From Gammaproteobacteria bacterium (GTDB lineage: Bacteria > Pseudomonadota > Gammaproteobacteria > Steroidobacterales > Steroidobacteraceae): 64,000 nt of DNA. Position 1 is the stretch's first letter; every line of letters begins with the position of its first letter. The translations under genes were made by a program, and so were the position numbers. This document shows positions 1 to 64,000 of the stretch, piece by piece. Below the pieces are notes generated by a model, which was not told where the DNA came from, did not search any database, and saw only the letters and a list, made by a program, of their open reading frames with translations. The stretch spans positions 39,956 through 103,955 of the forward strand of contig JANYAD010000047.1 of NCBI GenBank assembly GCA_025355165.1, in the 5' to 3' direction.

Positions 1-1
1 G

Positions 2-337
2 CTGAACACCTTTGCCTCGGTGCAAGAGATTGAGCGCCTGCGCGACCAGCGCATGCAGCTGGTGGCGGACCAAACCAAGGTGACGAATTCGTTTCTTGAT
101 ATCTTGACTAACAAGATGAAGAAAATGCGCGCCGACAGCCAGCGCTTCAAACCCTACAGCAGCGATCCGAAGGCTCCGCCCATGCCCGACCAGATGGCCG
201 AAGATCTGGTTCGGCTCACCAACGACATGCGCACACAACAACAAAACTTGCAGCAGAAGCGCGCCGAGGAAGCTTCGATGAGCATTCAATTCGAAAGCGA
301 TATAGATCGTTTCAAAGAGTTGAAGCACATTCAATGA
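2..337 (+). CDS. Hypothetical protein, 3' end of a gene truncated by the window edge
   Basis: Open frame from the window edge; its stop overlaps the coaBC start (ATGA). Confidence 0.55.
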   Translation: MNTFASVQEIERLRDQRMQLVADQTKVTNSFLDILTNKMKKMRADSQRFKPYSSDPKAPPMPDQMAEDLVRLTNDMRTQQQNLQQKRAEEASMSIQFESDIDRFKELKHIQ

Positions 338-1611
338 CGCCAAAGACGCGAGTATTGCTCGGGGTGACGGGCGGTATCGCCGCTTACAAGAGCCCGGATC
401 TGGTGCGAAGGCTGATGGAACGCGGCGCCGTCGTACAAGTGGTGATGACCTCTGCCGCGCAGCGATTCGTTTCGCCCATGACTTTCCAGGCCGTCTCCGG
501 CCGTCCTACCCGCAGCGATTTGTGGGATGCCTCCGCGGAAGCGGCGATGGGCCATATCGAGCTGGCGCGCTGGGCGCAAATCGTTCTAGTCGCACCGGCA
601 AGCGCGGATTTCATCGCGCGGCTCGCCGGCGGCCGGGCGGACGATCTGTTGTGCACGCTGTGCATGGCGACCGAAGCACCCATCATGCTGGCGCCGGCGA
701 TGAACCGCGTAATGTGGGCGAACAAGGCGACGCAAGCGAATGTGGCGACCCTGGCGGGTCGCGGCATCCGAATCCTCGGGCCCGGCTCGGGAAACCAGGC
801 CTGCGGGGAGATCGGCGCGGGCCGCATGTGGGAACCAACGCACCTCGCCGAAGTCATGCTCGCACCCCCGACCAATGCCGGTCTGCTGGCCGGGTTGAAC
901 GTGTTGATCACCGCCGGCCCGACGCGCGAGCGCTTGGATCCGGTGCGTTATTTGACCAACCGAAGCTCGGGGAAAATGGGCTTCGCCGTCGCCGAGGCTG
1001 CACGCGAAGCCGGCGCTCATGTCACTTTGGTCACGGGCCCGGTCCATTTGCCGACCCCGTTAGGCATTACGCGCATCAACGTGGAAAGCGCACGCGAGAT
1101 GTACGCCGCGGTGCACCGGCAAGTGGGCGATGCCGATATATTCATCGCCGCCGCGGCCGTCGCCGACTTTCAACCTGTGACCGTGGCGAAGCAGAAGATC
1201 AAAAAACAAGCCGGACCCGTAAAACTGGAGCTCGAGCCGGCGCCCGACATCATCAAGTCGGTGGCGGACATGGCAAAGCATCCGTTTGTCGTCGGATTCG
1301 CAGCCGAAACCAATGATGTCGAGGACAACGCACGCATCAAGCTGAAGCGCAAAAAGCTCGACATGATCGCCGCCAACCAAGTGGGCGACGGGATCGCCTT
1401 CGATTGCGAGGACAATGCGCTGACGGTGATTTGGCCCGGCGGCAAGATGGAAGTGGCGCGCGGACCCAAGATTGATGTGGCGCGCGAGCTGATTGCCATC
1501 ATCGCCAAGCGCTTGCCGCCGCCGGACGGCAGCCCGCGGCGCGGCGCGCGAAAACGCAGGGCCGCCCTGCCGCGCGATCGTGTACGCGGCCGCCGCCCGC
1601 GCCGGGCGTAG
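334..1611 (+). CDS. coaBC: Bifunctional phosphopantothenoylcysteine decarboxylase / phosphopantothenate-cysteine ligase
   Basis: Flavoprotein N-terminus ([28 protein letters not shown]) and CoaB motifs ([34 protein letters not shown]); adjacent to dut. Confidence 0.95.
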
Positions 1612-1622
1612 GCGTCCAGCAC

Positions 1623-2081
1623 ATGCAGCGCACCGTCAAACTGCGGATACTGGATCCGCGTATCGGGCGCGAGTATCCCTTGCCCTCTTACGCCACCGCG
1701 GGGTCCGCGGGCATGGACTTGCGCGCCTGCCTCGAGGCGCCGCTGACCCTGCAGCCGGGCGCCGCGGAACTCATCGCCACTGGAATCTCGATCTATATTG
1801 CCGACCCTGCGCTTGCCGCCATGCTGCTGCCGCGCTCAGGTCTAGGTCACAAGCACGGGATCGTCCTCGGCAACCTGGTTGGCCTCATCGACTCGGATTA
1901 TCAAGGGCCGCTGATGGTATCGATTTGGAATCGCGGCACGCAGAGCTTCATCATCAATCCCGGCGATCGGATCGCGCAAATGGTGATCGTACCGGTGGTG
2001 CAGGTTGCCTTCGAAGTGGTTGAGGATTTTTCGGCCACTGCTCGAGGCGCCGGCGGGTTTGGCAGCTCAGGGCATAGCTAG
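1623..2081 (+). CDS. dut: dUTP diphosphatase
   Basis: dUTPase motifs [54 protein letters not shown]. Confidence 0.96.
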
Positions 2082-2151
2082 CGGCGCATTTTGCCCTTAT
2101 CTGCCGTGAAATGGCGCTCGTCGCGGCGCGCCCCGATGCTCATGCTGTCGC

Positions 2152-2826
2152 ATGGCAATTCGGGATTGGCCCATCGATGAACGACCGCGCGAGAAGCTGC
2201 TCGACAAAGGTGCCGCCGCGCTTTCCGATGCCGAATTGTTGGCGATTTTGCTGCGCACGGGAACCGCGGGCCATTCGGCTCTCGATCTGGCGCGCAACGT
2301 GCTCACGAGCTTTCAGTCGCTTCGCAAGCTTATCGCATCGGACCGCCAGCGATTTTGCGCCGAGCCCGGATTAGGGCCCGCTCGATATGCGGAATTGCAG
2401 GCGTCGGTGGAGATAGCCAGGCGGCAACTGTCGGAGACCTTGCGCGCCGGCCCGTCGCTGTCCAGCCCGCGGGCTACGCGAGACTATCTCTCCGCGCGCC
2501 TGCGCGATTTGGAGCATGAGGTGTTTTGCTGTGTCTACCTCGATAAACGCCATCGGCTGATACAGTTCGAAGAGTTGTTCCGCGGCACCATCGACGGCGC
2601 CAGCGTGCATCCGCGGGAGATTGTGAAACTCGCCCTGCAGCGAAATTCCGCCGCGGTGATCATCGCGCATAATCATCCCAGCGGCGTAGCGGAGCCTTCG
2701 CAAGCGGACGAACTCATTACCCAGCGCGTCAAGGAGGCTCTTGCACTGGTGGACATCCGGCTGCTAGATCACATCATCGTGGGCGACGGGCAGTGCGTGT
2801 CGCTGGCGGAGCGTGGACTGATCTAA
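2152..2826 (+). CDS. radC: RadC family protein (JAB/JAMM domain)
   Basis: N-terminal [27 protein letters not shown] and JAMM motif [15 protein letters not shown]. Confidence 0.95.
2491..2823 (+). repeat. Direct repeat copy A: 3' half of intact radC
   Basis: Closely similar at nucleotide level to 4738-5066, by visual alignment. Confidence 0.9.
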
Positions 2827-3086
2827 TTTGAATGGGAAACCGGTTCTGAAGGTCAAGTAGTTATCGGTGGTCGATCAACGTTGCGCTGCCAATCAGAGGG
2901 CATTGGCGCGCTCGCTGATCGAGCTCGGACACACCGTCCCGCTGCAGCACACCCCTCGCCGCCTCAAACTCAGCATTTTTTTCCCCGCAATGTCCAGCCG
3001 GCAGCTCGATCTCGTTCAATCCTATAGAGACCCGAGAAACCAATCAGCGACAAGCTGACATAACCCAGCCTCAAGCGAGCAAGAAA

Positions 3087-4709
3087 ATGAAAAACTCTCC
3101 CCTGTTGGTCTGCGCAAGTGCCTGTTGTTTCCTTCTGCTGGCTGCTCAAGCCATTGCTGAGGATGACGATGATGGGGCCTACCCCTGGGTCCCTTTCGGT
3201 CCGCCGGGAACCGCTGCGCCATACGGTTCTACAATCATTGCGCCGCAGGCATTCCTCGATTTGCTCAAACAGGGTGCGCTGCACCTCACCTCTTTGCGGC
3301 AAGGCGATGGAGATGAGGAGCGCCAAGAGGCGCTCGACCGGATTCACGAAAATCAGGTAAAGAGCTACCTTAATGGTCACCCAGATCTGACCAACCTTGC
3401 TCAATTGCTGGAGAATAATCCGAGACCGGTCGATGGTATTCAACCGCGGGGTGACGGGACCTGGTCAATGTATGTACCTGCGGTGCAACGCTCCGTCGTC
3501 ACCTTTGGGCGCTCGAACAAACTTCAGGCGATGTACAACTCCATCGTATTCGCCGCGGATCGCGCGGCAAACCTCAACCTCTATGCTTCGCTTTACAATA
3601 GCCTTCCAGGCGGATACTTAGAATCGCGTGACGGCAGCGTCGTGACGCCCTCGCAGCTGAGTAACTCCACCCTGTCCGATATTCAGCGTGCACTTTTTGC
3701 CCTGGGACAGGACCGAGTGGCGATCCTGTCCCATGTAACCCGCCCGCTCCCCAATCTGGAGCTTAGCTGCCAGGCCGAGATCGGTGCTGGAATTTACAAC
3801 CTCGCGCAAGGCGATCGCGCCGGGAACGTCGACTACTGCAGCGCGGGTCCCAAAGGCATCTACGCCAACTTTGATTTTCCGAACAAAAGCAATAACACCT
3901 GCGTCAAGAGCCAGGGCGCGCGGGCTGTCTGTCATACATTCGCGGTTACCTCGGCGACCGAGTTGCAGGTATCACTGAAGTACGGCAAGAAGGTGAACCT
4001 GTCCGAGCAGGATCTGATGGAACACTATCGCCTGTTGTGGCAACCCGCTCTGCAACAGGAGGTCGGGGATGCCTTCGAGTTGGCCAATGACATCATCGCC
4101 AACAACTATTTCCAGCCCTACGAGGATCAATGGGATTTCAACCCGGCTTTTTACGAATATGTAAGCAAAGGCGTCCTGGTGAACTCGTGCGCTTCCTACG
4201 TGACGAACGAACCGTGTTCCAATTCAGCCCCGGAGGCGCCTTTGGTATGCACGCCATTCGCGTCCAACAGGCTGTCGTGCGCCTACAAAGATGCGGGAAT
4301 TCAGGGCTCTCCGTACCAACTGAGCTCAGCCACCCGATTCTGGAGCTTAGGAGATACCGAAAACTCCACCGCGCTTATGGTTTTGAGCCTAGCCTTCAAT
4401 AACAGCGTGGTCATTGAGTTGGATCTATCGCCTGCCTTCCAGTCGGCTCCCGGCGGCTATGTGCCGTTCGATAAAACTGACCTGGTCGCGCCTTCCGCCG
4501 GCCAACATATAGTCCACGTGATTGGTTTCATCGGTAATGAGGAGTTGCGCCAGAAATTACCGAATGCTCCCCCCGCATCCGGAGCCGGGTACTTCATCGT
4601 CAAGAATAGCTGGAGCAATTGCGCAGGAGACGGCGGGTTTTATTACCTGCCGTGGGACTACGTGAAGGATAGGACTGTGGATGGTTTCAGCATTGGAGGC
4701 GTGAACTAG
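3087..4709 (+). CDS. Secreted papain-like (C1 family) cysteine peptidase
   Basis: Signal peptide; papain-like active-site elements KSQGARAVCHTFAVTSATE, VNLSEQDLMEHY, GQHIVHVIGF, YFIVKNSWSNCAGDGGFYYLPW. Confidence 0.82.
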   Translation: MKNSPLLVCASACCFLLLAAQAIAEDDDDGAYPWVPFGPPGTAAPYGSTIIAPQAFLDLLKQGALHLTSLRQGDGDEERQEALDRIHENQVKSYLNGHPDLTNLAQLLENNPRPVDGIQPRGDGTWSMYVPAVQRSVVTFGRSNKLQAMYNSIVFAADRAANLNLYASLYNSLPGGYLESRDGSVVTPSQLSNSTLSDIQRALFALGQDRVAILSHVTRPLPNLELSCQAEIGAGIYNLAQGDRAGNVDYCSAGPKGIYANFDFPNKSNNTCVKSQGARAVCHTFAVTSATELQVSLKYGKKVNLSEQDLMEHYRLLWQPALQQEVGDAFELANDIIANNYFQPYEDQWDFNPAFYEYVSKGVLVNSCASYVTNEPCSNSAPEAPLVCTPFASNRLSCAYKDAGIQGSPYQLSSATRFWSLGDTENSTALMVLSLAFNNSVVIELDLSPAFQSAPGGYVPFDKTDLVAPSAGQHIVHVIGFIGNEELRQKLPNAPPASGAGYFIVKNSWSNCAGDGGFYYLPWDYVKDRTVDGFSIGGVN

Positions 4710-4737
4710 GCAGAACAGAAAATGCCGAGGCGCTCCC

Positions 4738-5066
4738 TCCGCGCGCCTACGCGATCTGGAGCTAGGTCTTTTGCTGCATCTACCTCGATAAACGCCATCG
4801 GCGGACGGATCGAAGAGTCGTTCCGCGGCACCATCGACGGCGCCCGCGTGCATCCGCGGAAGATTGTGAGACTCCCCCTGCAGCGAAATTCCGCCGCAGT
4901 GATCATCGCGCACAATCATCCCAGCGGCGTAGCGGAGCCTTCGCAAGCACGAATTCATTTACCCAGCACATTAGGCAGGCTCTTAGCGCTGGTGGACATT
5001 CGGCTGTTGGATCACATCATCGGGGGCGACGGGCAGTGCGTGTCGCTGGCGGAACGTGGCCTGCTC
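4738..5066 (+). pseudogene. Degenerate partial duplicate of radC (3' half)
   Basis: Nucleotide similarity to 2491-2823; lacks the N-terminal half, contains indels, and the JAMM region reads [16 protein letters not shown], losing the Asp. Confidence 0.9.
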
Positions 5067-5296
5067 TTAAGTGCGGCTCTTCAAGAGCGGCCGGCGGACT
5101 CTCCTGCAAGGGGACATGCGCGGTGGAATTGCTTATTGCACCAAAGAGAATCGGTGGCGTTGCTTCGACCGATGCCGCCGCGCAGTGCGATCTCGGGACC
5201 ATCTAATTGCGCAATGACCGGCTGATCAGCTAACGCTAAGGTGTTGCTCAATCTCAACGAGCGCATTCGATCGTCCAGACAAGCTGCAGCTGCAAG

Positions 5297-5319
5297 GGGG
5301 CATGCCTGACGCATGCCCC
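5297..5319. terminator. Perfect hairpin (ggggcatgc-ctgac-gcatgcccc) between converging genes
   Basis: 9-bp perfect stem, 5-nt loop, about 20 nt past the stop of the minus-strand gene at 5340; no clear T-tract. Confidence 0.45.
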
Positions 5320-5339
5320 GTTGCCGCTGATATCAATGC

Positions 5340-6230
5340 TTAGTGGCCGTCCACGCAGCCGTTCTGGCCCGATGAGTTCGGATAGCCTGTGCCATTATTG
5401 TAAGCATTGTTGGACCATTCGCCCTGAATCTTCCATGCGCTGCCGTTCGAGAACGTCACGTAAGGGACGTTGAAAGTCCAAGCGCACTTGTCGCCGTTCT
5501 CGGCACCGGAAGAGTCGTACCAGGCGCCGGGCGAGGCCGGATCGGTACGCGCTTCCGAGAGCTCGTGTCCGGACACGTTGGCAAGCGCAGCCAGTCCCTG
5601 CGACTCGTTTGGAACCGCGCTTTGCGGATCGCACCCAGGATCACCGTCGAGTTTCCAAAAGAATGCGAACTGAACGGGGTGTCCTGCGCACTGCCCATAG
5701 CTATGCCAGGCGCAATAGCCCGCGTGCCGGCGCGGCAAATCGGTATAGACGGCATAGTAGCCGTTACCCGAGGTATCAGGCGTGACCACTTTGCAGACCT
5801 CAGCAAGAATGGCTGAGGTCCTGCCGCCCCCTGCCGCTGCGGAGGTATCGATGAGGTGGCCAAGATGCCTAGTCGTCGAGGTCACCTGGCCATTCGTACC
5901 CGAGTACTCGTCGCTAGTCTTTGCGTAGTTGGAGCCGCCAAAGCCGGTATACCAAGTATCGAGGCCTGTGATTTTATCGCCGGGATTGCTTGCCCAGCTG
6001 GTGCCCCAGAATATGTTTTGCGTCACCGCGGCTGTCATGATCTTGCCGCCGTGAAAGGTCATGTCGGCCGCGCCGGAGCCTGCCGCTCTTGCTACCGCGC
6101 CCGGGACCGCGTCCCGCGCCCAATGAACCCCGAGCATGGGCGGTTCATTTTTTTCATGAAGGTCCTCCGCCGCCATGACGGTGCCAATGGCCGCGAATCC
6201 CGCTATCAAGAATAGATTTCTCGCTTTCAC
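5340..6230 (-). CDS. Secreted EXORDIUM/phosphate-induced-protein-1-like protein, putative metallopeptidase-like
   Basis: GTG start with GGAGG ribosome-binding site; signal peptide; HGGKIMTAAVTQNIFWGTSW and SGHELSEARTDPASPGAWYDSSGAENGDKCAW. Confidence 0.65.
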   Translation of the reverse strand: MKARNLFLIAGFAAIGTVMAAEDLHEKNEPPMLGVHWARDAVPGAVARAAGSGAADMTFHGGKIMTAAVTQNIFWGTSWASNPGDKITGLDTWYTGFGGSNYAKTSDEYSGTNGQVTSTTRHLGHLIDTSAAAGGGRTSAILAEVCKVVTPDTSGNGYYAVYTDLPRRHAGYCAWHSYGQCAGHPVQFAFFWKLDGDPGCDPQSAVPNESQGLAALANVSGHELSEARTDPASPGAWYDSSGAENGDKCAWTFNVPYVTFSNGSAWKIQGEWSNNAYNNGTGYPNSSGQNGCVDGH

Positions 6231-6405
6231 AATTGCCTCCCCCCTGATGAATATTTTAACCGGCATGCGCGCATCGTTATGCTGCGGGCCGTGGGAGATT
6301 ACAACCGCTACGAAAGGGAAACCAGAGCGTCGCAAATTGGACACGTCCCGAAGCGTGCTATGCGCAGGTACAGTTGCCTGCTGGGACTTGTCCTACAAAT
6401 GGCGT

Positions 6406-6696
6406 TTAGCTCGTCGGCGTTTTGGACTTTTCTCCGCGAAACGCGGCACGCGTCTCCGCGGCGCCGCGCTTCGCGGCTGTGGCCACTTCATGTGCCACGG
6501 CTTTGGAGGCTAGCGCAACGCGATGCGCGCCCTCTTTGACCGCCGCACCCGTCGTTTTGGCATCGCGCTTGATCGTTGTGACGAAGCTTGCGTCGTGATC
6601 GGATTTACTTTCGGCCGCAAAACCCGGTGGCGCAGGTAACAGGGCTGCGGCGGCAATCAATCCAAGCACCGAGCAGCGCATCGAAGCAGCGCGCAT
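6406..6696 (-). CDS. Small exported Ala/Lys-rich hypothetical protein
   Basis: Signal peptide MRCSVLGLIAAAALLPAPPGFAAE; a further in-frame N-terminal extension looks spurious. Confidence 0.5.
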   Translation of the reverse strand: MRAASMRCSVLGLIAAAALLPAPPGFAAESKSDHDASFVTTIKRDAKTTGAAVKEGAHRVALASKAVAHEVATAAKRGAAETRAAFRGEKSKTPTS

Positions 6697-6697
6697 A

Positions 6698-7153
6698 TCA
6701 GTCACGATCGTGTCGTTCGTGTTCATGATCATGATCGTCTTCCCGGTCCCGCTCGTGGTGATTACCGTGGTCATGATCACGGCCGCGCTCGTAATAATGC
6801 CCGCGGTCATCATAGTGCTCGCGATCGCGTCGTTGGTAGTCCGGTTCGTACTCCTGCGAGCGGACGAAATAGACGGGTCGATTACATGCGTCATATTCAT
6901 GACAGTGTTTGCGCCAGTTTCTCGCATGCCCCGGCGGTACGTGCAAATAGATTACCGGCGGAGGGGCTGCTTGACGCTCAATGATCATCGGTTGCGCATA
7001 GAGCAGCGGCGGTGGACCTTCGTTGCCGATACGTACTTGACCGTAAACGCCAGGAGCAACGTCCCCGGACAAAATGACGTTTATCCTCAGCCCGTCAGCC
7101 TGGCAGACTCCGATCGTTGCCAACAACAAAGCGGCAAGGGCGACGGTGCGCAT
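6698..7153 (-). CDS. Exported hypothetical protein with His/Asp/Arg/Glu-rich C-terminal tail
   Basis: Signal peptide MRTVALAALLLATIGVCQA; PPPVIYLHVPPGHARNWRKHC; low-complexity HDHGNHHERDREDDHDHEHERHDRD tail. Confidence 0.7.
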   Translation of the reverse strand: MRTVALAALLLATIGVCQADGLRINVILSGDVAPGVYGQVRIGNEGPPPLLYAQPMIIERQAAPPPVIYLHVPPGHARNWRKHCHEYDACNRPVYFVRSQEYEPDYQRRDREHYDDRGHYYERGRDHDHGNHHERDREDDHDHEHERHDRD

Positions 7154-7344
7154 TCTGGTTCTCCTGTTAAATTAGAGCAACAACGATAGCGGTTCTTGCC
7201 GTCAGGGACACCTCAATGTCGCCGCGTTGTGATCGAGTACCGTTTTTCGCAGTGCAGAGACGCACGCCTGTCGGCTCAATGCGTCAGCATTCTGCGCCGC
7301 AGGATCCCGCGCATCGTTTATTCGGGACGGCAGCCTCGATGCGC

Positions 7345-8313
7345 CTATTCGAATGACGGCAAGCCGGTCACTTCTTCGGGCGGCACACCCTCCACCGGCA
7401 GGCCTGCTTTCACCCACGCGCGCAAGCCGCCTTCGATCACGATGACGAGCACGCCTTGTCCCGACAGCATATTCTGCAATTCCCGCGCAACGCGCGCGCT
7501 CGTTGCTTGGCGTGCGCACGTGCAGTAGACGAACACCGTGCCGCTGGCGGGAAGATCCGTGCAGCGGCGCAGGGCGTTGGGGTCGAGGCGCCGCGATCCC
7601 TTGATCCGAGTGGCCTTCCGATCAAAATAGCCGTGGCTTCGTACGTCATACACCGCAGCGCCGGCGGCCATCTGGCGCGCGGCCTCGATCGGGCCGGCAA
7701 GTGGAACGACGCTGGACGCGCGGCCCTTGGCCCACAGCGATGCGCGAAACAATACATATGCGAGGATCAGTGCGCTCACCACCCAACCCACTACGCGGCC
7801 CGCGGAATCATATCCGCGCGTCACTACGTCAAGGGCACCGCTGAAGATATATCCGACCATGAAATACGAGCCGACGTAAAGCATTGCGCCCGCCAGATCC
7901 AATCGCAAGAAGGTGAAGAAACGCATGTTCATGCTGCCGGCGAGCGGCGGCGCCATGGTGTTGATGCCCGGAATGAATTTTGCAACCACGAGCAACTTGC
8001 GGCCGCGCCGATAAAAGGAATCCGCCGAGCGCAGAATGCAGGCCTCGGGATTCAGAGAAATACGGCAAAGAAGGCCCAGCAGCCACCAGCCTGTGTACCT
8101 TCCCAACAAGAACATCAGCGTATCTCCGGCGAGCATGGCGGCCAGCGCGATGACTAAGACATACTGAGGTTGCAACATTCCTTGTGCGGCCGCGCCGCCG
8201 GCGATCAGCAGCGCCAGCGCTGCCGGCACGGGTATGCCAATCGCCTCAACAAAGACGATGGCCGCGAGGAGCGCATAACCGTGTTGCGCGAGCGCGGCGT
8301 TCAGCGATCCCAT
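7345..8313 (-). CDS. DedA family membrane protein with C-terminal rhodanese-like domain
   Basis: VTT/DedA region (FIPGINTMAPPLAGSMNMRFFTFLRLDLAGAMLYVGSYFMVGY) then rhodanese-like VYDVRSHGYF...VFVYCTCARQATSARVA. Confidence 0.85.
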   Translation of the reverse strand: MGSLNAALAQHGYALLAAIVFVEAIGIPVPAALALLIAGGAAAQGMLQPQYVLVIALAAMLAGDTLMFLLGRYTGWWLLGLLCRISLNPEACILRSADSFYRRGRKLLVVAKFIPGINTMAPPLAGSMNMRFFTFLRLDLAGAMLYVGSYFMVGYIFSGALDVVTRGYDSAGRVVGWVVSALILAYVLFRASLWAKGRASSVVPLAGPIEAARQMAAGAAVYDVRSHGYFDRKATRIKGSRRLDPNALRRCTDLPASGTVFVYCTCARQATSARVARELQNMLSGQGVLVIVIEGGLRAWVKAGLPVEGVPPEEVTGLPSFE

Positions 8314-8326
8314 GCGCGCATCTCCT

Positions 8327-9733
8327 TCAGTGCAAAGCTAAGTCATAAGACGTTTTATAGGATCGGTACCATTCCAACGTCTGCCTATCGTTAGGTAGGC
8401 GCTCTGCCAGAAATCGCAGCTCGGCGAGCATCTTCTCGGCACGGGAAGTATTCAGGTACAAATCGACCAGCCGCCAGCGATACGCCAAGTTCTCGGGCGC
8501 AAGCAATGCAGCCTTTTCATATAGCTCTAGAGCGCGCGTCAGCCAGTTCATCTCGAAAAAATAGAGGTCCGCGAGTTCGGCATAGTTGGCTGCAACTTGC
8601 GGCGCATCGCGAATCCTCGCTTCAGCGATCCGCAGCGCCTGCTCCAGAGCAAACGGATAGGCGGGCGCCGGCGGCGTTCGCGCATGCCCATAAATCGCGC
8701 TTTGCATATTCGGTACAAGCGCGGCCCGCAGGCTGCCAAGAAACGGGTTGTCGGCGAATTTGACGAAGAAATTCACATTGTCCTCGAACCGGTGGAAATA
8801 GGTCCATGACTTGGCTTCGTCCACATACCAAAGCTTGTCGGTGCCTCGCCGCAGCACGATGGGCAAGCTCGATAGGGCGGGCCCCGGCACGGCTAATCCA
8901 AAATTGCCGGCGAACAAGACCTTGACGACGCCGGCGCGGGTCAGGGACTCGCTGACTCGTCTTTGTTGTTCTTCGTTGCGGGGCACGACAACGCGAAAGA
9001 TTTGGCTGCCTTCGGTGAGCAGCGGCAATCGCGGATCGCCGATACCGGCCGCCAGCGAGGCGAGATAGCGTCTCAAGGATTCCTGCGGATCCTGCGAGGC
9101 CGCAAAGCCCGCCAGGCGCGCATTCGGCATTTTGGCGATTGCAGCGCGATAATCTTCCAGCGTACGGCGGTACCCCGTGGAGAGTGCCCCCGCGCCGCTG
9201 GACATAAACTGGGTGTCGAACCACCGCGGAGCTCCGTAGTCGCCCTCGTTCTTGGAGCCCATGCCGCGCAGGTTGGTGGTGATGATGAGTTCTGAAACGA
9301 AGTCCTGGGGAACCTCCGAGAGCATATAGGTCTTTGCCGCCTCCTCCAGTTGATGGCAGTACGCATCTGGAATCTCGCCTTCGAGCGCATAAGACACTTC
9401 GATCTTTAATGAATTCTCCTTCTCCGAATACACATAGAGGATGCCTCGGCCATTGCGCCGGGCACCGATCCGCATGCTGGTCATCATTTCCGCGGCGAGC
9501 TCTTCGATGGACTTCGCAGGCGGCAGGGATTTCAAGATCACGAGTCCATTCTCGATGCCCGACTTCTCTTCGGCGATCTTGAGGCTCATGCGAAAGGCAA
9601 GATCGAAATCGTGTTGTTCGGTCTCGTTGATCAGAACGTATGTCGGCCGCTCGAGCGCATGGGCGTGAAGCCACGCGAATCCTCCCGCCAGGACGATGAG
9701 AATCGCGCCGCAAGCCAATAGGCTGGGTCTCAC
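8327..9733 (-). CDS. TPM-domain-like exported protein with C-terminal TPR-like region
   Basis: N-terminal anchor; TPM-like region (YVLINETEQHDFDLAFRMSLKIAEEKSGIENGLVILKS...GRGILYVYSEKENSLKIEVSYALEG); C-terminal helical repeats. Confidence 0.55.
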   Translation of the reverse strand: MRPSLLACGAILIVLAGGFAWLHAHALERPTYVLINETEQHDFDLAFRMSLKIAEEKSGIENGLVILKSLPPAKSIEELAAEMMTSMRIGARRNGRGILYVYSEKENSLKIEVSYALEGEIPDAYCHQLEEAAKTYMLSEVPQDFVSELIITTNLRGMGSKNEGDYGAPRWFDTQFMSSGAGALSTGYRRTLEDYRAAIAKMPNARLAGFAASQDPQESLRRYLASLAAGIGDPRLPLLTEGSQIFRVVVPRNEEQQRRVSESLTRAGVVKVLFAGNFGLAVPGPALSSLPIVLRRGTDKLWYVDEAKSWTYFHRFEDNVNFFVKFADNPFLGSLRAALVPNMQSAIYGHARTPPAPAYPFALEQALRIAEARIRDAPQVAANYAELADLYFFEMNWLTRALELYEKAALLAPENLAYRWRLVDLYLNTSRAEKMLAELRFLAERLPNDRQTLEWYRSYKTSYDLALH

Positions 9734-9741
9734 CGCAGCCC

Positions 9742-10233
9742 TCAGAAATTGCCGAAAACCGCTGTCTTTTTGCGGTCCGTGGAATAGTTGACCAAGAACG
9801 GGTCAGTCGATGAAGGATTGAGGCCGAGGATCGAACGATCCGCGCCCTTGTTCTTGAGCACCACCACCGGGGTCTCTTGCCCGCCGAACAAGCGGAAAAT
9901 TCCGGCCGCCTCGTTGTGAGTATCGTTCAGCACGACGAAGGGGTATTCGCTTTCAGCGGGCGAGTACAGCCCGAGCACCAGCCGATTCCTGCCCTTCGTG
10001 TCGAAGAAGAACAGACCGGGACCGCCATCCGGCGACATCGCGATTTCCGCGCGCGCCCGGCCTGTCGCATCAACCAGGCGGATTCTGCTCGCTACCACCA
10101 CATCCGGCGCGGCGGCGGCCGCCGCCCGTGGTATCACGGAGCTGAGAGTGAAGTGTCCGATAAAAAGCGCTCCCACGAGCCCGCCGAGAAATCCCGACGC
10201 CACGCCTGCCAGGTAAGTCTTGTTCAAGATCAC
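9742..10233 (-). CDS. Membrane-anchored hypothetical protein
   Basis: N-terminal TM segment followed by a beta-rich region; compact spacing with flanking same-strand genes. Confidence 0.55.
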   Translation of the reverse strand: MILNKTYLAGVASGFLGGLVGALFIGHFTLSSVIPRAAAAAAPDVVVASRIRLVDATGRARAEIAMSPDGGPGLFFFDTKGRNRLVLGLYSPAESEYPFVVLNDTHNEAAGIFRLFGGQETPVVVLKNKGADRSILGLNPSSTDPFLVNYSTDRKKTAVFGNF

Positions 10234-10245
10234 TCCCGCAACTAT

Positions 10246-11742
10246 TCAGGGCAGCTCGAAGTTACACTCCTTAAGCGGCACGATGCGTGTCTTGTTCCAG
10301 ATTTTGTGACTCAGATACAAAATGATCACCGTGGGTATGATCAGATAGTCGGTCACGAAGTCGAACCAGGAGAACACCGGCGTCTGGAACACACCGATGT
10401 TGGCGCCGAAAAGCACCACTAAGAATAAGACCAGCGCGAGCCAAGGCCCGTACGGATAGAATTTGGATTTGAATTTCAAATCATCGAGGCTTCGGCCCTG
10501 CGCAACCCAGGCCTTGCGAAAACGCAGATGACAGATCGCAATACCCAGCCAGATCAGAAATCCACTCAAGCTTGAGGCGTTGTACAGCAATTGATAAATT
10601 TTCTTCTCTCCCACCACGGTTGAGAAGAAGGCCAGCGCACTGACCAGTCCCGTGGCCAAGAGCGCTGCAACGGGAACTCCGCGGCGGTTCAGTACGCCGA
10701 ACAGCCGCGGCGCCTTGCGGCTGTGCGCCATGGCATGCAGCATCCGCGAGGCCACATACATCGATGAGTTCCCGCACGACAAAACCGAAGACAAAATCAC
10801 TGCGTTCATGACATTCGCTGCGTAATAGCCAAAACGCGGCAACTGTTGCAGCACCATGGTGAAGGGCGAATACGCGATATGGGCTTCATCCGCATTGAGC
10901 AAGTTCGGACTGTTGTAGCTGATCAACGTGCCGGCAACAAAGATCGCGCCGACATAGAACAGCAAAATGCGCCAGAACACCGTTCGAATGGCCTTCGGCA
11001 CGTTTCGCGTTGGATCTTCGGTTTCCGCGGCAGCGAGGCCAACACCTTCGGTTCCTTGAAAAGAAAAGCCCGCGACCAAGAACACCGTGAGCATCGAGGT
11101 GAAGCCCCCCACAAAGGGCGCGTGCGTGCCCGAGTTGGGATCGCTCAAAGTCCAGTTCTGGAATCCGCTGCTGTGGTTGCCGACCATACCGAAAATCATC
11201 AGTAATCCGACGGCAACGAAAATGATCACGGTGATGACTTTGATGCCCGCGAACCAATACTCGGCTTCCGCATAAGCCCTAACCGACATGAGGTTCAGCG
11301 CCAGTAACACAGCAAAGAAGCCCATGGCCCACAGTGCCGAATTTGCATGCGGAAACCAAAATTGAACGATGAGGGCGCCGGCCACCAGCTCTGCCGCCAA
11401 CGTGACGGCCCAGCTAAACCAATAATTCCAGCCGACGGCAAACCCGAGCGATGGATCGACGAATCGTTCTGCGTACGCCTCGAATGAGCCGGGAATCGGC
11501 AACTGAGTGGCCATCTCGCCGAGCGACTGCATCATGCAGTACACGGCGAGTCCCATGACCGAGTATGCCAGCAAAGCCCCGCCCGGGCCCGCTTGCGCGA
11601 TGGCAGCGCCGCTGGCGAAGAAAAGGCCGGTACCAATTGCGCCGCCGATGGCAATCATGCTGAGCTGCCGGGTACCGATGGCGCGTTTCAGGTGTTGTGG
11701 TTCACCTAGGTCCATGGAATGAGGTCCTGCTTTGGCTGACAT
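10246..11742 (-). CDS. Amino acid permease (APC superfamily, AAT-type)
   Basis: LKRAIGTRQLSMIAIGGAIGTGLFFASGAAIAQAGPGGALLAY and multiple TM segments. Confidence 0.9.
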   Translation of the reverse strand: MSAKAGPHSMDLGEPQHLKRAIGTRQLSMIAIGGAIGTGLFFASGAAIAQAGPGGALLAYSVMGLAVYCMMQSLGEMATQLPIPGSFEAYAERFVDPSLGFAVGWNYWFSWAVTLAAELVAGALIVQFWFPHANSALWAMGFFAVLLALNLMSVRAYAEAEYWFAGIKVITVIIFVAVGLLMIFGMVGNHSSGFQNWTLSDPNSGTHAPFVGGFTSMLTVFLVAGFSFQGTEGVGLAAAETEDPTRNVPKAIRTVFWRILLFYVGAIFVAGTLISYNSPNLLNADEAHIAYSPFTMVLQQLPRFGYYAANVMNAVILSSVLSCGNSSMYVASRMLHAMAHSRKAPRLFGVLNRRGVPVAALLATGLVSALAFFSTVVGEKKIYQLLYNASSLSGFLIWLGIAICHLRFRKAWVAQGRSLDDLKFKSKFYPYGPWLALVLFLVVLFGANIGVFQTPVFSWFDFVTDYLIIPTVIILYLSHKIWNKTRIVPLKECNFELP

Positions 11743-11840
11743 GGGGCTATCTTGCGGCATAAGGCGTGCCTGCGCACCAGTACGCATCAGTTGCGAGCAC
11801 AGATGCGCCGCCCGCCAGTGCCGCGCGTCTCTCGTGGCGG

Positions 11841-12716
11841 TTAGAGGGTCTTGCCAGGACGCGCGTCGCCATCCGGACGTTCCAGAAACTCGGCAATGGC
11901 AAGGTTCACCAATTCGGGGCGCATCTCAAATGTGCCATGACCGCTTCCCGGGATCACGATGAGCTGAGCGTGCGGCAAGCCCCTGAAGAGCTCGACAGTC
12001 TCTTCGAGCGAGGCAAAATCGTGATCACCCGCCATGACGAGCACCGGTGCGGAAATTTTCGAAAGCTCGGCCGGCTCGATCACAATCGATTGGTTCCATA
12101 ACGCATAGCACTTGGCGACCATCGTCATCCAGTGATCGGCACCGTCCGGGCTGACGGCAGCGTAGTCGGTGGCAAAGTGCGGCGGCAAGAATGCCGCCAA
12201 CTCTTGCAGCTTCTTGGCGTGTTGATCGGCGGTCCAGTGTTTGCGCGCCTCCAGCTCAGCCGGCGGCAAGCCCCTTAAGTTGGCCCCGGAAATGACCACC
12301 CTTCGCACCAGTTCGGGATGATATCTGGCAAGCCACAAGGCAATGTCCCCTCCATCGCTGTGTCCTACCACATCGACGGGTCCCACTTTAAGCTTGACGA
12401 TTAGGGCAGCGGTGTCATCGGCCATTTGCTCGTAGGAGAGCCGCCAAGGGCCATCCGGGCTATGACCATGGCCGCGTTGATCGATACCGATCACCCTGTG
12501 ACGGGCGGCGAAGTAGTCCCTCTGATTGATGAAATTATTATCGAAGTACAGCAACCCGCCGTGCAGAAACACAATTGGCGTGCCCCGGCCATCAGTTTCG
12601 GTGAAGAGCGTGGTGCCGTTGACTTCAATCATTTGGCGCGTGGCATTTTGGCTCTGCGCAAAGACGAGCTGTGCGAAAAGGCCGAAGACCGAAAAAAGCA
12701 GCGCGGGCCGAATCAT
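11841..12716 (-). CDS. Exported alpha/beta hydrolase
   Basis: Signal peptide; PIVFLHGG, VVGHSDGGDIALWLA (nucleophile elbow), GSGHGTFEMRPE. Confidence 0.88.
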   Translation of the reverse strand: MIRPALLFSVFGLFAQLVFAQSQNATRQMIEVNGTTLFTETDGRGTPIVFLHGGLLYFDNNFINQRDYFAARHRVIGIDQRGHGHSPDGPWRLSYEQMADDTAALIVKLKVGPVDVVGHSDGGDIALWLARYHPELVRRVVISGANLRGLPPAELEARKHWTADQHAKKLQELAAFLPPHFATDYAAVSPDGADHWMTMVAKCYALWNQSIVIEPAELSKISAPVLVMAGDHDFASLEETVELFRGLPHAQLIVIPGSGHGTFEMRPELVNLAIAEFLERPDGDARPGKTL

Positions 12717-12851
12717 TCTTCAGCGGCCGTTTTCAGCATCAGATGTTTTCCCTTTGACGTGGCGGCCGGCTCTTAAAGGCACTTGCGCAAGTATGCACCC
12801 GTTGGACGGGGTCGGTTAGGCCACGGTAGCCGCCTGGCGTATGATTCGTTC

Positions 12852-13451
12852 ATGTCGAGTGCGATATCAGACACCACCAACGATGGAAACGCCCGCTACA
12901 AGCGGGTGATCCGCAGCGCAGAGGAATTGTTCAAGCGCGTGGGTTTTCGCGCCGTCACCATGGAGCTGGTGGCACGCGAAGCGAACGTCGCAAAGGCCAC
13001 GCTATATAGCTATTTCAAAAATAAGGACGAGCTGTACATGGCGGTCTGTGGGCGCATGGCACAGATTCTGCGCGGGTCCGTACTGCAAGCTCTTGCGATG
13101 CCTGACGTTTCGCTCGATGCGCGTCTCGCGGAAGCCATCCTCGCCAAGCATCGCCCGGTGTGCAACTTGGTCAAGGCATCCCCGCACGCCGCGGAGTTGT
13201 TCTCGTATACGCATAGCATGGCCGGGGAAATGTTTGCGAATCTTGATCTTGAGATACTCGAGTTGCTACGCGCGGCCATGGCCGAGGATGGGGAACTCGC
13301 GCCGACCGCCGCGCAACTCGCCCGCGCGCTTTATTTTGGCGCCGCTGCACTCGGCAGCCGTACGGAGACTCTCGCGCAGATGGAGAGCGAGGTGGGCGCC
13401 TTCGCCCGCGCGCATTTAGCAGGAGCCAGGGCCCTGGCTCGAGCCGGATAA
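12852..13451 (+). CDS. TetR/AcrR family transcriptional regulator
   Basis: N-terminal HTH RVIRSAEELFKRVGFRAVTMELVAREANVAKATLYSYFKNKDELYMAV. Confidence 0.9.
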   Translation: MSSAISDTTNDGNARYKRVIRSAEELFKRVGFRAVTMELVAREANVAKATLYSYFKNKDELYMAVCGRMAQILRGSVLQALAMPDVSLDARLAEAILAKHRPVCNLVKASPHAAELFSYTHSMAGEMFANLDLEILELLRAAMAEDGELAPTAAQLARALYFGAAALGSRTETLAQMESEVGAFARAHLAGARALARAG

Positions 13452-13503
13452 GAGCGCGATATCCCTTCCTTGCCTTACCCGGCTCCGAGTCGACCTATCC
13501 ATA

Positions 13504-13547
13504 TTGACAAATCATACGGTAAGGGTACGATTCGTCTGTATCGTATG
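13504..13547 (+). promoter_or_regulatory. Candidate sigma70 promoter (TTGACA-N16-TACGAT) overlapped by nested dyad symmetry
   Basis: TTGACA 13504-13509; TACGAT 13526-13531; inverted pairs TACGAT/ATCGTA (13526-13531/13540-13545) and CATACG/CGTATG (13513-13518/13542-13547). Confidence 0.5.
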
Positions 13548-13558
13548 GGAGTCAGGAG

Positions 13559-13882
13559 ATGGACATGGACACGAACTTCGCCCGCATCGTTCTTTTGGTC
13601 ATCGTTTCTCTAGCCGATGGGGTTGTCCTTCTCAAAGCCGCCCCCGCATTCGCAGCCGACATCATCTTGGACGTGGCGCCTCCACCGCCTCGCATTGAGA
13701 ACATGGGCCATCCGCGCGATGGCTTTGCTTGGGCTGCCGGACACTGGGAATGGAACCAACAGTCCTACCGTTGGGTATCGGGAAGCTGGATCGTCGCACG
13801 TGGCAAGGCGCGTTGGATCGCGGATCAATGGGAGCCCGTTGGGTCTCAGTGGCGGTACGTTCCCGGCCACTGGGAGCGCTAG
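13559..13882 (+). CDS. YXWGXW-repeat-like exported protein
   Basis: Signal peptide; GFAWAAGHWEWNQQSYRWVSGSWI...WRYVPGHWER. Confidence 0.8.
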   Translation: MDMDTNFARIVLLVIVSLADGVVLLKAAPAFAADIILDVAPPPPRIENMGHPRDGFAWAAGHWEWNQQSYRWVSGSWIVARGKARWIADQWEPVGSQWRYVPGHWER

Positions 13883-13912
13883 TGCACCCTTAAAGGCCGC
13901 CGACTGTAACCG

Positions 13913-14590
13913 TCATGGGTGCTTCAAAAGAAGCGCAGCCGCCGCCAGCGCGATCCCATTGTTGGACGCATGCAGTACCAATGAGGGTCGCAAAGACTTA
14001 AAGCGCAGGACCAGCAGGGAGGCCACCAGACCCAGAATCACTCGATAAATCAATTGTGCCCAACCCGAGGCCCCGCTACGAACACTCACCCCATGAGCCA
14101 AGCCGAACAGCAGCGCCCCGGCGAGCACTGCGGCCCATACGGGCATTTTTTGCTTCAACCAATCCAGGAGCAGCGCCCGAAACATCAGTTCTTCGGCAAA
14201 GGGTGCGATCAGGACCACCACCAAGAACTGCAGCGGCAAACTGAACAGGTCTGGGGTTAAGTACGCGGGGGTGGGTATGGACTGCATATGCACGCCCGCC
14301 CGCACCAACATTTGCACCACGGCACTGAACGACAGCACCAGACCGACCGGCGCAAGCGCACTCAGCCCCAGGACTTTAGATTCGACGGGCCTGAAGCGGG
14401 ACGCCAAACTGCCCCACTGCGCATCGAAGGAGAATAATTCATAGCCGGCAACCCAGCACAACCCATTCGCGGCAGTCGAGGCCATGACGGTCGCGGTCAC
14501 GGACGCATGGCTTGCGTGAAAAACCATATAAGTGACGAATTGTGCGGCGAATCCCAGTACGAATAGCCAAGCGATTTTGCTGAACTTCAT
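13913..14590 (-). CDS. CPBP family intramembrane metalloprotease
   Basis: Motifs [22 protein letters not shown] and HASNNG with TM helices. Confidence 0.85.
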
Positions 14591-14766
14591 CCGTGGCGGC
14601 ACGGCTGTCCCTGCTTTCAGTCCCAAAGGGCTATTGGTATCCACGGCGCTTGAGCCTACGGCAACCCATTGAATTGCGCGCATTAATTGCCAAGGCCTTG
14701 CCGCGGCAGGGCGACCCTGGTATAAAGCCCGGCTCTTCTAAAGCTTATCTATTCAAAGGTTTAGCC

Positions 14767-15003
14767 ATGTCGCGAGTTTGCCAAGTCACGGGCAAAGGCC
14801 CCAAAACCGGTAATACGGTTTCGCATGCGAACAACCGCAAGCGGCGCCGCTTTCTGCCCAATTTGCATACCCACCGGTTCTGGCTGGAATCCGAGAAGCG
14901 TTTCGTCAGCTTGCGCGTCAGCACCCGAGGCTTGCGTACTATCGAAAAACGCGGCGTCGATGTGGTGGTCGCGGATTTGCGGGCCAAGGGCATCCAGGTT
15001 TAA
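14767..15003 (+). CDS. rpmB: 50S ribosomal protein L28
   Basis: [39 protein letters not shown]. Confidence 0.97.
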
Positions 15004-15012
15004 GGGGCTTTC

Positions 15013-15168
15013 ATGCGCGACAAAATCAAATTGGTTTCCTCCGCGGGCACCGGTCACTACTACACGACCACCAAGAATAAGCGCCTGCACCCGGACAAAC
15101 TGGAAACGAAGAAATTCGATCCCGTGGTCCGCAAGCACGTTCCTTATAAAGAATCCAAGATCAAGTAG
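15013..15168 (+). CDS. rpmG: 50S ribosomal protein L33
   Basis: Read from sequence (below ORF-track length): [51 protein letters not shown]; follows rpmB. Confidence 0.96.
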
Positions 15169-15171
15169 CCG

Positions 15172-15987
15172 CTGCCCGAGCTTCCTGAAGTCGAGACCAC
15201 CCGAGCGGGCATTGCACCCGCTCTGGTGGGCCACCTCATCGTCGCTATGTTCGTGCGCGATCGGCGCCTGCGTTGGCCGATCGCCGCAACCTTGGAAGCC
15301 ACGGTCCGAAATCAGCGCATCCGTGCCGTCGATCGGCGCGCCAAGTACCTACTCATCCGTCTCGAAACCGGCACCCTCATTGTCCATCTTGGAATGTCGG
15401 GCAGCTTGCGACTGGCCGGCGCCGGCACGCCGATCAAAGCGCATGACCACTGGGATTTAGTTTTGGACAGCGGAATGATATTGCGCTTTCACGATCCGAG
15501 GAGGTTCGGCAGCCTGCACTTCACCGCAGAGGATCCTGAGCAGCACGCGCTGTTGCAGAAATTGGCGCCCGAACCTTTGAGCGATGCGTTCAACGGCGAG
15601 TACTTATATAAGGCTACGCGAAAGCGCGCGATTGCCATCAAGCCGCTCATCATGAACTCGCAAATCGTGGTGGGAGTCGGCAACATCTATGCGAGCGAAG
15701 CTCTGTTTCGCGCAGGTGTCGCGCCGCGCCGCGCGGCCCGGCGCATCTCGAAGGACGAGGCCGACAACTTGGCCAAGGCCATCAAGGCAGTGCTCAAAGC
15801 CGCCATCAAAATCGGCGGCACGACGCTGCGCGATTACGTCAACGCGGATGGGGCGCCTGGTTATTTTCGGCAGAAACTATGCGTGTATGAGCGCGCCGGC
15901 CAAGCTTGCCGCGTGTGCAAAGCGCCGGTAAAGCAGTTCACTCAGGGCCAGAGGTCAACCTATTGGTGTGCGGTGTGCCAACGCTGA
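15172..15987 (+). CDS. mutM: Formamidopyrimidine-DNA glycosylase, apparent CTG start
   Basis: CTG CCC GAG CTT CCT GAA GTC GAG ACC gives (M)PELPEVETTRAG; C-terminal zinc finger CVYERAGQACRVCKAPVKQFTQGQRSTYWCAVCQR; in-frame TAG at 15166-15168. Confidence 0.93.
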   Translation: MPELPEVETTRAGIAPALVGHLIVAMFVRDRRLRWPIAATLEATVRNQRIRAVDRRAKYLLIRLETGTLIVHLGMSGSLRLAGAGTPIKAHDHWDLVLDSGMILRFHDPRRFGSLHFTAEDPEQHALLQKLAPEPLSDAFNGEYLYKATRKRAIAIKPLIMNSQIVVGVGNIYASEALFRAGVAPRRAARRISKDEADNLAKAIKAVLKAAIKIGGTTLRDYVNADGAPGYFRQKLCVYERAGQACRVCKAPVKQFTQGQRSTYWCAVCQR

Positions 15988-16006
15988 TCGCCCGCGCTGC
16001 ATTAGC

Positions 16007-17719
16007 TTAATAGACCAATCCCTCGCCCTCGCCGCGAGGATCCGACGCCGCTTCGACTTTACCCGAGGCGAAGTCCCAGGTGACCACTTGCATGTTGCCC
16101 CACTGCCTTCCCGATACTTTGAGCTTGTGGCCCATGGCTTGAAGGGCCGCGATCTCATCGTCGTTCAAGGCGCCCTGTTCGTACTGGACTTCGTCCGGCA
16201 AATACTGATGGTGGTAGCGCGGGGACTTCACGACATCGGCCGCATTCATGCCACTCAAATAATTTAAAGTCCCCAGCAGCACCTGGCTGATGATGTAGCT
16301 GCCGCCCGGCGAACCGATGATCATCATACCCTTCGGCATCTCGACGAAGCTGGGGGACATGCTCGACAGAGGACGCTTGTTGGGTGCGATGGAGTTGGCC
16401 GTGTTACCGATAAGTCCGAAGACATTGGGTCTGCCGGGCTTGGTGGAAAAATCATCCATTTCGTCATTGAGCAGCACGCCGGTTCCCGGCGGCATATAGC
16501 CACTGCCGAAGAATAGATTCACGGTGATGGTGACGGCGGCACGATTTCCGGCGGCGTCGAGCACAGAAAAATGCGTTGTGTTCATGCCCTTCGGCTCCGA
16601 TTCGATCCCCGGGAGCATATCGGAAGACATGGCCTTATCGGCCCGGATACTCGTGCGCTGACCCGCGGCGTAGTCGACGCTCATCAACTGGGCAAGCGGA
16701 ATTTTGACGAAATCCGGATCCCCCAGATAGATGGCGCGATCTCGATAGGCCCGCTGCATCGCCTCGACGATGAGATGCTTGCGAGTCGTGGAATCCGCCG
16801 CCTCCAAATCGTAGCCGGCCAAAATGTTGAGCGAGTCCAGGATCGCAATCCCGCCCGAGGAGGGCGGCGGCGCCGTGACGATGCGCGCACCGCGATATTC
16901 TGCGATGAGCGGCTTGCGCTCAACGACGCGGTACGCCTTTAAGTCCTCCAGCGTCCAGATGCCGCCCCCTGCGCGCACGCCGGAGACCAACTTCGCCGCC
17001 ACCGGACCCTCGTAAAATCCCTTCGCACCTTGATTGGCGATGGCTTCCAGCGTGTTGGCCAGATCCGGCTGCCGGATCAGGGCCCCGACCTCCGGCACGT
17101 TGCCGTCGGGTGTCAAAAACGCCTTCGCCGCATCGGGCGAGCCGGCCAGCACATCGCGCTTGACCTTGATGCCGAACTGGAGGCGCGCATAGAGCGGGAA
17201 TCCTTCGCGCGCCAGGCGAATCGCCGGCTGCAGGCTCTGCTTGAGCGGCAACTTACCGTATTTGCGGGCCATATACTCAAAGGCCGCGGGCTCGCCGGGA
17301 ATGGCCGAGGAGATCGCTCCATTGGTCGAGCCGTTCTTTATGTCATTGCCCGCCTTATCCAAGTACATGTCGCGCGATGCGCCGCCGGGCGCTTTTTCCC
17401 GCGCGTCCACCATGGTTTCGAAACCGTCCGACTGCCGATGCAGCAAAAAAAACCCGCCGCCACCGAGACCCGAGCTGCTCGGTTCCACCACCGCCAGCGC
17501 CGCTGCGACCGCCACCGCCGCGTCGAAAGCGTTGCCGCCTTGACTGAGGATTTGCTGCCCGGCTTGACTCGCCAGAGGATAGGCGCTCGCGATGGCGCCC
17601 TTGTGCGCGACCGCCGGACGGGCCACGGCGAGATTGTCGGCGCGCGCCGGCGCTGCGGTGAAGACCACGGCGAGCAGAATGACCCGTGTCGCTTTGAAGG
17701 CTCGCTTGGCTGAGGACAT
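16007..17719 (-). CDS. ggt: Gamma-glutamyltransferase
   Basis: AAVAVAAALAVVEPSSSGLGGGGFFL, NTTHFSVLDAAGNRAAVTITVNLFFGSGYMPPGTGVLLNDEMDDF, SMSPS, GSPGGSYI. Confidence 0.95.
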   Translation of the reverse strand: MSSAKRAFKATRVILLAVVFTAAPARADNLAVARPAVAHKGAIASAYPLASQAGQQILSQGGNAFDAAVAVAAALAVVEPSSSGLGGGGFFLLHRQSDGFETMVDAREKAPGGASRDMYLDKAGNDIKNGSTNGAISSAIPGEPAAFEYMARKYGKLPLKQSLQPAIRLAREGFPLYARLQFGIKVKRDVLAGSPDAAKAFLTPDGNVPEVGALIRQPDLANTLEAIANQGAKGFYEGPVAAKLVSGVRAGGGIWTLEDLKAYRVVERKPLIAEYRGARIVTAPPPSSGGIAILDSLNILAGYDLEAADSTTRKHLIVEAMQRAYRDRAIYLGDPDFVKIPLAQLMSVDYAAGQRTSIRADKAMSSDMLPGIESEPKGMNTTHFSVLDAAGNRAAVTITVNLFFGSGYMPPGTGVLLNDEMDDFSTKPGRPNVFGLIGNTANSIAPNKRPLSSMSPSFVEMPKGMMIIGSPGGSYIISQVLLGTLNYLSGMNAADVVKSPRYHHQYLPDEVQYEQGALNDDEIAALQAMGHKLKVSGRQWGNMQVVTWDFASGKVEAASDPRGEGEGLVY

Positions 17720-17730
17720 ATCGAGACGGA

Positions 17731-18216
17731 TCAAAGCTTGCGATGCCGTTTCAATTCGATCTCCACGATGGGATTCACGAACTCGGAGACATTGCCGCCC
17801 AGCACCGCGATTTCCCGCACCAGCGTCGATGATATGAATGTGTATTGTTCCTGCGGGGTCATGAATACCGATTCTATTTCAGGAGTGAGATGACGGCTCA
17901 TATTAGCCAGCTGAAATTCAAATTCGAAGTCCGAGACGGCGCGCAGTCCGCGCACGATGACCGACAGACCGTTTTGGCGCGCGAAATCGGTGGTGAGACC
18001 CACATAGCCCTTTACTTCTACGTTGTGCACGTCGCACAGCACCCTCCGGCACATCTCGACCCTCTGTTCCAAGGTAAACATCGGCGCCTTGTTGGGATTC
18101 GCGGCAACCGCCACCACCACGCGATCAAAGATCGAGGCGGCACGTCGTACCAGGTCGGTGTGACCGTTGGTAATGGGATCGAACGTGCCTGGGTAGGCCG
18201 CATTTCTCTTGTGCAT
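17731..18216 (-). CDS. coaD: Phosphopantetheine adenylyltransferase
   Basis: [55 protein letters not shown]. Confidence 0.96.
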
Positions 18217-18218
18217 TG

Positions 18219-18803
18219 CTAATCCCGCCCGTTGACGCGAGCCAAATGATACCCCACCTCGCCCGCGGACTTCGATTTGAGCAGTTCCCAGTGAGCGGGC
18301 AAGGTAGGAACCCCCGCCGCCCGCTCGTTCTCCAAGAAGACCAAGCTTCCCACCTTCAGCCACTGCGCGGAATCGAGCCGCGGAACGTATTCCGCCAAGG
18401 AGTTGCTGCCGAAGGGGGGATCCATAAACGCAATATCGAAGGGCTTCGAGGGCGTGCGCAAGAAGCGCGCGGCGCCCATTTCCATGACCCTTGCTTTGCT
18501 CTCGCCTCCTAGCCGGACCAACTGCTCCTGCAGGGTGCGCGCGGCCGCGGGGAACTGCTCGACGAAGACAACCTCACCGGCGCCTCGAGAGAGCGCCTCG
18601 AGGCCCAACGCGCCGGAACCGGCAAACAAATCTAGGCAGCGCGCACCGGCCATCGAATGCTGCAGCCAATTGAACAAGGTTTCCCGGACTCGGTCCGGCG
18701 TCGGACGCAGGGCCGGCAGGTCAGGAAAATGGATGCGCCGGCCGCGCCAAGCGCCGGCAATAATGCGCACCGAATTGCGGCCTGACGGCGCGGGTAAATC
18801 CAT
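18219..18803 (-). CDS. rsmD: 16S rRNA (guanine(966)-N(2))-methyltransferase
   Basis: [64 protein letters not shown]. Confidence 0.95.
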
Positions 18804-18836
18804 CTTGGTAGCCACTGCCGGTATCATACCTGTCCC

Positions 18837-19802
18837 ATGACAAATGAAGCCGACAAGCCCGCCGCGCGCGGTTTTTTCAAACGCCTGCGCGCTAAGTTAA
18901 ATCAAGGCCCCGCCTGGTTGACCACAGATATCAAAGAGCTGTTGCCCGGACGCAAGATCGACGCGCAGATCCTAGACGATCTCGAGGCCCGGCTGATCAT
19001 GGCCGATGTGGGGGTCGAGGCCTCCTCGAGGATACTGGAGGAGCTGCGCCGGCGCGTGGTGCGCAAGGAGTTGAATGATGTGGATGCGCTGCTCAAGGCA
19101 TTGCAGGAAGCGATGACCGGGATCTTGAAACCCGTCGAACAGCCCTTCGTAGTCGGCGCCCACTCAAAACCTTTCGTGATTTTGGTGGTCGGTATCAATG
19201 GTGCCGGCAAGACCACGACCATCGGCAAGCTGGCGCACCGCCTGCTTGGGGAAGGCAAGACCGTCATGTTGGCGGCGGGCGATACGTTTCGCGCTGCGGC
19301 GCGCGAACAACTCGAGATTTGGGCAGAACGCAACCGTGTGCCCATCGTCGCCCAGCAATGGGGCGCCGAGCCCGCCGCCGTCATCTTCGATGCGTTGAAG
19401 GCAGCGCGGGCGCGCAACATCGACGTGCTGATCGCCGATACCGCCGGGCGGCTGCACACGCAAATACATCTCATGGAAGAACTCAAGAAAGTGAAACGCG
19501 TGCTCGAGCGCTTGGATCCCACCGCGCCTCACGAGGTGCTGCTGGTGCTGGACGGCACCATTGGCCAAAACGCCGTGGCGCAGGCGCAGGAATTCAACAA
19601 GGCCCTGGGCGTAACCGGTCTGGTCATCACCAAATTGGACGGCACCGCCAAGGGCGGCGTGGTGCTCGCCATCGCGCACCGTCTGCGGATACCTATCCGC
19701 TTTATCGGCGTCGGGGAACAGTCCGAGGATTTCGGTGTGTTCAACGCCGCGGAATTTGTGTCGGCATTGCTCAAATCGGAAACGCGCGACGCGGCCGCAT
19801 GA
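18837..19802 (+). CDS. ftsY: Signal recognition particle receptor FtsY
   Basis: SRP GTPase motifs GINGAGKTTTIGKLA, AADTFRAAA-like AAGDTFRAAAREQL, DTAGRLHT, TKLDGTAKGG. Confidence 0.96.
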   Translation: MTNEADKPAARGFFKRLRAKLNQGPAWLTTDIKELLPGRKIDAQILDDLEARLIMADVGVEASSRILEELRRRVVRKELNDVDALLKALQEAMTGILKPVEQPFVVGAHSKPFVILVVGINGAGKTTTIGKLAHRLLGEGKTVMLAAGDTFRAAAREQLEIWAERNRVPIVAQQWGAEPAAVIFDALKAARARNIDVLIADTAGRLHTQIHLMEELKKVKRVLERLDPTAPHEVLLVLDGTIGQNAVAQAQEFNKALGVTGLVITKLDGTAKGGVVLAIAHRLRIPIRFIGVGEQSEDFGVFNAAEFVSALLKSETRDAAA

Positions 19803-20461
19803 TCCGCTTCGATCAAGTCCACAAGCGCTATCCCAATGGACGCGAGGCGTTGAACGGCGTGTCGTTCTCCATTGAGAGCGGCGCACTGACTTTTTTGACG
19901 GGACATTCGGGCGCCGGCAAGAGCAGCATCTTGAAGTTAATAGCTCTGATCGAGCGCCCGACCCGCGGCCAGGTGATCGTGAACAGCCGCAGCACGGCCG
20001 GCGTCAAGGCGCGCGCCATTCCGCAATTCCGCCGGCAAATCGGCGTGGTTTTCCAGGACCACAAGCTGTTGCATGATCGGCCGGTTGCCGACAACGTCGG
20101 TCTGCCGCTGGTCATCGCCGGAGTGGCACGGCGCGAGATCGATAAGCGCGTCAGGGCGGCGTTGGATCAAGTTGGACTGCTGGGCAAGGAGAAGTGCCTG
20201 CCATTGGAACTCTCCACCGGCGAGCAGCAGCGCGTAGGCATCGCACGGGCAGTGGTCGCGAAGCCCGCCGTGCTGATTGCGGATGAACCCACCGGTAACC
20301 TCGATCCAAAGTTGGCGCTCGAAATCATGAAGCTGTTCAAGCGCTTCAGCGAGGTGGGCGTGACGGTGGTCGTGGCCAGCCACGATCTGCACCTCATCGA
20401 TCAAGTCGGTGCCCGGCAAATCGTCCTCGCCGAAGGCCGCCTCTTAAGCGAAGCCACATGA
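19799..20461 (+). CDS. ftsE: Cell division ATP-binding protein FtsE
   Basis: MIRFDQVHKRYPNGREALNGVSFSI, GHSGAGKSS, STGEQQRVGIARAVV, LIADEPTGNLD; ATGA overlap with ftsY. Confidence 0.96.
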   Translation: MIRFDQVHKRYPNGREALNGVSFSIESGALTFLTGHSGAGKSSILKLIALIERPTRGQVIVNSRSTAGVKARAIPQFRRQIGVVFQDHKLLHDRPVADNVGLPLVIAGVARREIDKRVRAALDQVGLLGKEKCLPLELSTGEQQRVGIARAVVAKPAVLIADEPTGNLDPKLALEIMKLFKRFSEVGVTVVVASHDLHLIDQVGARQIVLAEGRLLSEAT

Positions 20462-21381
20462 GCGTGGGCGCCTACTTCAACCGCCACGCGCAAGTGCTGG
20501 TGGGCTCGCTGGGCCGGGTCGTGCAACAACCCTTTGCCACCCTGATGACCATGGGGGTCATCGCCGTGGCCTTGGCACTGCCGCTGTTCTTGAGTTTACT
20601 GCTGCAAAACGCACGCATCGCCAGCGGCAATTTGAACGAGGCGTACGACTTATCGGTGTATATGGACAAAAAGGCGGGCAGCGGTCGGGCGCAGTCTCTC
20701 GCCAAGCAGCTGCGGTTGCGCAGCGACGTCGCGGCGGTGCGCATCATCAGCGCGGAGCAGGCGCTCGCGGACTTTCGCAGCGATTCCGGATTTGGCAAGG
20801 CTCTCGATGCCTTGGGCGGCGAGAATCCGCTCCCCGATACGCTGGTGGTGACGCCAAGCTTATCGGCCAGCACGCCCAAAGGGACCGAGTCTCTCAAGAA
20901 GGCCATCGCCGAGATGAACGAGGTTCAGACGGTGCAAATCGATACCGACTGGATCAAGCGACTGCACGCCCTACTCGATTTGCTCAGGCGGGTGGTGATA
21001 CTGGCGGGCGTACTTTTGGGCGTCGGTATCGTGCTCATCGTCAGCAACACCATCCGGCTCGATATTCTGAACCGTCGCGCCGAAATCGAGGTCATGAAAC
21101 TTGTGGGCGCCTCCGATGCGTTCGCAAGACGGCCCTTCCTCTACAGCGGAGTCTGGTACGGCCTGGGCGGTGGCGTCTTGGCGCTGCTCTTGGTCGGCAT
21201 CGCCTCGGCGCTGCTGGCGCGACCCGTCGCGCAGCTGGCCTTTTTGTACCACAGCGATTTTCGTTTGGAGGGCCTGAAAATGCTCGCATGCGCAGGCGTT
21301 TTGGGCCTCGCCGTGACCCTGTCCTGGGTGGGGTCTTGGCTCGCGGCCACTCGCCATATCCGAGCAATCGAACCGTTATAA
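20458..21381 (+). CDS. ftsX: Cell division protein FtsX
   Basis: Four-TM FtsX architecture, SNTIRLDILNRRAEIEVMKLVGASDAFARRPFLYSG; ATGA overlap with ftsE. Confidence 0.95.
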   Translation: MSVGAYFNRHAQVLVGSLGRVVQQPFATLMTMGVIAVALALPLFLSLLLQNARIASGNLNEAYDLSVYMDKKAGSGRAQSLAKQLRLRSDVAAVRIISAEQALADFRSDSGFGKALDALGGENPLPDTLVVTPSLSASTPKGTESLKKAIAEMNEVQTVQIDTDWIKRLHALLDLLRRVVILAGVLLGVGIVLIVSNTIRLDILNRRAEIEVMKLVGASDAFARRPFLYSGVWYGLGGGVLALLLVGIASALLARPVAQLAFLYHSDFRLEGLKMLACAGVLGLAVTLSWVGSWLAATRHIRAIEPL

Positions 21382-21428
21382 GTATATGTTTTTAAATACT
21401 TTGTTGGCCTAGCGAACTCCTGCCCGAA

Positions 21429-21458
21429 TTAGCACTCTAAACCCAGCAGTGCTATTAT
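21429..21458 (+). promoter_or_regulatory. CIRCE-like inverted repeat overlapping a candidate promoter upstream of rpoH
   Basis: TTAGCACTC (21429-21437)-N9-CAGTGCTAT (21447-21455); CIRCE consensus TTAGCACTC-N9-GAGTGCTAA; candidate -10 TATTAT at 21453-21458. Confidence 0.6.
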
Positions 21459-21504
21459 GAGCCCATGTTTTCGGGCGAGAATTTTGCTTGGAGGAAGGTG
21501 TTAA

Positions 21505-22371
21505 ATGACTGCTGCTCTGGTCGCTAAACAAACAGGATTGGTGTTCGCGGGCCCCGTCGGGAGCCTCGACTCTTATATAGACCGCGTCTCGCAGATTCCG
21601 GTTCTATCGAAGGACGATGAAATCGCTTTGGCGGTGAAATTTCGTTCCGAGGAGGATTTGGACGCTGCTCGGCAACTCGTGCTTTCCCATTTGCGGTTCG
21701 TGGTGCACATTGCACGCGGTTACCTAGGCTACGGTCTGCCCATGGGCGACCTGGTGCAAGAAGGCAATGTGGGTCTGATGAAGGCGGTTAAACGCTTCGA
21801 CCCCAACGTCGGCGTGCGCCTGGTGTCCTTCGCCGTGCATTGGATTCGCGCAGAGATCCACGAATATGTATTGCGTAACTGGCGCTTGGTGAAGGTCGCC
21901 ACGACCAAGTCGCAGCGCAAGCTGTTTTTCAATCTGCGCAAGATGAAGAAGAATCTGGCTTGGCTGTCCGAAGCCGAGACGGCGGCGGTCGCCCGCGATT
22001 TAGGGGTCGATGTGTCCGACGTGCGGGAGATGGAACAGCGCTTGTCCGCGCGCGATATGTCCTTTGACCCGACGCCCGAGAGCGATGAGGAAGAGGCTTA
22101 CTCGCCGGCCATGTATCTGCCGGCCAGCAACGCGGACCCTGCTATCGAAGTGGAACAGGCCGAGTGGGAAGAAGATTCGACCGATCGATTGAGCATGGCG
22201 TTGGAAAAACTGGACGAGCGTTCTCGCAGTATTTTGAAGCGCCGCTGGATGACGGATGACAAGGCGACGCTGCACGAGCTGGCCGATGAATACGGCATCT
22301 CCGCGGAACGGGTGCGCCAGGTGGAATCCAATGCCATCAGCAAGCTCAAGGGCTTGATGGCCGCGGCTTAA
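21505..22371 (+). CDS. rpoH: RNA polymerase sigma factor RpoH (sigma 32)
   Basis: [84 protein letters not shown]; downstream of ftsYEX. Confidence 0.96.
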
Positions 22372-22412
22372 AACCCGAGGTCGTCGCTTGAAAGCCCCGA
22401 CCTAGTTGTCGC

Positions 22413-22445
22413 AGGCTTGAGCCGATTGCCCGGCGGCTCAAGCCT
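22413..22445 (+). terminator. Strong hairpin downstream of rpoH
   Basis: Perfect 12-bp stem aggcttgagccg/cggctcaagcct with 9-nt loop; weak T-tract. Confidence 0.6.
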
Positions 22446-22474
22446 TCTGGCCTTATGCGCCAAGCGAGGAATAA

Positions 22475-22705
22475 ATGATTCCAGCGACACTGGGCCGCGA
22501 TCGTCACGCTGCTCATTGGTTTCTTTTATTTCTTAGCTATTTCGCGTCGGCAGCCTACGCGGCAAACATAAAATCATCGTACCGGCCACCTTATGCGAAC
22601 GCTGCTTTCTATCCCACCCGCTGGGGATGGCTTGCGCCGGTATTTGGTTTTATCTGGTATCGCGCGCGTGCTTTTCATGCGCTCTTACACGGCCAATCCG
22701 AATAA
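22475..22705 (+). CDS. Small hypothetical membrane/exported protein
   Basis: ORF with hydrophobic N-terminal segment and TRWGWLAPVFGFIWYRARAF. Confidence 0.35.
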   Translation: MIPATLGRDRHAAHWFLLFLSYFASAAYAANIKSSYRPPYANAAFYPTRWGWLAPVFGFIWYRARAFHALLHGQSE

Positions 22706-22874
22706 CTCATCGGCGCGATGCTCACGGGTATCAACGTCGTGATCGGCGTCGTCGCCGTCATTGGCGTGCTGAGCGCCTCGGCTGCCTTCGATGTGAACCC
22801 TGCCGCTTGCAATGCAGCGTGCGCGGCCCTGCGTCATTCTGCTCATCAACTTCTCCGACCAAGTGAGACCCGCC

Positions 22875-23210
22875 ATGTGGGCAGTGTTGCTCTTTACATC
22901 GATCATGCTGGCGGGATGCGCTGGACAGGGCTCGCATGCGGCCTTCACCTCGCAATCGGGAGAGGCGCCCGCAACGGCGGATAATGAGGCTCAACGACTG
23001 TTGGCGGCCAAGAACCTCAACTTGAAAGTCGTGAATCAGGACGGCCAGGTATTGTACTGCCGGGCGAATCTCGTCACCGGTTCTCATATCCAACGGGACA
23101 CACGTTGCTTCACCGCCGAGCAGGTCGAAAGGATGCAGTATCAAGCGCAGCGCGACTTCGAACAATCCTCCCTGAGGCAGGGGATTCAATCTCCGGCAAA
23201 GATGCAGTAA
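22875..23210 (+). CDS. Putative lipoprotein, hypothetical
   Basis: Lipobox-like MWAVLLFTSIMLAGCAGQ; continuous ORF. Confidence 0.6.
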   Translation: MWAVLLFTSIMLAGCAGQGSHAAFTSQSGEAPATADNEAQRLLAAKNLNLKVVNQDGQVLYCRANLVTGSHIQRDTRCFTAEQVERMQYQAQRDFEQSSLRQGIQSPAKMQ

Positions 23211-23222
23211 CGCAGCAGCGTA

Positions 23223-24131
23223 TTAAATGCCGGCGCCTCCGTAAGCTACCGCCTCTCGAAAAACGTTGGCGTGCAACTGCGCGGTGCGCGCCCGCGTTGC
23301 GGCATATCCGCCCGCGAGCACCACGACCAAAGGCACGCCCCGGCGCCGCACCGCATCGATGACGAACCGTTCCCGCTGGCGAATTCCCGCCTCAGTCAGC
23401 GCCAGCTTGCCGTAGCGGTCGCCCGCTGCGACATCCACGCCGGCAAGATAAAACGCGATGTCCGGCGCGGAGCGCTCCAGGACCGCCGGTAAATGCCTTT
23501 GTAGTTCTTCAAGATATTCAGCATCACCGGCACCGTCGCGCAGCGGCACATCCAAATTCGAACGCATTTTAATGAGCGGATAATTACGTTCGCCGTGCAT
23601 CGAGAAAGTGAAGATCTCCTCTGAGCTTTCAAAAATTGCGGCGGTGCCGTTACCTTGATGCACGTCGAGATCGATGATAACCGCTCGACGAATTGCCCTA
23701 TCGGCACGCAGCTGCGCCACCGCTATCGCCACATCGTTGATCACGCAAAATCCCTCACCGTGATCGGCAAAGGCGTGATGCGTGCCGCCGGCAAGGTTGG
23801 CCGCCAGCCCCTCATCAAGGGCGGTGCGCGCCGCCAGCAAGGTTCCCGCGCAGGCCATTCGAGACCGCCGCCAAAGTGCGTCCGACCAGGGCAATCCGAG
23901 CCGTCGCGTCTCTGCCGCCGAGAGGCTGGAGGTGGCCAACTTCCACAAGTACTCCCGGGTGTGCACCAGTTCAAGGGTTGCCGTGTCGAGCGGGTCAGGT
24001 TGCAGAATGTCGCCCGGAGCGATAGTCCCTTCCGCGAGTAGCAACGACTTGAGCAAGGGATACTTGCTCATGGGGAACGGGTGGCCGGTCGGCAGCTCGA
24101 TCTCGTAACCTAAGCTATAGCAGCACTTCAT
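23223..24131 (-). CDS. Histone deacetylase family protein
   Basis: GGTHHAFADHGEGFCVINDVAIA, VIIDLDVHQGNGTAAIF, FYLAGVDVAAGDRYGKLALT. Confidence 0.93.
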   Translation of the reverse strand: MKCCYSLGYEIELPTGHPFPMSKYPLLKSLLLAEGTIAPGDILQPDPLDTATLELVHTREYLWKLATSSLSAAETRRLGLPWSDALWRRSRMACAGTLLAARTALDEGLAANLAGGTHHAFADHGEGFCVINDVAIAVAQLRADRAIRRAVIIDLDVHQGNGTAAIFESSEEIFTFSMHGERNYPLIKMRSNLDVPLRDGAGDAEYLEELQRHLPAVLERSAPDIAFYLAGVDVAAGDRYGKLALTEAGIRQRERFVIDAVRRRGVPLVVVLAGGYAATRARTAQLHANVFREAVAYGGAGI

Positions 24132-24220
24132 GGTCGCCTGCTTAGTATAGCGGACCGATCGATACCTCCTGGCTCTGGGCAGCCAGCGTACCCTCTTAAG
24201 GCATCGCAAATTGCGCGGGA

Positions 24221-24619
24221 TCAGCGCGCTCGCGCATTGGCGCTTTCGAGCCTCGCAATCTTGGTCCTGATACGGGCTTTCAACTCTTCGGCACGCTCCA
24301 AGCGGTCCTGCGCCTTGGCGAGGGTGAACTCATGTGGCTTTGGCATGGCCGCGAGTGCCTGCAATTGTGCGCGCGCGGCGCGGCTCGCCTCGGACGCCTG
24401 ACGCCAATCCGATTGCAGGGCGCTTATTTGACTGTCCCAGCTTAGGTCGGCGTGGCTCATGCGCGCACGCGCCAGCCAAGATTTCGAGGCTGGGCTGCCG
24501 CGAACTTCCGATTCCCCGGCGAAGACTTCTGCCGACCCATTTGTGCCAGCTCCGTTCGCCAAGTTTTCCTGCAGCTTACGCCATGGCGAATGCCACAATT
24601 CGTTTACGTCGCGCATCAT
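24221..24619 (-). CDS. Coiled-coil hypothetical protein
   Basis: Continuous charged helical ORF in a same-strand series. Confidence 0.5.
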   Translation of the reverse strand: MMRDVNELWHSPWRKLQENLANGAGTNGSAEVFAGESEVRGSPASKSWLARARMSHADLSWDSQISALQSDWRQASEASRAARAQLQALAAMPKPHEFTLAKAQDRLERAEELKARIRTKIARLESANARAR

Positions 24620-24628
24620 CCTTCCCGG

Positions 24629-25435
24629 TTAAGCGGCCTGACCGACGGGAAGCGCCATCGGCCCCGGCAGGGGTTGCTCGCGCAATTTAAGCCAATTGAT
24701 CAGGCGCAATTGCCCGTTCATGTCCTCAACCAGAGAAGAGCAGCTTTCCACCCAATCTCCGTCGTTGCAGTACAAGATTCCGTCGATGTCGCGGATTTCG
24801 GCATGATGGATGTGACCGCACACCACGGTGTCCACGCCGCGTTTTCGTGCCGCTTGGGCGACGGATTGCTCGAAGCTCCCGATGTATTGAACGGCAGTCT
24901 TGGCTTTGTGCTTCAGATACGACGACAATGACCAGTGCGGCAGGTCGAACTTGCGCCTGAACCAATTGATGTAGGGGTTCGCCGCCAGCAGGACGTCGTA
25001 AATATTACTCCCCAGTTTCGCGAGCCAAGGACTGCATTTCACTACACTGTCGAATTCATCGCCGTGCAGCACCAGCATTCGCCGACCGGCCGCACCGTGA
25101 TGAACGTACTCGCGGTGTATCTCGAGGTTGCCGAACACCGCCCCTTCAAATTCGCGGAACAGTTCGTCATGATTGCCGGGGACGAAAATCACCTTAGTGC
25201 CGCGCTTCGCCTTTCCGAGAATCGTTCGCAGCACATTATTGTGGGACTGCGGCCAGTACATGTTTTTTTTCATGCTCCACACGTCGATGATGTCGCCGAC
25301 CAAGAACAAAGTATCCATCTCGACGCGGTGCAGGAAATCCAGCAATAACTCCGCACTACAGCCTTTAAAACCCAGGTGAATGTCTGAGATGAAGACCGTT
25401 CTCAAACGCATTGGCGAGGCGCTACGCTCCGGCAT
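24629..25435 (-). CDS. Metallophosphoesterase, UDP-2,3-diacylglucosamine diphosphatase-like
   Basis: FISDIHLGFKGC, GDIIDVW, VPGNHDELFREF, VCGHIHHAEIRDIDGILYCNDGDWVESCS. Confidence 0.88.
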   Translation of the reverse strand: MPERSASPMRLRTVFISDIHLGFKGCSAELLLDFLHRVEMDTLFLVGDIIDVWSMKKNMYWPQSHNNVLRTILGKAKRGTKVIFVPGNHDELFREFEGAVFGNLEIHREYVHHGAAGRRMLVLHGDEFDSVVKCSPWLAKLGSNIYDVLLAANPYINWFRRKFDLPHWSLSSYLKHKAKTAVQYIGSFEQSVAQAARKRGVDTVVCGHIHHAEIRDIDGILYCNDGDWVESCSSLVEDMNGQLRLINWLKLREQPLPGPMALPVGQAA

Positions 25436-25572
25436 TTCTCGTCTCCCTAAAGGCCTACGACCACCGCCAGGATCGTCGCGCCGTGTTACGGATGGATGAA
25501 TTAGGAAAGAAGTTTTGCTTACAGCAAAAAGGGTTAGCCGTGGAACGTCGCGTGAAACAGTAGAAATGTGAG

Positions 25573-26274
25573 CTAGGTCGCGACAAACCGATAACCGAAG
25601 CCGCGCACGGTCTCGATACATCCTTCACAGCCGGGCTTTGCCAAGATCTTGCGCAATCTTTGCACATTGACGTCCACAGTTCGCTCGTCGATTTCGGCAT
25701 CTGTGGCCCAGACCCGGGCGAGCAGCTGCGCGCGATTGAAGGTCTTACCCGGGTGCGACATCAAGAATTCCAGCAATCGATATTCGGTGCCGCGCACGTT
25801 CAATACCGTGCCTCGCGCCAGGACGCGGTTGCTGGATGTGTTGAGCGTCAGTCGGTCAAAGCTCAATGCACCATGGTCGTCGTCACGCGACCGCGGCCGC
25901 AGCACTGCTTGAATGCGCGCCACCGCCTCGCGCACGGAGAACGGTTTGGCTATGTAGTCGTCCGCCCCCAAATTCAACCCGCTCACGACATCGTGCTCGT
26001 CAGACAGAATAGACAGGATGATCAGCCTCAAGGGCTGCACCAGCCGTATTCGACGCACGCGTTCGATCAAGTCAAGGACGGCGAGACCCGGTATGTTCCA
26101 ATCCACGATCAGCAGTCGCGGCGGTCGTTCTTCAACCGCAACGAGCGCCGAAGGTCCGTCGGTGATGGCGAGCACGGTGAACCCGGCGGCCATCAATTGA
26201 TGACGTAGCGGCTCCACGGTCGCCAGGTCCCGATCCACAATCAAGATTTGCTTTTGATTCTCGGTGGCAGACAT
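25573..26274 (-). CDS. OmpR/PhoB-type response regulator without adjacent histidine kinase
   Basis: Receiver domain (LLIVDWNIPG, GADDYIAKPF) and winged helix (GTEYRLLEFLMSHPGKTFNRAQLLARVW...VRGFGYRFVAT). Confidence 0.92.
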   Translation of the reverse strand: MSATENQKQILIVDRDLATVEPLRHQLMAAGFTVLAITDGPSALVAVEERPPRLLIVDWNIPGLAVLDLIERVRRIRLVQPLRLIILSILSDEHDVVSGLNLGADDYIAKPFSVREAVARIQAVLRPRSRDDDHGALSFDRLTLNTSSNRVLARGTVLNVRGTEYRLLEFLMSHPGKTFNRAQLLARVWATDAEIDERTVDVNVQRLRKILAKPGCEGCIETVRGFGYRFVAT

Positions 26275-26727
26275 GCCTAACAATTACAGCCTGACCATGA
26301 CAATACTGTGACGATGCCCGGCAGCATCAGTAGCCGGCAGTAACTCGATTCACCGCCCGCACGGAAACATACGAATAGGCGCGCAAATGCTCGGGCCTGC
26401 GAGGCCGATTCGCTGCACCGTCAGGCGCATCCGCGCCATCATTGCCGGCGGCGTTCCAGGCCGCGAGCAACAGCCCCAGCGCCAGCCAATTCAGGGTAGC
26501 TTCACGGTGCAAGCACCAGAGCGGTGCGGGGGAGCGGCTTTGACGTGCAGTGATCTGCGATGGCGTCGCGTTCGACATGGCTTGCTCCTGCCCTTAGTAG
26601 AAAGCCAGTCTGGTGGGTAAAATCCCCCATCGGGAGATGAGAAAAGGCCAAATTGCAGGCCGATTCGGGCGAATCATGGCAGCGCTTCGGGCGGCCGAAA
26701 GCTCTTATTCCGGCTATCATCCTAAGA

Positions 26728-27417
26728 ATGAAGAAGCAGATCGCCATCGTCGAGGACGAGCCGGCTTTGCGCGAAAACTACGCGGCGGCATTGGCGCGCC
26801 ACGGCTATTCGATCAAGACTTACGGCAATCGCGCCTCGGCCATGCAAGCGTTTCTAATTCGACTGCCCGACCTCGCAATCATTGATATCTCGCTCGAGGA
26901 CGAGGCTGAAGGCGGTTTCGATTTGTGCCGTGAACTGCGCGCGTTGTCGGCTGAGCTCCCGATCATTTTTCTTACCGCTCGGGACAGCGAACTCGACGCG
27001 GTGTCGGGACTGCGGTTGGGTGCCGATGACTTTCTTACCAAAGACGTCAGCCTGGCGCACTTAGCGGCGCGTGTTGCCGCCTTGTTCAGACGCATCGACG
27101 CGCTCAAACGCCCGGACAATGCGGCTGAGATCGTCAGGCGCGGCGCGCTGTCGATTGACGGCGAAAAGATGCAAACCTCCTGGAATGGCTCGCCGGTGAT
27201 TCTCTCCTTGACGGAGTTTTGGATTGTGCATGCCCTGGCACGCAATCCCGGGCACGTGAAGAATCGCCAACAGCTGATGGACGCCGCGAATGTGGTGTTG
27301 GACGACAATACGATTACATCCCACATCAAGCGGGTGCGCCGCAAGTTTCAGCTGGTTGACACGGCATTCGACGCCATTCAGACCGTGTACGGAATGGGCT
27401 ATCGCTGGGTCGAGTGA
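26728..27417 (+). CDS. Response regulator resembling the sortase-system-associated PdsR family
   Basis: KKQIAIVEDEPALRENYAAAL, DISLEDEAEGGFDLCRELRAL, GADDFLTKD, C-terminal winged helix; ATGA-type overlap with downstream kinase. Confidence 0.85.
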   Translation: MKKQIAIVEDEPALRENYAAALARHGYSIKTYGNRASAMQAFLIRLPDLAIIDISLEDEAEGGFDLCRELRALSAELPIIFLTARDSELDAVSGLRLGADDFLTKDVSLAHLAARVAALFRRIDALKRPDNAAEIVRRGALSIDGEKMQTSWNGSPVILSLTEFWIVHALARNPGHVKNRQQLMDAANVVLDDNTITSHIKRVRRKFQLVDTAFDAIQTVYGMGYRWVE

Positions 27418-29450
27418 GCATTCGACTGCAACTATTGATCGTGGCCTTGAGCACATTGGTGCTGCCCTGGGCGGGTTGTCAGTATGCGCGCGAACTTGAG
27501 GCGGCCTTGCGCACCTCACAGGAACAAACTTTGCTGGCGAGCGCCGGCACCATCGCCAATGCGCTGTCGGCGCAACCGCAACGCGTTTTCCGCGATCCTA
27601 AGGATGCGCAAAAGTTTTCAGCCGATGCGGGCGATTTATACGTATACCCGCTGATCACGCAGCCCTTGCTCGATGGTTACCGGGAGGATTGGGACATTCC
27701 CGCGGAACCCACGCGCCTGCCCAGTACCACGGGCTACCGCGCCCGTCTGCAGGCTGGTTCCACCGAGCGCTACCTTTATCTATACCTCGAAGTCGACGAT
27801 ACGCATTTCGACCCTCAGCCGAACACCGGCAAACCCGAACAGGATCGGTTCGATCGGGTCAATTTGACCCTGCAAGGACCCGATGGGCGCGCGGCCTATT
27901 TTTTCGGCACCGCTGCCCCCGGATTGATCGCCGCACAGAGCCTCATTAAAGACGAAGAAGGCGTCTCCAAGGTGGTGACGGAACCGCGGATTCAGGCCTT
28001 TTGGCTGCAGACGGCGGCGGGTTATCACTTGGAAGCCCGCTTGCCTTTGAGCTTTGTGGGGCGGCAATTCTGGATCGAGGCGATGGACGGGCGCGGTAAC
28101 GCAAGAGCGGGCGCGGCGCCGGACAAGGTTCAGGGTGGGCGATTGTTCTTTCCCACCGCGGGGTTGGATGCGCTGCTCGAAAGCTATGTCCGCAACGGCA
28201 CTCGGGCCACCGTCATTGACGCCAATGCGCTGAAGCTCGGAACCGCCGGCAACATCGGTGCCGATTCATCAAGCACCGGCGAGCAGCCGGAGCCCGTCTG
28301 GTATCGCTTTTTCCTGAGTACGGACACCTCTCGGATGTCCACCCTGGCCTCATCGCCCGATCGGTTGAGCGGCGACAGCGTTAGCGCAGCTCTCGAGGGT
28401 CATAGCCACGCACAATGGATGCTCGCCGGCCGCCGCCGCGACTTGCTGCTGCTGGCTGCCTCCCCGATCATGATCGATGGCCAGCTGCGCGGCGCAGTGG
28501 TGCTTGAGCAAGCAGCGGATGAGCTTTTGGCCATGCGCGACCGCGCCCTGTCGCGCCTATTCAATCTGACACTGCTTGCCACCGCCTGCGCGGTCAGCAT
28601 CATGCTTGCCTTTGCCACATGGATCAGCGTGCGCATCGGGCGCCTGCGCGACGCGGCCGATTCAGCCGTGAGCAGCGATGGGAAAATCCAGCTGCAAATG
28701 CCGGAGTCGCACAGCGCGGACGAGATCGGCGCCTTGTCGCGCGGATTCGAGCGCCTGCTGGCGCGGCTCAACGAGCATGCCCAGTACCTGCGCACCCTGG
28801 GTGGAAAGCTATCGCATGAATTGCGCACACCCCTCACCATCGTGCGTTCCTCCTTGGACAATCTGGAGTCGGAAGGCTTGCGCGAGGACCAGCTTCGCTA
28901 TATCGGGCGGGCCCGCGAGGGCACCCAGCGGCTGCAATCGATCTTAAGCGCGCTCGGCGCCGCGGCGAGGGTAGAAGAGAGCATCAAGCAATCGGAGCGC
29001 GTGAATTTCGATCTGCGCGATTTGCTGATATCGGCGGTATCAGCCTATCGCGACGGCTTTCCCTCGAGCCGTTTTGTCCTGGAGTTGCCGGAAAATGCCT
29101 GCTTCGCGCAGGGCGCGCCGGACCTCATGGTCCAACTGCTCGACAAGCTCATCGAGAATGCCGTCGATTTTTGCCCGGCGGACGGCACGATCATGGTGCG
29201 CTTGGAACGGGCGGCGGCTGACTATGTCTTGCAAGTCACCAACGATGGGCCGCTCATCCCGGAGACGCTCATGGGCCGCCTGTTCGAATCCTTGTTCGAG
29301 CAGCGACAAGGCGGCGATGACAAGCCGCACTTCGGCCTAGGGTTGTACATCGTCAGGCTGGTCGCCGAATTTCACGGCGGAACGGCCCGGGCCGCCAATC
29401 GCGACGACAGCCGCGGCGTCGTTTTCACCATTAAGCTGCCGTTGATCTGA
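27414..29450 (+). CDS. Sensor histidine kinase resembling the sortase-system-associated PdsS family
   Basis: N-terminal TM, large sensor region (TQPLLDGYREDWDIP...), HAMP-like region, H-box LSHELRTPLTIVRSSLDNLE, ATPase motif FGLGLYIVRLVAEFHGG. Confidence 0.85.
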   Translation: MSIRLQLLIVALSTLVLPWAGCQYARELEAALRTSQEQTLLASAGTIANALSAQPQRVFRDPKDAQKFSADAGDLYVYPLITQPLLDGYREDWDIPAEPTRLPSTTGYRARLQAGSTERYLYLYLEVDDTHFDPQPNTGKPEQDRFDRVNLTLQGPDGRAAYFFGTAAPGLIAAQSLIKDEEGVSKVVTEPRIQAFWLQTAAGYHLEARLPLSFVGRQFWIEAMDGRGNARAGAAPDKVQGGRLFFPTAGLDALLESYVRNGTRATVIDANALKLGTAGNIGADSSSTGEQPEPVWYRFFLSTDTSRMSTLASSPDRLSGDSVSAALEGHSHAQWMLAGRRRDLLLLAASPIMIDGQLRGAVVLEQAADELLAMRDRALSRLFNLTLLATACAVSIMLAFATWISVRIGRLRDAADSAVSSDGKIQLQMPESHSADEIGALSRGFERLLARLNEHAQYLRTLGGKLSHELRTPLTIVRSSLDNLESEGLREDQLRYIGRAREGTQRLQSILSALGAAARVEESIKQSERVNFDLRDLLISAVSAYRDGFPSSRFVLELPENACFAQGAPDLMVQLLDKLIENAVDFCPADGTIMVRLERAAADYVLQVTNDGPLIPETLMGRLFESLFEQRQGGDDKPHFGLGLYIVRLVAEFHGGTARAANRDDSRGVVFTIKLPLI

Positions 29451-30009
29451 CTGACGCGGGTCGGCTGGCTTTTGATCCGGCTACCGCCGCCGGGAGCCCT
29501 AACGCCAAAATGCCGTTGCGGGGCAGGCCTTCGTGCGACAACAGCCATTCTTTACGATCCAGGCCGCCTCCGAATCCGGTCAACGAGCCGTCGGCGCCGA
29601 TCACTCGATGACAGGGGACGATGAGCGCGATGGGATTGCGGCCATTCGCCAGGCCCACGGCGCGCGAGCCATTGGGATTGCCTAAAAGCTTGGCGAGCTG
29701 GCCGTAGCTGCGGGTTTCCCCAAAAGGAATGTTGCAGAGCTCGCGCCACACGCGCTGCTGAAACTCGGTGCCTCGCATCTTGAGCGGCAAATCGAATTCG
29801 CGGCGGGCGCCCGAAAAATATTCTTTCAGTTGTTGTGCCGCCGCCGGCAGGGGATCAATGGTTCCGTTTTGCACCCAATCATCGCCCGGGACCAAGGGCT
29901 TGGTCGGCTTGTTGCGGTACAAGTTCATGTACAAGCCGGTCAGGGCCGCGCCATCCGAGGTCAGCATAAGTCGTCCGATCGGACTATCGACATAATAAAA
30001 GACATTCAT
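29431..30009 (-). CDS. ogt: Methylated-DNA--protein-cysteine S-methyltransferase
   Basis: IPFGETRSYGQLAKLLGNPNGSRAVGLANGRNPIALIVPCHRVIGADGSLTGFGGGLDRK; ATGA overlap with upstream gene. Confidence 0.95.
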   Translation of the reverse strand: MNVFYYVDSPIGRLMLTSDGAALTGLYMNLYRNKPTKPLVPGDDWVQNGTIDPLPAAAQQLKEYFSGARREFDLPLKMRGTEFQQRVWRELCNIPFGETRSYGQLAKLLGNPNGSRAVGLANGRNPIALIVPCHRVIGADGSLTGFGGGLDRKEWLLSHEGLPRNGILALGLPAAVAGSKASRPASVRSTAA

Positions 30010-31439
30010 GTCACGGCTCCCAATGATTGCCAGAGATAATGGGCTGCATACGCGCGCCACGGGCGCCAATTCTCCGAACGCAGCTGTAATTGTTTCTGTG
30101 TGGACTGCGCTGCCCGCATCAACACCAAGTCCCCGGTGGGAAAGGCGTCGGGCCAATGCAGCGCGCGCATGGCGATATAATTGGCCGTCCAGTGGCCGAT
30201 GCCCGGCAAGCGCATCAAGTGTTCGATCTGATCCTCGACATTCGCGGCAAAGGACAACACGATTCGTCGCTCTGCCACCGCATGTGCGAGGGCACCGATG
30301 CATCGCGCGCGGGCTCCGACCATGCCCAATGCAACAATTTCTTCCGCGGCTACGCCGGCGGTGCGCCGCGCCGTGGGACTCAAGCGATTAAGCTCCGGGA
30401 ATGGAGTGGCGATCACTTCACCGAAGGCCTGCGCCCAGCGTCCCGCTATTGTGCTGGCCCCTTTGATGGAGACTTGCTGCCCAAGCACGGTGCGCACGGC
30501 AAGCTCGAAGCCATCGAAGGCCCCTGCGACGCGCAGGCCGGGCAAGCGGCGCACGGTGGCCGCAAGAATCTGGTCTTGCCGCAGCACCTTGCTCACCGAA
30601 TCGGGAGCCGCGCCCAGATCGAACAAATGTTTGACCCGCGCGATAACGGCACCGATGACGGGAGTCAACGACGGAGACAGTTCAAGGTTCAGTGCGCGAT
30701 CGTCATGCATCGACACCGCAATCCAGCCCTTGGCCTCGCCGATCGAGACGGTGCGCCGGTAATGCGAAGCATCGGCCATCTCCACACCGGGGATAGCGCG
30801 CAGACGCAGATAAGCCAACAAATGCCTCCAGGCCAGCGGCGGTCTGAATTCCAATTGCACGCTCAAGGTGTCCGCATCGATGCCCTTGCCGCGCACCGCG
30901 CGCGGGCTCAATCCATAACGCGATTTGAACAAGGCGTTGAAGCGGCGCACGCTGCCGAATCCGCTGGCGAAGGCGATGTCGGTTTGGGTCAGCGAGGTGT
31001 CGCGCAGCAGCCGCTTGGCCAGCAACAAACGCTGTGTCTGTGCCAGTTCGATGGGCGACACCCCCAGCTCAGTTTCGGTGACGCGCCGAAGATGCCGGTC
31101 GCTGATCCCTAGCGAGGCGGCCAGATCACCGACGCGCGCGCTGGATAGGGCATGCTCTTCGATACCGGCCATGGCGGCGGCAACCAGGCGGCTGACCGCA
31201 TCGACCGGCGCCAACCCCGGAGCGCGCTCAGGCCGGCAGCGCAAGCAGGGCCGAAAACCCGCTCCTTCTGCCGCTGCCGCGTTGGAATAAAAACGCATGT
31301 TGCTGCGATTAGCAGGCCGCGCGGTACATATGGGCCGGCAATACACCCGCGTCGAGGTAATGCCGACATAAAAGCGGCCGTCAAAACGCGAATCGCGGGC
31401 GCGTACCGCACGAAAACAAGCGTTCGAGTTCAAATTCAT
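30006..31439 (-). CDS. Ada-type zinc/AraC-HTH domains fused to AlkA-like DNA-3-methyladenine glycosylase
   Basis: CFRAVRARDSRFDGRFYVGITSTRVYCRPICTARPANRSNMRFY...CLRCRPE; AraC HTH; glycosylase HhH LMRLPGIGHWTANYIAMRAL. Confidence 0.94.
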   Translation of the reverse strand: MNLNSNACFRAVRARDSRFDGRFYVGITSTRVYCRPICTARPANRSNMRFYSNAAAAEGAGFRPCLRCRPERAPGLAPVDAVSRLVAAAMAGIEEHALSSARVGDLAASLGISDRHLRRVTETELGVSPIELAQTQRLLLAKRLLRDTSLTQTDIAFASGFGSVRRFNALFKSRYGLSPRAVRGKGIDADTLSVQLEFRPPLAWRHLLAYLRLRAIPGVEMADASHYRRTVSIGEAKGWIAVSMHDDRALNLELSPSLTPVIGAVIARVKHLFDLGAAPDSVSKVLRQDQILAATVRRLPGLRVAGAFDGFELAVRTVLGQQVSIKGASTIAGRWAQAFGEVIATPFPELNRLSPTARRTAGVAAEEIVALGMVGARARCIGALAHAVAERRIVLSFAANVEDQIEHLMRLPGIGHWTANYIAMRALHWPDAFPTGDLVLMRAAQSTQKQLQLRSENWRPWRAYAAHYLWQSLGAVT

Positions 31440-31556
31440 GGCGCCAGATTAGACCATCGCGGCGGCGAATACTGGCCGTTTTCGGACCTCGATATGCGCC
31501 ACTTCGAAGTCCGAAAGCGGCGAGCAATGCGCCCCAGGCGGCCTTATAGTCACGCA

Positions 31557-32375
31557 ATGAGCGCAGAAGTAGATTACGTCCTTGGCACCCATGATGAAGA
31601 AATTCAGCGGCTCGGTTTACAGCACCAGGTGTGGCGAGCACCGGTGCTCGATGCCTGGACCCGAGCGGGCATCAACCGAGGTTCCCGCTTGGTGGATTTT
31701 GGTTGCGGACCCGGATTCGCGACCCTTGATGCCGCCGCCCTGGTCGGCCCGCAAGGCCAAGTAACGGCGATTGAGCGATCAGCGCATTTTTTAAGTTTTG
31801 CCCAAAAACAAGCCGATGCACGAGGGCTCGGGTGCGTGCGATTCATGCAGGCAGACTTGGATGCCGATGAGATCCCTCTTAAGGATTTCGATCTGGCTTG
31901 GTGTCGATGGGTGGCCTCGTTTGTTGCATCGCCCGAAAGACTCATCAATCGCATCAGCGCGTCGTTGCGCGGCGGCGGCAAAGCCGTGTTGCACGAATAC
32001 CAGAATTACGCTTCCTGGCAGGTGATTCCGCATAGCGAGACTTTCGCTAAATTTGTAGAAGAGGTCATGGCCAGCTGGCGAGCGGCGGGGGGCGAACCTA
32101 ACATCGTGAACAAATTGATTCCATTGCTCGCACCGGCCGGACTGGCCATTGTAAGCCTGCGCCCTCTCATTTCCGTGATCGGCCCTTCGCATTTTAACTG
32201 GCAGTGGCCCGCGTCCTTTCTCGGCAGCGGCTCGCGCCGACTGGTGGAATTGAAGCGCATCACGCCGGCATATGCGCAGCGCATACAAGCAGACTTTGCC
32301 ATCCTCGAGAAAAATCCCACAGCATTGATGGTCACGCCCTTGGTTGTGGAAATCATTGCGGAAAAAATCTCGTGA
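31557..32375 (+). CDS. Class I SAM-dependent methyltransferase
   Basis: RLVDFGCGPGFATLDAAALVGPQGQVTAIERS, ADLDADEIPLKDFDLAWCRWV. Confidence 0.88.
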   Translation: MSAEVDYVLGTHDEEIQRLGLQHQVWRAPVLDAWTRAGINRGSRLVDFGCGPGFATLDAAALVGPQGQVTAIERSAHFLSFAQKQADARGLGCVRFMQADLDADEIPLKDFDLAWCRWVASFVASPERLINRISASLRGGGKAVLHEYQNYASWQVIPHSETFAKFVEEVMASWRAAGGEPNIVNKLIPLLAPAGLAIVSLRPLISVIGPSHFNWQWPASFLGSGSRRLVELKRITPAYAQRIQADFAILEKNPTALMVTPLVVEIIAEKIS

Positions 32376-32541
32376 TAGCGTCGAATTTGCTTCATTGAGG
32401 TCTGAGAAGCGCGTCCAGGGGCGGTTTTATCAGCTACCCGGTGATGGGCGGCACAAGCCGGCATCGCCGATAAGGGCCAAAACAGGCCAAGCCGCGCCGC
32501 ACCAGGCATTGCGCTAGACCCGCTCGGCTCGAGATTTGTAC

Positions 32542-32934
32542 TCAAAGAAGCAGCAGAGGCAGTACAAAGGCAAAGGAGCCACCGCCGACAAAACTTACCA
32601 GGGCAAGACCGTAGAGCAAGGCGCTCAAGCGCCTGAGCTTCTGACAGGCCCTCGCCGCCACAGGATCTGCAGGGCACGGCAGTGAGCGACCGTACCATAG
32701 GGCTAACCCGCTCAGGATCAGCAGCATTCCGGCAAGGCCGAATACCCAGCCCTTATGCTCGCTCAGCCAAATGAGCTGCGGCACCGCCGTGACGAGGCCG
32801 GCGAGCGCCGCGCCGGCCCCCAGGGCCACGAGCACCGCCGGTAATACGCAGCACAGCAAGGTCGCCGAACTCGTCAACAAGGCGAGGGCAGAAAGTGCAG
32901 CGTTGCCTCTTAGAGCCAGATTGGGTCTGCTCAT
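32542..32934 (-). CDS. MerT-like small membrane protein
   Basis: TM helices with vicinal Cys motif SSATLLCCVLPAVLVALGAGAAL; overlaps MerP-like gene. Confidence 0.65.
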   Translation of the reverse strand: MSRPNLALRGNAALSALALLTSSATLLCCVLPAVLVALGAGAALAGLVTAVPQLIWLSEHKGWVFGLAGMLLILSGLALWYGRSLPCPADPVAARACQKLRRLSALLYGLALVSFVGGGSFAFVLPLLLL

Positions 32935-33260
32935 GGTTTGGGCTGCCGTAGGCGCTCGCGGATGACATCGATGGGCAGGTCGGTGCGCTCGATTCCCGTT
33001 ACCGTGTAGCCGGCATCGGTCAGCGCTTTGCGCAGATCCGCCTCCGCGATGTCCTGCCCCTGCTTCAAGGAGACGGCGACCAAGCGCTGCTCAAGGTCCA
33101 CCAGCACATCGGCGGTGGCGGGCAACTTACGCAGTTTTTTCTCGATGCCTTGGGCACAGAAAGCGCACACGAGTCCATTGACTCTCATCTCAATCGTCGC
33201 CGCGCCAGCTGACGAGGTCACGAGCGCCGCTAGCATTGCGATTTTAACCAGCACTTTCAT
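32931..33260 (-). CDS. MerP-like periplasmic heavy-metal-associated domain protein
   Basis: Signal peptide; EMRVNGLVCAFCAQGIEKKLRKLPATADVLVDLEQRLVAV. Confidence 0.85.
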   Translation of the reverse strand: MKVLVKIAMLAALVTSSAGAATIEMRVNGLVCAFCAQGIEKKLRKLPATADVLVDLEQRLVAVSLKQGQDIAEADLRKALTDAGYTVTGIERTDLPIDVIRERLRQPKP

Positions 33261-33273
33261 GTGAATCGTCCTT

Positions 33274-33927
33274 TTAGAAATTGAACATGGTCATGGCCTG
33301 GAATGTGCCCTGATAGCTCACGCCCGCTTCGAGCCACGCGCCGCCCTTGAATAGCCGCAAAAGCGCCGCCCACTCGGTGCCGCGATGGAGTTCGCCGGTA
33401 TAGTCACGGGCTTGGAGCACCAACCAGGTGGCAAGGCCTTGGTAATTGTGTTTGTACGGAGCAATCCCCAGCTGCAAGGTGTCGATGCGATGAGAGAAAT
33501 CGGCAGCGCCTTGCCAGTCGATCTTTAACGAACCGTAGACCCGGCGCGTTTCGTAGTCGGCCTGGGCGCCCGCGTTCGCGGCAAATTCGGCTCCACGAAA
33601 GGTGTTCCCGGTGCCGCTCCCGGCACCGCCCCAGACGAAGAAGTTGGCTTGCGCTGATTCCAGGTTCCAACGATGCAGCAAATAATTGAGCCGCGCGTAG
33701 GTAATGCTTCGAGACTTAGCGCTTTCATCGCTATCGAGTTCGACGTGTCCGCCACCCACCGAATAGTTAAATTGCGGCGCAAAGAAAATCTGTATTTCCT
33801 TCATCGTGCCTGCGCCGTACTCGGCCATCACCGTCGTCCCATCGGCAAAAGCAATGGGCTTGGCATATGAAAAGACCGGCAATGCGAGCGCCAGCGCGCC
33901 CACCGTGCTCTTGGACCATCGACTCAT
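33274..33927 (-). CDS. Exported, probable outer-membrane beta-barrel-like hypothetical protein
   Basis: Signal peptide; alternating beta pattern; C-terminal GVSYQGTFQAMTMFNF ending in aromatic residue. Confidence 0.6.
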   Translation of the reverse strand: MSRWSKSTVGALALALPVFSYAKPIAFADGTTVMAEYGAGTMKEIQIFFAPQFNYSVGGGHVELDSDESAKSRSITYARLNYLLHRWNLESAQANFFVWGGAGSGTGNTFRGAEFAANAGAQADYETRRVYGSLKIDWQGAADFSHRIDTLQLGIAPYKHNYQGLATWLVLQARDYTGELHRGTEWAALLRLFKGGAWLEAGVSYQGTFQAMTMFNF

Positions 33928-34016
33928 GAGTCGCTCCGAAATATCCCTAGGTGACCCACCGCATGCGGCAAGTCGCGCGGGCGCGGGGCCCGACGGACAC
34001 TTACCTCAGAGGAGCT

Positions 34017-34355
34017 TCAGCGGATAGGAGGACGCAGAGGATGCGGCGGGTCGAACTCGGCGAAGGGCGCGACATCGGCATCAAATATCGCCACGCCGAG
34101 CATTGTCGCTCGCGGCGCAGCCGGCAAGGCGAGGGGCACGGCCGCCCCGATCGGCGCTGGGCATTGGGCTGCGCAGGAGGGCATGGATCCTTGCGAGCAA
34201 CATGAATCGCAAGTCTCACCAGCCGGCAGAGCTTGCCCATCGCAGGCGTGACTCGATTGATCGACGCCGCCATTGAAGGTGGCTGAATAGGCGAGGCCGG
34301 GCACTTGCACAACGGTGACCAACAGCAAGGCAAAGGCGATAAGCTGGGAGCGCAT
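34017..34355 (-). CDS. Exported Cys-rich small hypothetical protein
   Basis: Signal peptide; CDGQALPAGETCDSCCSQGSMPSCAAQC; upstream end of the same-strand Mer-like series. Confidence 0.55.
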   Translation of the reverse strand: MRSQLIAFALLLVTVVQVPGLAYSATFNGGVDQSSHACDGQALPAGETCDSCCSQGSMPSCAAQCPAPIGAAVPLALPAAPRATMLGVAIFDADVAPFAEFDPPHPLRPPIR

Positions 34356-34541
34356 AATGAGAGTGTATTATAAGCATGGGCGGCAAAAACGTGAACCGGC
34401 TCCCCTTAACGATCGCCATCAAGCGCCCCGTGAAGCAAATTCGCGTACGGTGCAGGAACCAATGCCCATCTGCGCAATTTTGCGGATCAACGATCCCGGC
34501 AGCGCTGCGTCACGGCAAAGTTCTGAATCATCACTAGCGCT

Positions 34542-35345
34542 ATGCTTGCCATTTACCGCCACACCCTTGCGACGCGCCTCCTTCATTGGATCAATGCGCT
34601 CTGTGTCTTTGTGGTGCTGATGAGCGGCCTGCAGATCTTCAACGCCCATCCAAATTTGTACTGGGGTAAATCCGGCGCCGATCCCGAGCTGGCGGCGTTC
34701 GAAATCACATCGAAGAACTCCCCGCAGGGTGATCGAGTAGGTCTGCTGCGGGCGGGCAAGCACCAATTTAACTCCACGGGCGTTTTGGGCGTCTCCCATG
34801 ATGGAAGTGAACGTGCATTTCCCGATTGGGCGACGATACCGGGTGAACGGTTTCTGGCGGCCGGACGCCGCTGGCATTTCTTCTTTGCCTGGCTCCTGGT
34901 GATTAACAGCGCCGTATATTTTGCGGTCAGCCTTGCGCGGGGACACTTGAAGCGGGATTTATTACCCACCCGGGCTGAGCTATCTCCCTCTCATCTCATC
35001 CGCGATTTCTGGTATCACCTGCAGCTCAAATTTCCTAGCGGTGAGGCCGCCAAGCATTACAACCCTCTTCAAAAGATAACTTACTTGGGAGTGCTGTTCA
35101 TTCTCGCGCCGACGATTTTAGCCTCGGGCCTTGCGATGTCGCCTGGCATGGACGCCGGATTTCCTTGGCTTCTCGATCTTTTCGCAGGCCGGCAGAGCGC
35201 AAGAACGGTGCACTTCATTTGCGCGGCTCTCGTGATTTTCTTCATCGCGGTTCACCTGATCATGGTGCTGCTGGCAGGCCCCCTTAACGAATTGCGGTCG
35301 ATGATCACCGGCCGCTATGTGCTACCGGCGAAGAAAAACGAATGA
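34542..35345 (+). CDS. Cytochrome b561-like membrane subunit
   Basis: IYRHTLATRLLHWINALCVFVVLMSGLQIF, RWHFFFAWLLVINSAVYF, VHFICAALVIFFIAVHL. Confidence 0.85.
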   Translation: MLAIYRHTLATRLLHWINALCVFVVLMSGLQIFNAHPNLYWGKSGADPELAAFEITSKNSPQGDRVGLLRAGKHQFNSTGVLGVSHDGSERAFPDWATIPGERFLAAGRRWHFFFAWLLVINSAVYFAVSLARGHLKRDLLPTRAELSPSHLIRDFWYHLQLKFPSGEAAKHYNPLQKITYLGVLFILAPTILASGLAMSPGMDAGFPWLLDLFAGRQSARTVHFICAALVIFFIAVHLIMVLLAGPLNELRSMITGRYVLPAKKNE

Positions 35346-36112
35346 AACACCGCACCCTGACACGGCGGCAAATGCTGATTCGCGGGACGGTCGCCTTTGG
35401 TGGGCTCGCCTTGGGGGCCTGCGACCGACTGACCAATTCGCCCTCATTTGCCGAAGTATTGCGCAGCGCGGAGCAGCTGACTTACAGAGCACAGCGAGCC
35501 CTGGTAGGCAATAACGCACTGGCGCGAGAGTTCAGCGATGACGACTTATCACCCACGTTCAGGTCGAATGGCACCGACGCGCCTGATTCGGAGGAGTATC
35601 GGCGCCTGGCACAAGCTCATTTTCAAGATTGGCAGTTAAAAATCGATGGTCTCGTCGCCCTGCCGCTAAATTTGTCGCTCGCCGCGATGCGACTCATGCC
35701 GGCTCGCACACAGATCACCCGGCACGACTGCGTCGAGGGCTGGAGCGCGATCGGCAAGTGGACGGGTGTGCCGCTTGCCAGTGTACTGAATGTCGCCAGG
35801 CTCTCACCGCGCGCACGTTTCGTTGTTTTCCATTGCGCCGACAGCCTTGAGAAGGGTGAAGACCCCTATTACGAAAGCATCGACTTGATCGATGCGCTTC
35901 ACCCGCAAACCATCCTCGCTTACGAGCTCAATGGGCGAGCTCTGCCCATTGCCAATGGCGCGCCCCTTCGCCTGCGGGTGGAGCGGCAATTGGGTTATAA
36001 ACATGCCAAGTACGTGATGCGCATCGAAGTGGTCGAACATCTCAATGCCATTCAAGGCGGCAAAGGCGGCTACTGGGAGGACCGCGGCTACGAGTGGTAT
36101 GCAGGTATTTAA
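35342..36112 (+). CDS. Molybdopterin-dependent oxidoreductase (sulfite oxidase/YedY-like)
   Basis: Tat-like/lipobox N-terminus (LTRRQMLIRGTVAFGGLALGAC); ITRHDCVEGWSAIGKWTGVPLASVL; LRLRVERQLGYKHAKYVMRIEVVE. Confidence 0.87.
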   Translation: MKHRTLTRRQMLIRGTVAFGGLALGACDRLTNSPSFAEVLRSAEQLTYRAQRALVGNNALAREFSDDDLSPTFRSNGTDAPDSEEYRRLAQAHFQDWQLKIDGLVALPLNLSLAAMRLMPARTQITRHDCVEGWSAIGKWTGVPLASVLNVARLSPRARFVVFHCADSLEKGEDPYYESIDLIDALHPQTILAYELNGRALPIANGAPLRLRVERQLGYKHAKYVMRIEVVEHLNAIQGGKGGYWEDRGYEWYAGI

Positions 36113-36129
36113 GCGCGGACGAAGATCTG

Positions 36130-36660
36130 CTATTTGACGAGTTCTCGCTTCGGGTAAAACGGATATCGCAAAATCCCGTCTGAGGGCTTTTCGGGCCGAT
36201 ATTTGCCGTGGCAGCCGGAGCAAATTTCTTGCAGGTGATCACCCAAGGCGGCGAATCTCGTTTGGTCGCGCACTCTTGCGGCGGTACGGATTTGCAATGC
36301 CGTCTCTCGCATATCTTTAATCCAGCTTTGCCAGTCGGCATTGCCAGCCCGTATGCGGTCCTGATTTCCCGTGCCGAGGAGCGATATGCAGGAAGTCGCG
36401 GCGATCAGATTAACCGCATCCTGGTCGGCCAGCAGCCACTCATCATCGGACAATTTATCGGCAGCTTCAGCGGCCCAAATTCCGTCCGCGGAAATTTCGA
36501 TCGATGCCCGCATCAGATCAAGCAAGCTGATGGGCGGGGTAAGAGACTTCACCGGCGTTGCAGTTTCGATTCCAAGACCGGCGGCGAACACCAGGCAATT
36601 GACCAGCCCTAAGCAGAAGATTGTCGCTGCGCGCAAAGCTATTCGCTGAAATGCAGTCAT
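36130..36660 (-). CDS. Exported c-type cytochrome (cytochrome c'-like)
   Basis: Signal peptide; single C-terminal heme motif CSGCH. Confidence 0.75.
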   Translation of the reverse strand: MTAFQRIALRAATIFCLGLVNCLVFAAGLGIETATPVKSLTPPISLLDLMRASIEISADGIWAAEAADKLSDDEWLLADQDAVNLIAATSCISLLGTGNQDRIRAGNADWQSWIKDMRETALQIRTAARVRDQTRFAALGDHLQEICSGCHGKYRPEKPSDGILRYPFYPKRELVK

Positions 36661-36694
36661 TACTTCTCTCAAGATGAGTGAGTGATGTTGAGCG

Positions 36695-38131
<1,437 letters not shown>

Positions 38132-41100
38132 TTAGGCTGCGCGACGCAGATTTTCGAGCAACGAATCGATCGCCGAGGCCTTCGGTTTGACCACCCAGAA
38201 CCTGCCGATGTAGGTCCTGAAATCATTCAACAGCTGCGTGCCCCACTCGCTGCCCGTGGCATGCACATGCTGCTCGATCAATCCGCGAAGATGCTGCACA
38301 TGCGTGCCCATGCCTTCGGGAGACACGCGATGGATGTCGATCAAATCGTGATTGTAGCGGTCGACGAAGTCGCGCTCCATGTCGAGCACATAGGCAAATC
38401 CACCGGTGAAACCGGCGCCGAAATTCACACCCGTGGTCCCCAGCACGCACACGACTCCACCGGTCATGTATTCGCAGCAATGATCGCCGGTGCCCTCGAC
38501 CACGGCGAGCGCGCCCGAATTGCGCACGGCAAACCGTTCTCCCGCCCGCCCCGCCGCATATAGTTCGCCGCCGGTGGCACCGTATAGACAGGTGTTGCCC
38601 ATGATGACAGTGTCGCGCGCCGCAAAATTCGCGAGACTCGGCGGCCTCAACACTATTCTGCCCCCCGCCATCCCTTTACCCACATAATCGTTGGCCTCCC
38701 CCTCGAGATTCAGGTGCAGCCCGCCGGCATTCCAAACACCGAAACTCTGCCCCGCAGAGCCTTGCAAGTTAACGATCAATGGCGCCTCGCTCATGCCGGC
38801 ATTGCCCCATCGCCTGGCGATCTCACCCGAAATGCGCGCGCCGATGGAGCGATTGAAATTGTTTACCGGATAGAAAAACTCGCCGCCGCTCTTGGCGTCG
38901 ATCGCGGCGCGCATGTCGCTGAGCATCCGCTCCGCAAGAACGCCCTTGTCGAAAGGCTCGTTGTGAGGATCTAGACAATATTGCGGTTTGTCGGATTTAA
39001 GCAGGCCATTGGCCAGTACCGGCTTCAAGTCCAGCTTGCGCTGCTTGGAAGTTTCGCCCGGCAGAATCTCGAGCAATTCGGTGTGTCCGATCAGCTCCGC
39101 GAGCGTGCGCGCACCCATCGAGGCCATAATTTCGCGGCATTCGCGCGCCACGAACTGAAAGTAATTGATCACCATCTCGGGCAAGCCGATGAAATATTTG
39201 CTGCGCAGTACATTGTGCTGGGTGGCAATGCCCGTGGCGCAATTGTTCAAATGACAAATTCGCAGATACTTGCAGCCCAAGGCCACCATCGGCGCGGTGC
39301 CGAAGCCGAAACTCTCCGCTCCGATCAGGGCGGCCTTGATCACATCGAGTCCTGTCTTGAGGCCGCCGTCGGTCTGCAGCCGCACGCGGTGGCGCAGTTC
39401 GTTGGCGCGCAGCGTCTGATGGGTTTCGGCAAGTCCCAACTCCCATGGCGTGCCCGCGTACTTGATCGACGACAAAGGACTGGCGCCTGTGCCGCCGTCG
39501 TAGCCCGAGATGGTGATCAGGTCCGCGTAGGCTTTGGCGACGCCGGCGGCGACCGTGCCGACACCCGGCTCGGCCACCAATTTGACGGATACCAAGGCCT
39601 TGGGATTGACCTGCTTCAAGTCGAAGATCAACTGCGCCAGATCCTCGATGGAGTAGATATCGTGATGCGGCGGCGGCGAGATCAGTCCCACGCCGGGGCG
39701 AGCGAATCGCAGGCGAGCAATAATGTCGTTGACCTTGTGCCCAGGCAGCTGCCCGCCCTCGCCGGGCTTGGCGCCTTGCGCAATCTTGATTTGCAGCACC
39801 TCGGCATTGATGAGGTACTCGGGCGTGACGCCGAAGCGCCCGGAAGCGACTTGCTTGATCTTGGAATTTTTTTCCGTGCCGTAGCGAATGGGGTCTTCCC
39901 CGCCCTCGCCGGAATTCGAGCGGGCTCCCAATCGGTTCATGGCGATGGCGAGGGCCTCGTGAGCTTCGGGCGAGAGCGCACCTAGCGACATCCCGGCGCT
40001 GTCGAAGCGGGCGATAATGGCCGAAAGCGGTTCGACTTGCTCCAGTGGGATGGGCGCGGCGCTCAGTCTTAATTTCAGCAGATCGCGGATGCAGGACACC
40101 GGCCTGTCATTCACCAGCGCCGCGTATTCCCGATACTGCTCGTAGCTACCGCGCATGACGGCCGATTGCAGCGTTGCGATCACATCCGGGTTGTACATGT
40201 GATATTCGCCGTTGTGCATGTACTTGAGCAAACCGCCCTGCTCCACCGGCGTGGGTATGTCCCATGCGCGCCTTGCCAGGTAGAGCGAATCGGCCTTCAG
40301 GTCCGCGAAATCCGCCCCTTGAATGCGGCTCTCGCTCCCTTCGAAACACAAATCCACGACTTCATCGCTCAGGCCGACGATTTCGAACAGCTGTGCACTT
40401 CGGTAGCTTGCCACCGTGCAAATCCCCATTTTTGACATGATCTTGAACAAACCCTTGCGGATGCCGCGACGGTAACTGCGCCCCAATTCCTGGCGCGCAA
40501 TGGCTTCCATCTTGAGCACGCCCTTGCGCATCATGTCGAACAAGGTCTGGTAGGCAAGATAGGGATACACGGCAGTGGCGCCATAGCCGATCAGACAGGC
40601 GAAATGGTGCGCATCGCGCGCCGTACCCGTTTCCACCAGGATGTTGCATTTGCAGCGCAAGCCCTGCGCGACCAGCCGGTGATGCACGGCGCCGGTGGCC
40701 AGCAGCGCATGCAGGGGCAGCTTACCCTTGACCAAGTAGCGGTCCGACAAGAGGAGCACGAGTTTGCCGGCGCGCACCGCGGCTTCCGCGTGGTCGCAAA
40801 CTCGCAGCAGGGCTGTCTTGAGATCGAGATGCTCCTCGTATTGCAAATCGATGAATTCATTCGGCACGCCTGACTCGGACAGCGCCACGATTTGCCGCAA
40901 TTTGCGCTGCGACAGCACCGGCGAGCTCAAGACAATTTGCTCGGCATGTTGCTGAGCCGGAACGAATATGTTCGCCTCCGGGCCAATCTGCGTCTGCAGG
41001 GACATCACGATGCTTTCGCGCAGGCTGTCGATGGGCGGATTGGTTACCTGGGCAAATTGCTGGCGAAAATAATCGTATAGCGAGCGTACTTTCTTCGACA

Positions 41101-42643
41101 ACACTGGCATGGGCGTGTCATCGCCCATGGAGCCCACTGCTTCGCTCTCATCTTCGGCCAGAACGCGGATGATTTCATCGCGCTCCTCCGCCGAAACGTT
41201 GAACATTTTCTGATATTGCGCCAGGGTCTCGCGATCGAAGGGTTCAGCCGCCAGCCGCGGATCGATGAGATCGGTTTGCAGATACCGTACGCCCTTCTTC
41301 AGCCATACCTTGTAAGGGTAGCGGCTTTTGAGCAAATCATCGACGCGCTTGGTGTTCAGAAGCTCGCCGGTTTGCAGATCGAGCGCCAGCATCTCGCCGG
41401 GCCCGAGCTTGCCTTTCTCGAGCACGTCTTCGGGCGCGTAGTCCCAGACGCCCGCTTCCGAGGCGATGGTGATGTGCCTATTCTTGGTGATGACCCAGCG
41501 TGCCGGACGCAAACCGTTGCGATCGAGCGTGCAACAGGCATATCGGCCGTCGGTGAGCACGATGCCAGCCGGACCATCCCACGGCTCCATGTGCGTGGCG
41601 TAATACTCGTAGAAGGCCTTCAAGTCAGGATCGATCATATCGACCGACTGCCAGGCCGGCGGCACCAGCATGCGCATGGCGTGCATCGGGTCGAGCCCGC
41701 CCATCAGCAGCACTTCCAGCATATTATCGAGCGACTGCGAATCCGAACCGCTTAAAGAGACCAGCGGCAGAATGTCGCTCAAATCGGGCAACAGCGGCGA
41801 GCGGAACAGAGGTCCGCGGGCAACAGCCCAGCTGCGATTCCCCTGCACCGTGTTGATCTCGCCGTTATGTGCGAGGTAGCGGTACGGATGTGCCAGACGC
41901 CATTGCGGCAGGGTGTTGGTTGAGAAACGCTGATGGAACACCACCACGGAAGCCTGCATGCGCGGATCCTTTAAGTCCGGATAGAACTGCGCCAGGAATT
42001 GCGGCATCACCATGCCTTTGTAGACAAGGGTGCTGGCCGAGAGCGACGGAATATAAAACACCGCATCGTGAGCCAGTTTTTTTTCGCTGCGCCGACGCGC
42101 CAAAAACAATTTACGATTGAAGGTGGCCTCGTCGAGGCCGCTGTCCGCATTGACGAAGATCTGCTCGATGAGCGGCAAAGTTTTGAGCGCTTCCGGACCG
42201 CAGGCCGAAGGATCTGTGGGCAACGCACGGAAACCTGCCACGTTAAGCTTCTCGAGATTAAGCTGCTCAATCAGAAGTTTTCGCGCCGACTCCGCGATGG
42301 CGGCATCTCGGCTTAAGAATACGAGGCCCGCGGCGAACATCGAGGCGAGCTTCAAGCCCGCTTCCCCGGCCACAGCGCGCAAAAACTCGGTGGGCTGCTT
42401 CATGAGAAGGCCGCAGCCATCGCCCGTCTTGCCGTCGGCGGCGATCGCCCCGCGATGCGTAAGGCGGTTCAAGGAACTGATTGCGGTCTGTAGTACCCAG
42501 TGACTCGCCCGGTCATCGAGACTCGCAATCAGGCCGAAACCGCAGGAGTCTCTTTCGTATGCAGCTCGGCAAAGCCCCCAGTCGCAGGACCGCGGATCCG
42601 CGCCGTCGATGCTGGTGCCAAAAGCGTCAAAATGAATCGCCAT
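38132..42643 (-). CDS. gltB: Glutamate synthase large subunit
   Basis: N-terminal amidotransferase [40 protein letters not shown]-like [17 protein letters not shown]-terminal GXGXG-type repeats. Confidence 0.96.
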
Positions 42644-42975
42644 AGTTGCGCCCGTACTCATGCAAACCCGCCTTACTAAGGCAGGATCCTTTTGAAACAA
42701 TCACTTAATCGGTTCTAAGTGCTTTAAATTCCAAGCACCAAGTGGGGCAAACGCTGCGCGGCGCGCCGAAAGTATGAACTCATAATACCTGGGAGGGAGT
42801 CAGCGTCAATCGGCGGCGGCTTATGGCGATCGCGGGGCGTACGCGCGGCCCCCCCGCACGCAGCCCCTTCAAAGGCCGACTATTATTTAGCCCTTCAATG
42901 ACATCAGCGCCGCGCGCCATCGACCGAGATCTTTACTCAAGAACGACCCGTACGGCCTAAAGTGCGACGCCCTGG

Positions 42976-43404
42976 CTAGCCCGCTATATAGCGTTCCAGC
43001 TGCTCGATGTGCTGCGATTGTTCCTGGATAACGGCCTTCACGAGGTCGCCAATGGACAACATGCCGACGACGCGCCCGGATTTAAGCACCGGCAAGTGCC
43101 TGAAACGCCCCTCCGTCATGAGCTGCATGCAATGATGCACGGTGTCTTCCGGCGCCACGCTGACCGCCGGAGAACTCATGATGTCACCCACCGGCGTATC
43201 GTGCGAGGAGCGATTCTTAAGAATGACCTTCCGCGCATAGTCGCGCTCGGAGATGATCCCGAGCAGCGAGCCTTCATTCATGACAAGGAGCGCGCCGACA
43301 TGCCGGGTCGCCATGATTTCTATTGCCTTCAGCACCGAATCGCTCGATGCAACGGAGAAGACTTGGTTGCCCTTAACCTGGAGCAGTTGACTGACGGTCT
43401 GCAT
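42976..43404 (-). CDS. CBS domain-containing protein
   Basis: Two CBS repeats: VFSVASSDSVLKAIEIMATRHVGALLVMNEGSLLGIISERDYARK and VSVAPEDTVHHCMQLMTEGRFRHLPVLKSGRVVGMLSIGDLVKAVI. Confidence 0.92.
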   Translation of the reverse strand: MQTVSQLLQVKGNQVFSVASSDSVLKAIEIMATRHVGALLVMNEGSLLGIISERDYARKVILKNRSSHDTPVGDIMSSPAVSVAPEDTVHHCMQLMTEGRFRHLPVLKSGRVVGMLSIGDLVKAVIQEQSQHIEQLERYIAG

Positions 43405-43460
43405 ATGTACCCTCCTCTCTCTTGACTATACTCGTGCCGGATACCAGGACAACCCAAAAG

Positions 43461-45524
43461 ATGAACGACTCGGATCCGCAGCCGCCTATCGCCCCCCGCA
43501 AGCCTCACGCGCTAGTTTCGCCCCACGGTACGCGCAATGACCCCTATTACTGGCTGCGTGACGACGAGCGTTCCAACCCCGAGGTTTTGGCCTATTTGCA
43601 GGCGGAAAATGCCTTCCGTGAGCGCAGCATGGCCAAATCGAAGACCCTGGAGAATGCGCTTTACGATGAAATCTATGCGCGCCTCAAGCAGGACGACTCA
43701 ACCGTTCCCTACCGCAAGAACGGCTACTGGTACAGCACACGCTTCGAGCCCGGCAAGGAGCACCCGATATTTGTGCGGCGCAAGAACTCGCTGGACGCGC
43801 CCGAAGAGATTCTGCTCGATGCCAATGTGCTGGCGGCGGGCCACGAGTACTACCGCATCGGCGCTCTCGATATTTCGGTGGATTCGATGTGGCTAGCCTA
43901 TTGCGAGGATACCGTGGGCAGGCGCCAGTTCACGTTGCGCTTCAAGAACCTGCAAAGCGGTGAGATTGAGCCCGTTGCCATCACCGACGTCGAAACCGAC
44001 ATCGCCTGGGCCAATGACAACAGGACCCTGCTCTATGTCGAGAAAGACCCCGCTACGCTGCTCGGCCTCTACGTCAAGAAACATGTGCTCGGGAATGACC
44101 CGAAGAATGATGAACTCGTTTTCGAGCAGACCGATAAGCGCTTCTACACCGGCGTATCCAAGTCCAAGTCCGACTCATTCATTTTCATCCACATGGAAAG
44201 CACGCTGTCCTCGGAGTGGCGCTACGCGCGGGCCGACGATCCGCAGTTGCGCTTCGACACCTTCCTCGAACACGAGCCGGATCACGAGTATGACCTCGAG
44301 CACTTAGGAGATGAGTTCATCGTCCGTTCCAACTGGCAGGCGCGCAATTTCAGGCTGGCGCGTGCGCCGATCGCTCCGAACAGTGACCGGGCGGGCTGGA
44401 TCAACGTGGTGGCTCACCGGGACGACGCCTACATTGAGGATTTCGATGTTTTCAATGAGTTTCTTGCCGTGTCGGTGCGCGCGGGCGGGCTGCACAAAAT
44501 TTGCATTCACTCATTTGTCCGCGGAGCGGATTTTTTTATCGGCAGCGACGAGGCTGCATACACCACATCGATGTCGGTCAATCTGGAACTGGACACGGAG
44601 ATCGTGCGCTACGCCTATACCTCGCTGACCACGCCGACGACCCTATATGACTACAACGTTCGCACGCGCGAACAGGTGCTGCTCAAGCGCGATCCGGTGC
44701 TGGGCAGTTTCGATCCCAAAGACTACGCCACCGAATTTCTCATGGCGGCGGGCCGCGACGGCACGGCAATCCCGGTCTCGCTGGTCTACCGCAGAGGATT
44801 CGTTCCCAACGGTACCAGTCCGCTGCTGCAATACGGCTACGGAGCCTATGGCATCTCCATGGACCCCAGCTTCTCTTCGGCTCGATTGAGTCTGTTGGAT
44901 CGCGGCTTTGTATACGCAATCGCCCATGTCCGCGGTGGCCAGGAAATGGGACGCACATGGTACGACGCTGGACGGAAACTGCATAAGAAAAATTCGTTCT
45001 ACGATTTTATTGACGTGACCCGCATGCTGCTGGAAAGGGGTTATGCGGCGAAGAACAAGGTCTTTGCGATGGGCGGCAGCGCGGGCGGCTTGTTGATGGG
45101 GGCCATTTCGAACGAGGCGACGGAGGTTTACCGCGGCATCGTCGCGCAGGTTCCCTTTGTTGATGTCGTAACGACCATGTTGGATGAAAGCATTCCGCTC
45201 ACCACCAACGAATACGATGAATGGGGAGAACCCAAAGATAAAGAATATTACGACTATATGTTGTCTTACTCTCCGTACGACAACGTCAGCGAAAAAGCTT
45301 ACCCGGCAATGCTCGTCACCACCGGTCTCTGGGACAGTCAGGTGCAGTACTACGAGCCGGTCAAATGGGTGGCGAAGCTTCGAGCGACGAAATCAGACAA
45401 CAATCGCTTGCTTCTGCATGTGGAAATGGAGGCGGGCCACGGCGGAAAGTCCGGGCGCTTCCAGCGCTATCGGGAGATCGCGATGGAATACGCATTTCTG
45501 CTGGATGAACTTGACCAGATGTAA
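43461..45524 (+). CDS. ptrB: S9 family peptidase, oligopeptidase B
   Basis: DPYYWLRDDER, YGAYGISMDPSFSSARLSLLDRGFVYAIAHVRGGQEMGRTWYDAG, GGSAGGLLMGA, EMEAGHGGKSGRF. Confidence 0.93.
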   Translation: MNDSDPQPPIAPRKPHALVSPHGTRNDPYYWLRDDERSNPEVLAYLQAENAFRERSMAKSKTLENALYDEIYARLKQDDSTVPYRKNGYWYSTRFEPGKEHPIFVRRKNSLDAPEEILLDANVLAAGHEYYRIGALDISVDSMWLAYCEDTVGRRQFTLRFKNLQSGEIEPVAITDVETDIAWANDNRTLLYVEKDPATLLGLYVKKHVLGNDPKNDELVFEQTDKRFYTGVSKSKSDSFIFIHMESTLSSEWRYARADDPQLRFDTFLEHEPDHEYDLEHLGDEFIVRSNWQARNFRLARAPIAPNSDRAGWINVVAHRDDAYIEDFDVFNEFLAVSVRAGGLHKICIHSFVRGADFFIGSDEAAYTTSMSVNLELDTEIVRYAYTSLTTPTTLYDYNVRTREQVLLKRDPVLGSFDPKDYATEFLMAAGRDGTAIPVSLVYRRGFVPNGTSPLLQYGYGAYGISMDPSFSSARLSLLDRGFVYAIAHVRGGQEMGRTWYDAGRKLHKKNSFYDFIDVTRMLLERGYAAKNKVFAMGGSAGGLLMGAISNEATEVYRGIVAQVPFVDVVTTMLDESIPLTTNEYDEWGEPKDKEYYDYMLSYSPYDNVSEKAYPAMLVTTGLWDSQVQYYEPVKWVAKLRATKSDNNRLLLHVEMEAGHGGKSGRFQRYREIAMEYAFLLDELDQM

Positions 45525-45575
45525 AAAAAAGGGCGCCGCGAGCGGGAAGGGGGAAGAACCAAACCGCGGCGCCCT
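45523..45575 (-). terminator. Rho-independent terminator for the minus-strand gene at 45591-45863
   Basis: GGGCGCCGCG (45531-45540)/CGCGGCGCCC (45565-45574), followed on the minus strand by a T8 run. Confidence 0.8.
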
Positions 45576-45590
45576 GGGGGTGACCCAAAA

Positions 45591-45863
45591 TTATCGCTTC
45601 GGGCTATGAGCCCCCTGCGATGAGAACTGCGCCGGGGTGGGCGCATATCGAGCGGCAAGCCGCGCGGCAGCGGCCACGCGTGCATCGATTCTGGAGAGGG
45701 CGAACTGACCGTCGCCGCGGCGAACCAACAGGGTTGCTTCGCGGCTGCCCTCGTCTGCCAATAAGGCAACGATTCTTGATTGCATGCTGAAAGCAGAGCA
45801 AGCCGCGTGCCAGGCATCTGGTCTTAGCAAAATCAGTGAGTTAGCAGCCTCAACCCTCAACAA
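45591..45863 (-). CDS. Small hypothetical protein
   Basis: ORF immediately upstream of a minus-strand intrinsic terminator. Confidence 0.5.
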   Translation of the reverse strand: MLRVEAANSLILLRPDAWHAACSAFSMQSRIVALLADEGSREATLLVRRGDGQFALSRIDARVAAAARLAARYAPTPAQFSSQGAHSPKR

Positions 45864-45911
45864 GGTGACGCGATTTGTCGGGTGCTGACGTGCCCCGCCA
45901 CTTCACAGGAC

Positions 45912-46691
45912 TCAAGGATGAATAAGCACACACGCCTGCGAGCCGGCCTTCAGCGCTTTGCAAATGGAATTCGCACGCTGTTCGCTCAAATTCGCAACCT
46001 GCAGCCGATACAGAGTGCCGGAGGCCTCTCGCTTCGGCGAAACCTTGGGCGAAAGTCCTGAAAGTACTTTGGGATACTGTTTTTCAAGCGCTGCCCAACG
46101 TTGCTTGGCCGCATCGGCGCCCGATTTGAATGCGCCCAGCTGCACACCATAGGCGCCCTGCGATTGGGAATTGGGCGCGGCCCGCATGGGAGCGGCAGCC
46201 TTCATTCCCGGTTTATCCTGCCCACCGCTCCCCGGCTTGTGCGCGGACTGTTTCGACGCGGAATTGGGCCTCGACTCAGCCGCGGAAGGCGGCAGCTGCG
46301 GCGCTTGGGCTGCCTGCGACGTAGCGGTTGAGTCGGCGCCTGCCGCTGTAGCAAGAGGCGCGGATGCAAGTGTGAAGTTCTCGACGCGGATGCGCGCTTC
46401 TTCGGTCCACTTGCCTTCCGGATATTGCTTCAAGAATGCTTGGTACGCCTCAAGCGTGTCGGTGTCGCGGGCTTTTTGCCAGTCCCGCTCTTCGTACAAT
46501 TCCTTGACCCGAGCCTGCGCCTGCAAGGTGAACTCGCCGCTCGGATATTTTTTCAAAAAAAGTTCGTAGGCATCGGTGGTGTTAGCGGTCCGGGTTTTCT
46601 CCCAGTCAGTTTGTTGGCGGCTGCAAGCGGCCAGGCCCAGCACTGCGCTCAGGAAGAGGACCAAAAACACTTTATGGATGACCATTTTCAC
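45912..46691 (-). CDS. SPOR domain-containing lipoprotein
   Basis: Lipobox LGLAACS; repeats YELFLKKYPSGEFTLQAQARVKELYEERDWQKA / YQAFLKQYPEGKWTEEARIRVE; C-terminal SPOR GAYGVQLGAFKSGADAAKQRWAALEKQYP. Confidence 0.88.
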   Translation of the reverse strand: MKMVIHKVFLVLFLSAVLGLAACSRQQTDWEKTRTANTTDAYELFLKKYPSGEFTLQAQARVKELYEERDWQKARDTDTLEAYQAFLKQYPEGKWTEEARIRVENFTLASAPLATAAGADSTATSQAAQAPQLPPSAAESRPNSASKQSAHKPGSGGQDKPGMKAAAPMRAAPNSQSQGAYGVQLGAFKSGADAAKQRWAALEKQYPKVLSGLSPKVSPKREASGTLYRLQVANLSEQRANSICKALKAGSQACVLIHP

Positions 46692-46796
46692 GCTACCGGG
46701 GTTGGAAACAATGCGTCATTCTACTTCCATTCGCGACCTCGCGGCGACGCCAAGCTCGTCACATCAGCGGCCATCTCGATAGGATAAGAAGGAGGC

Positions 46797-47201
46797 ATGA
46801 CCCATCAGAAACGTCGTTTTCTGGACAGCAGCTCGGCTAGCCCCACCTTCATCGGAGTCAACTCGGTGTTCGTCGGGGACATTCGCGGTTCGGGACAATT
46901 CGTGGTTTCCGGCGAAGTGCATGGCGATGGTGAGCTCGATGGGGCGCTGAACCTGTCGGCGACGGGGAGTTGGCACGGCGTAGTTCGGGCGCAGCACGCC
47001 ATCGTCGCGGGCACGATTTTGGGAGGCCTAATCGTTCAGGATAGGCTCGAGATCGGCTACACAGCGGTGATTCGCGGCAAGGTGAGCGCACGCACGGTGG
47101 CGATCGCCAAAGGTGCGATTGTGGATGGCGAGATCGAGGTGACCTCCGGTACGCCGGTAATGCAATTCGAGGAAAAGCGCGCCAACCAAGACGGCGAATA
47201 A
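46797..47201 (+). CDS. Bactofilin (polymer-forming cytoskeletal protein)
   Basis: Beta-helix repeats GDIRGSGQFVVSGEVHGDGELDGALNLSATGSWHGVVRAQHAIVAGTILG. Confidence 0.88.
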   Translation: MTHQKRRFLDSSSASPTFIGVNSVFVGDIRGSGQFVVSGEVHGDGELDGALNLSATGSWHGVVRAQHAIVAGTILGGLIVQDRLEIGYTAVIRGKVSARTVAIAKGAIVDGEIEVTSGTPVMQFEEKRANQDGE

Positions 47202-47300
47202 CGATTCTGCGCTTGTTTCCGAATGGCGACAGTGACGCAAAGTTGGTGTGTTCGAGCGTAATCACGCATCCTAGCGCCAACTGTTCAATTTCCAGTCAAA

Positions 47301-48482
47301 ATGAAAGAATACGATGTGGTCATCATCGGCGGCGGGATTCATGGCGCCGGCGTTCTGCAAGCAGCGGTCGCGGCGGGCTACAAAGCACTGCTCATTGAGC
47401 GGCAGGCATTGGCCAGCGGTACGTCCAGTAAATCCAGCAAGCTCATTCACGGCGGATTGCGCTACTTGGAATCAGGCCAATTCGCCCTGGTGAGGGAGAG
47501 CTTGCAGGAACGTGCCGTGCTGCTGCGTATAGCTTCCGAGCTGGTGGAGTTGAAGCCTTTTTACATTCCCGTTTATCGCGACACTCGCCGCCGTCCTTGG
47601 CAGCTTAAAATCGGACTCATGGCGTATGCGCTGTTGGGCGGCTTCGTTGCGAGCACCCGGTTCGGAAGCGTACCCACAGCGGAATGGTCCAAGCTCGACG
47701 GCTTGAAAACGCAAGATCTCGATGCCGTCATTCGCTATCACGACGCGCAGACCAACGATGCTCAGCTGACCCGTGCCGTGGTGAAGTCGGCGATGAGCCT
47801 GGGCGCGGAACTGGCGATGCCCGCGAGATTCATCCGTGCGGTTTTGAGCGATGTCGGCGTCGTAGTAACTTATAACGCGTCGGGCGCAGAGGTGCAGGTC
47901 AAGGCGCGGGTGCTGATCAACGCAGCCGGGCCTTGGGCAATGCAAGCGGCGCGGGCCGTTGAGCCCGCCACCCCCGTTCCGGACGTGGAATTGGTGCAGG
48001 GTGCGCATATAGTGCTCCCATATCCGCTGACGGCGGGCATTTTCTACGTCGAAAGTCCGACTGACGGACGGGCGGTGTTCGTCATGCCATGGCACGGCGC
48101 AACCTTGGTCGGTACCACCGAGACGCCGTATCGCGGCGATCCTGATCAGGTGCAGCCGCTGCCCGAGGAAGAGGAATATCTTTTGGCCGTGGTGCGCCAT
48201 TATTTCCCGCGCCTGAACACTCTCACGCGCGACGACATCACCGAGCGCTTCGCCGGATTGCGGGTCCTGCCGGCCGCCACTCAATCCGCTTTCGACCGCT
48301 CTCGCGAGACTCTATTCACTACGGATCGAGACGCACGCCCACGCGTCCTTTGCATCTATGGCGGCAAACTTACCGGGTGGCGGGCGGCAGCGGCCCAGGT
48401 TATGCAGCGCATTAGCCCCTCCCTGCCGGCGGCGGTCAAGCGTGCCGAAACGGATCTGTTGATTTTGAGGAGACCAGCATGA
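47301..48482 (+). CDS. FAD-dependent oxidoreductase, glycerol-3-phosphate dehydrogenase-like (short form)
   Basis: MKEYDVVIIGGGIHGAGVLQAAVAAGYKALLIERQALASGTSSKSSKLIHGGLRYLESGQFALVRESLQER; lacks the long C-terminal domain of canonical GlpD. Confidence 0.85.
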   Translation: MKEYDVVIIGGGIHGAGVLQAAVAAGYKALLIERQALASGTSSKSSKLIHGGLRYLESGQFALVRESLQERAVLLRIASELVELKPFYIPVYRDTRRRPWQLKIGLMAYALLGGFVASTRFGSVPTAEWSKLDGLKTQDLDAVIRYHDAQTNDAQLTRAVVKSAMSLGAELAMPARFIRAVLSDVGVVVTYNASGAEVQVKARVLINAAGPWAMQAARAVEPATPVPDVELVQGAHIVLPYPLTAGIFYVESPTDGRAVFVMPWHGATLVGTTETPYRGDPDQVQPLPEEEEYLLAVVRHYFPRLNTLTRDDITERFAGLRVLPAATQSAFDRSRETLFTTDRDARPRVLCIYGGKLTGWRAAAAQVMQRISPSLPAAVKRAETDLLILRRPA

Positions 48483-49285
48483 ATAAGAGCGGCTTAGCCC
48501 TGGCGGGGATGGCCTTGCTTGCGACCTTCGCACACGCGGAGGACTATTTAAGCCCAACCGAAGAACGCGTCCGGTTGTCCATCGGGGTCGCGCGGCTCTC
48601 GAACAGCACCGACTTTCAAATCAACAGCCGCAGCGGCGTGCCGGGTACGCCGGTCAACGCCGAAGATACGTTTGGATTGGACAAGTCCGATTACGAAGCC
48701 AAGATTCAAGCCTTCGTGCGGGTGGGTGAAAGGCATCGATTGCGGTTCGATTATTTTTCGCTGGACCGCACCGGTCAAGCGACCATCACCCAACCCCTGG
48801 TGTTTCGCGACGTCGTGCTGCAGCCCAACGACCCGGTGAACTCGAACTTGTCGATACGTACATTCGGCATCACTTACGGCTATTCTTTTTTGCATGGTGA
48901 TAAGTATGAGGTGGCCGCGACCTTAGGCCTGAATGACACCGACATCTCGGCACGCGCGCGGGTGCAAACCCAAACGCGGCACGTGGATCAAAGCGAGGAT
49001 CAAGCGGGTCCGTTTCCCACGGTCGGACTGGACGCGAGTTACGTGCTCAGCAAGCGATTCTATATCGACGGCCGCGGCCAGTACTTCAAGGTGCACATTA
49101 ATAATCTCGATGGCTTGCTCGGCATTTACGAACTGGACGCGCTGTATCGACTGCGCCCCAACATCTCGTTCGCTTTGGGCTACACCTATTTGCGGGCTCA
49201 CCTCGACTCGACACAACCGAAGCAATCGGGGCTGTTCAATTTCAATTCCAGCGGTCCCGAATTGTTCGTCCGCGTCTCCTTCTAG
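48479..49285 (+). CDS. Outer-membrane beta-barrel-like protein
   Basis: Signal peptide, alternating beta-strand pattern, terminal LFVRVSF; ATGA overlap with upstream gene. Confidence 0.7.
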   Translation: MNKSGLALAGMALLATFAHAEDYLSPTEERVRLSIGVARLSNSTDFQINSRSGVPGTPVNAEDTFGLDKSDYEAKIQAFVRVGERHRLRFDYFSLDRTGQATITQPLVFRDVVLQPNDPVNSNLSIRTFGITYGYSFLHGDKYEVAATLGLNDTDISARARVQTQTRHVDQSEDQAGPFPTVGLDASYVLSKRFYIDGRGQYFKVHINNLDGLLGIYELDALYRLRPNISFALGYTYLRAHLDSTQPKQSGLFNFNSSGPELFVRVSF

Positions 49286-49298
49286 GAACCGCCCTCTT

Positions 49299-50642
49299 TC
49301 AAGGCGTGCTCGATTCGGCGGAAAATTCGACCCGGTTGTTTGCCGTAGCGGCGCGATTCCATTCACCGGCGGTCACAGCGTCGGTACGTGTCGGATACGG
49401 CACGCTGGCGTGAGTGGTGCCGGTACTTTCCAGCGCCACGGTGATCGCTCCGGCAGTGCGTTGGCGCACTGCCGCGATTAAATTGGCGAATGCCAGCGAC
49501 TGGCGCTGCTGTCCCGACAACGCCTCATCGAGCGGGTTGCCGATCATGTCGCATCGATTGATAGGCAATGTGGGGGCCGCAGGCACATAGCCGTCGCTGG
49601 CATTTCCGCTGAGGCAAAAAAGTCCCGCCGAGCTCGTAATTTTGACGACGCCGCGAAATCCCTGCGCTTCAAGTTTCGTCAGCATCTCGCGCAACACCTC
49701 GAGGCGGCTGCGGTCGAAGGCAATCTCCCCATAGGGCACAGCTTCGGTACGCACCGCAGTTGCAGTACCGGTACCCGCCTGCGTGACGCTGCTATTGGCC
49801 GTAGCCAGCGCTCCGGTCAGGTCTTTGACTGCGGCTGCCATGTCTAAGCGCGAGCGTTGCAATTCCGCGTTCGCGGCTTTTAGGCCGGCAATATCGGCGC
49901 GCGTGCTCGCCAGCTGGTTGCGCTCGACAATCCAGGCTGCGGCAAAGGCGATGGCGAGCACTAGCCCCGTGATCGCGGCCACCCAAGGCCAGATGCTGAG
50001 CTTCGGCACCGCCGGCGGGGCGATGGGATCGACGCCCGCTTGCGGCATTCCACCGTCGCGTAAATCGTTAATGATGCGCGTCGAGAAGCTGTCGAGGCTG
50101 GCGACGATGAAACGGCGTATGTCCACCGCTTGATCTTTCACCGCCTGTTCAACCCGCCGTCCCCAATCGATGCTCCCGCCGGAGGCGCCCTTGGCCTGCG
50201 GCTTGTCGACGGGGGTACCACCTTCCAGCTCCACCGGCTGCAACGCGGCTTCGCCCGCGTCGCGCCGATCGGGCAATAAATGCAGCTCGTACAATACTTT
50301 CGATACGTCGACGGGGCGCACTTGCTTCGGCAAAACGCCCATGGCCCCAAGAGCGCGTGCTTGACCGACGTACAGTTCGCCTTCCTGCGAGGTATACATC
50401 ATGATCGGAATCATGGCGGTCTGCGGATTTCCTTTGATCGCCTGCACCGCCTGAAGGCCATCCATGCCCGGCATCAGCTGATCCATGAAAATCGCGTCGG
50501 GCCGATTGCTCTTCAAGTATTCAATGGCCTGTTCGGCCGACTCGGCCATGTCGACTTCGATGTCATACTTCTCAAGCATGCGGCTTAAGATGACGCGGGC
50601 TGACTTGGAGTCATCGACAACTAGTGCGCTTTTTCGAGCCAT
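49299..50642 (-). CDS. Membrane-anchored response regulator receiver protein with extracytoplasmic C-terminal domain
   Basis: REC domain (ALVVDDSKSARVILSRML, AIFMDQLMPGMDG, MYTSQEG, GVLPKQVRPVDVSKVL); TM WPWVAAITGLVLAIAFAAAWIV; coiled coil; OmpA-like tail with NRVEF. Confidence 0.85.
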   Translation of the reverse strand: MARKSALVVDDSKSARVILSRMLEKYDIEVDMAESAEQAIEYLKSNRPDAIFMDQLMPGMDGLQAVQAIKGNPQTAMIPIMMYTSQEGELYVGQARALGAMGVLPKQVRPVDVSKVLYELHLLPDRRDAGEAALQPVELEGGTPVDKPQAKGASGGSIDWGRRVEQAVKDQAVDIRRFIVASLDSFSTRIINDLRDGGMPQAGVDPIAPPAVPKLSIWPWVAAITGLVLAIAFAAAWIVERNQLASTRADIAGLKAANAELQRSRLDMAAAVKDLTGALATANSSVTQAGTGTATAVRTEAVPYGEIAFDRSRLEVLREMLTKLEAQGFRGVVKITSSAGLFCLSGNASDGYVPAAPTLPINRCDMIGNPLDEALSGQQRQSLAFANLIAAVRQRTAGAITVALESTGTTHASVPYPTRTDAVTAGEWNRAATANNRVEFSAESSTP

Positions 50643-50771
50643 AAGGTTAAGTGTAGCGCGGTCCTCGGCGCCGGTCCGCCCCTTGTTGTCTCGCGGCCAC
50701 GGTTCAAGACCGGCACACAGGTCCTGGAGCCGCGGGCTGAAGGTGGGGCTTTAAGCGGCCCGCGCCAAAAC

Positions 50772-50987
50772 TTATGCGGGATCAGCGCTCTGCGATTCCT
50801 TGTTTTGGGAGATCCAGGTTAGTGCCGATTCGACATCGGCGAGTTCACTCGCGGTAAATCCCTCGATCCTGACGCCGGTCGCTTCCGCTTTCTTCTTGGA
50901 AAGCTCCGCCGCCGCAACGGAATGTACCCAAACCAATCCGCGGCGCACCTTGGCCGTAAATTTTTGCTGCTTCTCGTCGTTCATCAC
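50772..50987 (-). CDS. Small hypothetical protein
   Basis: Charged compact ORF MNDEKQQKFTAKVRRGLVWVHSVAAAELSKKKAEATG. Confidence 0.55.
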   Translation of the reverse strand: MMNDEKQQKFTAKVRRGLVWVHSVAAAELSKKKAEATGVRIEGFTASELADVESALTWISQNKESQSADPA

Positions 50988-51038
50988 CCACTCCTTAAAA
51001 TTGTCACCGCACTTTACGGTAAAATTATGTACGTCAGT

Positions 51039-53345
51039 CTACGGTGCCGCGATGGCGCGGTCCATCCGAGCACTGTAGTTGTTGAGCGCGCGCGCGACCA
51101 CCCCAATATATTGATTGGCCTCGTCCCAACGGCGCTCTTCGATGGCCTCGCGAATCCCCGGCAGCGTCTTGACGCCGTAGCCGGTATGCGCGCCCGGTGC
51201 ATAAATCATGTGCTGGTACCATTCGCGCCCCGGCAAGCCACGGGAATCCATCAAGTTCTGCTCGAGCACCGCGAGGGTGGCGTTTACCCGTTCTCGCTCG
51301 CCGCTGCTGGCCTTATCGCTCGTCGCGCTCAGACGTGCGTACTCCTTGTCGAAGGCCTTGGCGCTTTGTTCCAACCTGGCCACCGCATTGTCCAGACTGG
51401 CGAAATTAAGATACGGCACATCGGCGAGCCTTGCAGGGGCCGCGAGCGGGAAGTCAGGATCCATCGTCAATTTGTAGGACTCCTCCTCCAGCAACTTGCC
51501 GAACTCGCGACTTTTACTGCGCATGCTCTCGGCGAGCTTGTGCAGTTCTTCGTTGTATCCCGCAACCGATGCGGCGAAGTCGCCCTCCCGCACCGGAATC
51601 AAATCGGCTTGGCTCGCGCGCAGCACCACTCGCCCGGCGACTTTCGCCAGCGTCACGCCATACTCGAAGGTGGGATCCACGAACCGGCGGTAATGATCGA
51701 ACGAATCGTACGCCGAGTGATAGACGCCATATTGCCCTTCACCCTGAAACCCCAGGTTCACTGAATTAACGCCCAAGTGTTGCAGGAAAGGAGTGTAGTC
51801 GGACCCTGAGCCCAGCGCGCCGAGTTGCAAATCTCCAACGACACTGGCGTTGCCGTACGCCGCGGAGTCGGGTTGAGCTACGCCCTCGAAACTTGATACA
51901 CGTCTCTCGGCCAACCATCGCCGCAGAACACTTGCCCCGGTTTCCGGGTCGTTCACATCGCGCGCCACTTCGCTCAAAAAGTGCTGCACGGCATGGCTGC
52001 CTTCCGCGCTGATGAAGCCGCGGCCGTTGGTATCCGAATTGACGTACATCACGGCTTTGGCCTTCAGTTCCGAGGCGTGCTGTTCGGCCCATTCGGTGGA
52101 GCCCAGCAACCCGGGCTCCTCGCCGTCCCAGCTGGTGTAAACCAAGGTGCGGCGCGGGCGCCAACCTTGCTTGAGCAGCTTGCCGATGGATTTCGCTTCA
52201 GCCATCAAGGCAACCTGGCCTGAAAGCGGATCCATGGCGCCGAATACCCACCCATCATGATGGTTGCCGCGAATAATCCATCGATCCGGTTCTTCGCTGC
52301 CTTTGATCTTCGCCACCACATCAAAAATTGGTTTCTGATTCCAATCGGACAGAATTTTCATGTGCACCTGAGCAGGTCCGGGACCGATGTGATAGCTCAG
52401 AGGCAAACCGCCGCGCCAGGATTGCGGCGCCACACGCCCGCCCAAGGCTGCGAGCAAGGGCTCGGCATCCGCGTAGGAAATGGGCAGCACCGGAATCTTC
52501 AGCAGGGTCTTGGCATCCTTCAGCGCCAAACGCTTCGCACCCGGCGTCGCTCCGACGCCCGGAGTCAGCGGATCGCCGCTGTACAAAGTCAGATCTTGCA
52601 CCGAGCCGCGCTGCACGGCATCGCGAGGCCGAAATCCGCCCTTCGGGTAGGTATCACCCTGCCCGAATCCATCGTCTTTCGGGTCTGAATAAATCAAGCA
52701 GCCGACGGCGCCATGTTCGTAGGCGAGCTTGGGCTTGAGTCCTCGCCAACCGCCGCCGTAGCGGGTCAACACGATGCGTCCCTTGACGTTCACCCCTAGG
52801 CGTTCGAGTTCCTTATAGTCATCGGGCATGCCCTGGTTCACGTAGACCAGCTCCGCGGTAACATCGCCGTCCGCGCCGTAAACGTTGTAAGGCGGCAACT
52901 CGTCCTTGGTTTGCGTCGAGGTGCTGTCGCCCTCGATAGGCGGCTCGCTCAAGCGAGCCTTGAAATGGGTGGGCGCGAGGAGCTCAACCGACACCTCGCG
53001 CGGAGTCGGGTACAACACCGAAAAGGTTTCGATCGCGGCATCCCAGCCCCACTCGCGAAACTTTGCCAGTTGGAAATCGGCGTTCGCCTTATCGTGCGCA
53101 GAGCCCACATGGTTGGGCGCGGAGGCCATCTGCTGCATCCAGACGCGAAGATCCGCCGCCGATAAGTCGGCGTCGAAACGCTGTTCCAACTGCATTTCGG
53201 CGGCGGCGCCGCTGCCGGAAAAACCTTCGAGATCAATTGCTGCCGCGGTCGCCGTGGCGGCAAGATTCCAAGTCGCCACAGCGGCGATAACTGCGCTCAA
53301 ACCGCGCGAGACCGAACTATATTTGACACTCCCGGAAAGCTTCAC
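51039..53345 (-). CDS. M28 family metallopeptidase, glutamate carboxypeptidase II-like
   Basis: GNHHDGWVFGAMDPLSGQVALMAEAKSIGKLL, SWDGEEPGLLGSTEWAEQH, YVNSDTNGRGF, GSGSDYTPFLQHLGVNSVNLGF. Confidence 0.93.
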   Translation of the reverse strand: MKLSGSVKYSSVSRGLSAVIAAVATWNLAATATAAAIDLEGFSGSGAAAEMQLEQRFDADLSAADLRVWMQQMASAPNHVGSAHDKANADFQLAKFREWGWDAAIETFSVLYPTPREVSVELLAPTHFKARLSEPPIEGDSTSTQTKDELPPYNVYGADGDVTAELVYVNQGMPDDYKELERLGVNVKGRIVLTRYGGGWRGLKPKLAYEHGAVGCLIYSDPKDDGFGQGDTYPKGGFRPRDAVQRGSVQDLTLYSGDPLTPGVGATPGAKRLALKDAKTLLKIPVLPISYADAEPLLAALGGRVAPQSWRGGLPLSYHIGPGPAQVHMKILSDWNQKPIFDVVAKIKGSEEPDRWIIRGNHHDGWVFGAMDPLSGQVALMAEAKSIGKLLKQGWRPRRTLVYTSWDGEEPGLLGSTEWAEQHASELKAKAVMYVNSDTNGRGFISAEGSHAVQHFLSEVARDVNDPETGASVLRRWLAERRVSSFEGVAQPDSAAYGNASVVGDLQLGALGSGSDYTPFLQHLGVNSVNLGFQGEGQYGVYHSAYDSFDHYRRFVDPTFEYGVTLAKVAGRVVLRASQADLIPVREGDFAASVAGYNEELHKLAESMRSKSREFGKLLEEESYKLTMDPDFPLAAPARLADVPYLNFASLDNAVARLEQSAKAFDKEYARLSATSDKASSGERERVNATLAVLEQNLMDSRGLPGREWYQHMIYAPGAHTGYGVKTLPGIREAIEERRWDEANQYIGVVARALNNYSARMDRAIAAP

Positions 53346-53353
53346 ATTGCCCC

Positions 53354-54135
53354 CTATTCTCTAATCCCCGTGCCGCGGTTCAACAGGGTCACCGCCAGCG
53401 CGAACATCGCGACCGCGGCACCGATCATGATGGCATAGGCCAAAGTCAAATCGACGTCCGATGTGCCGAGAAAGCCGAATCGGAACGCGCTTACCATGTA
53501 CAAAATCGGATTGGCATTGGAGGCCACATGCGCCCAGCTCGGCAGCATCGTCACAGAATAAAATACGCCTCCGAGATAGGTAGCGGCGTCAGCACGAAAG
53601 TCGGGAACCAGGAAATGTGGTCAAAATTCTTGGCGAACAAGGCATTGATGAAGCCGCCCAGCGCGAAAATGAAACTCGTGAGAAACGCCGCAGTAATGAT
53701 GGCCGGCACGTGCATGATCGACAAATGCGTGAAAAGAAGCGAAATGAGAGTCACAACGCAGCCGACCAGAACCCCCCGCAGCACGCCCCCCATGGTGTAG
53801 CCTAAAACGATGAGCCAATTGGGCAGCGGCGAGACCAGCAGCTCCTCGATGTGCTTGCCGAACTTCGCACCAAAAAAAGACGACACCACATTGCCGTAGG
53901 AAGTTTGGATCACGTTCATCATAATGATGCCGGGCGCCATGAATTGCATGTAATCGTAGCCGCCGACTTGGCCGACACGTCTGCCGATGAGGCTGCCGAA
54001 AATCACGAAGTACAGCGTGGCGGTGACGGCGGGCGGCACGATGGTCTGTCCCCAGATGCGCACGATCCGCCCGAACTCGCGAATGATGATGGTTTTGAAA
54101 CCGATCCAGTCCAATGCCGCCCTCGATTCGGCCAT
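53354..54135 (-). pseudogene. YadH-type ABC-2 permease interrupted by a frameshift
   Basis: 53551-54135 ends LTPLPISEAYFIL*; moving one base restores LTPLTYLGGVFYSVTMLPSWAHVASNANPILYMVSAFRFGFLG in the 53354-53554 frame. Confidence 0.87.
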
Positions 54136-55079
54136 CAGGAAACCTTGGCGGCGGCGGCAGCGGTCTTCACGCTGTCGCCGGTCAGGCGGATGAACAATTC
54201 CTCGAGTCGATTGACCTTGTTGCGCATGCTAGTCACTGCGACGCCCTGCGCCGACAGCTGCGCGAAAATGTCGTTCAAACTGTGTGTCTTGGACATTTCG
54301 ACTTCCAAGGTATGATCGTCCGAAAGAACGGCCTTGAACCCGCTGAGCGCGGGAGCCGAGCTGCGCCCGTCGCGCAGATTGAACACGAAAACTTCGGTCT
54401 GCAACTTGCGCAGAACATTGACCATGCTGTCGCGCTCGATGATGTTGCCACCCTCGATGATAGCGACGTGACGACATAGATTTTCCGCCTCCTCGAGATA
54501 GTGCGTCGTCAAAATAATGGTGGTTCCCTGCGCGTTGATGGCGCGCAGGAACTCCCACATGGAGCGGCGGATTTCTATATCGACGCCGGCAGTGGGTTCG
54601 TCCAGGATCAGCAGGCGCGGCTCGTGCATCAGGGCGCGCGCAATCATCAGGCGCCGCTTCATGCCGCCGGACAGTGCGCGCGCGGTGGAGTTGCGTCTGT
54701 CCCACAACTGCAGTTGCTTCAAGTATTTCTCTGCACGTTGCTTGGCAAGCGGCCGAGGTATGCCGTAGAACCCCGCCTGGTTCACCACGATGGTGAAGGG
54801 GGTTTCAAACATATTGAAATTAATTTCCTGCGGCACCAAGCCGATGCACGACTTGGCCGCTTCCAGCTCCTTGTCGATGTCGTGGCCGAAGACTTCAACC
54901 ACGCCGCTGGTTTTGTTCACCAGGGAGGTGGTGATGCCGATCGCAGTGGTCTTGCCCGCGCCATTGGGCCCCAGCAGCGCGAAAAAATCCCCTTCCTCGA
55001 CCTCGAGGTCGATCGCCTTGAGCGCCTTGATGCCGTTTTTGTAGACCTTGGTGAGCTGTCGGAGGACTAGGGCATGCAT
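54135..55079 (-). CDS. ABC transporter ATP-binding protein, YadG-type
   Basis: LLGPNGAGKTTAIGI, LSGGMKRRLMIARALMHEPRLLILDEPTAGVD, TTHYLEEAENLC. Confidence 0.93.
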   Translation of the reverse strand: MHALVLRQLTKVYKNGIKALKAIDLEVEEGDFFALLGPNGAGKTTAIGITTSLVNKTSGVVEVFGHDIDKELEAAKSCIGLVPQEINFNMFETPFTIVVNQAGFYGIPRPLAKQRAEKYLKQLQLWDRRNSTARALSGGMKRRLMIARALMHEPRLLILDEPTAGVDIEIRRSMWEFLRAINAQGTTIILTTHYLEEAENLCRHVAIIEGGNIIERDSMVNVLRKLQTEVFVFNLRDGRSSAPALSGFKAVLSDDHTLEVEMSKTHSLNDIFAQLSAQGVAVTSMRNKVNRLEELFIRLTGDSVKTAAAAAKVS

Positions 55080-55093
55080 AAGAGCCGCGTAGC

Positions 55094-55699
55094 CTAAACC
55101 TCACGAGGCTCGCTTGGCAATTGGGCCGCGGCGGCGAGCTGCAGGCCGGAGAGTTGCACGCGGCGCAGTGCCGCCGGATCAGAGCGCGCCGCAGCGCCCA
55201 ATAGAGCCGTCCAGTAGGCACCGCAGTGGTTCCACCGGGGAGCGAGGTTGACCGCCTCGCTCGACGCCAGCGCCGGCAAGGCATCTACCGGGACGCGCCG
55301 GAAAGCATCCGCCGTGTCCTCCCGCATGCCTAAGAGCAGGTGAGCCGCGAAACCCGGGCTCGAGGCGAGATGCCAGGTATAAAAAAGGACCAAGCGCACG
55401 AAGTCGACCAGTTCGTCATCAGCCCTGGGAGCGTCGGCTATGCACCAAGCCGAAGCCGACTGCATACGTCCGCGCCAGTGCGCTTCGTCTTGAAAACGCA
55501 GGTCGAATAAAGCATACGGACAGTCGGCCGCGGCGGCGCGCTGCGGAGGCGATAGCAACGCAACTTGCGTTCCCCACCCTGACCATGAGGAGCCCTTTCC
55601 CGCCAATTCCAAAAAGCGGCGATTCAGACCGCGCATCGAAGTCAATTGTTGCACCGACAAGTGCGGCTCCTGAGTCCAGCCGATGGATGCCTCCTGCAT
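55094..55699 (-). CDS. Hypothetical protein divergent from the FlhC-like gene
   Basis: Long ORF IGWTQEPHLSVQQLTSMRGLNRRFLELAGKGSSW...; divergent promoter region with 55865. Confidence 0.65.
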   Translation of the reverse strand: MQEASIGWTQEPHLSVQQLTSMRGLNRRFLELAGKGSSWSGWGTQVALLSPPQRAAAADCPYALFDLRFQDEAHWRGRMQSASAWCIADAPRADDELVDFVRLVLFYTWHLASSPGFAAHLLLGMREDTADAFRRVPVDALPALASSEAVNLAPRWNHCGAYWTALLGAAARSDPAALRRVQLSGLQLAAAAQLPSEPREV

Positions 55700-55864
55700 G
55701 ATGGTCTCCTTTTCCAATCAAGATGGGTGAGGGGGGGTGCATTTCACGACAAAGCAGCCGCAAAATCGTCGCCGAAATCTCTTGGCAGCTACGCTAACTT
55801 TGTGATTAATTTCTGTCAAATTCTTTTTGACCGAAAAACGCCTTGAAATTGCAGGGAGCCGCCC

Positions 55865-56431
55865 ATGAGAGTGTCCGACGATCGCTACACCAGAGACCGG
55901 CAGAAATTCGATCTTGCATTGCGGTTAATCCGCCATGAAGCCCGCACCTACACGATTCGGCAATGGACCGGCCTCAGTGACGACCGGATACGCAAGTTGT
56001 ACCGCAGCTACGTCTTAGAGCAGCGGACGCTTGTGGTTTTGCGCCATCGGGGCAAGTCGCCCCGGCAGGCGGCATTTTTCTTCAGAAATCCCCAAGTGAC
56101 ATTTCACGCCGCGCAATTGGCGAGTTTGTTCCTGCTCTCTGGATTGGTGGGCCCGGCCGTTCGCGGATTGGAGTCACGTTATCGGCTCGGCTCCTTGGAG
56201 TCGGGCACGCTGCTATGCCAAGTGTACGAGTCTTACCTCGAACTACACGCACCGGTGAGCATTTCTTTCGAACACGCCTGGTTTTTGTTGCTGGCGTTGG
56301 CGCGACGCGACGAGGTCGGTGTCGCCCGCTGCGAGGATTGCGGCGGTTTGCGATTGCGCGACTTGCTGGCTAGGCACAAACAAACCTGCGGCAATTGCCA
56401 CCTGGGGTCGCCACCTGCGCTGACGCACTGA
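55865..56431 (+). CDS. FlhC-like transcriptional regulator
   Basis: RQWTGLSDDRIRKLYRSYVLEQ and C-terminal zinc-site-like CEDCGGLRLRDLLARHKQTCGNC. Confidence 0.75.
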   Translation: MRVSDDRYTRDRQKFDLALRLIRHEARTYTIRQWTGLSDDRIRKLYRSYVLEQRTLVVLRHRGKSPRQAAFFFRNPQVTFHAAQLASLFLLSGLVGPAVRGLESRYRLGSLESGTLLCQVYESYLELHAPVSISFEHAWFLLLALARRDEVGVARCEDCGGLRLRDLLARHKQTCGNCHLGSPPALTH

Positions 56432-56572
56432 GGTTGCATAGCTCGCTGAGTGCCGAAGCGGGAGTGCGCGCCGCCTTGTGAGCAGCCATTCGAAATCCAG
56501 TAAGCTGCCGTTTCCAACCGTCGCAACCACTTCTCTAAGTGGTGCAGCGGGGATTTAGGGAGCTAGGGATCG

Positions 56573-57016
56573 ATGGCGGAGCTGTCACGGGCGGTTTTCT
56601 TGAGTTATGCGTCGCAGGACGCGGAACCGGCGCGACAGATTTGCGGGGCTCTGCGGGTGTCCGGTATCGAAGTCTGGTTCGATCAGAGCGAGCTGCGCGG
56701 TGGGGATATATGGGATCAGAAGATCCGCCGCGAGATCCGCGATTGCGCTCTGTTCATTCCAATAATCTCCCAACATACGCAAGAGAGGCTCGAAGGCTAT
56801 TTTCGGCGCGAGCATGCACCCGTGAGCATTTCTTTCGAACACGCTTGGTTTTTGCTTGCCAGCGCGATTTCCGTACCAAAGTTTCTCACAGGGTTTTACT
56901 CCTCCGGCGCTGTTTTACCGCTTGAAATCGCTGTTGTGAATGGCCGTTTAGTGTCGGGGATTGTTACGCACCCAACGGCAGATGGCCGAAGTTGCCTGTC
57001 GCCGCTGCTATTCTAG
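56573..57016 (+). pseudogene. Truncated TIR-domain ORF fused to an FlhC-like fragment
   Basis: TIR start AVFLSYASQDAEPARQICGALRVSGIEVWFDQSELRGGDIWDQKIRREIRDCALFIPIISQHTQERLEGYFRRE joins directly to HAPVSISFEHAWFLL, as in the FlhC-like protein. Confidence 0.72.
56814..56856 (+). repeat. Duplicated FlhC-like fragment (other copy about 56247-56290)
   Basis: GCACC[C/G]GTGAGCATTTCTTTCGAACACGC[T/C]TGGTTTTTG shared between both loci. Confidence 0.85.
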
Positions 57017-57180
57017 CGAGCCTGCTTCGAGCCGCCATACCGCTGTGCGCCGGCTCCCCTAATAGGGGAAACGCCCACTCCCGGATGATACTTTTCTCTT
57101 CGTAGTGGCCAGACAGCCGTTGCCGGGAAAGTGCATTTTCTCCAGGGATTCCCGGGGTTTCGGCGTCATAAGTTGCGCAC

Positions 57181-58167
57181 CTAACGAAACGCGGCGCGGT
57201 GATCCCGCGGACTCCAGCGTCCCGTCTCGACCGCCGTAATGAAGTCGTATGCCATGCGGTTGAACTCGTCGGGCTCCTCCAGATTGATGGCATGCCCGGA
57301 TCGGGGGATTACTGCAAGTCCCGAGGTTGCAATAGAGCGCTTCATCATTAAACCCGGTTCAAGGCAGGGATCGTCCTCATCGCCCGCCACGATGAGCGTA
57401 GGGATGCTCATATTCCGCATCGCGTCACGCAGGCTCCATAGCGAGGGCCTCTGCTTCTGGACGCCCCGCATGGTCAATGCGGACCCGCGCGTCGAGTGGC
57501 TGGCCAGTTGCGTTGCGAACTCCCTCCAGCCGCGAGGATTCTTGTTTTGCAACTGCACCCGTGCCGGTCCAAGGGCATAGCTGTGTGCAAACACAGCCAT
57601 GGACTCCCGCTCGATCCGCTCCGCGGTGGCCTCCATCTCCGCTTGGAATTCTGTCTGTTGGGTCGGATCTGCTCCGTATCCGCACGATGCGACTAGCAGC
57701 GATCGCGCTCGGGCTGGATATGCCATTCCAAAGTGCAGCGATGCAAAGCCACCCATTGAGAGGCCGGCGATGTGAGCGCGCTCAACACCGAAGTGCGCGA
57801 GCACGTCGCGAATGTCATCACGAGCCCGTGCCTGGGAGTACCGTGCTGGATCCTCAGGCACGTCCGACGGAGGGTACCCGCGCGCGTTGAAAGTGATGCA
57901 GCGAAACCAGCGCGACAGGAAGCGCACCTGCGGTTCCCAGCTCCGATAATCGCCTGCGAACTCGTGGACGAAGACAATGGGAATACCCGATCCAGTCTCT
58001 TCTGCGTAGAGGCGGACACCGTCATCGGTCATGGCATAAGACATGCCAGGCATCGCCGTCGCGGCTCCCGAGGAGGTCCCGTCACCTCCGGACGTGCTTG
58101 TTCTTGAAAATGCTAGTGCCGATGGAAGAACCGCAAACAATGCACTGACGAGTGAGCGTCGTCGCAT
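57181..58167 (-). CDS. Exported alpha/beta hydrolase
   Basis: IPIVFVHEFAGDYRSWEPQVRFLS, AHIAGLSMGGFASLHFGMAYP, IPRSGHAINLEEPDEFN. Confidence 0.88.
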   Translation of the reverse strand: MRRRSLVSALFAVLPSALAFSRTSTSGGDGTSSGAATAMPGMSYAMTDDGVRLYAEETGSGIPIVFVHEFAGDYRSWEPQVRFLSRWFRCITFNARGYPPSDVPEDPARYSQARARDDIRDVLAHFGVERAHIAGLSMGGFASLHFGMAYPARARSLLVASCGYGADPTQQTEFQAEMEATAERIERESMAVFAHSYALGPARVQLQNKNPRGWREFATQLASHSTRGSALTMRGVQKQRPSLWSLRDAMRNMSIPTLIVAGDEDDPCLEPGLMMKRSIATSGLAVIPRSGHAINLEEPDEFNRMAYDFITAVETGRWSPRDHRAAFR

Positions 58168-58389
58168 GATACCCCCGGACGCGGCCAGTTTTTTTACAGT
58201 CTACACCAGGTGGCTGGTGGGATCGTTGCGCCACTGTCTATCGCAATTTACAAAAACCGCTAAGTGCCCGACGCGGTCGGTCGAGAGGGGAAGCTTCGGG
58301 GAGTGCCATTTCCGTTACCGGATCGAACGGGCGACTCGAATGCACCCCAATGGCCTCGCACGAGCCCGTGTGTGCGTCAGCTACGGAGG

Positions 58390-58596
58390 TTATGGTTTCT
58401 CATCGGAAGGGACCGATTCGGGCAGCTCGTCCAAGCTATGTAGGCGTTTCATGCCCTCTTCCACGTCCAGGCGCTCTTGCGACGTTTCGTGGACGATACT
58501 TCCTATCCCATCGACGCTTAGTGCCGGCACAAAATCGGGATTGGCGAATGAGAGGTTACGAAGATCGGAACCGTAGCGATAAAGGCGGTTCAACAC
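58390..58596 (-). CDS. Small hypothetical protein, possibly a gene fragment
   Basis: Coherent ORF RYGSDLRNLSFANPDFVPALSVDGIGSIVHETSQERLDVEEGMKRL in otherwise degenerate sequence. Confidence 0.3.
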   Translation of the reverse strand: MLNRLYRYGSDLRNLSFANPDFVPALSVDGIGSIVHETSQERLDVEEGMKRLHSLDELPESVPSDEKP

Positions 58597-59129
58597 TATT
58601 CTCGTCAGTCGGATCTGCTCTTCGATCTGAATCAGCGTGAGATGTGATAGTCGGCGTCGTCAACTGTGTAGGCGCGGGCATCGGTGTTGGCTGCGCGAAT
58701 AACCGCATAGCCAATCCTGCGAACAAGCGCCGACGTGGATCCGACGGGCATGGCCCCGGCGCATCAGCGCAGCGACACCCGCATAAACAGTACGCTGAGC
58801 AACTTCGCAGGCGCAACCGAAACGCCCCGCTGAGAGTTCCATGATCTGTTGGCGCGGCACAAGCGTGCTTGCGGCAATGCGCGGGTGCGTCCCGCATGCC
58901 GGATCGATCCCTGATGCCGAGGACTGACCGATCCAGATCGGTTCGGCCGGCGGCCCGATCGACGGCCGATAGAGGACGATAGGCCCAGTGGATCCTCTTG
59001 ACGATCTGCGTTCCCGCGCCTTCACCAGTATTTCGACAATGCCGAACACTCGGTGACCCGTGTGCATCTCTGATGAAGAATCTCCGCAATTGACGGGGCC
59101 GCTGCCGGCGCAGCACCACTTTTTTGCAT

Positions 59130-59193
59130 GCATCGCGGCAGGTCCCCGCGCCAGGCGGCATTTTTCGCCAACAATCCGGAAGTGACACTCTAG
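59130..59193 (+). pseudogene. Second FlhC-like gene remnant
   Basis: Reads HRGRSPRQAAFF(ANNPEVTL) after removing one T from a T6 run; intact protein at 55865 has HRGKSPRQAAFFFRNPQVTF. Confidence 0.72.
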
Positions 59194-59228
59194 GATGCGA
59201 ATGACCCGCCCCTGCTAGAATATGCTGG

Positions 59229-60164
59229 ATGCAATCGAGGAATATTCTGGCAGGTCCTTACTTGGACCGCGCCGCGCATTTACGCAAGAATGCGCAAAGG
59301 TTTGCAACCGCGCTGGCTGATGAGCGCAGCCGCGCCGTGCCGGTGTGGAATTCATGCAATCTCATCATCGTCGGTGAAGCGCCGCGCGCGGCGCTGCTGG
59401 ATCTCTCGGTCATACCCGAGCAGCGCCGCAACAGCAGCGATCTGACATTGCTCGGGCGATTCGACGATATCGATATTTTTACCTACGAGATCGAGGCGCT
59501 GGAGCCTCCGGTACTACAAACCGGTACGCGCTTCGAGGACCTGCGCTTAGTGGCCTCGCAATTGCCTGCCGAGGAGGCGGGACTATTAGGCTATGCACGC
59601 GGCATGGTTGCCTGGCGGAACAGGCATCGCTTTTGCGGCTCGTGCGGATTTCCGACTATCGCCTCCAGAGCAGGCCATGTTCTAGTGTGCACAAATCCAG
59701 CTTGCTCCCATGAGCAATTTCCCCGCATCGACCCGGCCATTATCGTCCTGGTCAGCGATGGGGAACGTGCCTTGCTGGGACGCCAAGCCGCGTGGCCCGC
59801 GGGGCGCTACTCGACGATTGCTGGTTTCGTCGAACCTGGCGAGTCGCTGGAAGATGCCGTCGCCCGCGAGGTGCTTGAGGAAACGGGAATCACCGTCGAT
59901 CAGATCGAGTACCAATCCTCTCAGCCCTGGCCCTTTCCATCCTCCCTCATGCTGGGCTTCAGCGCGCGCGCGCTGACCACCCGGATCGAAAGGCAGGACG
60001 ATGAGTTGGAGGACGCGCAGTGGTTCAGCCGCCAGGACTTGAGAGCGGGCCGGCCGCTGGTGCCGCCGAACGTGTCGATCTCTTTTCGCCTCATTGAGCA
60101 ATGGTTCGACGCAGGCGGCGGTCCGAAACTGCGGGAAATCCTCAACGCTTCAGCCTCGCGATAA
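59229..60164 (+). CDS. nudC: NAD(+) diphosphatase
   Basis: Zinc site FCGSCGFPTIASRAGHVLVCTNPACSHEQFPRIDPAII and Nudix box GFVEPGESLEDAVAREVLEETGI. Confidence 0.93.
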   Translation: MQSRNILAGPYLDRAAHLRKNAQRFATALADERSRAVPVWNSCNLIIVGEAPRAALLDLSVIPEQRRNSSDLTLLGRFDDIDIFTYEIEALEPPVLQTGTRFEDLRLVASQLPAEEAGLLGYARGMVAWRNRHRFCGSCGFPTIASRAGHVLVCTNPACSHEQFPRIDPAIIVLVSDGERALLGRQAAWPAGRYSTIAGFVEPGESLEDAVAREVLEETGITVDQIEYQSSQPWPFPSSLMLGFSARALTTRIERQDDELEDAQWFSRQDLRAGRPLVPPNVSISFRLIEQWFDAGGGPKLREILNASASR

Positions 60165-60167
60165 CCC

Positions 60168-60500
60168 TTAGCCGCGCTCCCAATGGCCCGGCCGCATACG
60201 CCAGCCGTCGCCCTCACGAACCCAGGCATGCGGCACCCAATGACGTCCAGGCCGCCCTTCCGCCCAATACCCGGGGATCCACTCGTGCCGGCCCCCGACC
60301 CAGCCCCAATAACCGGCGACCCAGACATATCCAGGTCTCGGCGCGACACCGATGACTTCGACACGGGGAGGCGGCGGCGCCACCATCACCACTCCACGTG
60401 CATAGTGACCCTGATCGGGAACCACTACGCATCCTGGCAATGCGACGCCGCAAGCCAGTCCGACAGCTAGAACTACGCCAACCCGGTTGCGCTGATTCAT
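60168..60500 (-). CDS. YXWGXW-repeat-like lipoprotein
   Basis: Lipobox-like ACGVALPGC; RPGYVWVAGYWGWVGGRHEWIPGYWAEGRPGRHWVPHAWV...MRPGHWERG. Confidence 0.82.
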   Translation of the reverse strand: MNQRNRVGVVLAVGLACGVALPGCVVVPDQGHYARGVVMVAPPPPRVEVIGVAPRPGYVWVAGYWGWVGGRHEWIPGYWAEGRPGRHWVPHAWVREGDGWRMRPGHWERG

Positions 60501-60590
60501 GAAGACCACCCGTTCGATTTCAAACGATGTATGGCTAACGTCTTTTGTGCCGCGTCGTTGACGAGCTTTGAATCAGCATACAGCCGTGGG

Positions 60591-61382
60591 CTAGGGAGCA
60601 CCACCGGCGTGCGATTTTGCTTTGTCACTGCACCGGCGTGCCAGCCGCCGTTGAGAAGGGTGATTGCGCAAGCTCGACGTCGGACGCACGATGCGCGACT
60701 TCGATCGGTACATGGCCTCATCGGCACGACGCAGCAGCTTCTCCGCGTTCTCGCCGTGATAGGGATATACAGCCTCCCCGATCGAAGCCGTCAGCCGCTG
60801 GAGTTCATCGCCTATCCAGTAAGGCAATGAGATGCGCTCCCGAATAGCGTCAGCCACTCGATTTACCGGAAAAGGATCGGGCACACCCGGCAACACCACC
60901 ACGAATTCGTCGCCGCCGTAGCGACAGCAAATATCGCCCGTGCGTGCACGGGCTGAAATCCGGGTGGCCACCGTGGTCAGAATTCTGTCGCCCGCGGCAT
61001 GTCCGTACTTGTCGTTGATCGCCTTGAAACCGTCCAAATCCATGAACAGCAAGCCGACGTACAAGCCCTGCGCCAGGGCCTCGTTGATCGCCGCTTCCAA
61101 TAGTTCCAACATGCCTCGCCGGTTGAACAGGCCAGTCAACCCGTCACGAACCGCGAGCCGCTGGGCTTGCGCTTCTCGCCCCTTCAGGGCATCCAATTCG
61201 CGCAACAGTGCCGCGTTGCTCAACCGCAGGCTTTCGATCTCCCGCAGCTGCGCCGCGGTGACGTGACGCGCCGGGCCATGCGAGGCGCCATCGCGGAGCA
61301 TCAGCTCGGCAGCGCCATCGTCTAGAACTCTGTGCTGTGCGGATGACATGGGGTTTTCCGACTCAAAGGCGAACAACCTCAT
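60591..61382 (-). CDS. GGDEF domain diguanylate cyclase
   Basis: DGLTGLFNRRGMLELLEAAINEA, LFMDLDGFKAINDKYGHAAGDRIL, CCRYGGDEFVVVLPG. Confidence 0.93.
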   Translation of the reverse strand: MRLFAFESENPMSSAQHRVLDDGAAELMLRDGASHGPARHVTAAQLREIESLRLSNAALLRELDALKGREAQAQRLAVRDGLTGLFNRRGMLELLEAAINEALAQGLYVGLLFMDLDGFKAINDKYGHAAGDRILTTVATRISARARTGDICCRYGGDEFVVVLPGVPDPFPVNRVADAIRERISLPYWIGDELQRLTASIGEAVYPYHGENAEKLLRRADEAMYRSKSRIVRPTSSLRNHPSQRRLARRCSDKAKSHAGGAP

Positions 61383-61631
61383 TCTGGGCAGCTCAAGTCC
61401 ATGAAGGGATCGGCCTGTAGCCGGAGGAATATGTCAGATTTGACTGACTGACCGAGTTCACATATTTCGGCAGGCGCAAACAAAAACGTCCTAGAGCGCG
61501 GACCCGCAGCGTAGTCTCTAGGATGGAGCGCTTGCCGACGGTGTGGCGACGCGCCTGCATTGCGCAGGTCTTCGACTTCGGGATCGACAGCTGTATGCGC
61601 TGCTATTTCTGATACCCAAATGGGGGGCCCA

Positions 61632-62078
61632 ATGAAAATCACGGGCGGTTGTCTCTGCCGTGCGGTTCGCTTTCAGATCAGCGCACCGCCCTTGGTTACC
61701 CGAATCTGTTGGTGCCGGCTGTGCCAATATCTCGCGGCGGGCAACGCGACCGTAAACACGTGCTTTGCGAAAGCCGCCGTTCAATTTACGGGAATCCTAC
61801 GCGACTACACCTGCACGGCAGATAGCGGCAACGTGATGCATCGGCGCTTTTGCCCGCTATGCGGCACGCCAGTGTTCACCGAATCCGAGTCGCGCCCGAC
61901 GCTGATATTCGTTCGCGCGGGTACGCTCGATGACACCGCGGTGGCGCAACCATCCGTTACGATTTGGACTTCTCAGGCGCCGAGCTGGGCCTGCAGCATC
62001 GTGGATCTGCCTCGTGTCGAAGGCAGCCGCCTCCCCTGCCCTAGATCCCCGTCAACCGCGACGCGGTTATGCCGTTAA
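61632..62078 (+). CDS. GFA family (Mss4-like zinc) protein
   Basis: GGCLCRAVRFQISAPPLVTRICWCRLCQ...RRFCPLCGTPVFTESESRP. Confidence 0.85.
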   Translation: MKITGGCLCRAVRFQISAPPLVTRICWCRLCQYLAAGNATVNTCFAKAAVQFTGILRDYTCTADSGNVMHRRFCPLCGTPVFTESESRPTLIFVRAGTLDDTAVAQPSVTIWTSQAPSWACSIVDLPRVEGSRLPCPRSPSTATRLCR

Positions 62079-62084
62079 AAGGAC

Positions 62085-63503
62085 ATGCAAGCCGAAATTG
62101 CCGTATTGCGTTTTGGCCTAGGGGCCCGGCCTGGGGAGCTTAAGGCGGCCGCCGCCGATCCTCGCGCCTGGTTGCTGGCGCAGATCCAGGGCCCGGCAAA
62201 TCTCGCCCTCGATGCCAGGGGCACCGCCGCGCCATTGGCGCCTTCCGATGAAATATTTGCCGGATTCCTGGCGGCGCGTGACGAGCGCCAAAAGTTGAAA
62301 CAGGAATCAGCTGCGCCCGCGGATGCGAAAACACTGAACATGACTCGCGAAGCCTACCAACCGCATTACCGCGCACAGGTACTGGCCCGCGCGCAAAGTG
62401 CCGCACTCACCACTCGCCCTTTTGCCGAGCGCCTGGTGCATTTTTGGACCAATCATTTCGCTGTGTCCGCCGACAAGGGCGCGGTGTTCGGTCTGGCGGG
62501 GACGTTGGAGAACGAGGCCATTAGGCCGCACATCGGCGGTCGCTTCGCGGATCTTTTATTGGCGGTCGAACAACACCCGGCGATGATTGCCTTTCTTGAC
62601 AATCAATACTCGGCGGGCAAGGACTCGGCGGCCGCAAGCTTCGCCGCGAGAAGGGGGGCTGCGCGTCCCGATTCCCCGAAACGTCAGTTCGGCATCAACG
62701 AGAATTTGGCGAGAGAGATTCTCGAGCTTCACACGCTCGGGGTGAATGGCGGATACGCTCAGGCTGATGTGACCAGCTTTGCGCAGGTCCTCACCGGATG
62801 GTCCATCGGCGGCGGCAACGGACCGCTGGCGAGCGGCGTTCCGGGCCGTTTTTACTTTCGGGAAAATCTGCACCAGCCCGGAGCGCAGCGCGTCATGGGC
62901 AAGATCTATTCCGAGCAGGGTCAAGGGCAAGGCGAAGCGGTGCTCCTCGGCCTGGCGCGCAGGCCCGAAACCGCGCAGTTCATCGCCACCAAGCTGGTCA
63001 GGCATTTCGTGTCCGATGAACCGCCGCCGGCCGCAGTTGCCCAAGTTGCCCGCGCGTTTTTGAAAAGCGGCGGCGATTTGCCGGCAGTATATGCCGCCCT
63101 GATCGAGTCTCCGCAGGCGTGGGCGGGGGATGCACGCAAATTCAAGACGCCACAGGATTTCGTTTTTTCCACCTTCCGAGCACTGGATGTTTCTCCCGCC
63201 CGGGCGGAGGAAGTGGTACGCACGTTCGAGCTGCTGGGCCAACGGCAGTACACCCCCGGATCTCCCGCCGGTTGGCCGGACACCTCGAAGAGTTGGGATG
63301 GATCGGATGCGCTCATGCACCGCGTGATCTGGGCCTCGCGTATGGGAGCAACCTATGAAAAGGGTATCGAGCCTCCTGATCTTGCTGCCTCAAGCTTAGG
63401 CGCCTACGCGCGACCCGAAACGGTGACGGCATTGCGCCGTGCCGCCAGTTCGAACCAAGCGGTGGCGCTTTTGTTGATGAGCCCCGAGTTCCAACGGAGA
63501 TAG
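62085..63503 (+). CDS. DUF1800 family protein
   Basis: LVHFWTNHFAVSADKG, NENLAREILELHTLGVNGGYAQADVTSFAQVLTGWSIG; followed by DUF1501-like gene. Confidence 0.9.
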   Translation: MQAEIAVLRFGLGARPGELKAAAADPRAWLLAQIQGPANLALDARGTAAPLAPSDEIFAGFLAARDERQKLKQESAAPADAKTLNMTREAYQPHYRAQVLARAQSAALTTRPFAERLVHFWTNHFAVSADKGAVFGLAGTLENEAIRPHIGGRFADLLLAVEQHPAMIAFLDNQYSAGKDSAAASFAARRGAARPDSPKRQFGINENLAREILELHTLGVNGGYAQADVTSFAQVLTGWSIGGGNGPLASGVPGRFYFRENLHQPGAQRVMGKIYSEQGQGQGEAVLLGLARRPETAQFIATKLVRHFVSDEPPPAAVAQVARAFLKSGGDLPAVYAALIESPQAWAGDARKFKTPQDFVFSTFRALDVSPARAEEVVRTFELLGQRQYTPGSPAGWPDTSKSWDGSDALMHRVIWASRMGATYEKGIEPPDLAASSLGAYARPETVTALRRAASSNQAVALLLMSPEFQRR

Positions 63504-63505
63504 CC

Positions 63506-64000
63506 ATGCGAAGTCGGTTAAAGGTGAATGCGGCACGGCGGCGTTTTCTGCTCGGCGCCGCAGCGCTCGGCGCGAGCGCGGCGTTCCCGCCCGCCCTCTT
63601 CGCCCACACCGGCTCTTCACGCCTGGTGGTCATGATCTTGCGAGGCGCGCTCGATGGCCTGGCTGCCGTGCCGCCCTACGGCGATCCTGACTACCTTCCG
63701 TTGCACCGCGAATTGGCGATCGCCGCACCGGGCGGCAATGAGGGCGCGCTGGCGCTCAATGACACCTTTGGTCTGCATCCTTCCTTGAGTTTCATGCATG
63801 AGCGCTTCACGGCGGGTGAGATGATCGTATTCAATGCAGTCGCCTCGCCTTACCGGGACAGGTCGCACTTCGACGGACAGAACGTGTTGGAGAATGGCCT
63901 GGCCAAGCCGATCGGGTCCGCCGACGGTTGGCTCAACCGCGCTCTTTTTGCCCTGTCCCGCGGCTCGTCTTCATCCCCAGATCGCGCGGTTGCCGTCAGC
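63506..64000 (+). CDS. DUF1501 family protein, truncated by window end
   Basis: Tat-like N-terminus (RRRFLLGAAALGASAAF); LVVMILRGALDGLAAVPPYGDPDYLPLH; LNDTFGLHPSLSFM; continues in frame to the window end. Confidence 0.87.
   Translation, partial: MRSRLKVNAARRRFLLGAAALGASAAFPPALFAHTGSSRLVVMILRGALDGLAAVPPYGDPDYLPLHRELAIAAPGGNEGALALNDTFGLHPSLSFMHERFTAGEMIVFNAVASPYRDRSHFDGQNVLENGLAKPIGSADGWLNRALFALSRGSSSSPDRAVAVS

Follow-up and report, generated by a model that had tools for sequence, protein, structure and literature searches.

The window analysed in this work, a 64-kb stretch of DNA, contains the local gene order ftsY-ftsE-ftsX-rpoH, in which rpoH (21505-22371, + strand) encodes a sigma-32 factor of 288 aa, as indicated by matches to TIGR02392 (408 bits; the cut-off for RpoH is 323 bits) and NF005143 (427 bits). 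The start codon of rpoH is backed by relatives whose alignments begin at residue 1, and a putative ribosome binding site region, GGAGGAAGGT, precedes it at 21490-21499 (+). The upstream neighbour ftsX (20458-21381, +) was identified from the list of open reading frames, the sequence and its translation; all of the fts names were read from translations rather than taken from a family search, and in E. coli rpoH likewise follows ftsX. Between the two genes, at 21429-21455 (+), lies the sequence TTAGCACTC-TAAACCCAG-CAGTGCTAT. Compared with the CIRCE consensus used here, TTAGCACTC-N9-GAGTGCTAA, this site has a left arm matching at 9/9 positions, a spacer of exactly N9 and a right arm matching at 7/9, i.e., two mismatches in total, just as the original prediction had described it, and 49 nt separate its end from the ATG of rpoH. 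The TATTAT hexamer which had been said to overlap the right arm was located at 21453-21458, sharing the last three bases of the arm. In a scan allowing up to three mismatches this was the only CIRCE-like match within the window, and such matches appeared in none of 100 dinucleotide shuffles of the window.

Conservation of the site was analyzed in two sets of rpoH upstream regions. The close set consisted of 80 rpoH relatives obtained by a contig search, with 64-76% protein identity, from Steroidobacteraceae, Woeseiaceae, Nevskiaceae, Steroidobacter agaridevorans, Thioalkalivibrio sp. XN8 and other Gammaproteobacteria; upstream DNA was available for 79 of these and all 79 carried a CIRCE with zero to two, mostly zero, mismatches, so that the site is conserved upstream of rpoH in relatives. 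The arms of these sites are nearly invariant while most of the spacer is variable, which is the pattern expected of selection on a protein binding site. The class set was drawn evenly from the class to which the window belongs and comprised 274 genomes, in which 149 rpoH upstream regions were read, these being the regions of the approximately 150 best-scoring rpoH genes. A CIRCE with up to three mismatches was present in front of rpoH in 110 of the 118 genomes carrying hrcA, as compared to 10 of the 31 genomes in which hrcA was not detected (Fisher p = 5e-12), and when a single genome per family was retained the numbers were 71/75 and 7/15, respectively. Shuffling of the rpoH upstream regions yielded a CIRCE at the same threshold in just 1 of 2980 cases. 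Eight of the 118 hrcA-positive genomes had no CIRCE at the rpoH copy that was read. Regarding the ten genomes with a CIRCE at rpoH and no detected hrcA, six are assemblies which are just 62-85% complete, and in another (G094) a fragment of hrcA lies at the end of a contig. On the basis of this distribution the inverted repeat in front of rpoH is a genuine and strongly conserved predicted HrcA site.

Two further observations were made on rpoH operators within the class. In the near-complete genomes G075 and G203 of family f76, in which hrcA was not detected, rpoH is preceded by a degenerate palindrome, TGTGCACTC-N9-GAGTGTTAA, together with a sigma-E-type -35 element; this palindrome may be a relic or may be used by another repressor. 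In G394, G545 and G637, all of family f14, and in G181 the rpoH-type operators share a dyad-symmetric double change, TTAGCAGTC...GACTGCTAA, which suggests that both half-sites may be co-evolving with the repressor.

Alignment of the rpoH regions on the CIRCE identified additional conserved blocks. A GGAACTT-like block begins 15-16 nt before the CIRCE, and spacer positions 11 and 12 are, unlike the remaining spacer, conserved as A in 75/80 and 72/80 close sites. The AA at these positions gives TCNAA at positions 8-12 and a composite GGAACTT-N16-TCNAA, which corresponds to a promoter of the sigma-E (RpoE) type. In the window this sigma-E-type promoter, which had not been part of the original prediction, reads cGAACTc-N16-TCTAA at 21413-21440 (+), the -35 being cGAACTc at 21413-21419 (consensus GGAACTT) and the -10 being TCTAA at 21436-21440, placed across the left arm and spacer of the CIRCE. 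A sigma-E promoter was taken to have a GGAACTT-like -35 and a TCNNA-like -10 separated by N15-17, and the predicted rpoH promoter has this form. It should be noted that the -35 of the window matches the consensus at 5/7 positions and that this pattern, taken by itself, is not uncommon in a 64-kb sequence, and also that the exact string GAACT-N17-TCTAA, found once in the window and at this place, compares to approximately one match with up to one mismatch expected by chance. Across the class the spacing is fixed: a GAAC core at N15-17 was present at 87 of 120 class rpoH CIRCE sites, as opposed to 0-11 of 120 when the search window was slid upstream, and at 1 of 15 groES CIRCE sites. In a sample of 398 genomes of the phylum the composite sigma-E and CIRCE pattern gave 17 matches, all in the class of the window and none in genomes of other classes, which were included irrespective of hrcA status. 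The genome itself carries rpoE (TIGR02939, 308 bits), with open reading frames that were read as rseA and rseB/mucB after it; upstream of rpoE lies CGAACTT-N16-TCTAT, the same form as the sigma-E-type promoter of rpoH.

The arms of the CIRCE also contribute to a candidate sigma-70-type promoter. A simple scan of 21300-21560 returned a single candidate, TTAGCA-18-TATTAT with a TG (21429-21458, 9/12 matches), composed of a -35 candidate TTAGCA at 21429-21434 (+), which is part of the left arm and lies 18 nt from the -10, and of an extended -10, TGC-TATTAT, over the right arm at 21450-21458 (+). A sigma-70 promoter was defined by a -35 and -10 at a spacing of 16-18 or by an extended -10, and the candidate agrees with this definition. 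The T at position 30, the last base of the -10, with which the right arm forms an extended -10, TGC-TANNNT, is found in 80/80 close sites and 109/120 class sites. Transcription would be predicted to start at about 21447 from the sigma-E-type and at about 21465 from the sigma-70-type promoter.

A search of the whole genome (4.16 Mb in 271 contigs) confirmed the presence of the repressor gene and of a second predicted operator, both of which had been proposed as checks of HrcA control. With hrcA present and the rpoH site conserved, the original prediction of HrcA control is supported. The hrcA gene (TIGR00331, 343 bits; cut-off 197) is on contig C120 adjoining grpE, and a CIRCE with two mismatches was found approximately 48 nt before groES (C241:2742-2768). 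The genome contains three CIRCE-like sites with up to three mismatches, the third of which (C233:8820, three mismatches) is inside an open reading frame and was taken as a chance match. At this threshold no CIRCE was found at hrcA-grpE of this genome, so HrcA apparently does not repress its own operon here, and the detectable HrcA regulon seems to be composed of groESL and rpoH. In the genus of the window the left arm of the groES CIRCE, read towards groES, is consistently TTAGCAGCC and not TTAGCACTC, as seen in L003:1501-1527 (G000:C241:2742-2768) and in the congeners L285, L292, L296, L298 and L300, and the site comes directly after a sigma-32-like CTTGAA...CTAT block. Across the class too the groES CIRCE sites are immediately preceded by a CTTGAA...CTATTA block that is similar to a sigma-32 promoter.

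Taken together, these features probably represent a functional CIRCE operator that is interleaved with two overlapping rpoH promoters, one sigma-E-type and the other sigma-70-type. The main alternative is that an ancestral operator has decayed in this genome, HrcA controlling rpoH in relatives and no longer here. The two right-arm mismatches of the window copy are A27T and G19C; the latter is absent from the congeners read and affects a position which is G in 118/120 class sites, and two members of the same genus (L303 and L304) carry three mismatches in their rpoH CIRCE, which would fit with decay. Against this, A27T is common to most of the genus, being its usual state, and is predicted to improve the overlapping -10 (TATTAT), two mismatches are likewise a conserved feature of the groES site in this genus, and every rpoH site read in the genus keeps a CIRCE-like palindrome with up to three mismatches. 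The two changes mean that the affinity of HrcA for the rpoH CIRCE of the window may possibly be reduced, but since the arms retain 16 of their 18 bases next to a freely drifting spacer, and since hrcA is intact, loss of the operator is less likely than reduced affinity, and we consider decay improbable.

Two other readings of the repeat are much less probable still. The repeat could be kept merely for its promoter elements (the sigma-E -10 and the sigma-70 -35 and -10), with no repressor binding, given that the arms supply parts of all three. This is, however, very unlikely, as positions 19-24 are outside the core promoter boxes (except for the TG) and yet are nearly invariant, arms identical to the CIRCE consensus are found in 61/118 hrcA-positive genomes, the presence of the CIRCE follows that of hrcA, and rpoH of E. 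coli has a sigma-E-type promoter without any CIRCE. Equally doubtful is that the inverted repeat works at the RNA level, forming a stem-loop in the leader of rpoH that serves as stability element or thermosensor, and not as an operator on the DNA. An influence of CIRCE on mRNA stability has been proposed for other bacteria; here the predicted transcription starts fall within or after the repeat, so that the transcripts would lack one or both arms and such a role is unlikely, and no Rfam match (e.g., to an mRNA thermosensor) was found in the window. A chance resemblance to CIRCE, for which nothing speaks beyond the two mismatches, has a negligible probability given the shuffles and is refuted by the conservation in 79/79 relatives.

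The preferred reading, a functional operator interleaved with both promoters, can be compared to known systems. E. coli, which was used as a control, has TGAACTT-N16-TCTGA before rpoH, a sigma-E-dependent promoter which we take to be P3. The likeness is a sigma-E-type promoter of the form GAACTT-N16-TCNNA at a similar place, and the difference is the absence of both operator and repressor: no CIRCE was found upstream of E. coli rpoH (the best match had eight mismatches) and no HrcA match above the cut-off was found in E. coli. To our knowledge the rpoH promoter of P. aeruginosa also has no CIRCE and its genome no hrcA. A sigma-E promoter, P3, is described for this rpoH gene (PMC9866376). As a sigma-E-type rpoH promoter is found also in relatives lacking hrcA, the sigma-E input appears to be shared and the CIRCE to be the part that goes with hrcA. 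In Geobacter sulfurreducens a CIRCE before rpoH was predicted in 2004, with an exact CIRCE approximately 50 nt before the rpoH start and another at groESL (PMC545781 Table 8). That prediction concerned a single delta-proteobacterial genome, with G. metallireducens not listed, and no sigma-E promoter overlap was reported (PMC545781), whereas here the CIRCE is interleaved with a sigma-E-type promoter and is nearly universal at rpoH in the hrcA-positive members of another class. The well-known HrcA/CIRCE control of groESL and of hrcA-grpE-dnaK-dnaJ has the same repressor, operator consensus and overlap with promoter elements; the difference is that here the target would be the sigma-32 gene, placing a repressor-type circuit above an activator-type circuit. 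In Helicobacter pylori HrcA also overlaps -35 and -10 elements and is stimulated by GroE (PMC6032397), so that there too a repressor operator is on the core promoter, although the targets are chaperone operons and there is no rpoH layer.

In the proposed mechanism the elements are laid out 5' to 3' as the sigma-E -35, the CIRCE, whose left half holds the sigma-E -10, and the sigma-70 extended -10 over the right arm. If bound at 21429-21455, a dimer of HrcA would occupy the -10 regions of the two promoters, keeping out both forms of RNA polymerase, and would most likely block rpoH transcription until HrcA is inactivated by heat or by unfolded protein titrating GroEL, with rpoH being derepressed once HrcA activity is lost. 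In H. pylori and B. subtilis HrcA is described as losing its DNA binding upon heat or GroE titration (PMC6032397), and one signal would thus relieve the repression of both rpoH and groESL. Envelope stress, through released sigma-E, would provide a further input at this position, and as one predicted HrcA site is interleaved with two promoters a single repressor probably gates a switch linking several stress responses. As groESL has a sigma-32-like promoter in addition to its CIRCE, it would be controlled by HrcA both directly and by way of sigma-32, in a coherent feed-forward loop closed by the feedback of GroEL on HrcA. No terminator-like site was found in the gap between ftsX and rpoH (21382-21504), and transcription reading through from ftsYEX could thus reach rpoH without passing the HrcA gate.

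Textbook accounts of heat-shock control usually present two alternatives, repression by HrcA/CIRCE or activation by sigma-32. The link between HrcA and rpoH had already been predicted in Geobacter sulfurreducens, and in P. aeruginosa rpoH is known to be under sigma-E control. What appears to be undescribed is a single operator interleaved with both promoters and near-universal in the hrcA-positive genomes of the class; rpoH, sigma-E and HrcA were not found together in the literature searched, and a 2003 survey of beta-, gamma- and epsilon-proteobacteria may include more cases of a CIRCE at rpoH. For HrcA-bearing Gammaproteobacteria as a whole we consider it fairly likely that one operator is built into the -10 elements of a sigma-E and a sigma-70 promoter, that HrcA would be the master gate over sigma-32 synthesis, and that the sigma-E rpoH promoter of E. 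coli would be the remnant left after loss of hrcA and the CIRCE. The predicted architecture stacks HrcA/CIRCE on sigma-32, with sigma-E as a third input, all within 45 bp, in the majority of the hrcA-positive genomes of the class. It predicts that GroEL occupancy would set the transcription of rpoH, beyond the stability of sigma-32 as in E. coli, and it would suggest how the arrangement of E. coli may have evolved.
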